From contig JAISSX010000019.1 in assembly GCA_031272885.1 (NCBI GenBank), forward strand, positions 1 through 64,000: a stretch of DNA of 64,000 nucleotides, in the 5' to 3' direction. The notes under the pieces are model-generated. The model was not told the DNA's origin. It worked only from the letters and a program-made list of their open reading frames with translations, and ran no database searches. The position numbers and the translations under genes were made by a program. This stretch comes from Bifidobacteriaceae bacterium (GTDB lineage: Bacteria > Actinomycetota > Actinomycetes > Actinomycetales > WQXJ01). Below, one piece after another: positions 1 through 64,000 of the stretch. How positions within the stretch are numbered: position 1 is the stretch's first letter; the number at the start of each line of letters is the position of its first letter.

Positions 1-167
1 TCCATCAAAAACTAACAGACCCTGACCGATAAATCACATACGTGACACCAGTCAGAGACAAACCAACTGGCATCAACACACATCCATGAAAACACTGTTG
101 AGATATCAAACAACGAACCGGTGACCTGCGCAGACACGCTGACAGGCCCAACGGGCACAACTTCTCT
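1..167 (-). other. Leader of an rRNA operon (16S gene just off the left edge)
   Basis: Read on the minus strand this AT-richer stretch holds TTTGATATCTCAACAG (about 99-114), resembling the conserved actinobacterial pre-16S leader, and ends at base 1 with GTTTTTGATGGA, which normally runs straight into the 16S start (GAGTTTGATCCTGG). No protein gene fits it. I infer that the 16S rRNA gene begins within a few bases beyond base 1. Recognition is from memory of leader sequences, without alignment; mature 16S sequence itself is not in the window. Confidence 0.68.
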
Positions 168-196
168 AGCTTAGGCCAGATCGGAGCCTCGCGCAA
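168..196 (-). promoter_or_regulatory. Putative rRNA operon promoter
   Basis: On the minus strand a -35 box TTGCGC (196-191) is followed after exactly 17 bases by a -10 box TAAGCT (173-168), a good primary-sigma promoter aimed at the rRNA leader. Bases 197-308, between it and the end of the dehydrogenase gene, hold no gene that I can support; further upstream rrn promoters could lie there. Confidence 0.55.
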
Positions 197-308
197 CTCG
201 GCGGCCTGTGTGTGTCGGCGGCCGGGGCGGCGGTCCGACCGTTCGTTGGACGGCCGGTCTTGGGCCGGCATCGGGCACCAGTGCTCTCAGGTTCGACCGC
301 CGCGAACC

Positions 309-1343
309 CTAGCCGGCCCAGACGATGCCGACCTTGCCTGCCAACCCGGCATCGGCGGTCTGATAGGCCACGGCCGCCTGGTCCAACGGGAAACGATCGG
401 TCACCACAACCTCTGGGTGTAGACCCCAGGCGGCACAGCGCTGCAACAGTTCCGCCATCCGCTGCGTCGAGGTAACCCACGAGCCGTGGATGACAAGCTG
501 CTTGTGGATGATCTCGGCACTGACGTCGATGCCGTTCACGATGCCACCCTCGCCTACTAGGGCAACCCTGCCCCAACGGCGCGTGCGGTGGATGGCAGCG
601 GCTTGGGCGGTTCCGTTGCCGGAACAGTCGATCGCGGCATCGGCACCATCACCCAGCAGGGCTGTCAGTTCTGCCTGGGTACCGCCGCTAGCGTGATCCA
701 CCGCTCCGAGGCTGACGGCCAGGTCACGGCGGCTCGCCACCGGGTCGGTGCCGATGATCTGGCGGACGCCCATCCGCTTGGCCAACAAGCCGGCAGCCAG
801 GCCAACCGGGCCCAAACCGGTGATCAACAACCGGTCACGGCCGGACACATCCAGGCGGCACAGGGCCTCGTAGGCGGTGCCGAAACCGCAGGCGGCGCAG
901 GCACCGTCCAAGTAGGTGAGCGAATCCGGCAAAGGCACCAAATCGCGTTCATCGGCCACCAAGAAGTCCTCGTGCCCACCGTCGCGCTGCCAGCCGTAGG
1001 CCCGCCGGTACTGGCCCGAGGTACAAGAAATCTGGTAGCCCATGCGGCAGTCATCGCAAATGCCGCAGCCCGAGATGTGATAGACCGCTACCCGGTCACC
1101 CACTTGGCGTTCCCGCACCCCTGGGCCCAGTTCCACCACCTGGCCGGCCGGTTCATGCCCGGCCACCACATCCTGGTAGGCCTCGGGACCTTCACCCAGA
1201 TGCTCACGGTAGATGGCCCGCAGGTCCGAACCGCAAATGGTGGAGGCCTTCATGGCCAACAGAACCTGGCCGTAGCCAGGGGCAGGCTTGGGGACATCCT
1301 GCAGAACTACCTGGCTGGCGCCGGGCAAGAATGCTGCTTTCAT
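309..1343 (-). CDS. Zinc-dependent medium-chain alcohol/polyol dehydrogenase
   Basis: 344 aa, usual length for the MDR family (threonine dehydrogenase, sorbitol dehydrogenase and relatives). Catalytic zinc ligands are visible as Cys37 (ICGSD) and the GHE motif at His63-Glu64. The structural zinc lobe has Cys93, Cys96, Cys99 and Cys107. The Rossmann NAD(P) site is GLGPVG at 176-181. The ATG has an AAAGGAG ribosome site 7 bases upstream. It is the last gene of a sugar ABC uptake operon, so it probably oxidises the imported sugar, sugar alcohol or a derivative; the exact substrate cannot be read from sequence. The next unit downstream is the rRNA operon promoter. Confidence 0.88.
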   Translation of the reverse strand: MKAAFLPGASQVVLQDVPKPAPGYGQVLLAMKASTICGSDLRAIYREHLGEGPEAYQDVVAGHEPAGQVVELGPGVRERQVGDRVAVYHISGCGICDDCRMGYQISCTSGQYRRAYGWQRDGGHEDFLVADERDLVPLPDSLTYLDGACAACGFGTAYEALCRLDVSGRDRLLITGLGPVGLAAGLLAKRMGVRQIIGTDPVASRRDLAVSLGAVDHASGGTQAELTALLGDGADAAIDCSGNGTAQAAAIHRTRRWGRVALVGEGGIVNGIDVSAEIIHKQLVIHGSWVTSTQRMAELLQRCAAWGLHPEVVVTDRFPLDQAAVAYQTADAGLAGKVGIVWAG

Positions 1344-1449
1344 GGCTGACTCCTTTGTACGCCAGGGCGAAGCGCAATTAGACCATACCGCTGCCGCCTC
1401 TGGTTGGCGCGATTGATGCTCCTATGGGGATAGCTGTGGTTGGGCACGG

Positions 1450-2238
1450 CTACTTGATGGCCCCTGCCGCCATGCCCCGCTCGAACTGCTTCTGGAGGCA
1501 GACGTAGGCGATGATCTCAGGCAGAGCCGCCAAAGTTGCTCCAGCCAGAACCTTCGGTTGGTCATCGGTGTAGCGAGCCTTGAAGTTCATCGGCAACTGG
1601 GACACGACCTGCTGGCCCTCGCCGGGCAACAAGACGAGCGGCAGCAGATAGGCGTTCCACGAGTTGATCAAGACCAGAACGATGATGGCCATGCCCATCG
1701 GCTTGGCCAACGGGACCAGGATCGACCAGAACTGACGCCACGTGCCTGCGCCGTCGATTCGGGCCGCCTCGAACAGAGAATCCGGGATGCCATCCACATA
1801 GGAACGGGTCAACAGCGTGGTGAACGGGATCTGCATCGCCGCCAACGGGATGATGACCGACCACAACGTGCCGCCAATGCCCGTCTTCTGCGCCATCATC
1901 AGCATGGGAGTCAGCAGAACCACCTCGGGCATGGTCAACGCGCCCATCATCAGCCAGAAGTAGACCTCCTTGGAGCGGATACGCAGTTTGGAGAAGCCGA
2001 AAGAGGCCGCCATGGTCAGGAAGTAGCAGATCGCGATGGTCGCCACAGCGATCAACAGAGAGTTGCGGAAGTAGGTCCAGAAGCCGGGCAGTTGGAGAGC
2101 GGCCTTGTAGTTGTCGATCCCCCGGCCCTGGAATGACGTGTAAACCATCGTGTACAGCGGCACGATGAACGGTATGACAAGCAGGACGCTGATGCCGGTC
2201 AGAAGCAGGCGCTTGCGGCGGCCTCGAAGCTCGAACAC
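1450..2238 (-). CDS. Sugar ABC transporter permease, MalG/CUT1 type
   Basis: 262 aa inner-membrane permease of the carbohydrate uptake type 1 family, with about six hydrophobic segments and a short cytoplasmic N-terminus (RGRRKR). The EAA loop that docks the ATPase is clear: EAARIDGAGTWRQFW followed by PLAKP near residue 150-165. The start is GTG and overlaps by one base the TAG stop of the upstream permease (TAGTG), so the two are translationally coupled. No ATPase gene is in the operon; CUT1 systems of actinobacteria often share a single MsiK-type ATPase encoded elsewhere. Confidence 0.92.
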   Translation of the reverse strand: MFELRGRRKRLLLTGISVLLVIPFIVPLYTMVYTSFQGRGIDNYKAALQLPGFWTYFRNSLLIAVATIAICYFLTMAASFGFSKLRIRSKEVYFWLMMGALTMPEVVLLTPMLMMAQKTGIGGTLWSVIIPLAAMQIPFTTLLTRSYVDGIPDSLFEAARIDGAGTWRQFWSILVPLAKPMGMAIIVLVLINSWNAYLLPLVLLPGEGQQVVSQLPMNFKARYTDDQPKVLAGATLAALPEIIAYVCLQKQFERGMAAGAIK

Positions 2239-3287
2239 TAGACCTTCACCTCCTCCGGCTTACGCTCGCGCGACATGACGGTCATGATGATCGAGACGCC
2301 TATGGCAAGCACAAGCAACAACATGGACATCGAGGCGGCATAGCCGAAGCGGCCGCCCTTCTCGAACATCTCCGAATAGATGTAGGTGCCGAGGAACTGA
2401 GACGCGTTGGCCGGTCCACCGGTTGTCACCAGGTAGGGGTAATCGAACAGCTTGAGGGCTGTGATCGCGTTCAGCACAGCCAACGACACGATGGTCGGTT
2501 TCAGTTGCGGAATGATCACCGACACCAGCACACGGATGTTGCCGGCACCATCGATGCGCGCGGCCTCAAGCACCTCGGGGTCGATCTGGCCCATGGCGGC
2601 AAAGAAGAGGATGAACGCCATACCGATCGAACTCCAGATCTGGATGCCGATCACAACCCACAGGGCGGTTGATGGCTGGATCCAGTTGGGGGAGACACTG
2701 GACAAACCGATGTGGTCCAACACCCACTGGAACCAACCGTTCCAGGCCGGATTCTTGCCGGTTGGATCCGCATGCAAGAAGCCGAGGTGGGCCAGGATCC
2801 AGTTCAATGGTCCGTCCACGGCGAACACTCGTCGGTGGACAGGAGACATGATGGCCGGCGCCACCACCACCGGAACAAAAATCAGGATCTTGAAGATGAC
2901 TGAGCAGTACACCCTCGAGTGCATGATCGCCGCGAAGACGATCCCCATCACCGTCTGCACCAGGTAGACCGCGATGAAAAAGATGAGAGTGTGTTTGAGG
3001 CACTCCCAGAACAACGGGGTGCTGAAGGCTCGCGCGAAGTTGCCCAGCCCCTCGACCACCTCTTCCTTCGGTGGCCGCCAGTTCCAGGGCAGCAACGAAA
3101 CATACCCGGTGTAACCGATGCAGAAGTAGATGACGCCAACCGCCATGACGAAACCGGGTAAGACCCAGGTCATACCGGCTGGTACGCCGTGGTAGCGGCG
3201 CTTGGCAGCACCACCACTGCGGCGACCAGACCCGGCGGAAGAAGCGGCTGGCGATTTCACAGTGATCGCCATGTCTTCCTGCCTCAT
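2238..3287 (-). CDS. Sugar ABC transporter permease, MalF/CUT1 type
   Basis: 349 aa partner permease. A basic, Ser/Gly-rich N-terminal tail of about 35 residues precedes the first membrane helix. The EAA motif is LEAARIDGAGNIRVL, then PQLKP. The frame allows a start five codons before ATG-Ala-Ile-Thr (MAITVKS), which would give 344 aa; I cannot decide between them. It sits 81 bases downstream of the binding-protein gene with a strong hairpin between, and overlaps the next permease. Confidence 0.92.
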   Translation of the reverse strand: MRQEDMAITVKSPAASSAGSGRRSGGAAKRRYHGVPAGMTWVLPGFVMAVGVIYFCIGYTGYVSLLPWNWRPPKEEVVEGLGNFARAFSTPLFWECLKHTLIFFIAVYLVQTVMGIVFAAIMHSRVYCSVIFKILIFVPVVVAPAIMSPVHRRVFAVDGPLNWILAHLGFLHADPTGKNPAWNGWFQWVLDHIGLSSVSPNWIQPSTALWVVIGIQIWSSIGMAFILFFAAMGQIDPEVLEAARIDGAGNIRVLVSVIIPQLKPTIVSLAVLNAITALKLFDYPYLVTTGGPANASQFLGTYIYSEMFEKGGRFGYAASMSMLLLVLAIGVSIIMTVMSRERKPEEVKV

Positions 3288-3331
3288 TTCGAATTCAGAT
3301 AGCCATGCCTTGGCTGGACTCAGTTGGGAAA

Positions 3332-3362
3332 GGTGGGTGGCCGGCGCGGCCGGCCACCCACC
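3332..3362 (-). terminator. Intercistronic hairpin between binding protein and permeases
   Basis: Perfect 14-bp stem (3332-3345 with 3349-3362, GGTGGGTGGCCGGC and its complement) around a 3-base loop, just after the stop of the binding-protein gene and before the permease genes. No T-run follows. Such hairpins in ABC operons usually act as partial terminators or mRNA stabilisers that keep binding protein in excess over permease; that role is inferred. Confidence 0.65.
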
Positions 3363-3368
3363 GAGGGG

Positions 3369-4825
3369 CTAGCCCGTGTAGGGCTCTGAATCCGCCTGCA
3401 TCTGAGCCACGATGTCCTCGATCGACATGTTCGGATCGGACAGCAGCTGCTGCACGGCCACCACCTGAGCAGTCGCCGTGGCAGGGGTCTGCTTCTCGTT
3501 GCGGGACTCGGTTGCCTGCGCCGCCGTCTGGAACATCTCTTGGAAGATCGGGATCTGGTAGTCGGGATCAACCAGGCCAAGGTTCTCCCAGTCCGGGTCA
3601 ACGCCGAAGCTGGGCACCAGGTCGATCGCGTTGTCGACCGCCAGTTGGCCGGCCTCGGTAGATGTCAGCCACATGACGAAGACTGAGGCCGCCGCCTTGT
3701 TCTTGGAATCGGCCGCGATGGCCAGGCCATAGTCGGCTTCGCCCACGTACGGCGGCACGTTGCCCTTACCCGCGAAGTCCGGCGCCGGAATCGGGATCAT
3801 GACGAACGGTTCCGGGTTCGAGACGCCGGCGCCCTCAGCGCTCTCGATCTGTGATTCAGCGACGGCGTACTGGGCATACCACGTGCCCATCTGGACAATC
3901 GCGGCCTTCTGCGCCATGAAGTTGTTGTTCGCCTCCGGATACTGCTTGATCGATGTCGCGTCAGCAGAGATGATGCCGTCGGTCTGCATCTGACGAAGTA
4001 TCTGCATCGCTTCGATGGCGGGAGCTTCATCCCATTGGCGCTCACCCTTGAGCGCGGCCGCGTAGTAGCCTGGCTCGACCGAGTCGCAAATGGTCCGCCA
4101 GGTCTCGGCGGCGAAACCATCCATGCCGTTGGCGCCCATGGTCCAGCATTGAATGCCGGCGGCACTGAACTTGTCGCAGGCAGCCTTGAGGTCGTCATAG
4201 GTCTTGAGGCTGAGAGGATCGATGCCCTGGGCGTCGAACAGATTCTTGTTGACCCAGACGAAGTCGGAAGCAACGCCACCCAGCGGCAGGGAGACCACGC
4301 TGCCCTTCCAGGTCAGTTGGTCAACGTAACCGGTGGCGTACTTGTTCTTCCAGTCCGAACCCAGCCAGGCCTCCGCCTGAGCGCTGAGATCCATGGCATA
4401 GTCAGCCCACAGTTCACGCCCGGCGATGGAGCCACCTGGGGCAATGTTGAAGACATCAGGGCCGCTGCCGGCCTGGAAGGCCGAAGTCAGGGCGGGGGGA
4501 TAGTCGGTGTTCTCGAAGTTCTTGTAGGTGACTTGAATGTTGGGATAGACCTCGTTGAATGCGGCGATCCACTTCTCGCCAACGGTCGTGTCCGGCGCGT
4601 AGGCCCACCAAAGGACTGAGCCGGAAATGCTGGCGGCGTCTTCTTGGGTCACAACGTCGCCTGCTGACGCCGCCTCTCCGCCGGATGAGTCAGTGGCGCC
4701 ATCGGAAGTCACTGCCTGGGAAGAGTCTTTCTCATCACCCCCCCCCCGCCGCAGGCAGCCATGCCTACGGCAACGGCTGCAACGGCGGCCGCAGCGAACA
4801 GTGAACGAATGGTTGTAGTTCGCAT
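3369..4825 (-). CDS. Sugar-binding lipoprotein of ABC transporter, frameshifted
   Basis: Extracellular solute-binding protein, family 1 type. The mature part (readable from 4712 down to 3369, 447 aa) has the expected fold features, for example WWAYAPDTTVGEKW and a GSGPDVFNIAPGG segment. The true start is ATG at 4825 with GAAAGGAA ahead of it; it encodes a lipoprotein signal peptide ending in GMAAC. These two parts are in different frames: ten Gs (minus strand, 4738-4747) would have to be 8 or 11 to join them. Translating from 4825 as given stops soon after the run. So the gene is broken, phase-variable, or mis-sequenced. A GTG at 4712 would give a protein lacking any export signal. Confidence 0.85.
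4738..4747. repeat. Ten-base C/G homopolymer inside the binding-protein gene
   Basis: Ten consecutive C (G on the coding strand), immediately after the lipobox Cys-Gly codons. It is the only place where the two reading frames of the gene can be joined, so gain or loss of bases here switches the protein on or off. Confidence 0.9.
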
Positions 4826-4959
4826 TGCTGGGTTCCTTTCACTTCGTTGTGATCAGGCGCACAGTGCGTGCTCCCCACCGGGAACGCCAAGCTTAACTCC
4901 GGGCCTACCGAACCAACCGTCACGGCAGGGGTCGATGACCTGCGTCCCCGGATACGGAC

Positions 4960-4999
4960 AGTCTAGACCCTTGTAGAAGCCGAGCGAACGAACGTTCAC
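4960..4999 (-). promoter_or_regulatory. Possible promoter and operator of the sugar operon
   Basis: Minus strand: TTCGCT (4988-4983), 17 bases, TAGACT (4965-4960). The -35 region carries GAACGTTC (4990-4997), a small palindrome typical of sugar-operon repressor sites. The -35 match is weak; read as a suggestion. Confidence 0.35.
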
Positions 5000-5030
5000 C
5001 CAAGCCCCGTCAACCCCGGTTAATGGGCCA

Positions 5031-5062
5031 GGCGCGCCGGCCCATCGTTGGGCCGGCGCGCC
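5031..5062 (-). terminator. Intrinsic terminator after the NlpC/P60 gene
   Basis: Perfect 14-bp stem, GGCGCGCCGGCCCA (5031-5044) with its complement (5049-5062), loop TCGT, 25 bases past the stop of the hydrolase gene. No clear U-tract, as often in high-GC actinobacteria. Confidence 0.75.
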
Positions 5063-5087
5063 TTGGCGTCTAACTATTGGGAGGGGA

Positions 5088-5855
5088 TCAGAACCGTAGG
5101 AAGACCGGCGTACGGTACATCTCGCGGAACTGGACGTAGGAACCGGTATGCGGGGAGTCAATCATGATGTTGCCGCCCGCGTAGATGCCCACATGGCCCG
5201 GGAACCACACGATGTCACCCGGTTGGGCCTGATCGCGCGACACCACCGTGCCGGCGTTGCGTTGACCCGAATCGGTCCGTGGGATGGACTTGCCGGCTTG
5301 CGCGTAGACGTACTGCGTAAAGCCCGAGCAGTCGAACCCGGAGGGGCTTGAACCGCCATAGACGTACGGCACGCCTTCGTACCGTGCGGCGATTTCCAGA
5401 ATCGTGTTGCCGGCCACCGTTTGCGGCGGGGCCACTTGGCCCGTTTGCGCACCCGATTGGGTCGCGACCGCAGTGCGGACGGGCGCCGCCTTGCGGATCG
5501 TGATCATCTCGGGTTCTGGTTCCGGCTCCGGCTCAGTAATGATGATCTCAGGCACCTTGAGGGTCCAGGTTGCCGTGGCCGGAGCGGACGCCAACGACTG
5601 GGCGCCGATCACGGAAGCGGCTGAACCAGTCAGCGCTGAGGCCTCAACCGAAGTACCGACCCTGACAGGCACGGCATTGGGTGCGGCTGTGGGGGCGGCA
5701 GCGAATGCGGGCACGGCACCCATCAACAGACCAGACCCCGCCACGACGGCGACGGTCTTGTGACTCACCGCGCCGGCCTGAGCGGCCAGGGCGGTAAGTG
5801 GGGTGACGGGCTTGCCTTCCGCGCGATGCCGGGGGGCAGCATTCCGTGTTACCAC
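5088..5855 (-). CDS. Secreted NlpC/P60 peptidoglycan hydrolase
   Basis: 255 aa. N-terminal signal peptide/anchor: basic start, hydrophobic run at about 33-54 ending in AFA-A. Then a linker with EPEPEPE (108-116) and a C-terminal NlpC/P60 domain from about residue 150. The Cys-His-His triad is Cys176 (FDCSGF), His221 (GHVGIY) and His236 (SPHTG). Such enzymes cut gamma-D-Glu-diaminopimelate type bonds in peptide stems. The start is GTG with AAGGAGA 5 bases ahead, at the end of a c-di-AMP riboswitch, so expression is probably tied to cell-wall and osmotic state. No LysM or SH3 domain is visible. Confidence 0.9.
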   Translation of the reverse strand: MVTRNAAPRHRAEGKPVTPLTALAAQAGAVSHKTVAVVAGSGLLMGAVPAFAAAPTAAPNAVPVRVGTSVEASALTGSAASVIGAQSLASAPATATWTLKVPEIIITEPEPEPEPEMITIRKAAPVRTAVATQSGAQTGQVAPPQTVAGNTILEIAARYEGVPYVYGGSSPSGFDCSGFTQYVYAQAGKSIPRTDSGQRNAGTVVSRDQAQPGDIVWFPGHVGIYAGGNIMIDSPHTGSYVQFREMYRTPVFLRF

Positions 5856-5865
5856 TGTGATCTCC

Positions 5866-6045
5866 TTAACCTACGGAGTGAGCTGTCGGGTTCGGGCGGA
5901 GATGCCCGGCCGCTGGCCGGAAGACCGGTCCAACGGCTTCACCCCAAGGCCCTGGCAAGCCAGTGCCGGAAGTGGTTCCTCCGTTCCTGCCGTTCGTCGG
6001 TTTCCCCAGGACGGCGGCAGGATTCGGCATCCGCCTGGAGGCTGA
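5866..6045 (-). promoter_or_regulatory. c-di-AMP riboswitch (ydaO-yuaA type)
   Basis: Minus strand, directly upstream of the NlpC/P60 gene. Conserved blocks in order: GATGCCGAATCCTGCCG (about 6032-6015), GGGGAAACC (about 6006-5998), GGGGTGAAGCC (about 5944-5934), GGCCGGGC, CCGCCCGAACCCG (about 5899-5887), CAGCTCACTCCGTAGG. This is the actinobacterial ydaO consensus found ahead of resuscitation-promoting factor and NlpC/P60 genes. High c-di-AMP is known to turn this class off. The last conserved block runs into the Shine-Dalgarno AAGGAGA. Confidence 0.9.
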
Positions 6046-6072
6046 GGGAGGAGGGTTTCCCGTAGCTCTACG

Positions 6073-6101
6073 AGACTACCGGGAACCGTCTCAATTGTCA
6101 C
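6073..6101 (-). promoter_or_regulatory. Promoter of the riboswitch-NlpC/P60 unit
   Basis: Minus strand GTGACA (6101-6096), 17 bases, TAGTCT (6078-6073), placed about 30 bases before the riboswitch. Bases 6102-6276, up to the end of the polyprenyl synthase gene, show nothing else I can name. Confidence 0.5.
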
Positions 6102-6276
6102 GTTTTGATAACGAAGTCCTAGTAGAGATGTTGTGAAGGTTTCACGAAGGCCCTGCTCAAGCCGCCAAAATTGGTGGCCGCGACACGCCGATGGGACCAA
6201 CGTCCCAGGCAAAGTCCCAGGTCACGCACGAGTCATCCTAAAGGATGACCCGGCGGGCCGCCCCGGCCGGCCACAG

Positions 6277-7293
6277 TCAGGCCAGGCGCTGCACAAACAG
6301 GTCCGCAATCGAGGCCAGTGCGGCCTTCACCGGACCATCCGGCACCGGCCCCAATTCCCCGACCGCCTTGGCCGCCCAAGACCGGGCCACCTCCCTGGCC
6401 GCCTCCATGGCCGGGTGCGCCACCAACCGCTCCACCACCTGAGCCAGCACCGCGTCATCGGACAGGTCGCCGGCCAAAGCCCGCGCCAAGTCAATGTTGG
6501 GGCCGCCAGCCAAACCGGCTGCCTGGTCCGCCGCTGCGGCCCGTTGCACCAACAAGACCGGCATAGTAGGCACCCGTTCGCGCAGGTCGGTGCCTGGCGT
6601 CTTGCCGGTCACGGCAGCCTGCGAAGCCAGATCGATGATGTCGTCCGCCAACTGGAAGGCCACCCCGGCCGCCTCGCCGTAAGCCACCAGGGCCTGCACC
6701 ACCGGTGCCGGGCAACCGGCCAGTTGGGCGCCGAAATGGGCCGACGTGGCAATCAAGGCGCCGGTCTTGCCGGCCAACACCTGAAGGTGGTGGGCCACCG
6801 GGTCTTGCCCCGCAGCCGGGCCGGTGGTCTCTTGGATCTGCCCCAGGCACAGGCGCTCGAAGGTCAAGGCCTGAATCCGCACCGCCTCCGGCCCTAGGTC
6901 CGCCACCAGGGCCGAGGCGCGGGCAAACAGCAGGTCACCGGTCAAGATCGCCACCGTTGGCCCGTACACCTGGTGGGCCGCCGGCTGGCCGCGGCGCAGC
7001 GGCGCGCTGTCCATGACGTCATCGTGATACAACGAGGCGAGGTGGGTCAGCTCGACCACCGCGGCGGCATCGACCACCGCGTCGCTGACACCCGAACCGA
7101 GGTGAGCCGTCAGAACCGTCAGCAGCGGGCGCAGGCGCTTGCCGCCGGCCTCAAGCAAATGCTTGGCGGCACCAGTCACAAACGGATCGGCCCCGGCCAC
7201 CACGGCCTGCAGGCGCTGTTCCACCAGGTCCATGCCACGGGACACGGAGCGCTCCAAAGCCGGGTCAGGCAATGACACCGCCAAACCCGCCAT
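6277..7293 (-). CDS. Long-chain polyprenyl diphosphate synthase (menaquinone side chain)
   Basis: 338 aa trans-isoprenyl diphosphate synthase. Substrate motifs: GGKRLRP (50-56), first Asp-rich motif DDVMD (91-95), second DDIID (217-221). It condenses isopentenyl diphosphate into the long prenyl tail. Lying at the 3' end of the complex I operon, with menA elsewhere in the window needing a prenyl donor, it most likely supplies the menaquinone tail (HepB/IspB/GrcC-like); chain length cannot be read reliably. ATG start with GGGAGG 7 bases ahead. A hairpin separates it from nuoN, so it may be expressed by read-through or its own promoter. Confidence 0.9.
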   Translation of the reverse strand: MAGLAVSLPDPALERSVSRGMDLVEQRLQAVVAGADPFVTGAAKHLLEAGGKRLRPLLTVLTAHLGSGVSDAVVDAAAVVELTHLASLYHDDVMDSAPLRRGQPAAHQVYGPTVAILTGDLLFARASALVADLGPEAVRIQALTFERLCLGQIQETTGPAAGQDPVAHHLQVLAGKTGALIATSAHFGAQLAGCPAPVVQALVAYGEAAGVAFQLADDIIDLASQAAVTGKTPGTDLRERVPTMPVLLVQRAAAADQAAGLAGGPNIDLARALAGDLSDDAVLAQVVERLVAHPAMEAAREVARSWAAKAVGELGPVPDGPVKAALASIADLFVQRLA

Positions 7294-7350
7294 CGGACCG
7301 CCTCCCAGAACTCGCGCCGCTCAGCCCCGCCGGCCGGAACCCAGACCGAA

Positions 7351-7380
7351 GAGCGTGCCATGGCCGCCCATGACACGCTC
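7351..7380 (-). terminator. Hairpin after nuoN
   Basis: 13-bp stem with one mismatch (GAGCGTGCCATGG 7351-7363 with 7368-7380), loop CCGC, in the 140-bp gap between nuoN and the polyprenyl synthase. Probably a terminator or attenuator of the nuo operon. Confidence 0.5.
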
Positions 7381-7433
7381 TAAGGGTAGGGGATCAACGC
7401 CCCTGGCCTGCACCTGAACTGCCAGCAAACAGC

Positions 7434-9032
7434 TCAGGGCACAACCAACAGGCTCAAATCCCCCGTGAAGTCCAGGAACCAACCCGGCACAATGCCCAGC
7501 ACCAAGGTCGCGATCAGCGCCACCGTGATGGCCACCTGGGTCAGCCCCTGAGTGCGCACCCCAACACCCAGGCCGCCACGGGCCGGTTCGGCCGGTTCGC
7601 CGGCAAAGAACATCACCACGATGACCCGGAAGTAGAAGAACGCCGCCACCGCTGAGCAGGCCAAGCCGACCAGGCCCAGCGCCCACGCACCCTCGCCGAA
7701 GGCCGCCGCGAAAACGGCGAACTTCCCCACAAAACCACTGGTCAACGGGATGCCGGCGAAAGTCAGCAGGAAGATGGCGAAGACACTGGCCAGCACCGGC
7801 GAGCGCCGCCCCAAGCCCCGCCACTGATCCAGCGAGGTGGCCTCCCCGCGCATGTGGCCCTCCGCGTCCACCTCGCGGATCAAGGCGATGACGCCGAATC
7901 CGCCCACCGTGGCCAGGCCGTAGGTGAACAGGTAGAACAGCGAACCCGTCAAGCCCTCGGAAGTGAAGGTGACAACGCCGGTCAGGATGAAACCGGCATG
8001 GGCGATGGCGGAATAGGCCAGCATCCGCTTGATGTCCTTCTGCACCACACCGACCACGGTGCCTACCACCATGGTCAGGATCGCCACCGTCCACAAGGCC
8101 GGGGTAATGTCCCACTCCAAGGTAGGAACCATCGAGTACAGCACCCGCAGCAACGCGCCGAAAGCCGCAATCTTGGTGCAGGCCGCCATGAAGCCCGTGA
8201 TCGGCGTGGGAGCGCCCTGGTACACGTCCGGCGTCCACGAGTGGAACGGCACGGCGCCCACCTTGAACAGCAGGCCAACGCAAATCAGGATGACACCCAC
8301 CAGCAGGATCGGATCCATGCCCAGGTGCTGGCCGGTTTGCAGGCCGATGCCGGTCAGGGTCAGCTGACCCGTGGCGCCATACACCCAGGCGCAGCCGAAC
8401 AGGAAGAAAGCCGAGGCCGTAGCACCCAACAGGAAGTACTTCAGCGACGCCTCTTGCGACAGCAACCGGCGATGGCGTGCCAGGCCGGACAGCAGATACA
8501 GCGGCAGCGACAGCACCTCGAGCGCCACAAACATGGTCAACAAGTCGCGGGCGGCCGGGAACAGCAGCATGCCGCCGGTGGCGAACAACACCAGCGGGTA
8601 GACGTCAGTTTGCACCAGGCCGGCCCGGCGGGCCTGGTCCTCGTACTCCGAACCGGGCACTGAGGCGGCCTGGGGCGTGAAGGCATCGTCACCCTGGACA
8701 GTGCGGTCGGCAATCACCAACAGGCCCAGCAGGGCGCTGGCACAGACGGCCAACTGCAGGTACATCGCCATCGGGTCCAACGTGAGGGACTGGGCGGAAG
8801 ACAGACTGATCGGTACGGCCCGTTTGTCCGGGTCAAGGGCCATCATCAAGGTCACCAGGCCGGCGGCGACCACCGCCAGAAGGGACAAGATGATCTGGAC
8901 CGGCCGGCGGGCCTTGCGGGGCACAAACGCCTCCACCAGGACACCCGCCACGGCGGCCCCCAGCACAATCAGCACCGGGGCCAGCCGGCCCCAATCAAGG
9001 CTCAGGAAAGCGTCAGACGCAGAGGACATCAT
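7434..9032 (-). CDS. nuoN: NADH-quinone oxidoreductase subunit N
   Basis: 532 aa, about fourteen membrane helices, one of three Mrp-antiporter-like proton-pumping subunits of complex I. The family signature around HSWTPDVYQGAP and the Lys-bearing helices are visible. Last nuo gene; its ATG overlaps the TGA of nuoM (ATGATG start, either ATG possible). Length slightly above the usual 480-500 aa, mostly from an extra loop near residues 115-135 (between helices 3 and 4). Confidence 0.95.
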   Translation of the reverse strand: MMSSASDAFLSLDWGRLAPVLIVLGAAVAGVLVEAFVPRKARRPVQIILSLLAVVAAGLVTLMMALDPDKRAVPISLSSAQSLTLDPMAMYLQLAVCASALLGLLVIADRTVQGDDAFTPQAASVPGSEYEDQARRAGLVQTDVYPLVLFATGGMLLFPAARDLLTMFVALEVLSLPLYLLSGLARHRRLLSQEASLKYFLLGATASAFFLFGCAWVYGATGQLTLTGIGLQTGQHLGMDPILLVGVILICVGLLFKVGAVPFHSWTPDVYQGAPTPITGFMAACTKIAAFGALLRVLYSMVPTLEWDITPALWTVAILTMVVGTVVGVVQKDIKRMLAYSAIAHAGFILTGVVTFTSEGLTGSLFYLFTYGLATVGGFGVIALIREVDAEGHMRGEATSLDQWRGLGRRSPVLASVFAIFLLTFAGIPLTSGFVGKFAVFAAAFGEGAWALGLVGLACSAVAAFFYFRVIVVMFFAGEPAEPARGGLGVGVRTQGLTQVAITVALIATLVLGIVPGWFLDFTGDLSLLVVP

Positions 9033-10573
9033 TCGCCTCCTTCCTGAACGTCTTCAGATTGCAAGGCGACCACCAGGGGCCGGGCGCCATCGACCACCGA
9101 CAACGTGTCGTTGACCGGTTCCTTCAAGGTGTCGATGGCGGGGGCCGGATAGAAGCCCAACACCAACATCAGGGCAATCAGCGGGCCCACCACCCAGGCC
9201 TCCCGGAACGTCAAGTCGCGGGTGCCCTCAAGGTCCTCCCGCGGCGGACCGGTGAAGATCTTCTGGTAGGCCAACAGGATGTACAGGGCCGCCAAGATGA
9301 CACCCAGGGCGGAGACGACGGCCCAGCCCTTGTGGGTCTGGTAGGCGCCGGCCATGACCATGAACTCGCTGACAAAGGTGCTCAAGCCCGGCAAGGCCAC
9401 GGCGGACAGACCCACCACCAGGAAGGTACCGGCCAGGGCCGGGGTGGTGCGCTGCAGGCCCGGACCCATCTGGGTCATGTCTTGAGTGCCGCGCTTGGCA
9501 ATCAGGAAGCCGGCCAACAGGAACAGGCCACCGGTGGACAGGCCGTGGTTCACCATGTAGAAGGTGGAGCCGATGGCACCCGTCTGGGTGAAAGCGAAGA
9601 TGCCCAGCACAATGAAACCGAAGTGGGACACCGACGTGTAGGCGATCATGCGCAGGATGTCGGTCTGCCCCAAGGCCAGGAAGGCGCCCCAGAAGATCGA
9701 GATGACCGCCAGGGCGATGATCACCGGGGCGGCCCAGACCGAGGCCTGCGGGAACATCGGCAGGCAGAGCGCGATCATGCCGAAGGTGCCCACCTTGTCC
9801 AACACGCCCACCAACAGCACCGACGTGCCGGGCTTGGCCGCCTGGGCGGCATCGGGCAACCAGGTATGAACCGGGAACATGGGTGCCTTGATGGCGAAGG
9901 CGACGAAGAAGGCCAGGAAAATCAACCGCTCTTCGGTGGGGCTGGCCCAGGTGTAACCGGTCAGGGCGTCGATCGAGAAGCCGGCCGCCCCACCCGGGCC
10001 CTGGGTCCAAACCGCGATCACACCGGCCAGCATGATCAAACCGCCGGCCAGCGAATAGAGCAGGAACTTCAAGGCCGCCCTCCGGCGGCCCTCGCCGCCA
10101 AACGAGCCGATCAGGAAGTAGACCGGGATCAGCATGGCCTCGAACAGGACGTAGAAGACAAACACGTCCCGGGCCGCGAACACCGCCACCATGAAGCTCT
10201 CCAGCGCCAACACCAGGGCGGCGTAGTGGGCTTGGCGGGACGGCGTGGTCTGCTCCTTGGTGGCGGCCAGCAGCACCAGCGGCACCAGCAGCAGGGACAG
10301 CAGGATCAGAGTCAGGCCAATGCCGTTGATGGCCAGGTAGTACCGGATGCCGAACTGCGGAATCCACTGGTGGTTTTCGGTGAACTGGTAGCCGCCGCCG
10401 GTTTCGAACTGGGTGGCCATGACCACGCCCACCGCGAAGATCAAGACCGACCAGGCGATGGCGATCTGCCGTGCGTAGCGCCGCACCGGGCCGGGTACCA
10501 GCCAGACCACCAACGCGCCCACGGCGGGGGCGGCGATCAGGACGGTGAGCCAGGGAAAGTTCTGCATGATCAT
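9029..10573 (-). CDS. nuoM: NADH-quinone oxidoreductase subunit M
   Basis: 514 aa antiporter-like pump subunit. Visible signatures: FPVHTWLPDAAQAAKPGTSVLL near residue 230 and the conserved Glu/Lys helices (FYVLFEAMLIPVYFLIG). Starts 13 bases after nuoL and overlaps nuoN by 4 bases. Confidence 0.95.
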   Translation of the reverse strand: MIMQNFPWLTVLIAAPAVGALVVWLVPGPVRRYARQIAIAWSVLIFAVGVVMATQFETGGGYQFTENHQWIPQFGIRYYLAINGIGLTLILLSLLLVPLVLLAATKEQTTPSRQAHYAALVLALESFMVAVFAARDVFVFYVLFEAMLIPVYFLIGSFGGEGRRRAALKFLLYSLAGGLIMLAGVIAVWTQGPGGAAGFSIDALTGYTWASPTEERLIFLAFFVAFAIKAPMFPVHTWLPDAAQAAKPGTSVLLVGVLDKVGTFGMIALCLPMFPQASVWAAPVIIALAVISIFWGAFLALGQTDILRMIAYTSVSHFGFIVLGIFAFTQTGAIGSTFYMVNHGLSTGGLFLLAGFLIAKRGTQDMTQMGPGLQRTTPALAGTFLVVGLSAVALPGLSTFVSEFMVMAGAYQTHKGWAVVSALGVILAALYILLAYQKIFTGPPREDLEGTRDLTFREAWVVGPLIALMLVLGFYPAPAIDTLKEPVNDTLSVVDGARPLVVALQSEDVQEGGE

Positions 10574-10586
10574 TCCTTCCTTTCCC

Positions 10587-12532
<1,946 letters not shown>

Positions 12533-12533
<1 letters not shown>

Positions 12534-12832
12534 CAGTGCCTCAACAGACTCTCGTCGTCGACGCTGACCGTGCGCCGGGTGCGGAACAGGGACACGATGA
12601 TGGCCAGGCCAACCACCACTTCAGCGGCGGCCACCACCATCACGAAGAAGGCCGCCAGTTGGCCGTCCAGCGTGCCCCACATGCGGGAGAACGCCAAGAA
12701 GGCCAGGTTAGCGGCGTTGAGCATCAGTTCGATGCCCATGAAGACCACGATCGAGTTGCGGCGCACCAACACGGTGGTGCCGCCGATGGCGAACAGGACG
12801 CAGGCCAGGACCAGGTAGGCGGTGACGCTCAC
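12533..12832 (-). CDS. nuoK: NADH-quinone oxidoreductase subunit K
   Basis: 99 aa, three membrane helices. The two buried glutamates needed for proton transfer are present: Glu35 ([11 protein letters not shown]) and Glu71 ([11 protein letters not shown]). Starts with GTG; overlaps nuoJ and nuoL by a few bases. Confidence 0.96.
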
Positions 12833-13803
12833 TTGGCCTCACCCCCTTCCGGCTCGGCGGGTGGTGGGCTGTCAGGCTCGCTGCCGTCCCCAGCCGCCGG
12901 GGCGCCATCGGGCACTTCCGGCAGTTCGGGGGCGCCGATGGCACGGTGGGCCGGCGGCACGTCACCCGGCAGCAAGTCTTGGGCCACACCAGTGAGCCGC
13001 GCCATCTGGCCGCGCATACGCAGCACGCTGGCCACCGAGGTCTCGATGATCCGGCCGTCCGGATCGACCGCCGGCACATCCGCCGCGTTGTGCCGGGCGT
13101 AGACACCCGGTGAGGGCGGCGGCGTGACCTGGACACCGTGCTTGATGCGCAGCGCCGCCAGGTCACCCTGCCGGATGGACTTGGTCAGGCGGTCGCGGTG
13201 GGTCAGGACGACCGCGCCCATGGCGGCGATGATCAGCAGACAGCCAGTCACCACCAACGTGAACGGGTAGTCCCGGAACAGGATGGTGGCCACACCGGTG
13301 GGGTTGGAGTACTCCGACACCGTCTGGTAGGCGGCACTGGCCTCGGACCAACCGGCTTCGTAGCGGTCCAGCAGATTCAGGTTGAAGTTGTCCGGCCCCT
13401 TGAAGGTGGGCAAGGTGGCCCGCAAGGCCGCCGCCACCAGTACCGCCAACAGGCCGGCGCCCAACATCACGCCGATCCAGCGCTGGCCGCGGATGGTCTC
13501 CACAAACGAATCCGAAATGTCGACACCCACCAGCATCAAGACAAAGACGAACAACATCATGATGGCGCCGGTGTAGACCACCACCTGCACCACGCCCAGG
13601 AACGGGGCGTCCAAGCCCACATAGAGGAAGGCCAGGCCAACCATGGTGACCATGACCGAACAGGCCGTCACGACGGCCCGCTTGGAGATCAACAGGGCCC
13701 CGGCCGCCAACACCACGATGGGTGCCACAATCCAGAACAGGAACTGTTCCGCCGTGGTCATCGAGGCGTTCACGCTTGCCGCCAGGATGGCTACATCGTT
13801 CAT
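12829..13803 (-). CDS. nuoJ: NADH-quinone oxidoreductase subunit J
   Basis: 324 aa. Five membrane helices fill the first 220 residues or so, including the conserved [17 protein letters not shown] segment. The remaining 100 residues form a hydrophilic Pro/Ala/Glu-rich tail (about 230-324) well beyond the E. coli length of 184; such tails are common in actinobacterial NuoJ. One copy of the iterated GCCATCGGGCAC motif lies in the part encoding the tail (12906-12915, giving EVPDGAPA). Confidence 0.94.
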
Positions 13804-14495
13804 GCCGCCACCCCCTTTCCTGCCCGGGCCGGTTTGGCCGCGCCAACCGGTGGTTCGGCAGCGGCAGCCCGTTTGGTGGCCTCCGCCAGGCTGGGATCAT
13901 CGGGCCGGTGCGCCCGCACCCACTCCACTTGATCGGGCACCGGGCCGGTCACCGCGCCGGCGTAGTAGTCGTCATCGGACGTACCCGGCACCATCGGGTG
14001 CGGCGCGGCCAGCATGCCCGGCTCCAAGGGCGCCAGCAACTGGTCCTTCTCGAAGATCAGGCTTTCCCGGGTGGGGCCGGCAATTTCGAACACCGTGGTC
14101 ATGGTCAAGGCCCGCGTGGGGCAGGCCTCGATGCACATGCCGCAGAAGATGCAGCGCAGGTAGTTGATCTGGTAGACCCGGCCGTAACGCTCACCGGCCG
14201 AATACTGCTGGTCGGGCGTGTTGGCGCCGGCCTCGACAAAGATGGCGTCCGCCGGGCAGGCCCAGGCGCACAGTTCGCAGCCCACACAGCGCTCCAGGCC
14301 GTCCGGGTAGCGGTTCAACTGGTGCCGGCCGTGGTACCGCGGGAACGGCGCCACCGGCTTGAACGGGTACTGCTCCGTGGTGGGCCGCTGGAAGAAGGTA
14401 CGCAGCGTCACGCCGAAGCCCAGCCACGGCGCGATGCCCGTCATGAAGAAGCCCTTTTCCTTGCGGGTGGGGTCCACCCGTTTCTTGGCGCTCAT
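13800..14495 (-). CDS. nuoI: NADH-quinone oxidoreductase subunit I (two [4Fe-4S])
   Basis: 231 aa ferredoxin-like subunit carrying clusters N6a and N6b. Ligands: Cys70, Cys73, Cys76, Cys80 ([12 protein letters not shown]) and Cys115, Cys118, Cys121, Cys125 ([12 protein letters not shown]). It passes electrons from NuoG to NuoB. The C-terminal tail after residue 180 is Pro/Ala-rich and unconserved. Confidence 0.96.
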
Positions 14496-15982
14496 GTGGC
14501 CTCCTTCCCTTCGGCGGGGGCTGGCTCGGCGGCTTCGGACTTGTCGGCAGCGTCGGCAGCCGGGCCGTCGGCCTTGTCGGGCGCGTCGGCGGCCACATCC
14601 CCTGCGGCCTCAGCCAACCCGGCGCCATCGGCGGCAGCGAACTCACCGGCGAAGGGGGCGCCATCGGCCATCTCAGCGACAGCCACGCCGGCCGGCACCA
14701 AGGCCAGGCGCTGCGCCCTAGGCGACAGCGGCACCGTCTGACCGGGCAACGGCGGCACCGGGAAGCCATCAGCAAACGGGTCGATCTCGACCGTGCCCTC
14801 CACCTCTTCCTTCGGCTCCGGCTTCAAGGCCCAGAACCACACGATGACAAAGATCACCGCCACCCAGCCCAGCAGCGGGATGGCCCAGTCGTTGAAGTGG
14901 CGGTTGGTGAACGTGTCGATGTACTTGACCACAGTCAACAGCACAATCCAGATCAAAGCGGCCGGCAGCAGGCCCTTCCAGCCCAGGCGCATGAACTGGT
15001 CGTAGCGGAACCGCACCACCGAGCCGCGAATCCAGACGAACAGGAACATGAAAGCCCACGTCTTGACCAAGAACCACAGGATGGTCCAGTAGCCGGTATT
15101 CAACATGCCGTCGTTGATCAGGGACAACGGCCACGGCGCAATCCAGCCGCCCAGGAACAGGGTGGAGGCGACAGCCGAAACGTTCAGCATGTTGATGTAC
15201 TCCGCCAGGTAGAACCAGGCGAACTTCATAGAGCTGTACTCGGTCATGTAGCCGGCCACGATCTCACCCTCGGCCTCGGGCAGATCGAAGGGCAAGCGGT
15301 TGGTCTCACCCACCATGGAGATGACATAGAGGAAGAAACTGGGCGCCAACATGACCACGTACCACATCTTGTGCTGCGAAGCCACGATGCCGCTGGTAGA
15401 CATGGTGCCCGCCACGATGAACACCGTCACCAGGCTCATGCCCATCGTCAGTTCGTAGCTGATGATCTGGGCAGAGGAACGCACCGAGCCGAGCAGGGCA
15501 TAGGTGGAGCGGGAAGACCAGCCGCCCAGCACAATGCCGTAAACGCCGATGGCGGTCACGGCCAGGATGTACAGCACGGCCACCGGGAAGTCGGTCAACT
15601 GCAGCGGCGTCTCAATGTCGGTGAACGGGATCCGCACCTGGCCGCCCACCGGGATCACCACGAACACCATGAGCGAGGCGAACACCGAGATCATGGGCGC
15701 CACCACGTAGACCAACTTGTCCGCCCGGGAGACGTTCATGTCCTCCTTGAGCAGCAGCTTGACCGCGTCGTAGATCAACTGGAAGAGGCCGAACGGGCCG
15801 CGCACGTTGGGGCCCACGCGCTGTTGCAGGCGGGCAATCACCTTGCGTTCAAACCAGATGGCGACAATCACCGACACCAGGCAGCAGATCAGGATCAGCA
15901 CGGCCTTGCAGATCACAATCCAAACGTTGTCCTGGCTGAAATCGGCCGGCTGGCCCACCACCGTCAAGACCTGCGTCATCAT
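14492..15982 (-). CDS. nuoH: NADH-quinone oxidoreductase subunit H
   Basis: 496 aa with eight or so membrane helices, forming the quinone channel with NuoB and NuoD. The Glu-rich loop is clear: [20 protein letters not shown]. Residues after about 400 are a long hydrophilic extension rich in Ala, Asp, Pro and Lys, making it some 150 residues longer than E. coli NuoH (325 aa) and at the long end for actinobacteria. Confidence 0.95.
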
Positions 15983-18444
15983 TGCCCAGCCCCCTTCCCG
16001 GCCAACGCCAGTTTGACCACGGAGCCGTGGGCGGCGCCCAACGCCGCCCGCACATGGCTGCCCGGTGACTTGGTGGGCAGGTGCACCACCCCGTCAACCA
16101 TCGTCGGATCGATCCGCGCCGGCAGGTCGATCACCTCCCGGTCGGTCGAAACGGCCAGGCGGCCGCCTTCGGTCACGCCCACCGCCTTGGCCGTGGCCGG
16201 TGAGACCGTTGCCACCGGCAAGGGTGCCGATGCCGCCAGGTGCGGTTCATAGTCCGCTGCGGCTGCGTCATCGACCAAGTTGTGCCAGGTGGCCAGGACG
16301 GCGCTGCCGGCCGGCACGGCAGTGGCGGCCGGCACCCCGGCGGCGGGTGCCGCAGGGCGCTGGGCCGGGCGGCCCAGCGCCGCCAACACCTGGTGCACAG
16401 TTTCGACCTGGCCCAGCGGCACCGACACGCCCAGTTTCTGGGCCAACGCCTGCAGCACCCGGCCATCAGACAGCGCGGTCGAGGTCAAGACCTGCGGGAA
16501 CGGCCGCAGGCGGCCTTCCCAGTTGATGAAAGTGCCGGGCTTCTCCACCGCCGGCGCCACCGGCAGCACCACATCGGCATATTCGGCCACTTCGTCGCGG
16601 CGCACCTGCAGCGCCACCACCTTGGCCCGCTCGAAGGCGTGGGCGGCCAGAGTCGGATCAGGCAGATCTGCCACCTCCAGGCCACCCACCACGATGGCGT
16701 CCAACCGGCCGGCGGCCGCCGCCCGGATGATCCGGCCCAGGTCACGGCCCTTGGCCGGAGCCGTGGTGCCGAACAGGCTCAACGCTTCATCCTGCCCCAC
16801 CTCGGCCAGCGACCGGCCGGCCGGGGCCAGGCCCGGCAGCAGGCCGGCCTCGACGGCGGCCCGTTCACCGGCCCGCCGCGGCAGCCACACCAACCTGGCG
16901 CCCAGGCGTTCGGCCGCCGCCACGGCGGCCGTGTAGGCACCGGGCACGGTGGCCAGGCGCTCGCCCACCACAATGACGCCGCCGCTCAGTTCCTTGGCTG
17001 CCTCGCCCGCCACGCCCTTGGCCTTGGGCTTGAGACCCGCCAAGACGTCCGCCTCGGCGCCAGGCACGGCCGGGATCAGGGTGCCGCCCAGCCGCTTCAG
17101 CCCGCGGCTGGCCAGGGCCGCCACCGAATAGACCTTGGTGCCGGCGCCGCGCAGACGCAGGTAGACAACGCCACCCTCGTCCTCCGGCTCGGACCCGACA
17201 AACAGCACCGCGGGCGCGGCCGTCAGTTCGGCGAAAGTCACGCCTTCGCCGGAGCCGGCCACCACGTGGGCCAGGAAGTCAGCCTCTTCCTCACTGGCCG
17301 GGCGGGCCCGGAAGTCAACATCATCCGTGCCCAGCACCCGCCGCGCGAAAACGGCGTAGGCGAAAGCGTCCTCCAAGGTTAAGCGCCCACCGGGCAACAC
17401 GGCCGTGGACTTGGCCTCGGTCAAGATTTGGGCTGCCGCCGCCAACGCCTCGGGCCAACTGGCTTCCTCCAGCACACCGTCCCGGCGCACCAGGGGCGTC
17501 CGTAAGCGATCCGGCCCGGCGGTCCAGCGGAAGGCAAACCGGTCCTTGTCGGTGATCCACTCATCGTTGAGAGACGGATCATCGCCCGCCTGCACCCGCA
17601 GCACCGTACCGCGGCGGTAATCCACCCGGATGGTGCTGCAAGAAGCGTCGTGGCCGGCCACCGTCTCGGTCGAAACCAGATCGAACGGCCGCGCCCGGAA
17701 ACGATAGGCGGCCGAAGTCAACGCGCCCACCGGGCAGATCTGCACCACGTTGCCGGCAAAATAACCGGCAAACGGCCGGCCATCCACCGCCGGCACGTCA
17801 CCCGCAAACGGCCCCTCGCCATCGGGCACAGCCATACCCAGCACATCCGGGTCGAAGCGGCCAATCTGCTGGCTGGCGCCCCGCTTCTGCAAAGCGATAA
17901 ACGGATCGCCCGGAATCTGGGCCGCAAACCGGGTGCAACGCTGGCACAGCACACAGCGTTCCCGGTCGATCAACAGTTGCGGCGTCAGGGCCAACGGCTT
18001 GGCGAAGGTGTTCTTCGGTTCCGTGTAGCGGCTGGTGGGCCGGCCCGAATGAAGCGCCTGGTTCTGCAGCGGGCATTCGCCGCCCTTGTCGCAGATGGGG
18101 CAGTCCAACGGGTGGTTGATCAGGATCAACTCGGTCACCGCGGCTTGAGCCGCCGCCGCCACCGGGCTGGTCAACTGGGTGTTCACCACCATGCCTTCCG
18201 ACACGGCGATGGCGCAGGCCGGCTGCGGCTTGGGGAACGGCCGCAACGTGCCCTCAGGGCCGAACGGCGAAGCCACGTCCACCAGGCACTGGCGGCAGGC
18301 CGCCACCGGCTTCAGCAGCGGGTGATCGCAGAAACGCGGAATCAGGATGCCGGCCTCTTCGGCCGCCCGGATAATCAGGGTGCCCTTCGGCACCGCAACC
18401 TCGATGCCGTCAACGGTCAAGGTGACAAGGTCTTGGGCGGTCAC
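15979..18444 (-). CDS. nuoG: NADH-quinone oxidoreductase subunit G
   Basis: 821 aa. The N-terminal part binds the [2Fe-2S] cluster N1b (CDHPLLKPVAACRQC), then a His-containing and two Cys-rich [4Fe-4S] sites (CPICDKGGECPLQ; CVLCQRCTRF; ending in VQICPVGAL). The rest is the molybdopterin-oxidoreductase-like domain, catalytically inert in complex I, and Ala/Gly-rich here. Overlaps nuoF and nuoH by 4 bases. Confidence 0.95.
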   Translation of the reverse strand: MTAQDLVTLTVDGIEVAVPKGTLIIRAAEEAGILIPRFCDHPLLKPVAACRQCLVDVASPFGPEGTLRPFPKPQPACAIAVSEGMVVNTQLTSPVAAAAQAAVTELILINHPLDCPICDKGGECPLQNQALHSGRPTSRYTEPKNTFAKPLALTPQLLIDRERCVLCQRCTRFAAQIPGDPFIALQKRGASQQIGRFDPDVLGMAVPDGEGPFAGDVPAVDGRPFAGYFAGNVVQICPVGALTSAAYRFRARPFDLVSTETVAGHDASCSTIRVDYRRGTVLRVQAGDDPSLNDEWITDKDRFAFRWTAGPDRLRTPLVRRDGVLEEASWPEALAAAAQILTEAKSTAVLPGGRLTLEDAFAYAVFARRVLGTDDVDFRARPASEEEADFLAHVVAGSGEGVTFAELTAAPAVLFVGSEPEDEGGVVYLRLRGAGTKVYSVAALASRGLKRLGGTLIPAVPGAEADVLAGLKPKAKGVAGEAAKELSGGVIVVGERLATVPGAYTAAVAAAERLGARLVWLPRRAGERAAVEAGLLPGLAPAGRSLAEVGQDEALSLFGTTAPAKGRDLGRIIRAAAAGRLDAIVVGGLEVADLPDPTLAAHAFERAKVVALQVRRDEVAEYADVVLPVAPAVEKPGTFINWEGRLRPFPQVLTSTALSDGRVLQALAQKLGVSVPLGQVETVHQVLAALGRPAQRPAAPAAGVPAATAVPAGSAVLATWHNLVDDAAAADYEPHLAASAPLPVATVSPATAKAVGVTEGGRLAVSTDREVIDLPARIDPTMVDGVVHLPTKSPGSHVRAALGAAHGSVVKLALAGKGAGQ

Positions 18445-19745
18445 GCTGCCACCTCCTTGAACAGGTAGGCGGCCTTCGGGTCGAACGGGCAGCGGCCGTT
18501 TTCAATATGGTCTTCGTACTCCGCCCGGAAGTACTTCAGGGAAGACACCAGGGACGATGGCGCCCCGTCACCCAACGGGCAGAAGGCCTTGCCCACAATC
18601 GACTTGGGAATGTCCTCGAGGATCTGCATGTCCTCCGGCTTACCCCGGCCGGCCTCGATGCGGCGCAGCACGCTGCGCAGCCAGAACGTGCCCTCGCGGC
18701 AGGGTGTGCACTTGCCGCAAGACTCGTGGGCGTAGAAGTCCATCCACCGGCTGACAGCCCGCACCACACAGACCGAATCATCGAACACCTGCAGGGCGCG
18801 GGTGCCCAGCATTGACCCGGCCGCCACCACCGAGTCATAGTCCAGCGGCACATCCAGTTGTTCCTGGGTGAACATGGCGGTGGAGGAACCGCCCGGCATC
18901 CAGAACTTCAGTTCATGGCCTGCGCGGATGCCGCCGGCCAGGTCGATCAGTTGGCGCATCGTGATACCAAGCGGCGCCTCGTACTGACCCGGCTGCTGAA
19001 CGTGGCCGGACAGCGAATAGATGGCCACGCCGGTGGACTTTTCGGTGCCCATCGACTTCCACCACTCCTGGCCGTTCAACGTGATCCACGGCACGGAGGC
19101 GATCGACTCGACGTTGTTAACCACCGTAGGCCGGGCATACAGGCCGGCCACGGCCGGGAACGGCGGCTTCAAACGGGGCTGGCCGCGCCGGCCCTCCAGC
19201 GAATCCAGCAGCGCCGTCTCCTCACCGCAGATGTAGGCACCCGCGCCGGCGTGCACCGTCAACTCCAGGTCGAAGCCGCTGCCCAGGATGTCCTTACCTA
19301 AGTAGCCGGCCTTCTTCGCTTCCGCCACCGCGCCCAACAGGCGGCGGTAGACGTGCACCACTTCACCGCGCAGATAGATGAAAGCGTGGTGGCAGCCGAT
19401 GGCGTAGCTGGTGATAATGGCGCCCTCGATCAACTGGTGCGGGTCCGCCATCATCAGCGGGATGTCCTTGCAGGTGCCGGGCTCCGATTCGTCCGCGTTC
19501 ACCACCAGGTAGCGGGGGCCGCCATCGGGCGGGGGTAGGAAAGACCACTTGGTGCCGGTGGGGAAGCCGGCGCCGCCACGGCCGCGCAGGCCGGAATCCT
19601 TGACGTTGTTCAACACGTCCGCGGCATCCTGGCTCAAGGCCTTCTTCAAGGCCTCATAGCCGCCGGCCTTGAGGTAGGCCTGCAGGGTCCACGAATCGGG
19701 GTTGCCCCAACGGGAGGTCAACAGCGGGGTCAGGGTGTCGGTCAT
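18441..19745 (-). CDS. nuoF: NADH-quinone oxidoreductase subunit F (NADH/FMN site)
   Basis: 434 aa from the ATG at 19745, whose ATGA overlaps the nuoE stop; the frame stays open 21 codons further up but that part is inside nuoE and not conserved. NADH/FMN glycine loop GRGGAGFPTG at 55-64. C-terminal [4Fe-4S] N3 ligands in ESCGKCTPCREG and, about 40 residues on, AFCPLGD. Accepts hydride from NADH at the tip of the peripheral arm. Confidence 0.96.
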   Translation of the reverse strand: MTDTLTPLLTSRWGNPDSWTLQAYLKAGGYEALKKALSQDAADVLNNVKDSGLRGRGGAGFPTGTKWSFLPPPDGGPRYLVVNADESEPGTCKDIPLMMADPHQLIEGAIITSYAIGCHHAFIYLRGEVVHVYRRLLGAVAEAKKAGYLGKDILGSGFDLELTVHAGAGAYICGEETALLDSLEGRRGQPRLKPPFPAVAGLYARPTVVNNVESIASVPWITLNGQEWWKSMGTEKSTGVAIYSLSGHVQQPGQYEAPLGITMRQLIDLAGGIRAGHELKFWMPGGSSTAMFTQEQLDVPLDYDSVVAAGSMLGTRALQVFDDSVCVVRAVSRWMDFYAHESCGKCTPCREGTFWLRSVLRRIEAGRGKPEDMQILEDIPKSIVGKAFCPLGDGAPSSLVSSLKYFRAEYEDHIENGRCPFDPKAAYLFKEVAA

Positions 19746-20443
19746 TTCGACTCTCCTTCCGCCGCCGCGCCGGCTGGTGCGGCCGCACCTGGGGCCGGGA
19801 CTGCCCAACCATTGGCTTCGGCCAGTTTGCGGCCCCGCAGCGAGGCGTCACCCGCGCTGGGGCCCTCGTCCTCGTGGCCGTCCAAGAAACCAGCCAGGAC
19901 ACGCGAAACCTCTCTGAAGCTGTGGACCCGGTCCGGCCCGCGGGTGGGGGCCACCGGCCGGCCCAGCCGCAGATCCTCAGCCACCTGCACGGCCGAGGCC
20001 GGCGTCTGGTAGTCGAAGAACTCCCAGTTGACCATCATCACCGGCGCGAAATCACAGGCGGCGTTGCATTCGATCTTCTCCAGCGTGAACATGCCGTCCG
20101 CCGTGGTCTCGTCATTGCCCACGCCCAGGTATTCGCTCAGTTTGTCGAAGATGGCGTCCCCGCCCATGATGGCGCACAGCGACGTGATGCAGACACCCAG
20201 CGTGTACTGCCCATTGGGCTTGCGCTTGAACTGGCTGTAGAAGGTGGCCACGGCGCTGACCTCGGCCAACGTCAGGTCTAGCGTCTGGGCGCAGAACTCA
20301 ATGCCATCCGGTGAGACATAGCCGTCCACCGACTGCACCAAGTGCAGCAGCGGGAGCAGGGCGCTGCGCGGCGTGGGATAGCGGGCTATCACCTCGGCCG
20401 CATCGCGCTGCAGCGCCTCCAAGGTTTCCGGGCCGTAGGTCAT
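19742..20443 (-). CDS. nuoE: NADH-quinone oxidoreductase subunit E
   Basis: 233 aa thioredoxin-like [2Fe-2S] subunit (cluster N1a). Ligands Cys85, Cys90, Cys126 and Cys130. The C-terminal 60 residues beyond the fold are Ala/Gly/Pro-rich. Overlaps nuoD at its start (GTG/ATG junction of 4 bases). Confidence 0.95.
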
Positions 20444-21777
20444 CGGTCCACCCCTCCCATCACCGGATCAATCGAGGCCAGCGCCACCACCACATCCGAG
20501 ATGGTGCCGCCGTCGCACAGAACCGACATGGCTTGCAGGTTGTTGTAGGAAGGTTCACGCATGTGGACGCGGTAGGGCCGCGTACCGCCATCGGACACCA
20601 CGTGCACCCCGTACATCCCCTTGGCGTGCTCGATGGCGTGGAAGGCCTGGCCGGGCGGCACCCGGAAGCCCTCGGTCACCAACTTGAAGTGGTGGATCAG
20701 AGACTCCATGGAGCCGGACATGATCTCTTTGACATGCTCCGGCGCCTGGCCCTGGCCGTCCGGGCCCACCGACAGCTTGGCCGGCCAAGCCAGCGCCGGG
20801 TCCTCGATCATGACAGGTGCCGGGCCAAGGGCCTCCAGCTTGTCGATGCACTGGGCCACGATCTTCATCGACTCACGCATCTCGTTGGACCGCACCAGGT
20901 AGCGGCCATAGGCGTCCGCCGTATCGGCCGTGCAAACCTCGAAGTCGTAATTCTCATAGCCCGAATAGGGGGCGTCCTTGCGCAGATCCAGCGGCAGGCC
21001 GGTGGCCCGCACCATCGGACCCGTGATACCCAGCGCCATACAGCCGGCCAGGTTCAACTCGGCAATGCCGACCGTCCGCAGCTTCCAGATCGGGTTGGCC
21101 ATGATCATGTTGTCGAAGTCGTTCAAACCCCGCACCATCGAGGGGTAAACCCGCTTCAGGAAGTCCAACGCGCCATCGGGCAGATCCTGGGCCACGCCGC
21201 CGGGCCGCAGGTAGGCGTTGTTCATCCGCTGGCCGGTCACCATCTCGAAGAAGCGCAGAATCTGCTCCCGCTCCCGGAAGGCGATGGTCATCAACGTGGT
21301 GCCACCCAGTTCGTTGCCGGCCGAGCCGAGCGCCACCAGATGGGAAGAGATGCGGGCCAGCTCCATCATCAGCACACGCAGAATCTGGGCCCGCTCCGGG
21401 ATCTGGTCGGTTACGCCGGCCAACTTTTCCACCGCCAGCACGTAGGCGCCCTCATTCATGATCGAGGCCACGTAGTCCATCCGGGTGGCCAGGGCCGAAC
21501 CCTGCACCCAGGTGCGGTATTCCATGGTCTTTTCGATGCCGGTGTGCAGGAAACCCACACCGACCCGGGTTTCGGTGACCGTCTCGCCATCCATCTCAAG
21601 GACCAGACGCAACACGCCGTGGGTGGACGGGTGCTGGGGGCCCATGTTGACGACGACGCGTTCCTCCTTGCGCCGTGCCACCTCGTCCGCGATGTCCTTC
21701 CAGTCGCCGCCGCCGGCCACATATTCGGTGCCGTCCAGCTCCGCGTCCGGTTGGGGGGCCAAGTAACCAGTGGTCAT
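20440..21777 (-). CDS. nuoD: NADH-quinone oxidoreductase subunit D
   Basis: 445 aa 49-kDa-type subunit, [NiFe]-hydrogenase-derived fold, forming the menaquinone pocket with NuoB. The quinone-contacting loop [12 protein letters not shown] has His49 and His53. NuoC and NuoD are separate here, unlike the fused NuoCD of E. coli. Confidence 0.96.
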
Positions 21778-22487
21778 GAGTAGCTCCTCCTCTGGTCGGC
21801 CGGCGGTACCGTGGCGCCTTTGAACTGCACGTCGATGCCGCCCAACGGATAATCCTTGCGCTGCGGGTGGCCCACCCAGTCGGTGGGCATCAGGATGCGG
21901 GTCAAGGCCGGGTGGCCGTCGAACTGGATGCCGAACATGTCGTAGGTTTCCCGCTCATGCCAGTCTTGGGTGGGATAGACGCCCACCAACGACGGCAGGT
22001 GGGGGTCGTCATCGGGCACTGCCACTTCGAGACGCAACCACCGGCGGTCGTGAGTCACCGACATCAAGTGGTACACGGCGTGCAGTTCACGCCCGGCGTC
22101 CTGGGGGTAGTGGACGCCGTTGACGCCCAGCGACAGTTCGAACCGCAGATCCGGGTCATCCCGCAGGGCTTGGGCCACAGCCACCAGGCGTTCCCGCCGG
22201 ATGAACAGCGTCAACTCACCGCGGTCCACGTTGACCTTCTCGATGGCGTCCGTAATGCCCTGGTCCGCCAAGACCTCTTCCAACACGTCCACCGCGGTGT
22301 CGAACCAGGAGCCGTACGGCTTGGCCGAGGGCGGTGCGAACTCCACCACCTGGTTGAGCCCGCCGAAACCGCTGGTGTCGCCCGAGCCGTGGGCCCCGAA
22401 GGCGCCCTGCCGCGTGCCGATCACCTCGCCCGCGCCGGCCGGCCGAGCCTGGGCGGTCAATTCGCCCTGATCAGGGTGTTCGCTCAT
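21774..22487 (-). CDS. nuoC: NADH-quinone oxidoreductase subunit C
   Basis: 237 aa 30-kDa-type subunit. The signature [21 protein letters not shown] is at the C-terminal part. About 55 N-terminal residues are a Gly/Ala-rich extension. Confidence 0.95.
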
Positions 22488-23050
22488 ACCAGCAACCCCT
22501 TCATCTCGCTGGTGGGCACGGCCGCGAGGGCCGCCGCCTCGACTTCCCGGGCCACCTTGGCGCGGTCCTTACCCAGCGGCTCACGCTTGATTTGTTCATC
22601 CAATTCCAAGATGGCGTGGATCAGCATTTCGGGCCGGGGCGGGCATCCGGGCAGGTAGATGTCGATCGGTACCACGTGGTCCACGCCCTGCACCACGGCA
22701 TAGTTGTTGAAGATGCCGCCGGAACTGGCGCAGGCGCCCATCGAGATGACCCACTTGGGGTCCGACATCTGGTCGTAGACCTGGCGCACCACCGGCGCCA
22801 TCTTGTGCGACATGCGGCCATTGATCAGCATCAGGTCCGCCTGGCGGGGGGAAGCCCGGAACACTTCCATGCCGAACCGGGCCAGGTCGAAGCGGCCGGT
22901 GCCCGAGGCCATCATCTCGATGGAACAGCAGGCCAAGCCCATGGTGACCGGCCAGGTGGAACCGGCGCGCAGGTGTTGCACCACCCGCGAAACGGTGGTG
23001 AGCACCACACCCTGCGGGGCGGCGCCTTCAAGCCCGTCTTTGATTGCCAT
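22484..23050 (-). CDS. nuoB: NADH-quinone oxidoreductase subunit B (cluster N2)
   Basis: 188 aa. Carries the final [4Fe-4S] cluster N2 with the characteristic tandem Cys41-Cys42 (LACCSIEMM), Cys107 and Cys136 (PGCPPRPE). Gives electrons to menaquinone. Separated from nuoA by 14 bases. Confidence 0.97.
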
Positions 23051-23064
23051 AGTTCAAGCCCTCC

Positions 23065-23427
23065 CTAGTCCCAATCCAGCCCGCCGCGGCGCCACTCATA
23101 GATGAACGGCACGGTGATCAGGGCAAGGAACGACATCATGGCGATGGTGGCGCCCTTGCCTAAGGCCGCGAAGTTCGCAGCCCACGGGTACAGGAACACC
23201 ACCTCGATGTCGAAGATGATGAAGCTCATGGCCACCAGGTAGAAGCGCACCGGGAAACGGCCGCCGTCCTGGGGGTGCGGGCTGGGTTCGATGCCGCACT
23301 CGTATTCATCCAGTTTGGCCTTCGAGTAGCGGTGGGGACCCACCACCCAGCTCAACGCCACCACGCCGCCCGCCATCAGGGCCGCCACCGCCATCATGGC
23401 CAAGATGGGCACATACGGGTTAGACAT
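23065..23427 (-). CDS. nuoA: NADH-quinone oxidoreductase subunit A
   Basis: 120 aa, three membrane helices, first gene of the nuo series. Family signatures: KLDEYECGIEPS in the loop (the redox-sensing Cys of complex I is this Cys) and IIFDIEVVFLYPWA. Only 34 bases separate it from the reductase gene upstream, so the nuo operon probably starts further up, at menJ or menG. Confidence 0.96.
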   Translation of the reverse strand: MSNPYVPILAMMAVAALMAGGVVALSWVVGPHRYSKAKLDEYECGIEPSPHPQDGGRFPVRFYLVAMSFIIFDIEVVFLYPWAANFAALGKGATIAMMSFLALITVPFIYEWRRGGLDWD

Positions 23428-23461
23428 CTCTACCTCCCCCTCGGGTTCAACTGCCGGGCGG

Positions 23462-24766
23462 TCATGCCGCCGGAGCCATTCGGGCCAGGGTGGCGATCAG
23501 ACGATCCATCCAGTCACCCCCACGTGGTTCGTACAAGTCACTCAGAAGCTTCATGACCAGCCGCATCAGCGTAGGACGCGGCAGCCCGTAGCGCGTGCAC
23601 AGCCGCATCACCGCGGGTTGTTCAATCAGCTTCACAAAAACTCTACCCAACGAAAAATAGCCACCGAGGGACTCTTTCAGTTGCCGCGGGTAGTCAAGCA
23701 GGGTTTCTTCGCGCCGGCCGGCCGCTCCTGGAGACAGCGCCGCGGTGATGGTGGCGGCCGCCACCCGGCCTGATTGCAGGGCGTAGGCAATGCCTTCGCC
23801 GTCGAACGGGGACACCATGCCGCCGGCGTCACCCACCAACAGCAGGCCCTTGCCGTACAGGGGTTGCCGGGAAAAACACATCGGCAACGCCGCGCTGCGG
23901 GGCGGATCCACCACATCTTGCGCCGTAAATCCCCAAAGCGGGCCAAGCGTGTCCATCCAGGTGGTGAGCAGTTCTCTGTAATTGACGCCCTTGGCCCTTG
24001 CAGTGCTGGTGACGGAGCCGACTCCGACGTTCACCACCTGGCCGGCCTCGGGGAAAACCCAGCCGTAGCCGGGCATCAGCTTGCCGTGTTCACGCGGGCC
24101 GTCCCACAGTTCCAGATGGGATTCCATCCAGTCCATCTGGCCGGGCCGGCTGGGTGGTTTGGTCAGCTTCACCCTGGTGCGCACAGCTACCCCAACGGGC
24201 CGGTGGGGGTTCTTGTCCCGCCCGATGGCGGTGGCCAGCCGGGTGGACACGCCATCGGCGGCTACCACCAGCGGGGCGCGGTAGGTGTGGGTGGCGGAGT
24301 TGCTACTGTCGCTGCCGGTCCTCGCGTTGACGCCGACCACGCGCCCGGTGCGCTCCGAGATCACCGGCCCGGTGACGGTGGTGTCCTGGTGCAGACGGGC
24401 GCCGGCCGCCACGGCATGCTGGGCCAGTTTGTGGTCAAGAGTTTCCCGCGGCATGGTGAGGCCGAACGGCGGGAACGAGTCCAGTTCGGGCCAGGGCAGT
24501 TCCAGCACGTGGCCGCCGCCGAACACGCGCAGGCCACGGTTGCGCTGAAAACCAGCCTGTTCGGTGGTGGGCACGCCCAAGAACTGGAGTTCCTTGACTG
24601 CCCGCGGGGTCAGGCCGTCGCCGCAGGCTTTGGCGCGGGGGAAGGTGGCCTTCTCAAGTAGCAGGGTGTCGACGCCAGCCTGGGCCAGGTACGTGGCGGT
24701 GGCCGAGCCGGCCGGCCCAGCGCCTACGACGATGACGTCAGCGTCCATACCGGCGAAGATGGGCAC
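23462..24766 (-). CDS. menJ: Geranylgeranyl-reductase-family flavoprotein, probable menaquinone reductase
   Basis: FAD-dependent oxidoreductase. Dinucleotide motif VGAGPAG close to the N-terminus, then KACGDGLTPRAV, and the second FAD motif LLVGDAGGMVSPFDGEGIAYAL. I chose GTG at 24766 (PIFAGMDADV..., 434 aa) because AGGAAGG lies 6 bases ahead; ATG at 24748 is the alternative, and the 46 in-frame residues above look random. In mycobacteria MenJ of this family saturates one isoprene unit of menaquinone and sits by a polyprenyl synthase and menG, as here. Substrate assignment rests on family and context; archaeal-type lipid reduction is the alternative. Confidence 0.82.
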   Translation of the reverse strand: MPIFAGMDADVIVVGAGPAGSATATYLAQAGVDTLLLEKATFPRAKACGDGLTPRAVKELQFLGVPTTEQAGFQRNRGLRVFGGGHVLELPWPELDSFPPFGLTMPRETLDHKLAQHAVAAGARLHQDTTVTGPVISERTGRVVGVNARTGSDSSNSATHTYRAPLVVAADGVSTRLATAIGRDKNPHRPVGVAVRTRVKLTKPPSRPGQMDWMESHLELWDGPREHGKLMPGYGWVFPEAGQVVNVGVGSVTSTARAKGVNYRELLTTWMDTLGPLWGFTAQDVVDPPRSAALPMCFSRQPLYGKGLLLVGDAGGMVSPFDGEGIAYALQSGRVAAATITAALSPGAAGRREETLLDYPRQLKESLGGYFSLGRVFVKLIEQPAVMRLCTRYGLPRPTLMRLVMKLLSDLYEPRGGDWMDRLIATLARMAPAA

Positions 24767-24983
24767 CTGACGCCTTCCTGGTGAAGTGGGGGTGATTAGA
24801 CCAAACCAAGATTCTACAGACCGTAACACGCCTGGAAAAAACGCCCCAAGGATTGGGAAGGTTCCCTTCAGGCAGCTCCCAGGCGAGACCGTGACCAGGC
24901 ACAACGCTGGGCTGCCCTGGCCGAATATCGCAATGCGCAGCGCGCCTTATTCGCCGCCTTGGCGGCGCGAGGCCTGCCTCCCG

Positions 24984-25000
24984 GTGCCCGATGGCGCCGG
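24984..25000. repeat. Copy of the iterated GTGCCCGATGGCGCC motif
   Basis: Exact copy in the 241-bp spacer between menG and menJ, just past the menG stop. The spacer also has a small CGCCGCC/GGCGGCG hairpin (24952-24967). Confidence 0.7.
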
Positions 25001-25007
25001 GATGGCC

Positions 25008-25721
25008 CTAAGGGGTAGCGGTCCGGGGTTTACGGGCGCGGTGGACCGCCACGATCCCGCCCGTTAGATTGCGGTGCATCACGTCGCGCCAGCCGGCCCG
25101 GGCCAATTGGCGGTCCATCTTGTATTGGTGCGGCCAAGCCGCGATCGAGGCCGCCAGGTAGGTGTAGGCCTCGGGATTGGTGGCCACCAGGCGGGCTATC
25201 ACCGGAATCACCTTGGTCAAGTAGAGGCCGTAGCCGCAGCGCACCACCTTGTGCCGCGGACGAGAGAATTCGCACACCGTTAGGGTGCCGCCCGGCCGGG
25301 TCACGCGCAGCATCTCCGCCAAGGCGCCGGGGACATCGGCCACATTACGTAGGCCAAAAGAGATCGACACGGCATCGAACGAGTCATCCGCGAACGGCAG
25401 GTTGGTGGCGTCCCCGGCCACCAGCCACACCCCCAGGCCCTCCAGTCGGTGCTGGGCCACCTGCAGCATGCCCTCCGAGAAGTCGCACCCCACCACGGCC
25501 GCCCCGGTCTTGGCCAGGGCCCGGGTCGACGTGCCCGTGCCGCAGGCCAGGTCCAGCACGCGCTGCCCGGGTTTGGGGTCCACAATGCCCACCGTGGCCC
25601 GCCGCCACAGCTTCTCCACCCCTACCGTCAGCAGGGTGTCCGTCAGATCGTATTTACCGGCCACGTCATCGAACATGGCCGCAACCTGACTTGGGTCTTT
25701 ATCCAAGTCCGCGATTGTCAC
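25008..25721 (-). CDS. menG: Demethylmenaquinone methyltransferase
   Basis: 237 aa class I SAM methyltransferase of the UbiE/MenG family. SAM motif VLDLACGTGTSTRAL near residue 55, family patterns SISFGLRNV and EFSRPRHKVVR. It methylates demethylmenaquinone in the last core step of menaquinone synthesis. First gene of the large minus-strand respiratory block; GTG start, divergent from menF with only 41 bases between. Confidence 0.93.
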   Translation of the reverse strand: MTIADLDKDPSQVAAMFDDVAGKYDLTDTLLTVGVEKLWRRATVGIVDPKPGQRVLDLACGTGTSTRALAKTGAAVVGCDFSEGMLQVAQHRLEGLGVWLVAGDATNLPFADDSFDAVSISFGLRNVADVPGALAEMLRVTRPGGTLTVCEFSRPRHKVVRCGYGLYLTKVIPVIARLVATNPEAYTYLAASIAAWPHQYKMDRQLARAGWRDVMHRNLTGGIVAVHRARKPRTATP

Positions 25722-25762
25722 CCCAGTATGTTCGCACGGCCAGTCACTATTGTTGAAGCGCC

Positions 25763-27079
25763 ATGGAAACGCCCAACCTCCACTTCCGCACCGCCCCGGT
25801 CAAGCTGCCCCGCCCGCTGGCCACCACTCTGGCCCAGCCCGGCCAGGCCGCCGACGAGCCGATGGTGTGGCTGCGCCGTGGTGAAGGCACCGTGGCTTGG
25901 GGCCAAGCGGCCGGCCTGGAAATCACCGGGCCGGACCGGTTCGGCCAGGCTGCGGCCTGGTTCTCGGACGTCATTGCGGCCGCCCAGGTGGAAGGCCCCG
26001 GCGGCGGCAGCCAGGTGCCAGGCATGTGCCCGATGGCGCTGGGTACCTTCAGTTTCGCGGACAACTCCGCCATGCCCTCCCGCCTGGTGATTCCGGCGGT
26101 GGCCGTGTCGCAGCGGCGCGGCATCGACTGGATTACCACCGCCGCTGTGGGCGAGGCGCCCAACCCGCTCGCCATCTGGCAGGCGATAGCGGCCAGCGCC
26201 ACCGACAACCCAGCGCCCCTGCCGGCCATGCAAGAACTGCCTGGCCACCACTCAGCCACCACCTGGCCGGACGTGATAGCCGAGGCCTTGGACGCCATCG
26301 GGCACCGGGTGGTGGACAAGGTGGTGCTGGCGCGTGACGTGCTGGCTACCGCCGCCCAGTCGGTTGACCTGCGGACGGTGGCCCTAAGCCTGGCCGGCGC
26401 CTACAGCAACTGCTGGACCTTCCTGCTGGACGGCCTGGTGGGCGCCACCCCTGAACTGTTGGTGCGCAGCGCCCGCGGCCTGGTCACCTCGCGCGTGCTG
26501 GCGGGCACCATCCGGCGGACGGGCGATGACGTGGCGGACCTGGCAAGGGCGGCCTCGTTGGCGCGGTCATCCAAGGACCTGGAGGAACACCAATTTGCCG
26601 TTGAATCGGTGGTGCAGGCGCTGCGGCCGTTCACCGAAGAACTGTCCGTGCCCGATGCCCCCTCGGTGCTTCACCTGCCCAACGTGATGCATCTAGCCAC
26701 CGATGTGGTGGGTGATCTGATTGGGCGCGACCTGGCAGGTGGCCACGGCAGCGCCCCGGCCTCGCTGGTGCTGGCCGGGGCCCTACACCCCACCGCCGCC
26801 GTCTGCGGCACACCCAGGCAGGCTGCCTTCGAGTTGCTGGAACACCTTGAACAGGCGGACCGGGGCCGCTACAGCGGGCCGGTCGGTTGGATGGCGGCCG
26901 ATGGCGCCGGCGAATGGGGCATTGCCCTGCGTTGCGCCCAGTTCAACCAAGACCGCCGCCAAGCCCAGTTGTGGGCCGGCGGCGGCATTGTGGCGGCCTC
27001 GGACCCGGCCGGTGAACTGGCCGAGACCGAGGCCAAGCTGGCGCCAATGCGCCAAGCGTTGGGTCTAACGACGGTTTAG
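25763..27079 (+). CDS. menF: Isochorismate synthase
   Basis: 438 aa chorismate-binding enzyme that makes isochorismate, the entry step to menaquinone. Conserved C-terminal core: VDKVVLARDV, TPELLVRSARG, SRVLAGTIRR, SSKDLEEHQFAVESV, LHPTAAVCGTPRQAA and GPVGWM. EntC-type siderophore synthases share the fold, but men context decides. ATG start with a weak ribosome site; TATTGT at 25748-25753 could be the -10 of a short-leader mRNA. Ends tail to tail with the protease gene, stops overlapping by 4 bases. Confidence 0.92.
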   Translation: METPNLHFRTAPVKLPRPLATTLAQPGQAADEPMVWLRRGEGTVAWGQAAGLEITGPDRFGQAAAWFSDVIAAAQVEGPGGGSQVPGMCPMALGTFSFADNSAMPSRLVIPAVAVSQRRGIDWITTAAVGEAPNPLAIWQAIAASATDNPAPLPAMQELPGHHSATTWPDVIAEALDAIGHRVVDKVVLARDVLATAAQSVDLRTVALSLAGAYSNCWTFLLDGLVGATPELLVRSARGLVTSRVLAGTIRRTGDDVADLARAASLARSSKDLEEHQFAVESVVQALRPFTEELSVPDAPSVLHLPNVMHLATDVVGDLIGRDLAGGHGSAPASLVLAGALHPTAAVCGTPRQAAFELLEHLEQADRGRYSGPVGWMAADGAGEWGIALRCAQFNQDRRQAQLWAGGGIVAASDPAGELAETEAKLAPMRQALGLTTV

Positions 27080-28896
27080 TCTTCGCGCACTGTCAGGGTG
27101 GCGGTCACCTCTTCCACATCCCCGTTCCGATAGATGGACAGCGTCACCGTGTCGCCCGGCAGGTAGGACCGGATCCAGGCGGTCAGCGAGGTGGAACCGG
27201 TGATGTTGTTGCCGTCCACGGACAGGATCACGTCACCGTTCTTGAGGCCGGCGTCCGCCGCTGGGGTGCCGTTCTGTACCTGCATCAGTTCGGCCCCTGA
27301 GCGGGTCACGCCGTCGACCGTGATGCGGCTGTCTTGGGCGGTTACACCCAGGTAGGGGTGTTCGGCCGTGCCGTTCTCGATCAACTGGCTGGAGACGTTG
27401 GCCACCAGGTTGACCGGGATGGCGAAGGCCAAACCGATCGAACCAGACGTGTCGCTGTAGCTGCTAAGCGTGGCGATGGAACTGTTGATGCCCACCACTT
27501 CGCCGGCCGCGTTGAACAGCGGGCCGCCCGAGTTGCCCGGATTGATGGCGGCATCCACCTGCACGGCGTTGGTCACCACCTGCACGCCGGACGCATCCTG
27601 GCCGGAAGCCTCGGTAGACACCGGGCGGTTCAAAGCCGAGACAATGCCGGTAGTAACGGTGTTGTCATAGCCCAGTGGGTTGCCCACCGCCATGACCGGC
27701 TCACCCACCACCAGATTGTTGGAGTCGCCCAGCACGGCTTCCTTCAGGTCCGATGGCGGGTTCTTCAGTTCCAGCACCGCCAGGTCAGTCGACGCATCGG
27801 TGCCCACGATGGAGGCGTCGAAGATGCGGCCGTCCGCCAACACCACGGCGATCGACCGGCCATCCGCCACCACGTGGTTATTGGTCACCACGTAGCCCTT
27901 CTCGGCGTTCACGATGACACCCGAGCCCTGGGCACCGTAGCCCCAGCTATCCATGTCCACCTGGATGGCCACCACTGTGGGGGCCACGGCGGCGGCTACC
28001 ACGGACCAGTCAACCGCCTCGCCCGCATCGGGTGCGGCCGGCAGGCTGGCCGTGTTCTGGCCCGAACTGACATCGGTTTGAGTCTGGCTGCTGCCCTGCT
28101 GCCCGGCGGAACCACTGATGGTGCCTTTGCTGTCGCCGGTCTTGTCCATGACCAGCCACACGCCGCCACCCGCCAGGCAGGCGGCCAGCACGGCCGCGAT
28201 GACGGCAATGCCCCAGGCGCCGGCCCGGGTGACGCCCTTGGCCGGTTTGGCGGCCGGCGGCTGCTGGCCGGCGGTTGCCACGGGTGGCTGGGTGGCCGGT
28301 GGCTGGCCGCCATAGTAGGCGGCGGCCGGGATGGGCTGCGGCGCCGGCGGCGCCTTCGGCAGTTGCGCGGCCTGGCTGCCAGCGGGGCTCTGCGGACCGA
28401 CCGGCACGGCGGGCAACGCACCCACGGCCGGTAGGCCGGTGGGCGGTAGCGACTGGGCCGCGGTGGCCGGCCCGGCCGTGAGGGAGCTGGCCTGGGTGGC
28501 GCCGCTGCGCGGCGCGAACGGGCTGGGTTGGTAGCCCTGCGGCGCGGCCGGTGGTACCGGCGCGGCGGACTGCGCCTGGGCCGCGGTGGCCGGCGTCTCC
28601 CCCAACGAGGGGTAGGTGGGCCGTGGGCCGATCGGTTGGATCGCCGGGCCACCCGGGGTGGTAGGAGCGGCCGGCAGACTGGCCGGTGGCGCCACCCGGG
28701 AAACGTATTCGGCCGGCACAAACGAGGGCGGCACGGCCGGTGGCTTCGGGTCACCGAGGATGCGTTCCTGCCCAGTCAAAGGTGCCGCCGGGGGAACCGG
28801 CAGGCTGGAACCGGCCGGGGTGGCCGCGGGCGCCGCTTCGGCTTCGCCCGTGGGCTTCGGGGCCGGGAAACCGGGGGTTGATTCGAACTCGCTCAT
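27076..28896 (-). CDS. HtrA/DegP-type membrane serine protease with PDZ domain
   Basis: 606 aa. Long cytoplasmic Pro/Ala-rich arm (1-220), one membrane helix (226-249), then an extracytoplasmic trypsin-like domain with triad His341 (TNNHVV), Asp371 (TDLAVLEL) and Ser456 (GNSGGPL), and one PDZ domain (about 500-600). It degrades or refolds damaged envelope proteins; PepD/HtrA of mycobacteria have this layout. Preceded by AGGAGC 10 bases ahead of ATG. The 170 bases between it and menC hold its promoter region; I saw no strong boxes. Confidence 0.92.
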   Translation of the reverse strand: MSEFESTPGFPAPKPTGEAEAAPAATPAGSSLPVPPAAPLTGQERILGDPKPPAVPPSFVPAEYVSRVAPPASLPAAPTTPGGPAIQPIGPRPTYPSLGETPATAAQAQSAAPVPPAAPQGYQPSPFAPRSGATQASSLTAGPATAAQSLPPTGLPAVGALPAVPVGPQSPAGSQAAQLPKAPPAPQPIPAAAYYGGQPPATQPPVATAGQQPPAAKPAKGVTRAGAWGIAVIAAVLAACLAGGGVWLVMDKTGDSKGTISGSAGQQGSSQTQTDVSSGQNTASLPAAPDAGEAVDWSVVAAAVAPTVVAIQVDMDSWGYGAQGSGVIVNAEKGYVVTNNHVVADGRSIAVVLADGRIFDASIVGTDASTDLAVLELKNPPSDLKEAVLGDSNNLVVGEPVMAVGNPLGYDNTVTTGIVSALNRPVSTEASGQDASGVQVVTNAVQVDAAINPGNSGGPLFNAAGEVVGINSSIATLSSYSDTSGSIGLAFAIPVNLVANVSSQLIENGTAEHPYLGVTAQDSRITVDGVTRSGAELMQVQNGTPAADAGLKNGDVILSVDGNNITGSTSLTAWIRSYLPGDTVTLSIYRNGDVEEVTATLTVRED

Positions 28897-29066
28897 TTGT
28901 CTCGGTTGCTCCTAACTTGGTTGACCGCTCCACTCAAGCGCGTCTAGCTGAAGGAATTCTCCCCTATTTCTGAAAGCTACCTGAACCATCCGGCCATTCG
29001 CCTCTGGGCAGGATGGCTCCAACCAGCCCAATCCTGGCCAACTACCGCCTCGTTATGAGATTCAAC

Positions 29067-30032
29067 TCACCTCCCGCCGGCCGCCGCCTGCACCACCCGA
29101 AGGCGGGCCAGCCAACGCGACCGTTGCTCGCCATCGGCCCCCCACCAGGCCAGCGCCTCTTGGGTGACCTCGACCGGCCGGACTTGTAGGACGCCATCGG
29201 CCACCACCAACGGATCACGCACCACGTCGGCCGCCAACAGCTGCCCCGTACCCAAGCCACAGGCAAACTCGAGGCGCGGCAGGGCAGCCGCTAGCGCCAC
29301 CCCGGCGGCCAAACCCACCGAGGTTTCCACCGCACTGGACACCACCACCGGCAGTTCCAGTTCGGCCGCCAGGTCCAGGCAGGCCCTCACCCCGCCCAGC
29401 GGCTGCACCTTCAACACCACCACGTCCGCCGCCTGTTGGCGTTTGACCTCGAACGGATCGGCCGCCCGGCGGATCGACTCATCGGCCGCGATGGGCACCC
29501 GGCAGCGGCGGCGGACCTCGGCCAGTTCGGGCACGGTGGCGCAGGGTTGTTCGGCGTACTCCAAACCGCCGGCCGCCCGGTTCAGCGCCGTCAGGTGCCG
29601 CACCGCCGTGGACACATCCCAGGCGCCGTTGGCGTCCACCCGGATCTGCCCGCCCGGGCCCAACGCCTCGCGTACCGCCGCCACCCGGGCCAACTCTTCC
29701 TCCAGCGACTGGCCGGGTTCGGCCACCTTGACCTTGGCCGCCCGGCAGCCGCCACTGTCCGCCACCAACTGGGCGGCCCGGTCCGGCGGCACGGCCGGCA
29801 CAATCGCGTTGACCGGCACCCGTTGACGCACGGCTCGCGGAAAACCCCGGTTGGCGGCCTCTTCGGCCGCCCGCAGCCACGGCACACACTCCGCCGGCGC
29901 GTAGTCCTCAAACGGTGAAAACTCGGCCCAACCGGCCGGGCCGCGCCACACCATGCCGCGCCGCACGGTGACGCCGCGGAAGCGCGTCACCAAGGGGATC
30001 TGATAGACGGCGGGAGAGGAAACTGGGGCCAC
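29067..30032 (-). CDS. menC: o-Succinylbenzoate synthase
   Basis: Enolase-superfamily dehydratase. Catalytic pieces: KVKV (the KxK lysines), metal ligands in RVDANGAW, EYAEQPC and AADESIR, and the second lysine in LKVQPLGG. I chose GTG at 30032 (321 aa, beginning APVSSPAVYQIPLVTRF...) because homology begins at once and a TACAGT box ends 6 bases ahead, suiting a leaderless mRNA. The open frame extends upstream through the menB start to 30170, which is not credible. ATG at 30056 is possible. Confidence 0.88.
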   Translation of the reverse strand: MAPVSSPAVYQIPLVTRFRGVTVRRGMVWRGPAGWAEFSPFEDYAPAECVPWLRAAEEAANRGFPRAVRQRVPVNAIVPAVPPDRAAQLVADSGGCRAAKVKVAEPGQSLEEELARVAAVREALGPGGQIRVDANGAWDVSTAVRHLTALNRAAGGLEYAEQPCATVPELAEVRRRCRVPIAADESIRRAADPFEVKRQQAADVVVLKVQPLGGVRACLDLAAELELPVVVSSAVETSVGLAAGVALAAALPRLEFACGLGTGQLLAADVVRDPLVVADGVLQVRPVEVTQEALAWWGADGEQRSRWLARLRVVQAAAGGR

Positions 30033-30038
30033 GCCCCC

Positions 30039-30046
30039 ACTGTAAT
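30039..30046. promoter_or_regulatory. Back-to-back -10 boxes for menB and menC
   Basis: The 8-bp sequence ACTGTAAT reads TGTAAT (30041-30046) toward menB, 8 bases before its ATG, and TACAGT (30044-30039) toward menC, 6 bases before its GTG. Overlapping divergent -10 elements would make both mRNAs leaderless. -35 boxes are not evident. Confidence 0.45.
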
Positions 30047-30054
30047 CTGTGGGC

Positions 30055-31071
30055 ATGACCTCGTCTTCCGGCCCCGCGGCTGCCGGCGCCCTACCGTCCA
30101 AAGTGTCAGATGGTTTCGACCCGGTGGTGTGGCGCCTGGTTGACGGCTTTGAGGACCTGACCGACATCACTTACCACCGCGGCGTGGACCGGAGCCTGCC
30201 GATGGCGGTTGACCAACCATGGGTGCGCGTGGCCTTCAACCGGCCCGAGGTCCGCAACGCCTTCTCTCCCACCACCGTGGACCAACTGATCCAGGTTTTG
30301 CGGCATGCGGCCGCGACGCCGGACGTGGTGGCGGTGCTGTTGGCCGGCAACGGCCCCAGCCCCAAGGACGGCGGCTACGCCTTCTGTTCCGGCGGGGACC
30401 AGCGCTACCGCGGCCGGTCTGGTTACGAGTACGCCCGCACCGACACCGCCGCCACCCAAGGAACGTTGCCCGATGCCGCCTCCTCCCCCGGTACTGATAC
30501 CGCGCCATCGGGCACTGGACGGTTGCACATCTTGGAAGCCCAACAGTTGATCCGCACCATGCCGAAAGTGGTCATAGCGGTGGTGGACGGTTGGGCCACC
30601 GGCGGTGGACACTCGCTGCACGTGGTGGCGGACCTGACGTTGGCCTGCCGGGAGCACGGCCGGTTCAAGCAGGTGGACGCCACGGTGGGTTCGTTCGACG
30701 CCGGCTACGGCTCGGCCCTGTTGGCGCGACAGGTGGGGCAGAAGCGGGCCCGCGAGATCTTCTTCCTGGCTCAGGAATACACCGCTGACCAGGCCGAACA
30801 GTGGGGCGGCATCAACCTGGCGGTAGACCATGAGGCGGTTGAACCGACCGCCCTGGCCTGGGCTGCGCGCATCGCCGCCCAATCGCCGCAGGCCATCCGG
30901 GTGTTGAAGTTCGCCTTCAACCTGGCAGACGACGGCCTGGCGGGGCAGCAACTGTTCGCGGCCGAGGCCACCCGCCTGGCCTACGGCACCGAAGAGGGCG
31001 CGGAAGGCCGGGATGCCTTCCTGCAGCACCGCGCCCCCGATTGGGCACCGTTCCGAAAGCAGATCCTCTAG
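30055..31071 (+). CDS. menB: 1,4-Dihydroxy-2-naphthoyl-CoA synthase
   Basis: 338 aa crotonase-family enzyme closing the naphthoate ring. Clear actinobacterial MenB features: VDGFEDLTDITYHR, GNGPSPKDGGYAFCSGGDQR, GWATGGGHSLHVV and the catalytic-Asp region GSFDAGYGSALLARQVG; ends in the conserved APDWAPF tail. Compared with M. tuberculosis MenB as I remember it, the loop before RLHILE is about 14 residues longer, and that extra piece is bounded by two inverted copies of the iterated motif (see findings). Confidence 0.95.
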   Translation: MTSSSGPAAAGALPSKVSDGFDPVVWRLVDGFEDLTDITYHRGVDRSLPMAVDQPWVRVAFNRPEVRNAFSPTTVDQLIQVLRHAAATPDVVAVLLAGNGPSPKDGGYAFCSGGDQRYRGRSGYEYARTDTAATQGTLPDAASSPGTDTAPSGTGRLHILEAQQLIRTMPKVVIAVVDGWATGGGHSLHVVADLTLACREHGRFKQVDATVGSFDAGYGSALLARQVGQKRAREIFFLAQEYTADQAEQWGGINLAVDHEAVEPTALAWAARIAAQSPQAIRVLKFAFNLADDGLAGQQLFAAEATRLAYGTEEGAEGRDAFLQHRAPDWAPFRKQIL

Positions 31072-31101
31072 ACGTCTGGGCGTCTAGAGATCTAGACGTC
31101 T
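31066..31101. terminator. Bidirectional terminator between menB and the DUF3048 gene
   Basis: Stem CTCTAGACG (31066-31074)/CGTCTAGAG (31081-31089), loop TCTGGG, followed by a second palindrome CTAGACGTCTAG (31092-31103). It begins inside the last codons of menB and ends in the stop of the convergent gene. Three TCTAGA and repeated GACGTCT words lie within 37 bases. Confidence 0.65.
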
Positions 31102-32203
31102 AGGCGTTGATGGTCCAGGCTCCCTGGGACTTCGGCATGACCTCAACCCAGGTGTTACCGGGCGCCAGCTTGACCAGGTTGCCGTCCTTGGTCTTCAACA
31201 CGAGTGGCTTGTCACGATCCGCCTTGGACCAGTCGATCTCAAGGGCCTTGCCACCGGTCAACACCAAGCCCTCGCCTTCACCTACCACCCAGGATTCGGG
31301 GATCGGGTTGCCGGCCGCGTCATGGCCTTCGGCGTAGGTCACATCCACCTTCATCACCACCACGTTGACGGCCGAAAGCCGCTCACCGCTGGCCGCCATG
31401 GCCGGGTTCGAGCCCTCCGACCGCAGCCACTTGCCACTGGCGTCCCACTCCCAGTTGGGGTGCGACCCGCCGGACATGGTCATGGCGACGCTGGTAGCGG
31501 CCTGACCGCTGGTGGTCACCGTAGCCTTCTCCAGGTTGGTGGCGAACTCGAACTCTTGCTGCGGCGACTTCTGATGCTCTTCATCGGCCTGTTCCAGCAT
31601 GTCGGCCGGCTTCGAGTAGACGTTGTGGGGCGCGGCCTTGCCGGACACCCGATAGAAGCCGCCCGCCCCGAAATCCATCGACAGGGTCTGCACACCGCAG
31701 CCGAGGGCCACGTTGATGAAATGGGTCTTGCCGCCCGAGAAGGCCAGCAGGCCGTGAGTGGGGCAGGTGATGGGCCCGTCCATGGGGCGGATGGAGCGGA
31801 CCGGGCCCACTTCATCGGGCATTTGCGAGTGGTACACCGCCACGTAGCGCGAGATGCCGCCCTCCACGATCGTTTCCCACACCACGTCGGCAAACTCCAG
31901 GCCGGTTTGCGGCCGGGCCTCGGGCGAGTTTTCGATCTTGTAGGCCACGGCTGGACGCTCCACCAGCTCACCCGGCACGCCCGTCAGCGGCCACACAGAG
32001 GTCTCGACGGCCGGCGGGGCGGTCTTGGTGGCGGCCGAAGGCTTGGCCGAAACCACCGCCGTGGCGGTAGCGGTGGCCGGCGTCTTGACGGCGCTGGGCG
32101 ATGGCGCGGCCTCGTTCTTGCCGCAGGCGGCCAGCGTGCCGCCCAAGCCGATTACGGCCACTGTAATGAGGGCCAGGGTGCGGCGGGGAAGTGGTGCGCG
32201 CAT
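31100..32203 (-). CDS. DUF3048 (YerB-like) lipoprotein
   Basis: 367 aa. Start ATG at 32203 with AGGAGA 9 bases ahead; the longer open frame to 32935 is antisense to menE and was discarded. Lipobox LAAC, lipid-bearing Cys27. The DUF3048 core includes RPAVAYKIENSPEARPQTGL, ADVVWETIVEGGISRY, PVRSIRPMDGP and AFSGGKTHF. YerB-type proteins are extracytoplasmic and of unsettled function. The linker (30-80) is Ala/Thr/Lys-rich. Confidence 0.9.
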   Translation of the reverse strand: MRAPLPRRTLALITVAVIGLGGTLAACGKNEAAPSPSAVKTPATATATAVVSAKPSAATKTAPPAVETSVWPLTGVPGELVERPAVAYKIENSPEARPQTGLEFADVVWETIVEGGISRYVAVYHSQMPDEVGPVRSIRPMDGPITCPTHGLLAFSGGKTHFINVALGCGVQTLSMDFGAGGFYRVSGKAAPHNVYSKPADMLEQADEEHQKSPQQEFEFATNLEKATVTTSGQAATSVAMTMSGGSHPNWEWDASGKWLRSEGSNPAMAASGERLSAVNVVVMKVDVTYAEGHDAAGNPIPESWVVGEGEGLVLTGGKALEIDWSKADRDKPLVLKTKDGNLVKLAPGNTWVEVMPKSQGAWTINA

Positions 32204-32369
32204 TGAGTGTTCTCCTTGCATACTGAAGCGGCCCGGCATCACGGCCGGGGACCGAAGCTGCCTTCCACTGTAGGCATCGGAGAGGGTACAGCCAAGGCAG
32301 AAGGGGCGGCGTGGTGCCCCTTTTCGCCCGTGGCGTGTTTCACAACGTTGGAACGGTAGGTTAGGCCCG

Positions 32370-33539
32370 ATGGCGCCACACACCTCTTTTCCGGCCACTC
32401 GCCCGGCGGTCACGGACCTACCCGGGCTAAGCCGGGCCCTGTCGGCTGCCTTGGCTGGTGGGCCGCCGGTACTGCCGGCCGATTGGCCGGCCGGGCTGAC
32501 GCCCCTGCCGGGTACGGCCCTGGCTGTGCCCACATCCGGTTCCACCGGCACACCCAAGTGGGTCTGTCTGGGCGCCGAGGCGATCCGGGCCGGGGCGGCG
32601 GCGAGCGCGGCTCGGTTGGGTGGTGCGGGCCATTGGCTGCTGGCCTTACCGGCGCGGCACATCGCCGGCCTGAACGTGGTGGCCCGGGCGGCGTTGGCCG
32701 GGGCGGAACTGTGTGCGCTGCCGCCTGGGCCGTTCACGGCCGACGCCTTCGTGGCGGGGGCGGCCGCCCTGCCAGCCGAGCCGCGGTACGTGTCACTGGT
32801 GCCGGCCCAGTTGCACCGCTTGGTGGCGGCCGGTGGACCGGCCCTGGCAGCCCTGGCCGAGTTTGCGGCCGTGCTGGTGGGAGGCGCCGCCCCTTCGCCC
32901 GGTCTGATGGCTGCGGCCCGAGCGGCGGGGGTCAACCTGGTGGAGACCTACGGCGCGGCCGAGACCGGCGGCGGGGTGGTGTATGACGGCGTGCCGTTGG
33001 ACGGTGCCCGAGTTGGTTTGGGGGCGGATGGGCGGATCGAGTTGGCCGGGCCAATGCTGGCCCTGGGCTACGCCGGGTCGGTGCCTGCTGGTGGGTTTAT
33101 TGCCCGGCCGGACGGCCGTTGGTTCGTCACAGCCGATCTTGGGGCGTGGTTGCCGGATGGTCGCTTGGCCGTCCTGGGCCGGGCCGACAACGGCCTGCTC
33201 AGCGGTGGCGTCACGGTTCATCCGGAGGCCGTCGAGGCCGTGCTGGCCGGACTGCCGGAAGTGGCGGGCGCCATCGTGCTGGGGTTGCCACACCCGGAAT
33301 GGGGCCACGAGGTGACGGCCCTGGTGGTAGGGCGACCGGGCGGCATCGGGCAAGTTGAGCCCCAGAGGCTGTTGGAGGCGGTGCGGGAGGCGGTCAAGGG
33401 TGCCCTGGGGGCGGCCCACGCGCCACGCGCCATCGGACTGGTGGCGGAGCTACCCCAAGTGGCGCCCGGCAAGCCGGACCGGCGGGCGGCGCTGGAAGCG
33501 GCCCAGAAGCTGAACGCCGCCGGCGGCCTCACCCGGTAG
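32370..33539 (+). CDS. menE: o-Succinylbenzoate-CoA ligase
   Basis: 389 aa ANL-superfamily acyl-CoA synthetase, short as in actinobacterial MenE. AMP-binding P-loop PTSGSTGTPKW (about 54-64), core A5 LVETYGAAETGGGVVYDG, and the C-terminal hinge LAVLGRADNGLLSGG; the catalytic Lys sits in APGKPDRRA. TAGGTT (32357-32362) ends 7 bases before the ATG, which fits a leaderless mRNA. First gene of menE-menA-PLDc_N. Confidence 0.92.
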   Translation: MAPHTSFPATRPAVTDLPGLSRALSAALAGGPPVLPADWPAGLTPLPGTALAVPTSGSTGTPKWVCLGAEAIRAGAAASAARLGGAGHWLLALPARHIAGLNVVARAALAGAELCALPPGPFTADAFVAGAAALPAEPRYVSLVPAQLHRLVAAGGPALAALAEFAAVLVGGAAPSPGLMAAARAAGVNLVETYGAAETGGGVVYDGVPLDGARVGLGADGRIELAGPMLALGYAGSVPAGGFIARPDGRWFVTADLGAWLPDGRLAVLGRADNGLLSGGVTVHPEAVEAVLAGLPEVAGAIVLGLPHPEWGHEVTALVVGRPGGIGQVEPQRLLEAVREAVKGALGAAHAPRAIGLVAELPQVAPGKPDRRAALEAAQKLNAAGGLTR

Positions 33540-33551
33540 GCTAAGGGCGCC

Positions 33552-34448
33552 ATGGCCACAGTTTCGCAATGGGTTGAAGGGATTCGCCTTCGGACCCTGC
33601 CTGCCTCGATCGCCCCCGTGCTGGTGGGCGTGGGTGCCGCCTGGCAACTGGAGACGCCCCACTGGGGACGGGCCGGCCTGGCGCTGCTGGTGGCTTTGGC
33701 GCTGCAGATCGGCGCCAACCTGGCCAACGACTATTCGGACGGGGTGCGCGGCACCGACCAGGCGCGGCAGGGGCCGCAACGGCTGGTGGCTTCTGGGGCA
33801 GCTAGTCCCGGCACCGTCAAACTGGCCGCCCTGGTGGCCTTCGCGGTGGCGGCTGCCGCCGGCGTGGGGCTGACGGCTTGGACCGGGCAATGGTGGCTGC
33901 TTGGCGTTGGCGCCCTGGCGTTGCTGGCCGCCTGGTTCTATACCGGCGGCAAGCGGCCCTACGGTTACATGGCCTTGGGTGACATTAGCGTGTTCCTGTT
34001 CTTCGGCGTGGTGCCCGCGCTGGGGACCTGCTACACGCAACACCTGTACATCACGTGGCGGGCCTGCCTGGCGGCCGCCGCCATGGGGCTGATGGCCTGT
34101 GGCATTCTGATGGCCAACAACCTGCGGGACATACACAGCGACCAGGCGGCCGGCAAGATCACCCTGGCGGTGAAGCTGGGCGAGCGGGTCTCACGGGTGT
34201 TCTACGCCTGGGAGATGTGGCTGGCCATCGCGCTGGGGGCACTATGCGCCATCGGGCGGGTGCACGTGCTGATCGTGTTGCTGATGGCCTGGCCCACCGC
34301 CCGGCTGACCGCCATGGTGGCGGCCGGCGCCAAGGGCGATGACCTGGTGCGGGTGTTGCGCATCACGGGCCAGGTGGAGTTGTGTTTCGCCATCCTGTTG
34401 GGGTTGGCGTTGGCCAACGTGGGCCTTTTCGGAAGCTCGGGGAGCTGA
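33552..34448 (+). CDS. menA: 1,4-Dihydroxy-2-naphthoate polyprenyltransferase
   Basis: 298 aa UbiA-superfamily membrane enzyme, eight or so helices. First Asp-rich motif NLANDYSDGVRGTDQ; second motif NNLRDIHSDQAAGK. It attaches the polyprenyl chain to the naphthoate, giving demethylmenaquinone, the substrate of MenG. 12 bases after menE. Confidence 0.94.
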   Translation: MATVSQWVEGIRLRTLPASIAPVLVGVGAAWQLETPHWGRAGLALLVALALQIGANLANDYSDGVRGTDQARQGPQRLVASGAASPGTVKLAALVAFAVAAAAGVGLTAWTGQWWLLGVGALALLAAWFYTGGKRPYGYMALGDISVFLFFGVVPALGTCYTQHLYITWRACLAAAAMGLMACGILMANNLRDIHSDQAAGKITLAVKLGERVSRVFYAWEMWLAIALGALCAIGRVHVLIVLLMAWPTARLTAMVAAGAKGDDLVRVLRITGQVELCFAILLGLALANVGLFGSSGS

Positions 34449-34451
34449 ACC

Positions 34452-34940
34452 ATGATCAGGATCCTGTTGCTGTATGTGCTGCCCATTGCCTTGATGATCT
34501 ACGCCCTGGTGGACTGCGCCCAGGACGATGACGTGGAGCGCACCTCGGTGCCCAAGGTGTTGTGGATCATCATGATCGTGTTCCTGGCCTATTTCGGCCC
34601 GCTGGCTTGGCTGGTGGTGTCGAAGATCGCCAAGCCCAAGGCGGGCGGGTCCACCGGGCAGCGGCTGGGTGGGTCCGGTGGTGGCTTTGGCGGGTTCGGT
34701 TCGGGTGGGTCCGGTGGCCGCGGGTCCGGCCGGCCGATGGCGCCCGATGACGATCCGGAGTTCCTGCGCAAACTGGCGGAGGAGCAGTGGCTGCGTGAGC
34801 GCCGCCGTCAACGCGAAGCCGAACAGGGCGGGGCCGGGTCTAGTGGGGCTGACGGGTCCGGGGGGTCCGGGGGGTCCGAGGGGTCCGGCGGGTCCGAGGG
34901 GACCAGTGGCACGGGTGATGACCCGGCCGCTGACAAGTAG
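34452..34940 (+). CDS. Small membrane protein with PLDc_N domain
   Basis: 162 aa. Two N-terminal helices (about 4-18 and 35-60) with the PLDc_N pattern IYALVDCAQDDDVERTSVPKVLWIIMIVFL...GPLAWLV. Despite the domain name there is no phospholipase part. The rest is hydrophilic, a Gly/Ser-rich and charged tail ending in repeated GSE/GSG units. Three bases after menA, so co-transcribed; a PLDc_N protein follows menA in many actinobacteria, role unknown. Confidence 0.8.
   Translation: MIRILLLYVLPIALMIYALVDCAQDDDVERTSVPKVLWIIMIVFLAYFGPLAWLVVSKIAKPKAGGSTGQRLGGSGGGFGGFGSGGSGGRGSGRPMAPDDDPEFLRKLAEEQWLRERRRQREAEQGGAGSSGADGSGGSGGSEGSGGSEGTSGTGDDPAADK
34854..34907 (+). repeat. Six 9-bp tandem units in the PLDc_N gene
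   Basis: Units of GGGTCCGGG and variants (GGGTCCGAG, GGGTCCGGC), in frame, encoding GSG/GSE repeats. A 9-bp unit keeps frame when copy number changes. Confidence 0.75.
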
Positions 34941-34947
34941 CCGCGCG

Positions 34948-35883
34948 CTAGCCGCCTTGGCTGGCCAAGGACAGCATCGCTTCCAACGCTTCGAGGCGCT
35001 CCCTGTCTTCGGGTGACACCAACTCGCGCTCACCGCCGTCCCATTGACCGTCGAAGCCGGGCACGTCCAGGGCTACGAGCGGATCCAACTGCCACTGGTG
35101 CCTGTCCCAGTACTCCAGTAGCCAATCGTCGTCGTTGTCATCGGCATGTTCGGCCTGCAAGCGCGCGTACTCTTCTTCCTCCGCCTGATGGGCTTCGGCG
35201 TCGTAGATGGGGCATGCCCGCAGCAGTTCGCTCAGTTGGGCCTCGGTCATTTCGCCGGGCAGCAGTACGTGGGGACTGGTGGCCCAGTCATCAGCGATTG
35301 GGGGATCAGGGTCTTTCACCTGGGGCCAGCCGTTCTGGCGGGCGCAATCGGCCCAGGTCAAGTTGGCTTCCACTTGGCGTTGCTTCTCGGCTAGTTCCGC
35401 TTCTGGATCATTCAGCGTGTACTCAGGGTCAACGTAGCCGGACTCTTCGAGACAGGCGGCATACTCGGCGCTGAGGTCCTTGTCGCCCACCAGGAACAGG
35501 ACTTCCTGGCCGCCTGCGTCAAGCCAAGACTGCCCCGCCTCGCCGTACTTGGCATTGACTTCGTCCCAGTCGGCAGCCAGGGCGTCTTCGACTTCCTGGT
35601 AGGTGCCACCGGGAGTGATATGACAGAAGGACCCGGGCACGCACAGCATGTGGGCTTCCTCATCCACAATCCAGACGGCAGCTTCGTTGTCATCCGGGTC
35701 ACTGTCGTCAAGTTGGGCCCTGACGCCGGCGTCCGCCAAGCAGGACACCAGGGCTTCGGCAGTCTCCCCCTGGGTGGTGCCATTGGCGCTGTCTTCACCT
35801 TCGGCCGAACAGGCGCTCACGACCAACCCGGCCGCCATCACCGCGGCTGAGCCCCGGGCTAGGCGCTGCCGAAACTCAGACAC
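34948..35883 (-). CDS. Lipoprotein of unknown function, ABC operon
   Basis: 311 aa from GTG at 35883, which overlaps the TAG of the upstream gene and has GGGAGG about 9 bases ahead. Signal peptide with lipobox VVSAC. The mature part is acidic with several Cys and Trp; patterns such as AALVSCLADAG-like start, AACLEESGYVD and WADCARQNGWPQVKDPD suggest two similar Cys-centred modules. I recognise the style from actinobacterial lipoproteins that accompany ABC exporters, but not a named family. Last gene of a four-gene unit. Confidence 0.7.
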   Translation of the reverse strand: MSEFRQRLARGSAAVMAAGLVVSACSAEGEDSANGTTQGETAEALVSCLADAGVRAQLDDSDPDDNEAAVWIVDEEAHMLCVPGSFCHITPGGTYQEVEDALAADWDEVNAKYGEAGQSWLDAGGQEVLFLVGDKDLSAEYAACLEESGYVDPEYTLNDPEAELAEKQRQVEANLTWADCARQNGWPQVKDPDPPIADDWATSPHVLLPGEMTEAQLSELLRACPIYDAEAHQAEEEEYARLQAEHADDNDDDWLLEYWDRHQWQLDPLVALDVPGFDGQWDGGERELVSPEDRERLEALEAMLSLASQGG

Positions 35884-36590
35884 TACCGCCCACCTCCCTG
35901 GGTGCGCCTTGGTGTCGGGTGTTGTCTGGGGGCCTTGCCGCCCGCCAACAGAGCGTAGGCGCAGACTCCACTCAGCCAAACTACCAAGGCCAGCCCCAGC
36001 GAGGTGTTGGACGCCTTCGAGGCCAGCATCATGCCGAAGCCAAGGCCACCGCCGTCAGTCCCTCCGCCCAGCAGTATGGCAGCTAGCAGCCAGGAGACCG
36101 CAGGGGCCCAAGCCAACGCCCCGACGCCGCAGGCAACAAGGACTAGGCCGGCACCCTGGGCCAGCATGACATTGCGGCCGATGGCGCCCAGCTCCAACCC
36201 TCTGTAGCTTCCCTTGGAGACGCTGCAGGCGGCGACGGCCAGGCAGCCGAGGGCAAGTGCCCAAACCGCCCTGGCAGCGACCAGCTTCACCGGCTTGGGG
36301 CCGCGAATGACTGGAACCGTGCAGCCTAACGCCGCTACTACGCCGCCCATTACGGCTAGGACCAACGGAACCGGCGCCGGATCGGCCAACCCGAATACAG
36401 CCCGACCAGGCAGTCGCATGCCACGCGTGGCGGCGGTTGCAATCGCCAGTGCGCCAATCGCAAGCAGGCTCCAACGCGCACCTTGCACCTCCAGCCAGGC
36501 ACGGACTGCGCCAGGCACCCTAGGCCGCCCGGCGCTGGGTCCCACCTCAGTCAAGGTCGCACACCAGCCATCGTTGGTACATCGCCTCAA
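35883..36590 (-). CDS. Membrane protein of ABC operon, unknown function
   Basis: Up to 235 aa with about six hydrophobic segments; small residues Gly/Ala dominate. The start is uncertain: from 36590 it would overlap the preceding gene by 44 bases; TTG at 36554 or GTG at 36545, near the end of that gene, are more economical. No family recognised. Position between the permease-like gene and the lipoprotein gene suggests a subunit or accessory of the same transporter. Confidence 0.7.
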   Translation of the reverse strand: MRRCTNDGWCATLTEVGPSAGRPRVPGAVRAWLEVQGARWSLLAIGALAIATAATRGMRLPGRAVFGLADPAPVPLVLAVMGGVVAALGCTVPVIRGPKPVKLVAARAVWALALGCLAVAACSVSKGSYRGLELGAIGRNVMLAQGAGLVLVACGVGALAWAPAVSWLLAAILLGGGTDGGGLGFGMMLASKASNTSLGLALVVWLSGVCAYALLAGGKAPRQHPTPRRTQGGGR

Positions 36591-37809
36591 TGTCCTCGAC
36601 TGGCAGCGGATAGGTGATCGAGCTTCCGTCCAAAAAGTACTCGGTTTCTTCGGCGCCGTTCATAAGAGCCTCGACTGAACTACTCATTAGTCGTGCGTCA
36701 ATCATGAAGTTATCGGACGGTACTTCTAATAGCTGAGGGCACCACTCCGGATAAACCAGCCAAGAAGCAATCGTTGCCACATCAGGTGGCTGCCCCGGCT
36801 CAATCGAGCCAATCGTGACCTGACGGGGCACTGCCTCCTGATTAGCCACACGTCCCCATTCCAATACGCGAGTCGGCAGTACCGCGCCGTATCCGTTCGT
36901 CTCGAGTGAGACAACCAGGTGGGAGATCTGCTCTCGCCAAGGCTCTACGCCACGTTCATGCTCGTGGAAATAGCAGAACTCGATGCCACCAATTTCTTCA
37001 CAAACGTCCGGATTGGCCCCAACCCACACAAAGTCTTTGTCTCCCGGCACCAACAAGGCTGCCCCCACCACCAAGGAGAAGGCAGCGACACCCAGCACCC
37101 AGCCCAACAAACCTGGCAATGCCAAACGCCCGTCCCAGCGGGCCGGAGCCAACAGCAGCAGCGCGCCAGTCACTGCCAGCAGGCTGATCCGAATCAACAG
37201 CGCCGGGATCGCGAACAGCAGCCCGATCTGGGAAAGGGAGGCTCCACTGTCCACCAGTGGCTCGAACAATCCGGTGCCCAAGCCGTCCGAATTGAGTCCC
37301 AGCATCAGGCCGAATCCGATGGCAGCAGCCGCCAAGCCCGCGACCAGGGGTGGGAGAAACCGGCCAACGCAACTGCCCAGGCAACCGAACCAGGCGATGG
37401 CCAGCCCCTGCGCCAGCAGGGCCAACAGGATGCGTCCCCAACCGCCCCTGGGAGCAAAGTCACCACCGATTGCGACTGCCACGAAGAACACGCCGACATG
37501 GCAAGCAACGATCGGCAGGACACACCAGGCCAGGGCCCACGTCAGGCGCCGCCGGCGCCGGGCCAAAGCCAACTCTGCCTGGCCCGGCCGCATCAGGCGG
37601 GCGGCATCGGTGGCGGCAACGCCGGCAATGACGGGCCCCAGGTAGAGGAACGCCAGCGCCATCCAGCGCAAGGTGAACATAGCCTCGCCCAGGTAGACAG
37701 CGTCACGTTGCAGCATCAGCGTGATCTCGAACGCCAACGCTGCGAATACGGCCCAAGGGCCAACCAACGTTGTGATAGCGAAACGAACGGAACGCACCAA
37801 ACCGGTCAT
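36547..37809 (-). CDS. Probable ABC transporter permease
   Basis: 420 aa. Six membrane segments in the first 240 residues (ABC-2-like arrangement), then a large, probably extracytoplasmic domain from about 260 with Cys-containing NPDVCEEIGGIEFCYFHEHERGV, ending without a helix. It directly follows the ATPase gene with a 4-base overlap, so it is taken as the membrane partner. Domain order is unusual for a permease and I cannot assign a substrate. Confidence 0.7.
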   Translation of the reverse strand: MTGLVRSVRFAITTLVGPWAVFAALAFEITLMLQRDAVYLGEAMFTLRWMALAFLYLGPVIAGVAATDAARLMRPGQAELALARRRRRLTWALAWCVLPIVACHVGVFFVAVAIGGDFAPRGGWGRILLALLAQGLAIAWFGCLGSCVGRFLPPLVAGLAAAAIGFGLMLGLNSDGLGTGLFEPLVDSGASLSQIGLLFAIPALLIRISLLAVTGALLLLAPARWDGRLALPGLLGWVLGVAAFSLVVGAALLVPGDKDFVWVGANPDVCEEIGGIEFCYFHEHERGVEPWREQISHLVVSLETNGYGAVLPTRVLEWGRVANQEAVPRQVTIGSIEPGQPPDVATIASWLVYPEWCPQLLEVPSDNFMIDARLMSSSVEALMNGAEETEYFLDGSSITYPLPVEDIEAMYQRWLVCDLD

Positions 37810-38531
37810 GCCGGTTCACCCGTTTCCATCAGATCGGCCACAACCGCATCGAAGCCGTCGGCCGGATCTGCGGCCTGATCGGCCCTGGACGCCAACTCAG
37901 CTGCCGCTCCGGCAAAGGTGACCCGGCCTTCAGCCAGCACAATGACGTTCTGGGCGATGCGCCGCACGTCTTCCAGCAGATGGGTCGAAACCAACACGAC
38001 TCTGTCCTGCCCGATCTGCCCGATCAGCTCCCGCAGGCCCGTGCGCTGTTTCGGGTCCAGACCCACGGTCGGCTCATCCAGCAACAGCAAACCCGGCGAA
38101 TGCACCATGGCCTGGGCAATGGCCAGGCGCCGCCGCATGCCACCAGACAGGGTGCCGATCCGCTGACCGGCCCGGTCCACCAGGCCGACCGCTTCCAGGG
38201 CACTGCTAACGGCATCGGCCCTGGCTGACCGTGGCACACCCTGCAACCAGGCCACATGGGCCAGCAGGTCAGCGCACCTGGCCCGGGCAGGCAAACTGGG
38301 TTCCTGGGGCAACAACCCAACCGTACCGGCCTGTCCATCCGTCCAGGTTAGGCTCCCCGCCTTTGGCTTCTGCAATCCGGCCAGGCCACGGAACAGCGTC
38401 GACTTGCCGGCGCCGTTGGCGCCAACCAGGCACGTCACACCGACAGGAAAAGTGGCCGTGATGGGGCCGACTCGGAAACCCGAGCCGTACCCCACCACGA
38501 ACCCTTCGGCTCTAAAGCCGCTACTTGCCAT
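37806..38531 (-). CDS. ABC transporter ATP-binding protein (exporter type)
   Basis: 241 aa. Walker A GANGAGKST (37-45), Q-loop in GLLPQEPSLP, signature LSGGMRRRLAIAQAM, Walker B LLLLDEPTVGLDP, switch His in LVSTHLLED. It resembles ATPases of ABC-2 and bacteriocin/antibiotic export systems. First clear gene of the operon; a very short secreted-peptide-like ORF and an operator-like palindrome lie just upstream. Confidence 0.9.
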   Translation of the reverse strand: MASSGFRAEGFVVGYGSGFRVGPITATFPVGVTCLVGANGAGKSTLFRGLAGLQKPKAGSLTWTDGQAGTVGLLPQEPSLPARARCADLLAHVAWLQGVPRSARADAVSSALEAVGLVDRAGQRIGTLSGGMRRRLAIAQAMVHSPGLLLLDEPTVGLDPKQRTGLRELIGQIGQDRVVLVSTHLLEDVRRIAQNVIVLAEGRVTFAGAAAELASRADQAADPADGFDAVVADLMETGEPA

Positions 38532-38609
38532 GGCCTCCCATACCTTCAGTACTTGATCGAACCGTTGGTGATCGCTGCGCCGGACTGCGGATCTGACCTC
38601 ACCGGGATA

Positions 38610-38669
38610 TCAAGCAGAACAAAGAACCGACCCCACCAGAATTGCGAGAATTGCGCGTTTTGCCTTCAT
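38610..38669 (-). CDS. Possible tiny exported peptide ORF, perhaps frameshifted
   Basis: ATG at 38669 opens a 19-codon frame, MKAKRAILAILVGSVLCSA, shaped like a signal peptide with a Cys near its end, then TGA (38612-38610). Shifting by one base near its end continues LLDIPVRSDPQSGAAITN... to a TGA at 38546. Ribosome site is only GAGAG-like. Could be a frameshifted or non-functional peptide gene, or chance. It lies 78 bases ahead of the ABC ATPase. Confidence 0.25.
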   Translation of the reverse strand: MKAKRAILAILVGSVLCSA

Positions 38670-38700
38670 TGGCTCTCACTTCTCTCTCTTGTCGGGGCCA

Positions 38701-38744
38701 CCTGTTGGGACTAACAGGTTCATTGTCGATCACTGACCGACAAT
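38701..38744. promoter_or_regulatory. Operator-like palindromes ahead of the ABC operon
   Basis: ATTGTCG (38722-38728) and CGACAAT (38738-38744) are 7-bp inverted arms nine bases apart, a spacing usual for dimeric repressors. Next to it CCTGTT GGGACT AACAGG (38701-38718) forms a hairpin. Both precede the ABC operon on the minus strand. No regulator gene lies beside them. Confidence 0.45.
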
Positions 38745-38807
38745 AGGACCGTACCACGCAGCCTGGTCCTAGGCAACAGTCCAGCCCCACTCAACTGGCC
38801 CCACTTC

Positions 38808-38938
38808 CTCACGAAAGGTCAATTCCGTTGCGCCAGGTTGTTTCGCTGTGGGCATAACCGCTGGTCATGGCGTTGGGCCGACCGGCCGCCATCGACGGAA
38901 TTGACCTTTCGCGCAGGAAAAGTGACCTTTCGCGAGGA
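38808..38938 (-). repeat. GAAAGGTCA composite inverted repeat, copy 1
   Basis: Left arm ACGAAAGGTCAATTCCGT (38811-38828) is inverted at 38895-38912; the right side adds a second half-unit, AAAGTGACCTTTCGCGAGGA (38919-38938). Spacer about 66 bp. It lies 33 bp past the stop of the minus-strand phosphatase gene. With the palindromes above it fills the 302-bp gap between genes. Confidence 0.85.
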
Positions 38939-38971
38939 AAGAGGCGGGGCAGGGGCAGGGCGACAGACAGG

Positions 38972-39619
38972 TCAGCGGAGGTGGTCCGGCAAGAGATCGC
39001 CGGCCGGCTCGTAGTAGCGCACCGCCTGCAGCACGCCGCTCTCGGCCCCGAACACCAGCGAGGTGATGGACGCCAGTGAGCACAGCCGCCCGGTGGGGAA
39101 ATGCCATAGGGGCCGGCCCTCGGCGTAGAGACGCGCCCGCCAGATGGGCGACTGGTGCGACACCGCCACCACATGCCCGCCCGGCACCTTGACCCGGGCC
39201 TCGGCGATGGCGGCCGTCATCCGCTGGGCAATCTCGATGTAGGGCTCGCCCCAGGACGGTTTACGCGGGTTGCGTAACTGAACCAGTGCTTTGGGCCGAA
39301 CCAGGTGGGCGGCATCGACCACCGTGCCGGCGAAGCTGGAACCGGCCTCGATCAGGCGGGCGTCCGTGGCCACTTCAAGACCCAGGGCGGCCCCGATCGG
39401 CACGGCCGTCTCTTGGGCCCGCTCCAGCGGACTGGCCACCAGGTAACCCACCTGACTAGCCAGGACGCGGCTAAAGTAGTCCGCCACCCGCTGGGCCATG
39501 GCCAGGCCCAGCTCTGACAGGTGATAGCCCGGCAGGCGCTCGTAAAGAACCCCTTCAGGGTTGTACACCTCGCCGTGGCGGACGAGGTGCACGGTGGTGA
39601 GGGGCTCTGGCGCGTTCAT
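38972..39619 (-). CDS. Histidine phosphatase family protein
   Basis: 215 aa from ATG at 39619. RHGE motif in LVRHGEVYNP near the N-terminus carries the phospho-accepting His; partner His in VVAVSHQSPIW. Member of the phosphoglycerate-mutase-like superfamily, acting on phospho-sugars, nucleotides or phosphoproteins; substrate not inferable. A TTG four codons earlier is possible. Divergent from the HAD gene with 57 bp between. Confidence 0.85.
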   Translation of the reverse strand: MNAPEPLTTVHLVRHGEVYNPEGVLYERLPGYHLSELGLAMAQRVADYFSRVLASQVGYLVASPLERAQETAVPIGAALGLEVATDARLIEAGSSFAGTVVDAAHLVRPKALVQLRNPRKPSWGEPYIEIAQRMTAAIAEARVKVPGGHVVAVSHQSPIWRARLYAEGRPLWHFPTGRLCSLASITSLVFGAESGVLQAVRYYEPAGDLLPDHLR

Positions 39620-39676
39620 ACCCCTAGTCAATCAACCCAACTGGCGCCCAACCAAATGGTTCATACTTAGCAGGTC

Positions 39677-40519
39677 ATGAATCAGCCCTCCACAGGCCCA
39701 CAACCCGCCTCCGCGATGCCGCCGGATCGGGCCACCGACGGCACGGTGGCAGCGTTCTTCGACGTCGACAACACGATTCTGCGCGGCGCCTCGATCTTCC
39801 ACCTGGGGGTGGGGCTGTACCGACGCAAGTTCTTGTCGCTGCGTGACATCAGCCACATCATGCGGATCAACCTGCGCTACGCCCTGTTCGGCGAATCGGC
39901 TGCCGGTATCGAGGCCACCCGCACCAAGTCGCTGGACGCCATCAAAGGCCGCCCGTCCGCCCAGATGGCGGCGGTGGCGGAACAGGTCTGGGACGAGGTG
40001 CTGTCCGGCCGGGTCTACCCAGGCACCCGCGAACTGCTTGACCGGCATGTTGCCCAGGGGCACGAGGTCTGGTTGATTTCGGCCAGCCCCACCGAAGTGG
40101 TGTCGCTGATCGCGGACCGGGTGGGGGCAACCGGCGGCCTGGGCACCATCGCGGAACGTGAGCACGGCCTCTACACCGGCCGCCTGGTGGGTGGCCTGCT
40201 GCACGGCCCGCAGAAAGCGGTGGCGGTGCAACGGCTGGCAGAGCAGCGCAGCTTGGACCTGACCCGGTGCTTCGCCTACGGCGACAGCGGCAACGACATC
40301 CCCATGTTGCAGTTGGTTGGCAACCCTTGTGGCATCAACCCTGACAAGCGCCTGCGCCGCTACTGTGCCGCCCACGCCTGGCCGGTGCGCGAGTTCCGGG
40401 CCAAGCGCCGCGCCGTGCGCCGTTCCATCAGGACGGCCTACCGGGTGGGTGGTTTCTGGGCCGTCTGGGTGGTGATCCAACGGCTGTTCGGCCGGCCAGG
40501 CCGCCACTCCAAGCTGTAG
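39677..40519 (+). CDS. HAD-superfamily IB phosphatase
   Basis: 280 aa. Motif I FFDVDNTIL with nucleophile Asp29 and acid Asp31, motif II in LISASPTEVV, motif III in CFAYGDSGNDIPML. The IB subclass includes phosphoserine phosphatase and actinobacterial lipid-linked HAD proteins. A basic C-terminal tail (RAKRRAVRRSIR) and a hydrophobic stretch suggest membrane contact. Not necessarily SerB. Confidence 0.85.
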   Translation: MNQPSTGPQPASAMPPDRATDGTVAAFFDVDNTILRGASIFHLGVGLYRRKFLSLRDISHIMRINLRYALFGESAAGIEATRTKSLDAIKGRPSAQMAAVAEQVWDEVLSGRVYPGTRELLDRHVAQGHEVWLISASPTEVVSLIADRVGATGGLGTIAEREHGLYTGRLVGGLLHGPQKAVAVQRLAEQRSLDLTRCFAYGDSGNDIPMLQLVGNPCGINPDKRLRRYCAAHAWPVREFRAKRRAVRRSIRTAYRVGGFWAVWVVIQRLFGRPGRHSKL

Positions 40520-40528
40520 GCAGGGCAG

Positions 40529-40546
40529 GTGCCCGATGGCGCCCGG
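40529..40546. repeat. Copy of the iterated GTGCCCGATGGCGCC motif
   Basis: Exact copy in the 55-bp gap between two convergent genes; longest version, continuing CGG. Confidence 0.7.
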
Positions 40547-40574
40547 CCCGCCTGGCCGCAGCGCCGCAGCGGCC

Positions 40575-41054
40575 TTACTCGCCGTCCCAGTCGATGCCCA
40601 GTTCGGCCGCCAGCCGCGGCACGTAGCCGGGCGCTTTGACGCCGTACTCGACCAGGGTCAAGATCCCTTCGGTGTCCATCACGAAGGTGGACCGGATGAC
40701 ACCCACGGTGTTGCGCCCGAAGGTGCGCTTCTGGCCCCAGGCGCCATACAGGTCAAGTACCGCGTGATCGGTGTCCGACAACAGCGGATAGGGCAGGCTC
40801 AGCTCTTCGGCGAAGCCGGACAGCTTGGCCGGGGTGTCGGGTGACAGGCCAACCAGGGTGTAGCCGGCGCCATCGAACGCCGGGAAGGCGTCCCGGAAGT
40901 CTTGGGCCTGAATCGAACAGCCGGGCGTGAAAGCCTGCGGGAAGGCGTACAGCACCACCTTGTGACCCTTGAAGTGCTCAAGGCTGATGGGGTCGCCATC
41001 GGACGTGGGCAACGTGAAACTTGGGGCTGCATCCCCTACCTGGAGTACCGCCAT
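40575..41054 (-). CDS. bcp: Peroxiredoxin, Bcp/PrxQ type, single-Cys
   Basis: 159 aa thioredoxin-fold thiol peroxidase. Peroxidatic Cys46 in AFTPGCSIQAQDFRD. In E. coli Bcp a resolving Cys sits five residues later; here it is Gln51 and no other Cys is present, so it should work as a 1-Cys enzyme with an external thiol. The lysine/tyrosine-rich strand KVVLYAFPQ is usual. ATG at 41054 with AGGAGG ahead. Confidence 0.9.
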   Translation of the reverse strand: MAVLQVGDAAPSFTLPTSDGDPISLEHFKGHKVVLYAFPQAFTPGCSIQAQDFRDAFPAFDGAGYTLVGLSPDTPAKLSGFAEELSLPYPLLSDTDHAVLDLYGAWGQKRTFGRNTVGVIRSTFVMDTEGILTLVEYGVKAPGYVPRLAAELGIDWDGE

Positions 41055-41210
41055 ACGCTGACCTCCTTCGCCTGGCCTCGCGCGCCAGAGGTGGTCTCAC
41101 CGGCCACCTCCTCACCTGACTAGTTTCATTGTCTGTGATGAACAAGCCCTTCGCCTGGGCCTTTCCGCCACCCTTGACCCCGAACGTTGTCTCAAAATGT
41201 GGACAGTGGT

Positions 41211-41238
41211 TTGCGCCCCCGGCCTGGGCCGCTAACCT
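41211..41238 (+). promoter_or_regulatory. Promoter of the metY leader
   Basis: TTGCGC (41211-41216), 16 bases, TAACCT (41233-41238); the -10 ends 7 bases before the ATG of the upstream ORF, so the RNA may begin at that ATG. The rest of 41055-41445 upstream of here shows nothing certain. Confidence 0.45.
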
Positions 41239-41245
41239 CGACCCC

Positions 41246-41272
41246 ATGCAAACCCGTCGAATGTGCCGCTGA
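41246..41272 (+). CDS. Upstream ORF MQTRRMCR in the metY leader
   Basis: Eight codons ATG CAA ACC CGT CGA ATG TGC CGC then TGA. The penultimate codon is Cys (TGC). It appears leaderless and its second half forms the 5' arm of a hairpin (41256-41293). The layout matches cysteine-responsive leaderless attenuator ORFs described ahead of sulfur genes in mycobacteria. Expression is not shown. Confidence 0.45.
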   Translation: MQTRRMCR

Positions 41273-41293
41273 ACGCTCCAGCGCACGTTCGAC
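41256..41293 (+). promoter_or_regulatory. Hairpin overlapping the upstream ORF (possible attenuator)
   Basis: Arms 41256-41271 and 41279-41293 pair over about 15 bp (GTCGAATGTGCCGCTG with CAGCGCACGTTCGAC; one G-T pair, one bulge), loop about 7. The 3' arm is released if ribosomes occupy the upstream ORF. 150 bp of leader follow before metY. Confidence 0.5.
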
Positions 41294-41445
41294 CTGCCTG
41301 CTTTTGGCGCTGGGCGCCCAAACCCCTCTTCCAATGACTGAGGGTTGACCCGCGCCCATCTTTCTCCGGCCGTGCGCCGTGGCCCTCAGGCCATACCTCA
41401 AACAGCCCCCTATCAACGCACGTCTCAACAAGGAGAACCCAAGTC

Positions 41446-42762
41446 ATGAGCACCGAATGGTCTTTTGAAACCAAGCAAGTCCACGCCGGGCAGGTCCCGG
41501 ACCCAGGCACCGGCGCCCGCGCCCTGCCGATCTTCCAAACCACCTCGTACGTGTTCCCCTCGGCCGATTCGGCCGCGGCCCGCTTCGCACTGCAGGAACT
41601 GGGCCCCATCTACACCCGCTTGACCAACCCCACCCAGGAAGTGGTGGAGAACCGCATCGCCGCCCTTGAAGGTGGCGTGGGTGGCCTGTTGACCGCCTCT
41701 GGTTCCAGCGCCACCACCCTGGCCCTGCTGAACATTGCCGGCACCGGCGACCACATCGTGTCTTCGGCTTCGCTCTACGGAGGCACGTATTCGCTGTTCA
41801 GCAACACCCTGCCGCGCTTTGGCGTCACGGTCACCTTCGTCAAGGACCCCACCGACCTGGATGAGTGGCGCGCCGCCATCCGCCCCAACACCAAGGCCCT
41901 ATTCGGCGAGACCATCCCCAACCCGAAGACCGACATCCTCGACATCGAGGGCGTGGCCCAAGTGGCCCATGACGCCGGCCTGCCGCTGATTGTCGACAAC
42001 ACGGTCGCCACCCCCTATCTGATCCGTCCCATCGAGTGGGGGGCGGACGTGGTGGTGCACTCGGCCACCAAGTACCTGGGCGGCCACGGCAACTCGATCG
42101 GTGGCGCGATTGTGGACGCCGGCCGGTTCGACTACGCCCGGGCCGGCAAGTATCCCGGCTTCACCACCGGCGACCCGGCCTACAACGGCCTGGTGTTCGG
42201 GGAGGCCTTCGGGCCCGATGGCGTGTTCGGCGTCAACCTGTCCTACATCCTGAAGGTGCGGGCCCAGTTGTTGCGTGACGTGGGCCCGGCCATCAGCCCG
42301 TTCAACGCCTTCCTGATCGCCCAGGGCATCGAGACACTGTCGCTGCGCATCGAACGGCACATCGAGAACACGCTGGCGGTGGCCAAGTGGCTGGAGGCGC
42401 GGCCAGACGTGCTGAAGGTCCACTACGCCGGTCTCGAGTCCTCGCCCTATCACGCCTTGGCGCTCAAGTACGCCCCGAAGGGCGCCGGCGCGGTGCTGGC
42501 CTTCGAACTGGAGGGTGGCGCGGCGGCCGGCAAGGCCTTCGTCTCCGCCCTAAAGCTGCACTCCAACGTGGCCAACATCGGCGACGTCCGGTCGCTGGTG
42601 ATCCACCCGGCCTCGACCACCCACTCGCAGCTCAGCCCGGAGGAGCAGGCCCTGTCTGCTGTCACCCCCGGCCTGGTGCGTCTGTCTGTGGGGATCGAGG
42701 GTGTGAAGGATATCCTGGCGGACTTGGAGCTTGGTTTCGCCGCCGCCGCGGCCGCCAGGTAG
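41446..42762 (+). CDS. metY: O-acetylhomoserine (thiol)-lyase
   Basis: 438 aa PLP enzyme of the Cys/Met metabolism family, making homocysteine from O-acetylhomoserine and sulfide. PLP lysine in [16 protein letters not shown]; family patterns [24 protein letters not shown] and [13 protein letters not shown] with AGGAGA 9 bases ahead. Followed 56 bases later by metX, which makes its substrate. Confidence 0.95.
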
Positions 42763-42818
42763 ACCCCCAACCGATTCGACAACCGAATGGGCCCAGTGCG
42801 GCCCGAGGAGGTATTGGC

Positions 42819-44009
42819 GTGACCGACGTGCCCGTGGTGGGCGATGCCGCCAACCCTGGCTTTGAGGGGGTCTCCCCCCGGCCAGGGCAGGCCATCCCTG
42901 CCACGGGCGCGTGGCGCGAGGGCGACCCGCCAGGGCACCGCCAGTTTGCCCACCTGGGCCCGTTCCGCCCGGAGCGCGGCGGCGAACTGGATGTCACCAT
43001 GGCCTACGAGACCTGGGGCACGCTGAACGCGGACCGCTCCAACGCTGTCCTGGTGCTGCACGCCCTAACCGGGGATTCGCACATCCGCGGGCCGGCCGGG
43101 CCCGGGCACCCCACGGCCGGCTGGTGGACGGCCCTGATCGGGCCAGGTGGCCCGGTGGACACGGACCGGTTCTTCGTGGTGGCGCCCAACGTCTTGGGTG
43201 GCTGCCAGGGCACCACCGGCCCGGCTTCTTTAGCGCCCGATGGCGAGCCGTGGGGGGCGCGTTTCCCTTACCTGACGATTCGAGACCAGGTCAGGGCCGA
43301 GATGGTCTTGGCCGACCAGTTGGGGATAGAGACGTTTGCGCTGGTGATCGGCGGGTCGATGGGCGGCATGCGGGTGCTGGAGTGGGCGGTTGAGGCACCA
43401 CACCGGGTGGCCCGGATCGGCGCTATCGCCACCGCCGCGCGATCTACGGCGGACCAGATCGCCTGGGCGCACGCCCAACTGGCCGCCATCCGCAACGATC
43501 CCAATTTCTTGGGCGGCAACTACTATCACCAACCGGACGGCTTCGGGCCCCATGTTGGCCTGGGCATTGCCCGCCAGATTGCCCACACCACCTACCGTTC
43601 GGCCGAAGAGTTGGAGTATCGCTTCGGCCACGAGGCGCAAGGCTCCGAAGAGCCGCTGGGCGGCGGCGGGCGCTACGCCGTGCAGTCCTATCTGGAGCAT
43701 CACGCCGACAAGTTGGCACTGCGTTTCGACGCCAATTCCTATCTGGTGTTGACCGAAGCCATGTTGTCGCATGACGTGGGCCGCGACCGTGGCGGCGTGG
43801 CGGCGGCGCTGGGCCAAGCTACGGCCCGCGCCCTGGTGGTGGCCGTGTCATCGGACCGACTGTTCCTGCCGGCCCAGTCCGAAGAGATCTCGCGCTTCAT
43901 GCCCCACGCCACACCCGTGCACATGGTGCATTCGGCCTACGGCCATGACGGCTTCCTGATCGAATTCGACCAGTTGGCGCCGGTGATCAAGCGCTTCGTC
44001 GAAACCTGA
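42819..44009 (+). CDS. metX: Homoserine O-acetyltransferase
   Basis: 396 aa alpha/beta-hydrolase fold. Start GTG at 42819 with GAGGAGG 5 bases ahead; the frame is open further up through metY but unrelated. Nucleophile Ser in VIGGSMGGMRVLEW, catalytic Asp in SSDRLFLP, His in YGHDGFL. The N-terminal 45 residues are Pro/Gly-rich. A variant of the iterated motif encodes APDGE in the substrate-entry region. Ends just before repeat copy 2. Confidence 0.94.
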   Translation: MTDVPVVGDAANPGFEGVSPRPGQAIPATGAWREGDPPGHRQFAHLGPFRPERGGELDVTMAYETWGTLNADRSNAVLVLHALTGDSHIRGPAGPGHPTAGWWTALIGPGGPVDTDRFFVVAPNVLGGCQGTTGPASLAPDGEPWGARFPYLTIRDQVRAEMVLADQLGIETFALVIGGSMGGMRVLEWAVEAPHRVARIGAIATAARSTADQIAWAHAQLAAIRNDPNFLGGNYYHQPDGFGPHVGLGIARQIAHTTYRSAEELEYRFGHEAQGSEEPLGGGGRYAVQSYLEHHADKLALRFDANSYLVLTEAMLSHDVGRDRGGVAAALGQATARALVVAVSSDRLFLPAQSEEISRFMPHATPVHMVHSAYGHDGFLIEFDQLAPVIKRFVET

Positions 44010-44012
44010 TCC

Positions 44013-44166
44013 CTCACGAAAGGTCAATTCCGTATTCCCCGGGTGACCCGACGCCATCGGGCTGGGGCCGCTGACCTGCGGAGATCCCGGGTCAAGTCCT
44101 GGGATGGCGAGGGGGCGGAGCGACGGAATTGACCTCTCGCGCAAGAAAAGTGACCTTTCGCGAGGA
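44013..44166 (-). repeat. GAAAGGTCA composite inverted repeat, copy 2
   Basis: Arms ACGAAAGGTCAATTCCGT (44016-44033) and its inverse (44123-44140, one change), plus half-unit AAAGTGACCTTTCGCGAGGA (44147-44166). The spacer holds an imperfect TCCCGGGTCAAGTCCTGGGA palindrome (44085-44104). It fills the gap between convergent metX and purQ. Confidence 0.87.
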
Positions 44167-44177
44167 GATGGGGTGGG

Positions 44178-44873
44178 TTAGGTGAGGACGTGTTTGATGA
44201 CGGAGGCGAAGAAACCCAAACCGTCGGTGCCCTGCCGGGGCCCGGAGGCGGCATCGGGCCCGAAACCTGGCTCAACCGCGTGCTCGGGGTGAGGCATCAA
44301 CCCAACCACGTTGCCGGCCTGGTTGGTGACGCCGGCAATGTCCGCCCGTGACCCGTTGGGGTTCCAGCCCTGGTAACGGAAGACGATGCGGCCCTCGGCC
44401 TCGAGTTCGGCCAACTGGGCGTCCGAGACCACGAACTGGCCATCCTGGTTCTTGATCGGGATGGTGATGTGCTGCCCCGGTGCGTACTGGTTGGTCCAGG
44501 CGGTGGCCGTGTTCTCCACCGACAGTTCCTGCTCGCGGCAGATGAACGTGCGGTGGTTGTTCTTGATCATGGAGCCCGGCAGCAGGTGGGTTTCGGTCAA
44601 CACCTGGAAGCCGTTGCAGATGCCCAACACCGGTAGGCCCTGTTTGGCCTGGTCAATCACCAATTCCATGACGGGCGCGAAACGGGCGATGGCGCCGGCC
44701 CGCAGGTAGTCGCCGTAGCTGAAACCGCCGGGCAGGATGACGGCGTCCACCTGGTGCAGGTTCTTGTCGGCGTGCCATAGCGGCACGCCCTCGGCCCCGG
44801 CCACACGGACGGCCCGCAGCGCATCCCGGTCATCCAGGGTGCCCGGGAAGGTGATGACACCGATCCGGATCAC
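44178..44873 (-). CDS. purQ: Phosphoribosylformylglycinamidine synthase, glutaminase subunit
   Basis: 231 aa class I glutamine amidotransferase. Nucleophile Cys in [10 protein letters not shown], His and Glu in [11 protein letters not shown]. Releases ammonia for the PurL subunit in de novo purine synthesis. GTG start overlapping the purS stop (GTGA). purL is not in the window. Confidence 0.95.
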
Positions 44874-45130
44874 TTGGCGGGCTCCTCTTCTACCCGCACC
44901 GCCACCACGTCTTCGATCACCGGGTTGGACAGCAGCGTGGTGGCTGCCTCGCGGGCGGCGGCCAGCACGGCCTCGTCCACTGGACCGGTGACTTCGAGTT
45001 CGAACCGCTTGCCTTGGCGCACCCCGGCAAACTGGGTGAAGCCCAGGCGCGGCAGGGCGCTGGCTACCGCCTTGCCTTGGGGATCCAGGATTTCCGGTTT
45101 GGGCATCACGTCAACTATCACGCGGGCCAT
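44870..45130 (-). CDS. purS: Phosphoribosylformylglycinamidine synthase subunit PurS
   Basis: 86 aa, usual size. Starts [20 protein letters not shown]; ends in VEEEPAK. Bridges PurQ and PurL. ATG at 45130 with GGAG about 8 bases ahead; the frame stays open upstream to 45493 but that part is not conserved. Confidence 0.94.
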
Positions 45131-45244
45131 GGCACGCTCCAGGTGGTCGGTTGCTTGGACGGCCTCCAGCGTAGCGGGCGCATGTTTCGGGATGTGGGCG
45201 GCGTGCCGGGGGGCTTGTGTGCGGGGTTGCAGGCGGTGTGGGAA

Positions 45245-45262
45245 GTGCCCGATGGCGCCCGG
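45245..45262. repeat. Copy of the iterated GTGCCCGATGGCGCC motif
   Basis: Exact copy in the divergent spacer between purS and the aldo/keto reductase gene, identical over 18 bases to the copy at 40529. Confidence 0.7.
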
Positions 45263-45320
45263 CGGCCAGGGCCGTCCGAAGGCCCTTCTGTTGGCTGGTA
45301 TCGATGCACTACGATGGTCT

Positions 45321-45334
45321 TGTAAACGTTTCCC
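45321..45334 (+). promoter_or_regulatory. LacI-type operator-like site ahead of the aldo/keto reductase
   Basis: TGTAAACGTTTCCC, with the AAACGTTT core of LacI-family operators. It follows TACGAT (45310-45315, possible -10), where a bound repressor would block transcription. A near match stands ahead of the lacI gene at 48342. Confidence 0.5.
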
Positions 45335-45404
45335 GGTGCTCAGGTCCGCCCCTGCCGGCGGGTGAGCCCCACCCAAAGAAGGGAGCGCGGGAAGTCCGCG
45401 AACT

Positions 45405-46244
45405 ATGACCGATCTAGTGCCCCGCATTGCACTCAACCAAGGCCCCCTGATCCCGCAGCTCGGTTTCGGTGTCTTCCTGGTTGACCCAGCCATGACCCAG
45501 AAGACGGTCGAGTCCGCCCTCGAGGTGGGCTACCGCCACATCGACACCGCCACCGGCTACAACAACGAGGCTCAAGTGGGCGCCGCCATCCGTGCCTCCG
45601 GCCTGAAGCGGGAGGACATTTTCGTCACCACCAAGCTGCGCAACGACCACCACAAGGCGCGGGACATCAAGGGTGCCTACCAGCGCAGCCTGGACGCACT
45701 CGACATCGGCTACCTGGACCTGTACCTGATCCACTGGCCCATGCCGCTGGTGGGCTACTACGTGGAAGCCTGGAAGCTGTTCGAAGGTTTCCTGGCCGAA
45801 GGCACCACGCGGGCCATCGGCGTGTCCAACTTCAAGATCCCCCACCTGCAGCGCCTGATGGCGGAGACATCCGTGGTGCCGGCCCTCAACCAGGTGGAAC
45901 TGCACCCGGTGTGGCAGCAGAAGGAACTGCGGGCCTTCCAAGACCAGCACGGCATCAAGGCCGAGGCCTGGGCGCCGCTGGGCCAAGGCCGCTACCCGCT
46001 GGATTCAATCCCGGCCATCAACGCCGCCGCCGCCGCGCACGGCAAGACGCCCGCCCAGGTGATGCTGCGCTGGCACATGCAGGAAGGCATCATCGCTATT
46101 CCGAAGGCCAACAGCCGGGAACACCAGGCCGCCAACCTCGACATCTTCGACTTCGAGTTGACGCCCGCCGAGATGGCCGCCATCCAAGCGGCCGATGGCG
46201 GCCACCGGCTGGCCGTTGACCCGGACGATGTGAACTCCGACTGA
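45405..46244 (+). CDS. Aldo/keto reductase (2,5-diketogluconate reductase-like)
   Basis: 279 aa NADPH-dependent TIM barrel. Catalytic tetrad Asp47, Tyr52, Lys77, His110 (HIDTATGYNNE, TTKLRN, LIHWP). NADPH phosphate site in IPKANSREH near 230. Broad aldehyde and ketone reduction; related enzymes are annotated 2,5-diketo-D-gluconate reductase. ATG 405 is preceded by only a distant AGGGAG-like site. Ended by a strong terminator. Confidence 0.92.
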   Translation: MTDLVPRIALNQGPLIPQLGFGVFLVDPAMTQKTVESALEVGYRHIDTATGYNNEAQVGAAIRASGLKREDIFVTTKLRNDHHKARDIKGAYQRSLDALDIGYLDLYLIHWPMPLVGYYVEAWKLFEGFLAEGTTRAIGVSNFKIPHLQRLMAETSVVPALNQVELHPVWQQKELRAFQDQHGIKAEAWAPLGQGRYPLDSIPAINAAAAAHGKTPAQVMLRWHMQEGIIAIPKANSREHQAANLDIFDFELTPAEMAAIQAADGGHRLAVDPDDVNSD

Positions 46245-46278
46245 CCGGTTGGCAGCCGGCGCGCGCTGCTCCAAGCGA

Positions 46279-46328
46279 CCGGCGGCCGGCCCGCGGCCAC
46301 CACGCCCCGCGGGCCGGCCGCCGGTTTT
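46279..46328 (+). terminator. Intrinsic terminator after the aldo/keto reductase
   Basis: Perfect 18-bp stem (46279-46296 with 46307-46324), 10-base loop, then TTTT. The strongest terminator in the window. Confidence 0.88.
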
Positions 46329-46473
46329 CTATGGCGCAGGCGCGAAACCTGGGACGACAGTTCGACCAATCCGGGCGCTGTCTTGTAACGTATAGGCATA
46401 CGACAATGCCGGTAAACCGGGGCCGTCCCGAAGCGGGGCCTGCCCCTCAATGATGCGCAAGGGGGTCACGCAC

Positions 46474-46680
46474 ATGGGGCGCGGCCGTCAAAAGGCGAAG
46501 CAGACCAAGGTCGCTCGCAAGCTCAAGTACTACACCCCGGAAACCGACTACCGGGCCCTTGAACGGGAGTTATCCGGTTCCAGCGGCGACAGCGACGAAG
46601 ACGCCTATGCCGAGTACGCTGCCCGCTACGGCGCCCTCGATGACGACGAAGAAGACGAAGAAGACGAAGACCGGGCCTAA
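46474..46680 (+). CDS. DUF3073 family protein
   Basis: 68 aa. Basic start GRGRQKAKQTKVARKLKYY then a strongly acidic tail (DDDEEDEEDEDRA). Widely conserved small actinobacterial protein of unknown role. ATG at 46474 follows AGGGGG by 9 bases; an ATG eight codons up is less likely. The leader 46410-46445 can fold (CCCG AAG CGGG). Confidence 0.88.
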   Translation: MGRGRQKAKQTKVARKLKYYTPETDYRALERELSGSSGDSDEDAYAEYAARYGALDDDEEDEEDEDRA

Positions 46681-47205
46681 GTAGACCGGCCCCTCCCGTC
46701 GCGTGGAAGATTCCTGCGTCATCCCGGCGCTTCTCTTGGCGCCGTCCGAGGGTTCCCAATCCACCCACAGTCATCCCGGGCACCGCCCCGATGCCAAACT
46801 CGCGCCACCACTTGCGACCTTCGCTCACTCTTTGGTCACTCGCCCGGCCCTGGCACAGTGACCGCCCCTGCTCGGGTAACTGCTACTGAACCGCCCAAGC
46901 CCCTGACCTGCACAGACACTCCAGCCGGCGTTCCGCCGTCAGCCCGTCCACCAGCCTCGACCAACTCGCCGTGCCCAAAAAGCGCGCGAAGCTCGCACCC
47001 GGGACTCCCGATCGCCGCATCGGGTGAGGCTGAACCTATCGGATCGGCTCATTTCGCTACGGGGGACGGTTCCGTGTTGCGGGGTTACGGGGGGAGAGTT
47101 CCGGGTTACGGGTTACAGCGTGGTTCTGGGTCAGACACGGGGCGGCAAGAGGCGAATTGACCTTTCGTGCCGGAAAAGTGACCTTTCGGGAGGGAGAGGA
47201 GGGGG
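46681..47205. other. Gene-free stretch with decayed repeat pieces
   Basis: 525 bases without a supportable gene. Pieces shared with the composite repeats: CATCCCGG at 46723 and 46773, CTGACCTGCACA at 46903-46914 (also in copy 4) and the right arm at 47152-47195. It looks like an expanded or eroded repeat copy. Short open frames here have no ribosome site or family likeness. Confidence 0.6.
47152..47195 (-). repeat. GAAAGGTCA composite repeat, copy 3 (right side only)
   Basis: GAATTGACCTTTCGTGCCGG then AAAGTGACCTTTCGGGAGG; no matching left arm could be found within 350 bases. It ends 11 bp past the stop of the lacI gene. Confidence 0.75.
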
Positions 47206-48252
47206 CTAGGCCGCGGTGGAGCCGCGCTGGATCAGCTCGAAATCGGCGAAGAGCGTCCTGGCCTCGGGCTGGTCGGCCCGCTTGGTGCCCCCCAGGGTAA
47301 GCACTACCCGTTGTTCCAAGAAGGCCACGGCCTCCCGGGCAATCTGGTCCAGGCCAGGGTCAATGGTGGTGAGCGGAGGGAAGGAGTACTCGGCCTCTTC
47401 GATGTTGTCGAAGCCCACCACCATGACGTCTTGGGGCACCCGTATCCCGCGGTGGGCCAGGGCCGCCATCGCCCCCAACGCCAAGGCGTCGGTAAACGCC
47501 ACCACCGCGTCCGGCCTGATGCCGCTATCCAAGATGGTCTCCATCACCTGATAGCCGGTGGACTGGAAGTAGTTGGGCAGCGGGATCAGGCCTTTGGGAT
47601 CAAGGCTCAAACCGTGGGCATCCATGGCCCGGCGCACGCCCTTGAGGCGCAGCATGCCGGATGACGGCTCCGGGTCATCCTTGACACCCAACGCCACAAT
47701 GCTCTGCGCCCCCAACTTGATGACGTGTTCGGTGGCGGCCTTCATGGCCTCGATGTTCTGCATCGTGACATGGTCAACCGGCGCGCCGAAGACCCGCTCC
47801 CCCAGCAGCACCAGCGGGAAGGGCACCGCCAGCAGGTCCTTGTCCGCCAAGCTGAGCGCCACCGGAGAGAACATCACGCCATCGACCAGTTGGGCTTTGG
47901 CCGGGTCTAGTAGACGCAGTTCGCGGTCACGCTCACCGCCGGTAGTCTCAAGGAGTACGGTCAGGCCGAAGGACGCAGCCTCGCGCACCACGGCCTCAGC
48001 CAGTTCGGCGAAGTAGCCGCCCAGGACGGTGGGGACAACCAGGGAGATCATGCCGGTTCGGCCAAGTGAGAGGTGCCTGGCCGAGAGGTTCACGGTGTAG
48101 CCCAGTTGTTCCACGGCCGCCGCCACCCTGGCCTTGGTCTCCTCACGCATGTACTGATAGCCGTTGAGATAGTTCGAGACCGTCTTGACCGAGACACCAG
48201 CCAGTTCGGCAACGTCGCGGATGGTCGCCGCGTTACCTACTTTTCGCGCCAC
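47206..48252 (-). CDS. LacI-family transcriptional regulator
   Basis: 348 aa from GTG at 48252 (AAAGGT 7 bases ahead; the open frame to 48315 lacks homology). N-terminal helix-turn-helix ATIRDVAELAGVSVKTVSNYLNG and hinge helix, followed by a periplasmic-binding-like sugar-sensing domain. Operator-like AAACGTT sites ahead of itself and of the aldo/keto reductase suggest its targets. Ligand unknown, probably a sugar or nucleoside. Confidence 0.9.
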   Translation of the reverse strand: MARKVGNAATIRDVAELAGVSVKTVSNYLNGYQYMREETKARVAAAVEQLGYTVNLSARHLSLGRTGMISLVVPTVLGGYFAELAEAVVREAASFGLTVLLETTGGERDRELRLLDPAKAQLVDGVMFSPVALSLADKDLLAVPFPLVLLGERVFGAPVDHVTMQNIEAMKAATEHVIKLGAQSIVALGVKDDPEPSSGMLRLKGVRRAMDAHGLSLDPKGLIPLPNYFQSTGYQVMETILDSGIRPDAVVAFTDALALGAMAALAHRGIRVPQDVMVVGFDNIEEAEYSFPPLTTIDPGLDQIAREAVAFLEQRVVLTLGGTKRADQPEARTLFADFELIQRGSTAA

Positions 48253-48341
48253 TTCATACCTTTGATAGAGGTGCGCCCACCGACCGCTGGACGGCGACCC
48301 GGCAGGGCGCGCCAACGGGCCCTGTACTGCCCTAATGGTAG

Positions 48342-48355
48342 GGGAACGTTTGCGC
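48342..48355 (-). promoter_or_regulatory. LacI-type operator-like site ahead of lacI
   Basis: Minus strand CGCAAACGTTCCCC, differing in two places from GTAAACGTTTCCC at 45322. It lies next to a TACCAT box (48340-48335), consistent with autorepression. Confidence 0.45.
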
Positions 48356-48360
48356 CCTCG

Positions 48361-48385
48361 CCCTCACACGGCGCGCGGGTGAGGG
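48361..48385 (-). terminator. Hairpin after the cytosine deaminase gene
   Basis: CCCTCAC (48361-48367)/GTGAGGG (48379-48385), loop 11, directly against the stop codon on the minus strand. Confidence 0.5.
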
Positions 48386-48841
48386 TTAGTCCTCTTCGCC
48401 GATGTCCTCGTTCCACAAGGTGGGCTCGTCTCGGATGAAGGCCTCCATCATGGCGATGCAATCAGGGTCATCCAGCACCGTAACCTCGACGCCACGGGCC
48501 TTCAGATAATCCTCGCCGCCCATGAACGTACGGTTCTCGCCAATGATCACCCGCGGGATCTTGTACAACAGGACCGAACCCGTGCACATGTCACACGGCG
48601 AGAGGGTGGTGACCAGCGTGGCACGGGCATAAACCGTGGCCGGCAACCGTCCGGCGTTCTCCAGGCAGTCAGTCTCACCGTGGCGAATGGCCGAGGCCAT
48701 CTGCACCCGTTGGTTATGGCCCACGGCCAGCAGTTTGCCGTCCACGTACAGGGCCGCCCCGATGGGTATGCCGCCCTCGGCCCGTGATTCGCGGGCCGCC
48801 GCCAGCGCTGGTGCCAGCAGGGCTTTCAAGTCTTCCGACAT
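48386..48841 (-). CDS. Cytosine deaminase, Fcy1-like
   Basis: 151 aa zinc deaminase. His54-Glu56 (RHGETDCLENAGRL) and Cys83, Cys86 (LSPCDMCTGSVL) are the zinc and catalytic set. The sequence around them, and the ending TLWNEDIGEED, follow yeast cytosine deaminase Fcy1 far more closely than bacterial CodA or CDA-type cytidine deaminases. ATG at 48841 with AGGAGG 7 bases ahead. It lies after a nucleoside importer on the same strand, 53 bases away, supporting base or nucleoside salvage. Confidence 0.87.
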   Translation of the reverse strand: MSEDLKALLAPALAAARESRAEGGIPIGAALYVDGKLLAVGHNQRVQMASAIRHGETDCLENAGRLPATVYARATLVTTLSPCDMCTGSVLLYKIPRVIIGENRTFMGGEDYLKARGVEVTVLDDPDCIAMMEAFIRDEPTLWNEDIGEED

Positions 48842-48860
48842 GGTCAACCTCCTTGTTGAG

Positions 48861-48881
48861 ATCCCGGGTCAAGCCCGGGAT
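48861..48881. repeat. TCCCGGGCTTGACCCGGGA palindrome, solitary copy
   Basis: Perfect 9-bp arms around TCA. It sits between the permease and deaminase genes; the same palindrome stands inside composite repeat copies 2 and 4. Confidence 0.75.
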
Positions 48882-48893
48882 GACCCTTCTTAC

Positions 48894-49790
48894 CTAGGCC
48901 CGCTTGTAGGCCTTCAGGTAGGCGCCGGGGTAACGCACCCCCCGGCCCCAGATGATCAGCGCCGCCACCACCACTATGTAGGGCAACGCCAACCACAGTT
49001 CGTTTGGCACGCTAGCAAATGTGGTGGTGATCGCCAACTGTTTCTCTAGCCCCTCGGCAAAGCCGAACAGCAGCGCCCCACCCACCGTGGGCCACACCTT
49101 CCAGCGGCCGAAAATGACCAGGGCAATACACACCCAGCCGCGTCCGGACACAATGTCAAGCGAGAACGACCCCAGCATCGCCACGGTCAGGAACGCCCCA
49201 CCCAGGCCCATAAACGCGCCACCCACGGTCAGTGCCAGGTAACGGGTCAACGGCACGGAGACCCCCGCGGCATCGGCCGCTTCCGGGCTTTCGCCGACCG
49301 CCCGCAGCTTCAAGCCCATACCGGTGGAGCGCAGCACCCACCAGATCACCGGCGCCACCACGAACAGCGCCAGGTAGGTCAACGGGTATTGTCCGATGAC
49401 GGCCGTGCTGCCAAACAGTTTGGACAGCTTGGGCACCTGCTCCGAGGCGCCGCCGGAGGACTTCAAGCGGGACACGAAGTTGCAGGCCGCCACCAGCAGC
49501 AAAGTGGTGCCGATGCCCGCGACGTGCTGGTTCACGCCTACGGTGACGGTCAGCAGGCCCATCAGGGCACCTGCCGCCGCGCCGGCCAGCATGGCCACCA
49601 AGATGCCCCACCAGGCCGAATGCAACGCCCCCGAGGCCAGGAAGCCCACAAACGCCCCCAGGTACATGGTGCCTTCAATACCCAGGTTCAACACGCCGGA
49701 ACGCTCGGTGATGACCTCGCCCAGGCCGGCAAACACCAGGGGCGTGGCCACGGTCAGCATCATGGTCAACACAGCCAACGTTTGGGTCAT
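48894..49790 (-). CDS. Nucleoside ABC transporter permease 2
   Basis: 298 aa, about eight helices, branched-chain-amino-acid-type permease family as in BmpA-NupABC systems. GVLNLGIEGTMYLGAF near the N-terminus is the diagnostic pattern; GMGLKLRAVGESPEAADAAG is the ATPase contact. ATG at 49790 overlaps the upstream stop (ATGA). Confidence 0.92.
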   Translation of the reverse strand: MTQTLAVLTMMLTVATPLVFAGLGEVITERSGVLNLGIEGTMYLGAFVGFLASGALHSAWWGILVAMLAGAAAGALMGLLTVTVGVNQHVAGIGTTLLLVAACNFVSRLKSSGGASEQVPKLSKLFGSTAVIGQYPLTYLALFVVAPVIWWVLRSTGMGLKLRAVGESPEAADAAGVSVPLTRYLALTVGGAFMGLGGAFLTVAMLGSFSLDIVSGRGWVCIALVIFGRWKVWPTVGGALLFGFAEGLEKQLAITTTFASVPNELWLALPYIVVVAALIIWGRGVRYPGAYLKAYKRA

Positions 49791-50959
49791 GACGCGCCCC
49801 CCTTTGCCACCAGGCGTTTCCACCAGCGCGGCCGCCAGAACCGGATCACCAGCGCCGCCACCACCGTCAACAGCAAGGTGGCGGACATGATCTCGCCCAT
49901 GTAGGAAGGCAGGTGCAGCGACACCTGGGCCTTCTCCGCCCCGATGCCGATCAGCCCCAGCAGCAACGCCACCAGCGTGACGCCGATGGCGCTCAGCGCA
50001 CCTAGGGTTGCCACCACGATGCCGGTGTAGCCGTAGTTGTGGCTGATCGACTCGGTCAGTTGGTGGGACACGCCACACACCTGCACCGCCCCGCCCAGGC
50101 CGGCCACCCCGCCTGAGATCAGCGCCGCCTTCAACTGGTAGCCCTTGACGTCGATGCCGCTGGCCAGGGCCGCGCCGGGTGCCTGGCCCACCGCCTTCAA
50201 GCGCAGGCCAGTGGCGGTTGTTGCCACCAACACCCCGGTGACCACCACCAGCAGGAGCGCCACCAACAGGCCGGCATGGACCCGGGTGCCGAACAGCCGC
50301 GGCAGCGCGTACGAGCCGCTGAATTCGATCGTGTTGGCGAAACCCGTCTTCGGGTTGCGCCACGGCCCGTTCAACAGGCCCTGCACCACCAGCAACGCCA
50401 CCGGGTTGAGCAGCAGCGTGGTCACCACCTCGTCGATGCCGAAGCGGGTCCGCAGGTAGGCCGGTATCGCCATCCAGGCCACGCCGCAGATGGCACCCAC
50501 CGCCAGTGCGGTGGTCAGGGCCACCGGGCGGGGCGCATCCGGCAGGTTCAACGCCACGGCCGTGGCACCCACCGCGCCAACCAGGAACTGGCCTTCGCCG
50601 CCGATGTTGTAGAAGCCGGCCTTGAAGGCGATCGCCACCGCCAGGCCGGTAAACAACAGCGGTGTGGCCGCAATCAACACCTCCACCACGCCGTTGACTG
50701 AAGTCAACGGCACCATCAGGTAACGCTTGTAGGCCGCCGTGGGATTGGCCCCGGCCGCCCGGATGGGCCCGGCGGTGACAGCGATGGTGGCTAACACCGC
50801 CGCCAGTACGGCCACCAGGGCGCCGGCGCGGCGCAGCCAGGCGGCCTTGGCGGCGGCGCGGCGGGCCGCGATCTGCGGCGCCCGCTGGGGGCTGTCCTTG
50901 GGTGGTCGCAGCTTGGGCGGCACCGGCCCGGGTGAAGGTTCGGGCGTCAAGACGCTCAC
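49787..50959 (-). CDS. Nucleoside ABC transporter permease 1
   Basis: 390 aa, first permease of the pair, with a 45-residue basic Pro-rich N-terminal tail. Patterns FKAGFYNIGGEGQFLVGA and GLRLKAVGQAPGAALASGI. Overlaps both neighbours. Confidence 0.92.
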   Translation of the reverse strand: MSVLTPEPSPGPVPPKLRPPKDSPQRAPQIAARRAAAKAAWLRRAGALVAVLAAVLATIAVTAGPIRAAGANPTAAYKRYLMVPLTSVNGVVEVLIAATPLLFTGLAVAIAFKAGFYNIGGEGQFLVGAVGATAVALNLPDAPRPVALTTALAVGAICGVAWMAIPAYLRTRFGIDEVVTTLLLNPVALLVVQGLLNGPWRNPKTGFANTIEFSGSYALPRLFGTRVHAGLLVALLLVVVTGVLVATTATGLRLKAVGQAPGAALASGIDVKGYQLKAALISGGVAGLGGAVQVCGVSHQLTESISHNYGYTGIVVATLGALSAIGVTLVALLLGLIGIGAEKAQVSLHLPSYMGEIMSATLLLTVVAALVIRFWRPRWWKRLVAKGGAS

Positions 50960-52641
50960 GCCGGCACCTCCTTCTCCCCGGCAGCCGAAGGGGCCCCGGC
51001 GGCCGGCGCAGCCGAAGCCGCCGAAGCGGTGGCCGCCTCCGGTTGCGCACCCGCCATCAGCAGGCCCAGTGTCGCCATGTCGGCATCATCGCGGGCCAAC
51101 GTGGCCGCGATGCGGCCCTCATACAGCACCACGATCGTGTCCGCCAGCAACAGGATCTCGTCCAGATCCTCGCTGATCAACAGCACCCCGGCGCCGCCGG
51201 CCGCACAGGCTTTCAACTGGTCGTGGACAAACTCGCAGGCCCCCACATCCAGGCCGCGAGTCGGTTGCGAGGCGACGATGGCGCGCGGCCGGCGGGACAG
51301 GGCCCGCGCCAGCAACACCTTCTGCATGTTGCCACCCGACAGCGTCCCTACCGGGTCGGTTGGGGAAGCCTTGATGGCGTAGCGTTCAATCGCCTTGTGG
51401 GCGTGCCGGCGGATGCGGTGCCGGTTCAAGAATGGCCCCCGCTTGAACGCCTCGATGTCCTCCAACACCAACGTGTGCTCCACCGACAAGGTGGGCGCAA
51501 TCGAGGCCTTGCGGTCTTCCAGGATGCGCCCCAACCCGGCTTCGAACCGCCCGGCCGGCCCCAACGCCGTGACATCCTTGCCGCCCAAACTGATGGTGCC
51601 GGCATCGGGCGCCTTGATGGCGCAAAGAACCGCGCCCAACTCGGCCTGGCCGTTACCGGACACCCCGGCCACGCCCACAATCTCACCCGACCCAACCTCA
51701 AGGTGGTCGATCTGCAGCAAAGGCCGGGCCTCGCCATCGACCCTCAGATCCTTCACCGCCAAGACCGGCACCGGGTGGGCACCCGTGTCCACCTCGGTCT
51801 TCAAGAACAGCCCGTCCTGGTGGGGGTGGATCACGTCCAGGCCGGTGGCCTCGACGAACTCGGGGGAAGCCAGGGCCTCGGCGCCAACCATCAGCCGCGC
51901 CAGGTCGGCCGGTTCCACCTGCTCGGTAGCCAGGTCAACCGTGGCCGTCAGCCGCCCGTGGCGCAGCACGCTGATGCGGTTGGCAATGTCCAGCACTTCG
52001 CGCAGCTTGTGGGAGATCAGCAACACGCCCATGCCTTGGGCCACCAGGCGGCGCACGGCCGTGAACAAGGCGGCTGAGTCCTGCGGCGTCAACACCGCCG
52101 TCGGTTCATCCAGGATCAGCAGGCGGCAGTCACCTACCAGGGCCTTCAGGATCTCAACGCGCTGGCGTTCACCCACCGACAGGTCTTCCACCCGGGCGTC
52201 CGGATCAACTTCGACCCCAAGGCGTTGGGCCGCGGCCACCACGGCCTGCCGGCCCCCGGCCACATCCAGTGGACCCCAGTTGGACCGGGCCAACAGCACA
52301 TTCTCGGTCACCGTCATGGGGCCCACCAGCGAAAACTCTTGGGTCACCATGCCTAGCCCGGCCCGGATGGCGTCGCCGGGGCTGGAGATGGCGACCCGTT
52401 TGCCGGCAATCTCGGCCCAGCCGTCATCGGGCTTGGCCAGGCCGAACAGACAGCGCATCAAGGTGGACTTGCCGGCGCCGTTCTCACCCAACAGGGCGTG
52501 CACCTCGCCGGGTTTGACGTCCAACGACACATGGTCACAGGCCACCAACTGGCCGAACGTCTTGGTCAACCCGACCAACCGAACCAGGGGGACAGCCGCC
52601 TCCGCAGGCTGGCCGCCCCCCTGATCCACGCTGACAGTCAC
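50956..52641 (-). CDS. Nucleoside ABC transporter, double ATPase
   Basis: 561 aa with two ABC domains. The first has Walker A GENGAGKST, signature LSVGERQRVEIL and Walker B LLILDEPTAVL. The second has a degenerate Walker A (GVSGNGQAEL) and signature LSGGNMQKVLLARAL. This is the NupA/YufO layout of purine nucleoside importers. GTG start overlaps the BMP stop (TAGTG). Confidence 0.93.
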   Translation of the reverse strand: MTVSVDQGGGQPAEAAVPLVRLVGLTKTFGQLVACDHVSLDVKPGEVHALLGENGAGKSTLMRCLFGLAKPDDGWAEIAGKRVAISSPGDAIRAGLGMVTQEFSLVGPMTVTENVLLARSNWGPLDVAGGRQAVVAAAQRLGVEVDPDARVEDLSVGERQRVEILKALVGDCRLLILDEPTAVLTPQDSAALFTAVRRLVAQGMGVLLISHKLREVLDIANRISVLRHGRLTATVDLATEQVEPADLARLMVGAEALASPEFVEATGLDVIHPHQDGLFLKTEVDTGAHPVPVLAVKDLRVDGEARPLLQIDHLEVGSGEIVGVAGVSGNGQAELGAVLCAIKAPDAGTISLGGKDVTALGPAGRFEAGLGRILEDRKASIAPTLSVEHTLVLEDIEAFKRGPFLNRHRIRRHAHKAIERYAIKASPTDPVGTLSGGNMQKVLLARALSRRPRAIVASQPTRGLDVGACEFVHDQLKACAAGGAGVLLISEDLDEILLLADTIVVLYEGRIAATLARDDADMATLGLLMAGAQPEAATASAASAAPAAGAPSAAGEKEVPA

Positions 52642-53786
52642 TATTCGGCGGCGGAGACTTCCGTCGAACCGGCGGGAGCCTCCTCGTTGATTTCAACCGC
52701 GAAGGTGCCGGCCTCGATCTCGGCCTGTTTGGCTTCCACCTGTGCCACCAGATCGGCCGGAACATCAACCACCAGGTCGGTGTTGATCGGTGCGATAGAG
52801 CTGCCGCCGTTCTTCATGAACGAGTATTGGCCCAGGTTGGAGGCGGTGTAGGTGCCGGCGTTGAGCTGCTCCACCAGCGCCATCACGGTCGGCTTGACGT
52901 CCCACAACAGCGAGGTCACCACATTCTGCGGTGCCTGGTCCTTCTGGTCCACCATCATGCCGACGGCCGGCAGCCCGGCCTCTTGGGCGGCGGCGATGAC
53001 GCCGTCACGCTCCGCGAACAGCACGTCCGCGCCGGCCGCGATCTGGGCTTCAGCGGCCGTCTTGGCGGTGGCCGGGTCGAAGAAGCTGTTAATGAAGCTG
53101 ACCTTGACGGTGGCTGCCGGGTTAGTGGCGGCAACGCCCTCGATGAAACCGTTGACAATCCGGTTGACTTCAGGGATTGGCATGGCGGCCACCACGCCAA
53201 CCACGTTCGACTGAGTTAGGCCGCCGGCCAGCATGCCGGCCAGGTAGGCGGGATCCTGGATCCAGTTGTCGAACACCGACAGGTTGGGGGCAACCTCGGC
53301 CTCGCCCGAGCCGAAGGCGAAGGCGATGTCCGGGAACTCGGCCGCCACCGTGCGCACGGCCGCTTCGGCCGAGAAGGCGTCACCGATGATGAGGTCCGGC
53401 TTCTGGTTCTCGGCGATGTCCCGCAGCGTGTTCTCCATGCTGTCGGGCGTGTCAATCGAGTCGACGTATTCGTACTTGATCAGGCCTTCGGCCGCGACCG
53501 CTTCGAGGGCGGTGTGGATGGCGCCGTCCCACGGTTCTTCCAGCGGGGTGGCGAAGACGCCGTAAACGTAGAGTTGCGTGGCGCCGGTGTCGGTGCCTTC
53601 CGTGCCGGCATCGGTGCCGGTGTCTTCAGTAGCGGCGGCGGCGCCGGTGTCTTCGGCTGCCGGGGTGTCAGTCTTGGTGGTCTCGCCGGTCTCCCCACCA
53701 CACGCGCTGAGCAGCAGTCCCGCTGCCGCTCCAATCGCGATAAGGCCGGAAAGACGTGTGGTGCGGCGGCGGAACGATGAGCGCAT
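52641..53786 (-). CDS. BMP-family nucleoside-binding lipoprotein
   Basis: 381 aa. Lipobox LLLSAC, lipidated Cys29, then a Thr/Ala/Asp/Glu-rich spacer to about 70. BMP domain with VYGVFATPLEEPWDGAIHTAL, FGSGEAEVAPNLSVFD and the extended MPIPEVNRIVNGFIEG. BMP proteins bind purine nucleosides. First gene of the importer operon; 138-bp spacer upstream includes an iterated-motif copy. Confidence 0.92.
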   Translation of the reverse strand: MRSSFRRRTTRLSGLIAIGAAAGLLLSACGGETGETTKTDTPAAEDTGAAAATEDTGTDAGTEGTDTGATQLYVYGVFATPLEEPWDGAIHTALEAVAAEGLIKYEYVDSIDTPDSMENTLRDIAENQKPDLIIGDAFSAEAAVRTVAAEFPDIAFAFGSGEAEVAPNLSVFDNWIQDPAYLAGMLAGGLTQSNVVGVVAAMPIPEVNRIVNGFIEGVAATNPAATVKVSFINSFFDPATAKTAAEAQIAAGADVLFAERDGVIAAAQEAGLPAVGMMVDQKDQAPQNVVTSLLWDVKPTVMALVEQLNAGTYTASNLGQYSFMKNGGSSIAPINTDLVVDVPADLVAQVEAKQAEIEAGTFAVEINEEAPAGSTEVSAAE

Positions 53787-53898
53787 GGAGGAGGGTCCCT
53801 TCGCTAAGTCTTTGGTTGTCTCAGCTAGATTACCCGGGCCGTGTTGCCACCCGGTTTCACTCCCCGGGCGCGCCGCCTGACACCTGTTGTAACACCCT

Positions 53899-53915
53899 GC
53901 CCGATGCCGCCCGGC
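53899..53915. repeat. Variant copy of the iterated motif
   Basis: TGCCCGATGCCGCCCGG, one change from the main form, in the spacer between the BMP gene and the PH-domain-like gene, just past the stop of the latter. Confidence 0.55.
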
Positions 53916-53924
53916 CCGCCTCGG

Positions 53925-54953
53925 TTACCGGGTCAGGCGGGAGGACAGCAGATTCGCCAGGTCCTCCGGGTCGCCGTAGGCGGCCAGGTGGGCCGCCACC
54001 TGCTTCATGTCCCGCGGCCAGAAGCCGGCGCCGTTGACGAAGACCCGCCTACCGGAGTGATACTGCACCAGGCATGAGAAGCGCAGGCGGATCCTGAGCG
54101 TCGCCAGCGTTTGCACGCGGCGCACGTCAACGGTGGGAACGTGAACGTCGCGCCCGGATATCCGCCGCAAGACAACTTCCGCTGAGCTGACCGTGATGCT
54201 GCGTGGACGCACCACCACCAGGCCGTAAAGCAGGTTGGCCGCCACCGCCACCACGGCCACAGCGCTGGCCACCCAGACCTTCACCTGGTCGCCGTCGTGT
54301 TGGGCCAGTGTGAACGCCATCAGGCCGCCATTCAGCGCCACGAAGTAGAGCGCCACGCTGAAGCCACCCCACGGCACCAGGCAGGTGGGCCCGGTCTTGT
54401 AGACAGTGGTCTTGGTGGAAGCGTTGCGGCTAGCCGCAGGCTGGCCGGGAGCGCCCGCGTCAACTCGATCGGCAAACAGGTTGGCCAACTCTTCGCGGCC
54501 GATGTCCAGATTGGCCGCCGTCACCAGCAGGCCCGTCTCGGTCAGGCGACGCCGCTGCCCACCGCGTACGTTCGCCGGGATGATGGTGGGGTCGGTGACC
54601 ACCAGGCGCACCCCGGTCCGGCTGGCGGACTGCACGCGCACCGAGCGCCAGTCGATTTCGCCCAACCGGCGCCCCAGCCTGGTGTTGTTGAAGCGGAAGC
54701 CCTGGTCGGTCAGAACCAGCCCGGTTCGGTCACCGCTACGTGCCAGCGGCAAGTTCCCGTCGATCACCGCCGCGCAGACAAGCGCTAGGACAGCACTGGG
54801 CAGGAAAAGCAACTGGACAGTGTCCCTGGTGAGCCCAACCGCTAGGCCAACCCAAACCCACACGCCAACGATGCCTGCCACCAGGGCCACGCCAATGCCA
54901 ATGCGCCGCCACTGCTTACCCTTGGGGGCAAGCTCCACCCGTACCGCACTCAT
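53925..54953 (-). CDS. Membrane protein with PH-like domains, unknown function
   Basis: 342 aa from ATG at 54953. Two hydrophobic pairs (about 20-65 and 205-260), each followed by a segment resembling bacterial PH-like (DUF304 type) folds: TDQGFRFNNTRLGRRLGEIDWRSVRVQ and VRPRSITVSSAEVVLRRISGRDVHV. Gene begins 7 bases after deoC. No function inferred. Confidence 0.75.
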   Translation of the reverse strand: MSAVRVELAPKGKQWRRIGIGVALVAGIVGVWVWVGLAVGLTRDTVQLLFLPSAVLALVCAAVIDGNLPLARSGDRTGLVLTDQGFRFNNTRLGRRLGEIDWRSVRVQSASRTGVRLVVTDPTIIPANVRGGQRRRLTETGLLVTAANLDIGREELANLFADRVDAGAPGQPAASRNASTKTTVYKTGPTCLVPWGGFSVALYFVALNGGLMAFTLAQHDGDQVKVWVASAVAVVAVAANLLYGLVVVRPRSITVSSAEVVLRRISGRDVHVPTVDVRRVQTLATLRIRLRFSCLVQYHSGRRVFVNGAGFWPRDMKQVAAHLAAYGDPEDLANLLSSRLTR

Positions 54954-54960
54954 CCGAGCT

Positions 54961-55596
54961 TCACCCCAACTCGGCCAGGATCTGCGCGGTCGCCGAGAGG
55001 CCCAGCCGAGTCGCCCCGGCCGCAATCATCGCCTCGGCGTCAGCCAGAGTGCGGATACCGCCGGATGCCTTCACCTGGAGGCGGTCACCAACTGTCGCCT
55101 TCATCAGTTCGACCGCATGGACGGTGGCCCCGCCGGCCGGGTGAAAACCGGTGGACGTCTTGACGAAGTTGGCCCCAGCCTGCTCCGCCACCCGGCAGAC
55201 CCGCACAATCTCGTCATCGCTGAGAGCGGCCGATTCGATGATGACCTTAAGGATCGTGTCGCCTGGGACAGCCTCGCGCACCGCCTTGATGTCATCTCGC
55301 ACCAGGTCCCACTGGCCGGCCTTCAGCGCACCCAGGTTCACCACCATGTCGATTTCGTCCGCACCCAGTCTGACGGCCTCGGCGGCCTCGGCCGCCTTGA
55401 CGCCCGGCTGGTGCGCCCCTGCCGGAAAGCCGCAAACCGTCGCCAGCTTCAGTCCCTTGGTGTCCACCGGCAGCAGCGACGGCGAAATGCAGACCGAATA
55501 GACGCCCAGGCTGACGCCCTGGTCCACCAGCGCCGCGACATCTGCCGGGGTGGTTTCAGGCTTGAGCAGGGTGTGATCAATCATCCGCGCCAGCAT
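54961..55596 (-). CDS. deoC: Deoxyribose-phosphate aldolase
   Basis: 211 aa class I aldolase. Schiff-base Lys146 (FVKTSTGF), second Lys176 (VKASGGIR), acid pair around Asp81-Glu. Splits deoxyribose 5-phosphate to glyceraldehyde 3-phosphate and acetaldehyde, the last step of deoxynucleoside use. It lies between purine genes and the nucleoside importer. Confidence 0.94.
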
Positions 55597-55625
55597 GGAT
55601 CCAGCCTAGCCAAGAAGGGGAGGGG

Positions 55626-56750
55626 CTACCGGTAGCTGTCGGTCAGCAGGACACTCCCGCCGTCCACGCCCTTCGCTCCCTGCACGATGTCGCCCGCTTC
55701 CGCCCCGGCAGCCCGCGCCGCCGCGTCGAACTCGCTCAGGCTAGCCACCCGGCCAATCGGCACCGCCTCCAACCCGTAACCGGCCGCCACCGCGATGGCC
55801 CGGGACGCGGCATCGGGCGTCACCAACGCAACCATGCCCACCCCCAGGTTGAGGGTCCGTTCCAAGGAGGCCCAAGCGACATCGCCCACCCGGCGTAGCC
55901 ACTGGAAGACCGGCGGCACCTCCCAGGAGGAACGCGACACAACGGCCCCTAAGCCAGCCGGCAGCACCCGGGCCAGGTTGGCCGCCAACCCGCCGCCGGT
56001 GACGTGCGAGAAGGCGTGCAGCCCATCACCCAGCGCCTCCGCCAGGGCCAGACACGGCCGGGCATACAGCCGGGTTGGTTCCAAGACCTCTTGGCCAAGG
56101 CTGCGGCCAAACTCTTCGATAGGTGTCTCCCACGGCAGCCCCAACCGCGCCACCACGGCCCGCACCAGCGAAAACCCGTTGGAGTGCAGCCCGGACGAAG
56201 GCAGCGCCAACACCACGTCACCGGCCGCCACCCGGTGCGCGCCCAGCAACCGCGGCTGGTCCACCACGCCCACGGCCGCGCCCGCAATGTCGTATTCGTC
56301 CGGTGCCATCACGCCGGGATGCTCCGCCGTCTCGCCGCCTATCAACGCCGTATCCGTGGCCTCACAACCGGCTGCGATTCCGCCCACAATCGAGGCGATC
56401 TTGACCGGGTCGACGTGCCCGGTGGCGATGTAGTCGGTCATGAACAGGGGTCTGGCGCCACACACCACTAGGTCGTCCACCACCATGCCCACCAGGTCAA
56501 GACCCACCGTGTGGTGCACCCCCATGGCTTGGGCAATGGCGATCTTGGTGCCCACGCCATCGGTCGAAGTGGCCAGGATGGGGTGCTCGTAGCCCTTCAG
56601 GTCCAGGGCGTCCCACAGGCCGGCGAAACCGCCCACGCCACCCAGTACAGACGGGCCATGGGTCCGCCCCACAGCCGCCTTCATCAGTTCGACGGCCTTG
56701 TCCCCGGCCGCCACGTCAACGCCGGCGGCCGCATAGGCATCACCGCTCAC
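55626..56750 (-). CDS. purM: Phosphoribosylaminoimidazole synthetase (AIR synthetase)
   Basis: 374 aa. GTG at 56750 overlapping the purF stop (GTGA), encoding SGDAYAAAGVDVAAGDKAVELM; the open frame above it is inside purF. ATP site in LGGVGGFAGLWD, then HPILATSTDGVGTKIAIA and ALIGGETAEHPGVM. Fifth step of purine synthesis. Confidence 0.94.
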   Translation of the reverse strand: MSGDAYAAAGVDVAAGDKAVELMKAAVGRTHGPSVLGGVGGFAGLWDALDLKGYEHPILATSTDGVGTKIAIAQAMGVHHTVGLDLVGMVVDDLVVCGARPLFMTDYIATGHVDPVKIASIVGGIAAGCEATDTALIGGETAEHPGVMAPDEYDIAGAAVGVVDQPRLLGAHRVAAGDVVLALPSSGLHSNGFSLVRAVVARLGLPWETPIEEFGRSLGQEVLEPTRLYARPCLALAEALGDGLHAFSHVTGGGLAANLARVLPAGLGAVVSRSSWEVPPVFQWLRRVGDVAWASLERTLNLGVGMVALVTPDAASRAIAVAAGYGLEAVPIGRVASLSEFDAAARAAGAEAGDIVQGAKGVDGGSVLLTDSYR

Positions 56751-58273
56751 GGCAGCTCCAAGGCGCTGGCGCCACCCACGCCGGGCGCCACCACTTGCAG
56801 CCCGTCCGGCGAATGGTCTAGGCGGGATTCCAGCAGGTACTTGCCGAACTCGTGGGCCTCGGGCTGCACCTCGATGGGGTATTGGCCGGTGAAACAGGCC
56901 GTGCACAGGCCGGCCGCTTCCTGCCCGGTGGCCGCGATCAAGCCCTCCAGGGAGATGTAGCCCAGGGAATCGGCTTCGATCGAATGGCAGATCTCGGTCA
57001 CGTCCAGGCCGGTGGCGATCAGCTCGGCCCGGGTGGCGAAGTCGATGCCGTAGAAGCACGGCCACATCACGGGCGGCGAGGAGATCCGCACATGGACCTC
57101 GGCCGCACCGGCCTGACGCAGCATCCGTACCACGGCCCGCTGCGTGTTGCCGCGCACAATCGAATCATCCACCACGATCAGCCGCTGGCCGCGGATGACT
57201 TCCTTCAACGGGTTCAGCTTCAACCGGATGCCCAACTGGCGGATGGTCTGGCTAGGCTGGATGAAGGTGCGGCCCACGTAGGCGTTCTTGGTCAGGCCTT
57301 GGGCAAACTCGATGCGGCTTTCGGCCGCGTAGCCGATGGCGGCCGGCGTGCCCGATGAAGGTACCGGGATCACCAGGTCGGCTTCGACCGGGTATTCGCG
57401 CGCCAGGGTGCGGCCCATCTCGATGCGGGCGGCGTTGACCAGCCGGCCGTTCAGCACCGTGTCCGGCCGCGACAGGTAGACGTATTCGAACAGGCAGGCG
57501 GCCGGCGTGGCCGGGGCGAAACGCGACGTCCGCAGGCCGTTCTCATCGATCGCCACCAGTTCGCCCGGCTGCACGTCACGCACGTAGACGGCACCCACAA
57601 TGTCCAACGCCGCCGTCTCCGAGGCCACCACCCAGCCCTTCTCCAGGCGCCCCACCGCCAGCGGCCGCACCCCGAACGGGTCGCGCGCCGCATACAGCGT
57701 GGTCTCATCCATGAACACCACCGAGAAGGCGCCCTGAACCCGCGGCAGCAAGGCCAGCGCGGTCTGTTCCAGCGTGTGGTCCATGTCCCCCGCCAGCAGG
57801 GCCGTCAGCACGGCCGTGTCGGTGTTGCATTGACCGGCCAACTTGGGGTCCCGCAAGGCCAGTTCGTCCGCCAGTTGCCGGGTGTTGGTGAGGTTCCCGT
57901 TGTGGGCCAGCGCGATGGTGCCACCGGCCGTGGGGCCCAGCGTCGGTTGGGCGTTCTCCCAGGTGGAACCGCCCGTCGTGGAGTAGCGGGTATGCCCGAT
58001 GGCGATGTGTCCCACCAAGGCGTTGAGGGCAGATTCATCGAACACCTGGGACACCAGGCCCATGTCCTTGAAAACCTGGATGCGCCGGCCGTTGGAGGTG
58101 GCAATACCGGCCGATTCCTGGCCGCGGTGCTGCAGCGCGTACAGCCCGAAGTAGGTCAGTTTGGCGGCCTCTTCACCGGGCGGGGCCCACACCCCGAATA
58201 CGCCGCACTCGTCTTGGGGGCCCTTTTCGCCCGGCAACAGATCATGTCCAAGGCGTCCGTCTCCGCGTGGCAC
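56747..58273 (-). CDS. purF: Amidophosphoribosyltransferase
   Basis: 508 aa, first committed purine enzyme. The GTG at 58273 encodes the conserved actinobacterial lead PRGDGRL...LPGEKGPQDECGVFG; the propeptide is removed to expose Cys23. PRPP loop VVDDSIVRGNT. Late cysteines (GLCTACFTGQYP, and the Cys of VMWPCFYG) match the B. subtilis type with a [4Fe-4S] cluster. Only 17 bases follow the feoC-like gene. Confidence 0.95.
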   Translation of the reverse strand: MPRGDGRLGHDLLPGEKGPQDECGVFGVWAPPGEEAAKLTYFGLYALQHRGQESAGIATSNGRRIQVFKDMGLVSQVFDESALNALVGHIAIGHTRYSTTGGSTWENAQPTLGPTAGGTIALAHNGNLTNTRQLADELALRDPKLAGQCNTDTAVLTALLAGDMDHTLEQTALALLPRVQGAFSVVFMDETTLYAARDPFGVRPLAVGRLEKGWVVASETAALDIVGAVYVRDVQPGELVAIDENGLRTSRFAPATPAACLFEYVYLSRPDTVLNGRLVNAARIEMGRTLAREYPVEADLVIPVPSSGTPAAIGYAAESRIEFAQGLTKNAYVGRTFIQPSQTIRQLGIRLKLNPLKEVIRGQRLIVVDDSIVRGNTQRAVVRMLRQAGAAEVHVRISSPPVMWPCFYGIDFATRAELIATGLDVTEICHSIEADSLGYISLEGLIAATGQEAAGLCTACFTGQYPIEVQPEAHEFGKYLLESRLDHSPDGLQVVAPGVGGASALELP

Positions 58274-58290
58274 CCCCCTATGGTGTCACA

Positions 58291-58506
58291 TCAAACCGAG
58301 GCGGCACCGCATGCCGCGCTCAGCGAACAAGTGCCACACAGGCTGGGAGGCGTGGGGGCGTCATCGGGCACTGGGCAGCCCTTGGCCCGCAGAGCCAGCC
58401 GGCCCATGGTGGCCACCAGGTCCTCCGGCAGGTGCAGCCGCAAGGCGACCTGACGTACCGGCAGGCCACGGGCCAGTAGCCGGGTGGCCTGGGCATACAG
58501 GCTCAC
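58291..58506 (-). CDS. feoC: FeoC-like protein
   Basis: 71 aa from GTG at 58506, overlapping the feoB stop (GTGA). N-terminal winged-helix-like part (1-42, LLARGLPVRQVALRLHLPED), then Cys44, Cys57, Cys60, Cys66 (CGTCSLSAAC), as in Fe-S-type FeoC. FeoC proteins regulate or stabilise FeoB. One motif copy (58362-58371) encodes the PDDAP linker. Confidence 0.72.
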   Translation of the reverse strand: MSLYAQATRLLARGLPVRQVALRLHLPEDLVATMGRLALRAKGCPVPDDAPTPPSLCGTCSLSAACGAASV

Positions 58507-60566
58507 AGCAGCGCCCCGATCTGATACACCAGCACGGCCAACACCCAAGACAGAACCAGGGACAGGGTGAGCCCTCGCAGCACCGGTTTCCAGCCGAACA
58601 GCCGGCGCATCTCGGCCACCGTCACCATGCAGGGGGTGTAGCCAAGGGCGAAAAACATGTAGGCCAGGGCCGCCGGGCCGGGGTGCCCGCCGGAGGAGCG
58701 GTCCAGCGCCGCCCACACCTGATCCGCCAACGTGCCCGGCTCGCTGGGGTCTTCCGGTTCTTCCATGCCGAAGGTGGTGGCCAGCGTGCCCACGGCCGCC
58801 TCTTTGGCCACGAACCCGGTCATCAGCGAGGCCGTGGCGTGCCAGTCATCGAAACCGGCCGCCGCGAACACGGGCGCCACCGCCTTGGCCGCCACCCCCA
58901 GCACGGAATGCTCGGCCGGCACGTCTGGGCCGATCGAGTAGCCGGCCGCGGTAGGGATAGACAGCAGGCCCCAGATCGCCACGCACAGGATCAAGATGAC
59001 CTGCCCGGCCTTGAGCGTGAAGTCGCGGCAGCGCAGCACCACCGACCGGGCCAGCGGCAGGGGACGCGGCACCTGGTAGGGCGGCAACACCAGGATCAGC
59101 GGCTCGCGGCCCACCCCGCGGAAGGCGGTGCCACGCAACGCCAGGCCGATCAACACGATCAGCAAGCCCGAAACCAGATACATCCCGAACACCACCGTGC
59201 CGGCGTGCTCCGGGAAGAAAACCGAGGCCATGAACAGAAAAATCACCAGCCGTGCCGTGCATGAGGCGTACGGCACCAGCAGGCCGGTCAGCAGCCGTTG
59301 GCGGGCGTTGGGCAGGGTCTTGGTGGCGGCCAGCGCCGGCAGGTTGCAGCCGAAGCCGATCACCAGGGGCAGCACGGCCCGCCCATCCAGCCCGATACCC
59401 CGCATGGCTCGGTCCGCCACCAGGGCAGCGCGCGCCATGTAGCCGGAATCCTCCAGCAGGGCGATGGCCAAGAACATGATGGCCATCAGCGGCAGGAAGC
59501 TGACTACCACGCCCACCCCGGCCAGCACACCGTCTACCAGCAGCGATTCCAGCCAGCCGCCGCCCCAGCCGATAGCCGCCAGGCCTTGGCTGAGCCAGCC
59601 GGCCAGTGTCTCGGTGACGAAACCCTCGAACAGGTCTTGCAGCGGGGCCGCCACCACCGTGGTCAGTTCGAACACGCCCCACAGCACCGCCAGGAACACC
59701 GGCAGGCCAATCCACCAGGTCAACAGCCAGTGGTCTACCCGGTCGCTGAAATGCCGAGTAGGTGGCCGGTCCAGTTGGGCCTGCCCGATGACGTCACTCA
59801 CCCACTCGAAGAGCGGTTCGGCCTGGGTTTCCAGCAGGGCAGTTGGGTCGCTCAGGTGGCCGATGTCGTCCGGCTGGCCGGCGCCGGCCGGGTCGCCGGG
59901 TGCCGGGGGCAAGGTGACGGTGCAGCGGGGCCGCTCGGGCGCCTCAAGCGCCGCCTTGACGGCGGCGGCCAGATCGGCCGCGCCCTTCGACCGGCGCGGG
60001 TTGACCTCCACCACCGGCACACCCAGGATGCCGGCCAGCAACTGAGGTTCGGCGGCAATCCCCCGGCCGCGGGCGACATCGGCCATCGAGAGGGCCACGA
60101 TCACAGGCACCTGAAGCAACGCCAACTGGCCCAACAGATAGAGGGAGGAGGCCGGCGCGTTGGCGTCCACCATGGCGATGGCCAGGTCGGGGCCGGTGCG
60201 GGGTCCAAGAGCGGCCGGGCGGGCAGGTGCCTTGGCCTCGGCCAGGGCGGGGCTGACGGCACCGGCGGTGACAGCCTCGTCCGGGCTTTGGGCGATCAGC
60301 GAATAGGTGCCCGGCAGGTCAACCAGTTGGACGTGGGTGGTGCGGTCCAGTTTCCAGTGGCCGGCGGCGAAGCTGACCGTGGTGCGCGGCGCGTTCATGG
60401 TCTTCTGGCTGGCGCCGGTCAACAGGTTGAACAGGGTGGACTTGCCCACATTGGGGTTGCCTACCAGGACTACGCGCGGTTCGTGGGGTTGGCCCGGTGC
60501 GCCCGCGGATGCCGCTGTGACCGCCTGCGTTGCTGGGTCGCAGTGGGTCGAGTGGTGTGGGCTCAC
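58503..60566 (-). CDS. feoB: Ferrous iron transporter FeoB
   Basis: 687 aa. N-terminal GTPase: G1 GNPNVGKST (near 37-45), G3 DLPGTYSL, and a helical linker, then the membrane part with Gate motifs (GFGCNLPALAATKTL; the Cys is on the iron path). An Ala/Pro-rich loop replaces the usual G4-G5 spacing. GTG start overlapping feoA. Confidence 0.94.
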   Translation of the reverse strand: MSPHHSTHCDPATQAVTAASAGAPGQPHEPRVVLVGNPNVGKSTLFNLLTGASQKTMNAPRTTVSFAAGHWKLDRTTHVQLVDLPGTYSLIAQSPDEAVTAGAVSPALAEAKAPARPAALGPRTGPDLAIAMVDANAPASSLYLLGQLALLQVPVIVALSMADVARGRGIAAEPQLLAGILGVPVVEVNPRRSKGAADLAAAVKAALEAPERPRCTVTLPPAPGDPAGAGQPDDIGHLSDPTALLETQAEPLFEWVSDVIGQAQLDRPPTRHFSDRVDHWLLTWWIGLPVFLAVLWGVFELTTVVAAPLQDLFEGFVTETLAGWLSQGLAAIGWGGGWLESLLVDGVLAGVGVVVSFLPLMAIMFLAIALLEDSGYMARAALVADRAMRGIGLDGRAVLPLVIGFGCNLPALAATKTLPNARQRLLTGLLVPYASCTARLVIFLFMASVFFPEHAGTVVFGMYLVSGLLIVLIGLALRGTAFRGVGREPLILVLPPYQVPRPLPLARSVVLRCRDFTLKAGQVILILCVAIWGLLSIPTAAGYSIGPDVPAEHSVLGVAAKAVAPVFAAAGFDDWHATASLMTGFVAKEAAVGTLATTFGMEEPEDPSEPGTLADQVWAALDRSSGGHPGPAALAYMFFALGYTPCMVTVAEMRRLFGWKPVLRGLTLSLVLSWVLAVLVYQIGALL

Positions 60567-60802
60567 GCCGCCGCTGCGAGGTTCAGGGGGCGGGTCACAA
60601 CCAGCGCGGCAGTGGCCTTGTCAAGGGCCAGCCGTTGCCCGCCGCAGGCCACCACAGTGCCGCCGAACACGGTGCGCTTGAGCACGCAGATGACGCAGCC
60701 GGGACGCAGGCCAAGCTCGCCTAGACGCAACGTGGTCTTGGCGTCCAGCGGGGCGCTTTCGACACACAGTTGGGCGCCAATGGGCGCGTCGGCGAGCTTC
60801 AC
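60563..60802 (-). CDS. feoA: Ferrous iron transport protein FeoA
   Basis: 79 aa SH3-like protein, needed for FeoB activity. Patterns LGELGLRPGCVICVL and GGQRLALDKATAALV. GTG start; a TAGCAT box (60815-60810) ends 7 bases before it, suggesting a leaderless mRNA. An IdeR-type box lies immediately upstream. Confidence 0.92.
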   Translation of the reverse strand: MKLADAPIGAQLCVESAPLDAKTTLRLGELGLRPGCVICVLKRTVFGGTVVACGGQRLALDKATAALVVTRPLNLAAAA

Positions 60803-60819
60803 ACCACCGATGCTAGCAC

Positions 60820-60838
60820 TTAGGCAAGGCTTACCTCA
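60820..60838. promoter_or_regulatory. IdeR/DtxR-type iron box ahead of feoA
   Basis: TTAGGCAAGGCTTACCTCA matches the 19-base iron box TTAGGTTAGGCTAACCTAA at 15 positions and covers the -35 region of the feoA promoter. Iron-loaded regulator bound here would shut down feoABC. Confidence 0.78.
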
Positions 60839-60863
60839 TCCGCCCCCTTCTGCCCCCCCTCTC

Positions 60864-61026
60864 CTCACGAAAGGTCAATTCCGTCAGCCGACCTTCTGGT
60901 CATCCCGGGCTTGACCCGGGATCTCAAGCCGCTGACCTGCACAAACGCTAAGACTCCGACTCAAGGCCGGGATGACAAGCTGGCGGAATTGACCTTTCGT
61001 GCCGGAAAAGTGACCTTTCGCGAGGA
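60864..61026 (-). repeat. GAAAGGTCA composite inverted repeat, copy 4
   Basis: Arms ACGAAAGGTCAATTCCGT (60867-60884) and its inverse (60983-61000), then half-unit AAAGTGACCTTTCGCGAGGA (61007-61026). The spacer holds a perfect TCCCGGGCTTGACCCGGGA palindrome (60903-60921) and GCTGACCTGCACA. Nearly all of it is inside the open frame of apbE. Confidence 0.88.
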
Positions 61027-61858
61027 GGGGGGTCACCATGACGGCTGCCCCGGTTACCATGACGGCTTCCCAGGGGGCGGGGGCCTGGCGGGCGTAGTGC
61101 CTGGTCAGGGCCTCGGGGCCACCAATCATCAGGGCGGTGGACCAGGCTTCGGCCACCATCCCGGCTCCGGGCACGTCAGGGCCAACCACCACCGTCACCG
61201 CGAGCGCCTGGGCGCCCTCGCCGCGCACCTCCAGGCCGGTGCGCGGGTCAACCAGGTGGCCGGGCGCCTCATCCAGGCCCGAGGTCGAGAGCGACGCCCC
61301 AGGCGCCAACTCCACCACGCCGTAAGCCGCCTCCCGGTCGTGTCCCGGCGCCCGTAGCCCCACTCGCCACGGCCCGCCACCGGGCCGTTCACCCAGCACA
61401 GCCACTGAGCTGGAACCCAACGACACCAGGGCCGATGTTGCCCCCGCCGCCCGGGCCACGTCCCGCACCTTGTCCGCGATATAGCCCTTGGCAATGCCAC
61501 CCAGGTCGACCGCAAAGCCCGTCCGCACCCGCCAGCGTCCCGTCCCGTCCGTAGTCAACCCGCAAAAACCGCCGCCGGCGGTGGCGTCGAACAGGCCACC
61601 CGTCGCCGCCCAGGCGGAAGCCGCTGCCTCCAGGACGGCCGCCGTATGCGGGCCTACCTCCACCCACTCCCCCAACACTCGGTTCAGGCGCGAGACATCG
61701 GAATCCAGCCGGAAGCGGCTCAGCCGCGCCTCCAGGTGCAGTATGACGTCGCGGCAGGCCGCCACCACCCGTTTCGGGTCCGGCGCCACCACCTCAAGGA
61801 GCACTTCGGTGCCCACCGCCGGAAAGGTGACCCGGGCTACCTGGCCGTCAGGCGCCAT
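60884..61858 (-). CDS. apbE: FAD:protein FMN transferase (ApbE)
   Basis: 324 aa from ATG at 61858 (AAGGTGAGG ahead), overlapping the FMN-binding gene by 11 bases. ApbE core: FDATAGG, FAVDLGGIAKGYIADKV, LVSLGSSSVAVLG, HLVDPRTG and the metal-site AWSTALMIGG. It moves FMN from FAD to Thr/Ser of a target, here most likely the neighbouring lipoprotein. The last 46 residues (LLAKGHFSG... to the stop) are encoded by repeat copy 4 and are probably not part of the native fold. No clear signal peptide. Confidence 0.88.
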   Translation of the reverse strand: MAPDGQVARVTFPAVGTEVLLEVVAPDPKRVVAACRDVILHLEARLSRFRLDSDVSRLNRVLGEWVEVGPHTAAVLEAAASAWAATGGLFDATAGGGFCGLTTDGTGRWRVRTGFAVDLGGIAKGYIADKVRDVARAAGATSALVSLGSSSVAVLGERPGGGPWRVGLRAPGHDREAAYGVVELAPGASLSTSGLDEAPGHLVDPRTGLEVRGEGAQALAVTVVVGPDVPGAGMVAEAWSTALMIGGPEALTRHYARQAPAPWEAVMVTGAAVMVTPLLAKGHFSGTKGQFRQLVIPALSRSLSVCAGQRLEIPGQARDDQKVG

Positions 61859-62303
61859 CGGGCACCTCACCTTGAGCCTGTTGCAGCGCCGCCACCGCCG
61901 CCTCCACAAACTGGTCATGTGCCCAGGTGGCGCCGCTGATCACGTCCACGTCTTGCGGGTAGCCCACCTCAACCAGTTCGGCGGCGTAGATGTCGAACGC
62001 CGCCACCGCCTGCTGGGCGGCACGGTAGTACTCCTGGTTGGCCACCTCGCCGGAAGAATCAGTGCCATAGCTTTCATCCTTCGCCTGGCCGTTAGCCTGG
62101 ATGACCTCGAACTGGGCCGCCGTCACCGCGCCGCCCTCCACGGTCACGGTCAGGTGGCCGATGGCGCCTTCCTCATCCGGGCTGGAGTCAGCCTCATAAA
62201 CGCCGTCCTGCAGCGGTACCGTCTTGTCGATCTGGGGCCCGCCGCAGGCGGCCAACAGCCCCGCCAGGCCGGCCACGCCCGCCAACCCGATAACCCGCCT
62301 CAT
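61848..62303 (-). CDS. FMN-binding-domain lipoprotein
   Basis: 151 aa. Lipobox LAAC with Cys20; FMN-binding domain from about 30 to 143. Flavinylation motif SGAT at 123-126, with Thr126 the likely attachment site for FMN by ApbE. Related single-domain flavolipoproteins carry electrons outside the membrane. Located between the flavin transferase and an ABC transporter. Confidence 0.87.
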   Translation of the reverse strand: MRRVIGLAGVAGLAGLLAACGGPQIDKTVPLQDGVYEADSSPDEEGAIGHLTVTVEGGAVTAAQFEVIQANGQAKDESYGTDSSGEVANQEYYRAAQQAVAAFDIYAAELVEVGYPQDVDVISGATWAHDQFVEAAVAALQQAQGEVPDGA

Positions 62304-63016
62304 GCCGCCACCCCGGCCAGTTCGACCGCTGGAGACCTGGGGTGCACCTTCTGGTCCACCACCCGGCCATGCCCCAACACCACCTGCCGGTCCCCCCGGG
62401 CGGCCACCGCGGCATCGTGCGTCACCACTATCAACGTGGTGCCTTCGGCGTGCAGGGCGTCGAAAATCTCCAACACGATCTGTTCGTTGGCGGCATCCAG
62501 GTTGCCGGTCGGCTCATCCGCCAGCACCAAGGGCGGGCGGTTGATCAGGGCTCGGGCAATGCAGACTCGTTGTTGTTCGCCGCCGGACAGTTGCGACGGC
62601 AGGTGGCCGGCCCGCGCCCCCAAGCCAACCCGTTCCAGAGCGGCCAGGGCCTCGGCCGCGTCCGCCATCGAGTGGTAGTACTGCGCCACCATGACGTTCT
62701 CCAGGGCGGTCAGGTGGCCGATCAGGTGAAACTTCTGGAAGATCAAGCCCACCTGGTTGCGGCGCACCTGAGTGAGGGCCTTCTGGTTCAGGTCCGTCAC
62801 GTCCGTGCCGTTCAGCCAGTAGCGCCCCGCTGTGGGCCGGTCCAGGCAACCCACAATGTTCATCAGGGTGGTCTTGCCACTGCCGGACGGCCCCACCACG
62901 GACAGCCACTGCCCGGCCGGCACCTCCAGCGAGACCGTATCCAGGGCTTTCAGGTCACCGTAGGCCCGGGTCACTTGGTCCAGGTGCACGATGTCGTTCA
63001 GTGGGTTGGTCATCAT
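62300..63016 (-). CDS. ABC transporter ATP-binding protein (MacB/LolD type)
   Basis: 238 aa from ATG at 63016 (63013 also possible; GGGAGGA ahead). Walker A GPSGSGKTT, signature LSGGEQQRVCIARAL, Walker B LVLADEPTGNLD and switch VVTHD. Typical of mechanotransmitting transporters paired with FtsX-like permeases. The frame open to 63541 lies inside the permease gene and is a shadow. Confidence 0.92.
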   Translation of the reverse strand: MMTNPLNDIVHLDQVTRAYGDLKALDTVSLEVPAGQWLSVVGPSGSGKTTLMNIVGCLDRPTAGRYWLNGTDVTDLNQKALTQVRRNQVGLIFQKFHLIGHLTALENVMVAQYYHSMADAAEALAALERVGLGARAGHLPSQLSGGEQQRVCIARALINRPPLVLADEPTGNLDAANEQIVLEIFDALHAEGTTLIVVTHDAAVAARGDRQVVLGHGRVVDQKVHPRSPAVELAGVAA

Positions 63017-64000
63017 TCCTCCCTCAGTTGCAGGGCTGGGTCGATTTGGGCGGTGCGGCGCAAGGGCACAATGACGCCTAGGCGGGTGACGGCGATGGCC
63101 ACCGCCACGGTGGCCAGGGCAACCCACCAGGGCATTTGGACGGAGCGGTGGAACACGGCCTGGCCCACACCCCAGGCGAAGGCGTAGCCCAGGCCAACTC
63201 CGGCCAGGCCGCCCACCAGGCCCAACACCAGGGCCTCGGTGACAAATTCGCGGTTGATGACGGCCTGGTCCGCCCCCAGGGCTTTGCGTAGGGCGATTTC
63301 GACGCGGCGTTCCGTCACCACCGCCACCATGGTGGTGCTGACACCGATCATGGTCAGGGCCAACACCAAGGTGGCCACCAGGGCCAGCAGGGTGCGCAGC
63401 ATGGCCAACACATCCGCCTCGGAGCGGGCCAGGCGCTGCACCGGTTCGGCCTGCACCTGGGGTACGGCCTGGCTGATGGCCTGGGCGATGGCGGCTAGGT
63501 CCTTCGATTCGCTGGCCACCGAGTATTCGGCCACGTCCCACGGCCCCGGTCCGGCCAGGGCCGCCAGGTCATCCGCCCACAACACCACCATTTCGTCTTC
63601 CGCGCCCCCGGCGGTGACGATGCCGCTGACGGTGTAGACGGCCTGCGGTGCAGCTTCGTCTGCGGCCCCCTCCTGGCCCACCGGCAGCGACACCGTCACG
63701 TTCTGCCCCACCTCGGCTCCGGCCCAGGCGGCCACATCGGTGCCCAGCAGCACCTGGCCGGGGCCGGCCGGCCATTCCCCTTGGACGGCCCAGTAGCCCT
63801 TAGCCTGTTGCACCTGGTTCAGGTCGGCACCCGCCGCCAGGTAGGACTGGTTGGCCAGCCGCACCGTCTGGTAGCGGAAGGCCGCTTGGGCCACCACCTG
63901 GCGGCCGGCCAGGGCCTGGTCCACCTGTTGGAGTGTGGTGTCAGCCAGGCCGGGCTGATCGCCCGCCGGGCTGACCACCAGGTTGGCCCCCACCTCGCGC
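63013..64000 (-). CDS. FtsX-like ABC permease, cut by window edge
   Basis: C-terminal 328 residues; the N-terminus is beyond base 64000. Large extracytoplasmic (MacB periplasmic core-like) region, then three helices: LLALVATLVLALTMIGVSTTM, GLVGGLAGVGLGYAFAWGV and ALATVAVAIAVTRLGVIVPL, with VEIALRKALGA between the first two. Overlaps the ATPase start. Function with the flavolipoprotein operon is unknown; it may place or extract a lipoprotein or small molecule. Confidence 0.88.
   Translation of the reverse strand, partial: REVGANLVVSPAGDQPGLADTTLQQVDQALAGRQVVAQAAFRYQTVRLANQSYLAAGADLNQVQQAKGYWAVQGEWPAGPGQVLLGTDVAAWAGAEVGQNVTVSLPVGQEGAADEAAPQAVYTVSGIVTAGGAEDEMVVLWADDLAALAGPGPWDVAEYSVASESKDLAAIAQAISQAVPQVQAEPVQRLARSEADVLAMLRTLLALVATLVLALTMIGVSTTMVAVVTERRVEIALRKALGADQAVINREFVTEALVLGLVGGLAGVGLGYAFAWGVGQAVFHRSVQMPWWVALATVAVAIAVTRLGVIVPLRRTAQIDPALQLREE

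Follow-up and report, generated by a model that had tools for sequence, protein, structure and literature searches.

The window analysed here, a stretch of 64,000 nucleotides, carries a run of ten C at positions 4738–4747 of the forward strand, i.e. ten G on the coding (minus) strand read from 4747 to 4738. An ATG at 4825 on the minus strand, preceded by a likely ribosome-binding site recognised by inspection of the sequence (AAAGGA, 4834–4839), opens MRTTTIRSLFAAAAVAAVAVGMAACG, and the tract follows directly. Positions 4748–4825 of the minus strand comprise the start codon, the signal peptide and the lipobox (MRTTTIRSLFAAAAVAAVAVGMAA-C-G). The signal peptide is of the lipoprotein type and ends in A-A-C-G, with the ten Gs next. 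By our own lipoprotein criteria, applied without SignalP, the locus (L203) qualifies, with a score of 2.58 for the hydrophobic region and the ending ...MAA-C.

The mature protein lies in a different frame, which is stop-free over positions 3369–4736 of the minus strand and has its first ATG, GTG or TTG at GTG 4712, downstream of the tract. No usable alternative start for this frame was found upstream of the tract, where there is only a single near-cognate CTG. A sequence-only reading of this DNA had stated that the signal peptide (from 4825) and the mature frame (from 4712) are connected only via the ten Gs and that 8 or 11 Gs would restore the frame. Translation shows the first statement to be exact and bears out the second: the assembled ten Gs give a frame of 38 amino acids (4709–4825, minus strand; the OFF product) and nine Gs one of 29, while 8 or 11 Gs yield products of 484/485 amino acids. 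Among the lengths 7–13 tested, 8 and 11 are the only ones at which the lipobox cysteine and the solute-binding protein share one frame; at 7, 9, 10, 12 and 13 Gs translation ends after 29–39 residues. The run is a coding-region homopolymer above the 8–9 bases expected of a poly-G phase-variable gene, and its length sets the reading frame.

In profile searches the mature part from GTG 4712 matched SBP_bac_1 (E 3.9e-24) and SBP_bac_8 (E 4.6e-20). The solute-binding domain PF01547 scored 86.6 bits against a cut-off of 26 and covers most of the mature part. The receptor frame is free of stops for 447 codons, its domain is intact, and its third-position G+C (GC3) is 0.79 compared with 0.77–0.86 in the next three genes. 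On the minus strand, domain matches identify two ABC sugar transporter permeases of the BPD_transp_1 type (2238–3287 and 1450–2238) and a zinc-dependent alcohol/polyol dehydrogenase-type enzyme (309–1343), whose gene is the last before the contig start. The SBP domain, the lipobox and the two adjoining BPD_transp_1 genes (1450–3287) mark the product as the solute-binding lipoprotein of an ABC sugar transporter. The tract-bearing gene is the probable head of an SBP-permease-permease-dehydrogenase operon, to which the dehydrogenase gene at 309–1343 probably belongs as well. Scans for promoter and terminator consensus sequences in the region 3200–5300 found none.

No other G or C homopolymer in the window is as long as the tract. 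With a G+C content of 67%, a dinucleotide model predicts 13.6 runs of at least 8 G or C in the 64 kb, and a single one is observed; long runs are therefore avoided in the window and the survivor stands out. A purpose-built HMM found no further frameshift in the 64 kb. Each of its three transitions could be explained, two by overlapping genes (19742/19808 and 44870/44873) and the third, judged by position only, by a gene end (27093). The tract itself was missed by the HMM because the short signal-peptide part was left outside its coding segments.

The window's assembly (G000) consists of 81 contigs, is 95% complete and probably represents a gut relative assembled from short metagenome reads. 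At least 31 runs of at least 8 G were listed in it (from 100 of 108 overlapping matches; the 31 runs account for 107 of them, implying one further 8-G run), and 19 of the 31 are no more than 400 nt away from a contig end. These end runs occur on contigs C1, C5, C9, C17, C24, C36, C44, C45, C46, C54 and C72, mostly inside G-rich stretches, and look like assembly debris, the other reading being true G-rich breakpoints. Among the 12 internal runs of at least 8 G in this list, the window tract alone was found behind a lipobox. A cluster of G-runs (18, 16 and 11) within a span of about 90 nt lies inside contig C23 (6348–6433; L082). The draft genome G012 has the most runs of at least 9 G (78) among 39 genomes compared, and G020, an order-mate with a single 1.8-Mb contig, is second with 45.

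In G000 itself, several other runs lie in or near genes. Two paralogous secreted proteins each have a pair of runs (C6, 8578–8587 and 8818–8826, L267; C54, 113–121 and 356–367, L268). In each, a 9-G run lies within the signal peptide and is in frame, for more than 1,400 codons in the C6 protein and as far as the contig edge in the C54 paralogue. The C6 copy matches 3-keto-disaccharide hydrolase and Big_2 and, weakly, beta-helix and GH141 models. The intergenic run upstream has 10 Gs at the C6 gene and 12 at its C54 paralogue, and promoter-type phase variation at these intergenic runs is possible. Ten Gs are also found on contig C59 (185320–185329; L086), 47 nt 5' of the ATG of a small secreted protein without Pfam match, which an ABC ATPase gene follows; the sequence CAGGT(C/A)A immediately 5' of the Gs is common to this locus and both intergenic runs. 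Acyltransferase-3/SGNH-type enzymes are often surface-modifying, and a fused gene of this type on contig C28 contains a 9-C run in frame (26143–26151; L270). An 8-G run on contig C70 (104118–104125; L089) lies in an open frame ahead of a citrate synthase domain, possibly outside the true coding region.

Eight paralogous receptors of the same genome are without a G-run and carry mixed glycine codons or other residues behind the cysteine. No orthologue with the same tract was found in 59 genomes (own included); in the other genomes the best matches reach 61–62% identity and are tract-free. The sole congener among the genomes compared (69% complete) offers best matches of 47% identity at full length and 57% over a part, and a scan of named genomes returned two Bifidobacteriaceae MAG relatives (isolates Pcl387_bin33 and Nc350_bin167) at 45–46% identity. 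When the own family (18 genomes, own included) was scanned for a Cys codon with a G-run, 34 places were listed, and the window was, by eye, the sole lipoprotein among the 30 whose loci were read (L237–L266).

Parallel tracts were found outside the own family. The search pattern was Ala/Gly-Cys-Gly codons with 7 or more Gs behind them. A site was retained if it had a start codon, a hydrophobic stretch and an A/G/S/N-C junction, and if at one tract length or another the frame stayed open for 150 codons or more. In family f4 of the same order (189 genomes of 16 genera), which we take to be the Bifidobacteriaceae and to which G020 also belongs, this pattern gave 25 sites. All were examined and seven are lipoprotein-like: six have 10–14 Gs and are out of frame without exception, while the seventh, with 7 Gs, reads in frame. 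The six comprise one orthologue in three genomes (G325, 12 G; G401, 14 G; G402, 13 G) and one receptor each in G454, G455 and G484 (10 G each). A second, wider pattern matched at 30 places in these 189 genomes. All were examined, the lipoproteins being picked by eye (L291–L293 and L299 were set aside for want of a start or a long frame). The pattern recovered the first three and one new lipoprotein, in G550 (genome 76% complete), with lipobox CSGGG and 11 Gs, out of frame. Both patterns require the Cys codon and the G-run within about two codons of each other, so that tracts deeper in the linker fall outside their scope. The family thus holds five further genes, in seven genomes, with 10–14 Gs at the lipobox, all of them out of frame and all encoding solute receptors.

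According to profile matches the receptors belong to SBP_bac_8 (G454), SBP_bac_5 (G455), SBP_bac_1/8 (G484) and Peripla_BP_4 (G550). The G325-type receptor is without Pfam or NCBIfam match and reaches E 6e-153 against solved family-1 solute-binding proteins (6fth, 3omb, E about 1e-152). Two BPD_transp_1 permease genes come after the receptor in G325, G454 and G484, and behind them a GH43, DUF2961 or melibiase-type gene; in G455 the SBP_bac_5 receptor precedes two ABC ATPases and two permeases. Homologues of three of the tract-bearing receptors in other species (G450 and G467; G160; G490; 42–77% identical) are tract-free, as are those of the G325-type receptor at 36–44% identity where the lipobox is readable. 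The tract therefore comes and goes over evolution, the three sister species excepted.

Wider scans covered the order and the class. Across the order (396 genomes; 50 places, all examined) there are four lipoproteins with 7 Gs, the 12-G tract of G325 (L112) and the 10-G tract of the window; G325 and the window are the only lipoproteins there with at least 8 Gs. The class-wide scan covered 393 genomes at least 90% complete (own included) and 31 places, all examined, and revealed no lipoprotein with at least 8 Gs in the 392 other genomes. A Fisher test of 6/189 in f4 vs 0/392 gave p 0.001, or p 0.011 with the three orthologues counted once (4/189), though it ignores the remaining phylogeny and the two samples are unlike in lineage and in the quality of their assemblies. 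Within f4 the pattern as such shows no enrichment (25 sites vs 19 for the reversed control pattern); the point is what sits at the sites. Four of the five lipobox lipoproteins with 7 Gs (L107, L130, L139, L148, L185) can be read in frame without ambiguity. The fifth, L148, is open over long stretches in each of the three phases; the script called it out of frame, yet its CGGGDDAG... runs for 386 codons in the present frame. L185 is a second lipoprotein of G402 (C1, 255001), about 50 kb from the 13-G receptor, and its in-frame 7-G run is perhaps an early stage of tract growth.

The off-frame gene can be compared between the three sister species. Around the tract, 4.5 kb of G325, G401 and G402 are 94–95% identical. 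The 508 post-tract codons differ, per pair, by 58.5–72.5 synonymous vs 10–18.5 non-synonymous changes, and dN/dS in the post-tract frame is 0.037–0.070. These values indicate that the G325-type gene is used although it is off in every assembly. Judged from the sequences, it must be translated in at least part of the population or by some reframing, unless all three assemblies are wrong.

We consider it probable that the ten-G tract is a contingency locus which switches sugar uptake phase-variably. The proposal starts from what is directly seen, namely the tract, the frames, the intact receptor, the gene order and the parallel tracts in other species. Slippage in DNA replication would gain or lose Gs, and roughly every third length (8, 11, 14) would give a membrane-anchored sugar-binding lipoprotein (ON), and lengths of 7, 9, 10, 12 and 13 an early stop (OFF). 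OFF would probably, by polarity, lower both permeases and the dehydrogenase too, so that a single tract would govern, cell by cell, how one sugar is taken up. The assembled ten Gs would represent the commonest (OFF) length in a source population that presumably varies, and by analogy with Bifidobacterium breve a minority of cells would express the operon of the window. The benefit may lie in spreading sugar choice over cells, or in escape from phages or bacteriocins that use the receptor.

Runs at the same place in other receptor genes of related bacteria suggest a recurring on/off switch rather than a lone sequencing mistake. The case for phase variation is partly supported: it has gained from the five parallel receptor genes in relatives and from the purifying selection that one of these shows across three species. 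The tract-free state of the eight paralogues and of the homologues in other species weighs against it. A broader generalisation, for and against which we see the balance as about equal, is that in bifidobacteria-like actinomycetes poly-G contingency loci have arisen repeatedly in the Gly-rich linker directly behind the lipobox cysteine; importers would have gained 10–14 Gs independently at their receptors and clonal populations would mix active importer sets. All eight lipobox tracts with at least 10 Gs (the window and seven others) are out of frame. Random phase would place one third in frame, and (2/3)^8 = 0.04, a figure that assumes independence although three of the eight are orthologues. 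A shared cause other than random phase is therefore possible, such as systematic miscounting or slippage expression; selection for OFF in the dominant cell, or transcriptional slippage, would either of them account for the eight.

An error of sequencing or assembly, with a true tract that is stable and in frame (e.g. 11 Gs) and was miscounted by short reads, had been rated equally likely. This was too pessimistic, and for this one assembly we now hold an error to be unlikely, though of appreciable probability. It would fit the fragmentation into 81 contigs and the G-rich contig ends, and the assemblies of two relatives carry 'k119' contig names, which we take to be typical of a short-read assembler. 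Illumina reads are, moreover, reported to go wrong at G-tracts in the available part of PMC9187656. Against an error speak the 9-G and 9-C runs of the same assembly that stay in frame (the two secreted paralogues and the acyltransferase), the lack of any second frameshift found in the 64 kb, and the out-of-frame parallels in near-complete genomes of other species, including the single-contig genomes G402 and G484. Even with a wrong count, a tract of 11 Gs would still be slippery.

Alternatively, slippage of RNA polymerase or the ribosome might provide a constant low dose of full-length receptor despite the frame. If the off-frame state still yields protein, both the eight off-frame tracts and the selection that kept one protein intact in three species would follow. 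However, in B. breve (PMC9187656) an off-frame stop strongly cuts downstream transcription, and pilus-like structures were observed in in-frame derivatives and not in the parent. The sister species differ in tract length as well (12, 14 and 13), whereas a programmed site would be expected to keep its length, and we regard this explanation as very unlikely. A young pseudogene with a fixed frameshift, the loss of which paralogues could compensate, would explain the broken frame but is most improbable, since stops, domain and GC3 revealed no decay beyond the frameshift itself, leaving the idea of a pseudogene with other lesions without support.

If the switch is real, sugar choice in these bacteria would depend in part on hypermutable tracts at the lipoboxes of receptors. 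Strains that grow differently could then differ by a reversible phase instead of a lost gene, and genome annotation would wrongly label such operons as broken. Tract lengths at read level in existing samples would show which nutrients, or which receptor-using phages, matter in the gut.

HmbR and HpuAB, the phase-variable haemoglobin receptors of Neisseria meningitidis (PMC3786947), are nutrient receptors that a poly-G tract within the coding sequence turns on and off, as is proposed here. They differ from the receptor of the window in being outer-membrane receptors of a proteobacterium. Closer in lineage is Cutibacterium acnes (PMC3224659, in part), where the length of G/C tracts at genes of actinobacterial surface proteins varies between strains and one alternative reading places the tract in the N-terminus; the proteins there are adhesins with tracts in the promoter or at the 5' end, while ours is a lipoprotein receptor. 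In the related actinobacterium Gardnerella, tracts of at least 8 bases lie in or before surface genes with transporters among the products, and length changes are reported at colony level (9 or 10 bases) and, by Sanger sequencing, in a GA-module protein gene; the word 'lipoprotein' is absent from the main text (PMC11287997). Homopolymers near gene starts have also been proposed as a general regulatory device, there with A/T tracts (PMC2831843, in part).

The nearest system is that of the bifidobacterial pili, for which a poly-G switch based on replication slippage has been published in B. breve (Penno et al., 2022; PMC9187656, here from part of the text). The reference genome has 11 Gs at one locus, a length given for many bifidobacterial pilus switches; cultures contain about 37% G11 and 60% G12, and the switch has polarity on downstream genes. 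As in the window, the gene is the first of its operon, and an ORF with the Sec signal and an ORF for the mature protein lie in different frames and are joined only via the G-tract, which in that paper's table has 8–13 Gs. The second ORF likewise lacks a proper start and the reference genome is off-frame. In contrast to the pili, the target here is the sugar-binding lipoprotein of an ABC importer, the tract lies directly behind the lipobox cysteine, and it is known from one assembled length. Among actinobacteria, poly-G switching is established in bifidobacterial pili, and there are indications of it in Gardnerella and at the adhesins of C. acnes. The sequence-only reading had said that turning a surface sugar receptor on and off would be unusual in actinobacteria, which, going by PMC9187656, PMC11287997 and PMC3224659, fails for the mechanism and may hold for the target. 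Among the best literature matches listed (open-licence papers), none described a sugar-binding lipoprotein with such a switch at its lipobox. The best reading is that the design is the one known from bifidobacterial pili and that the kind of target is new.
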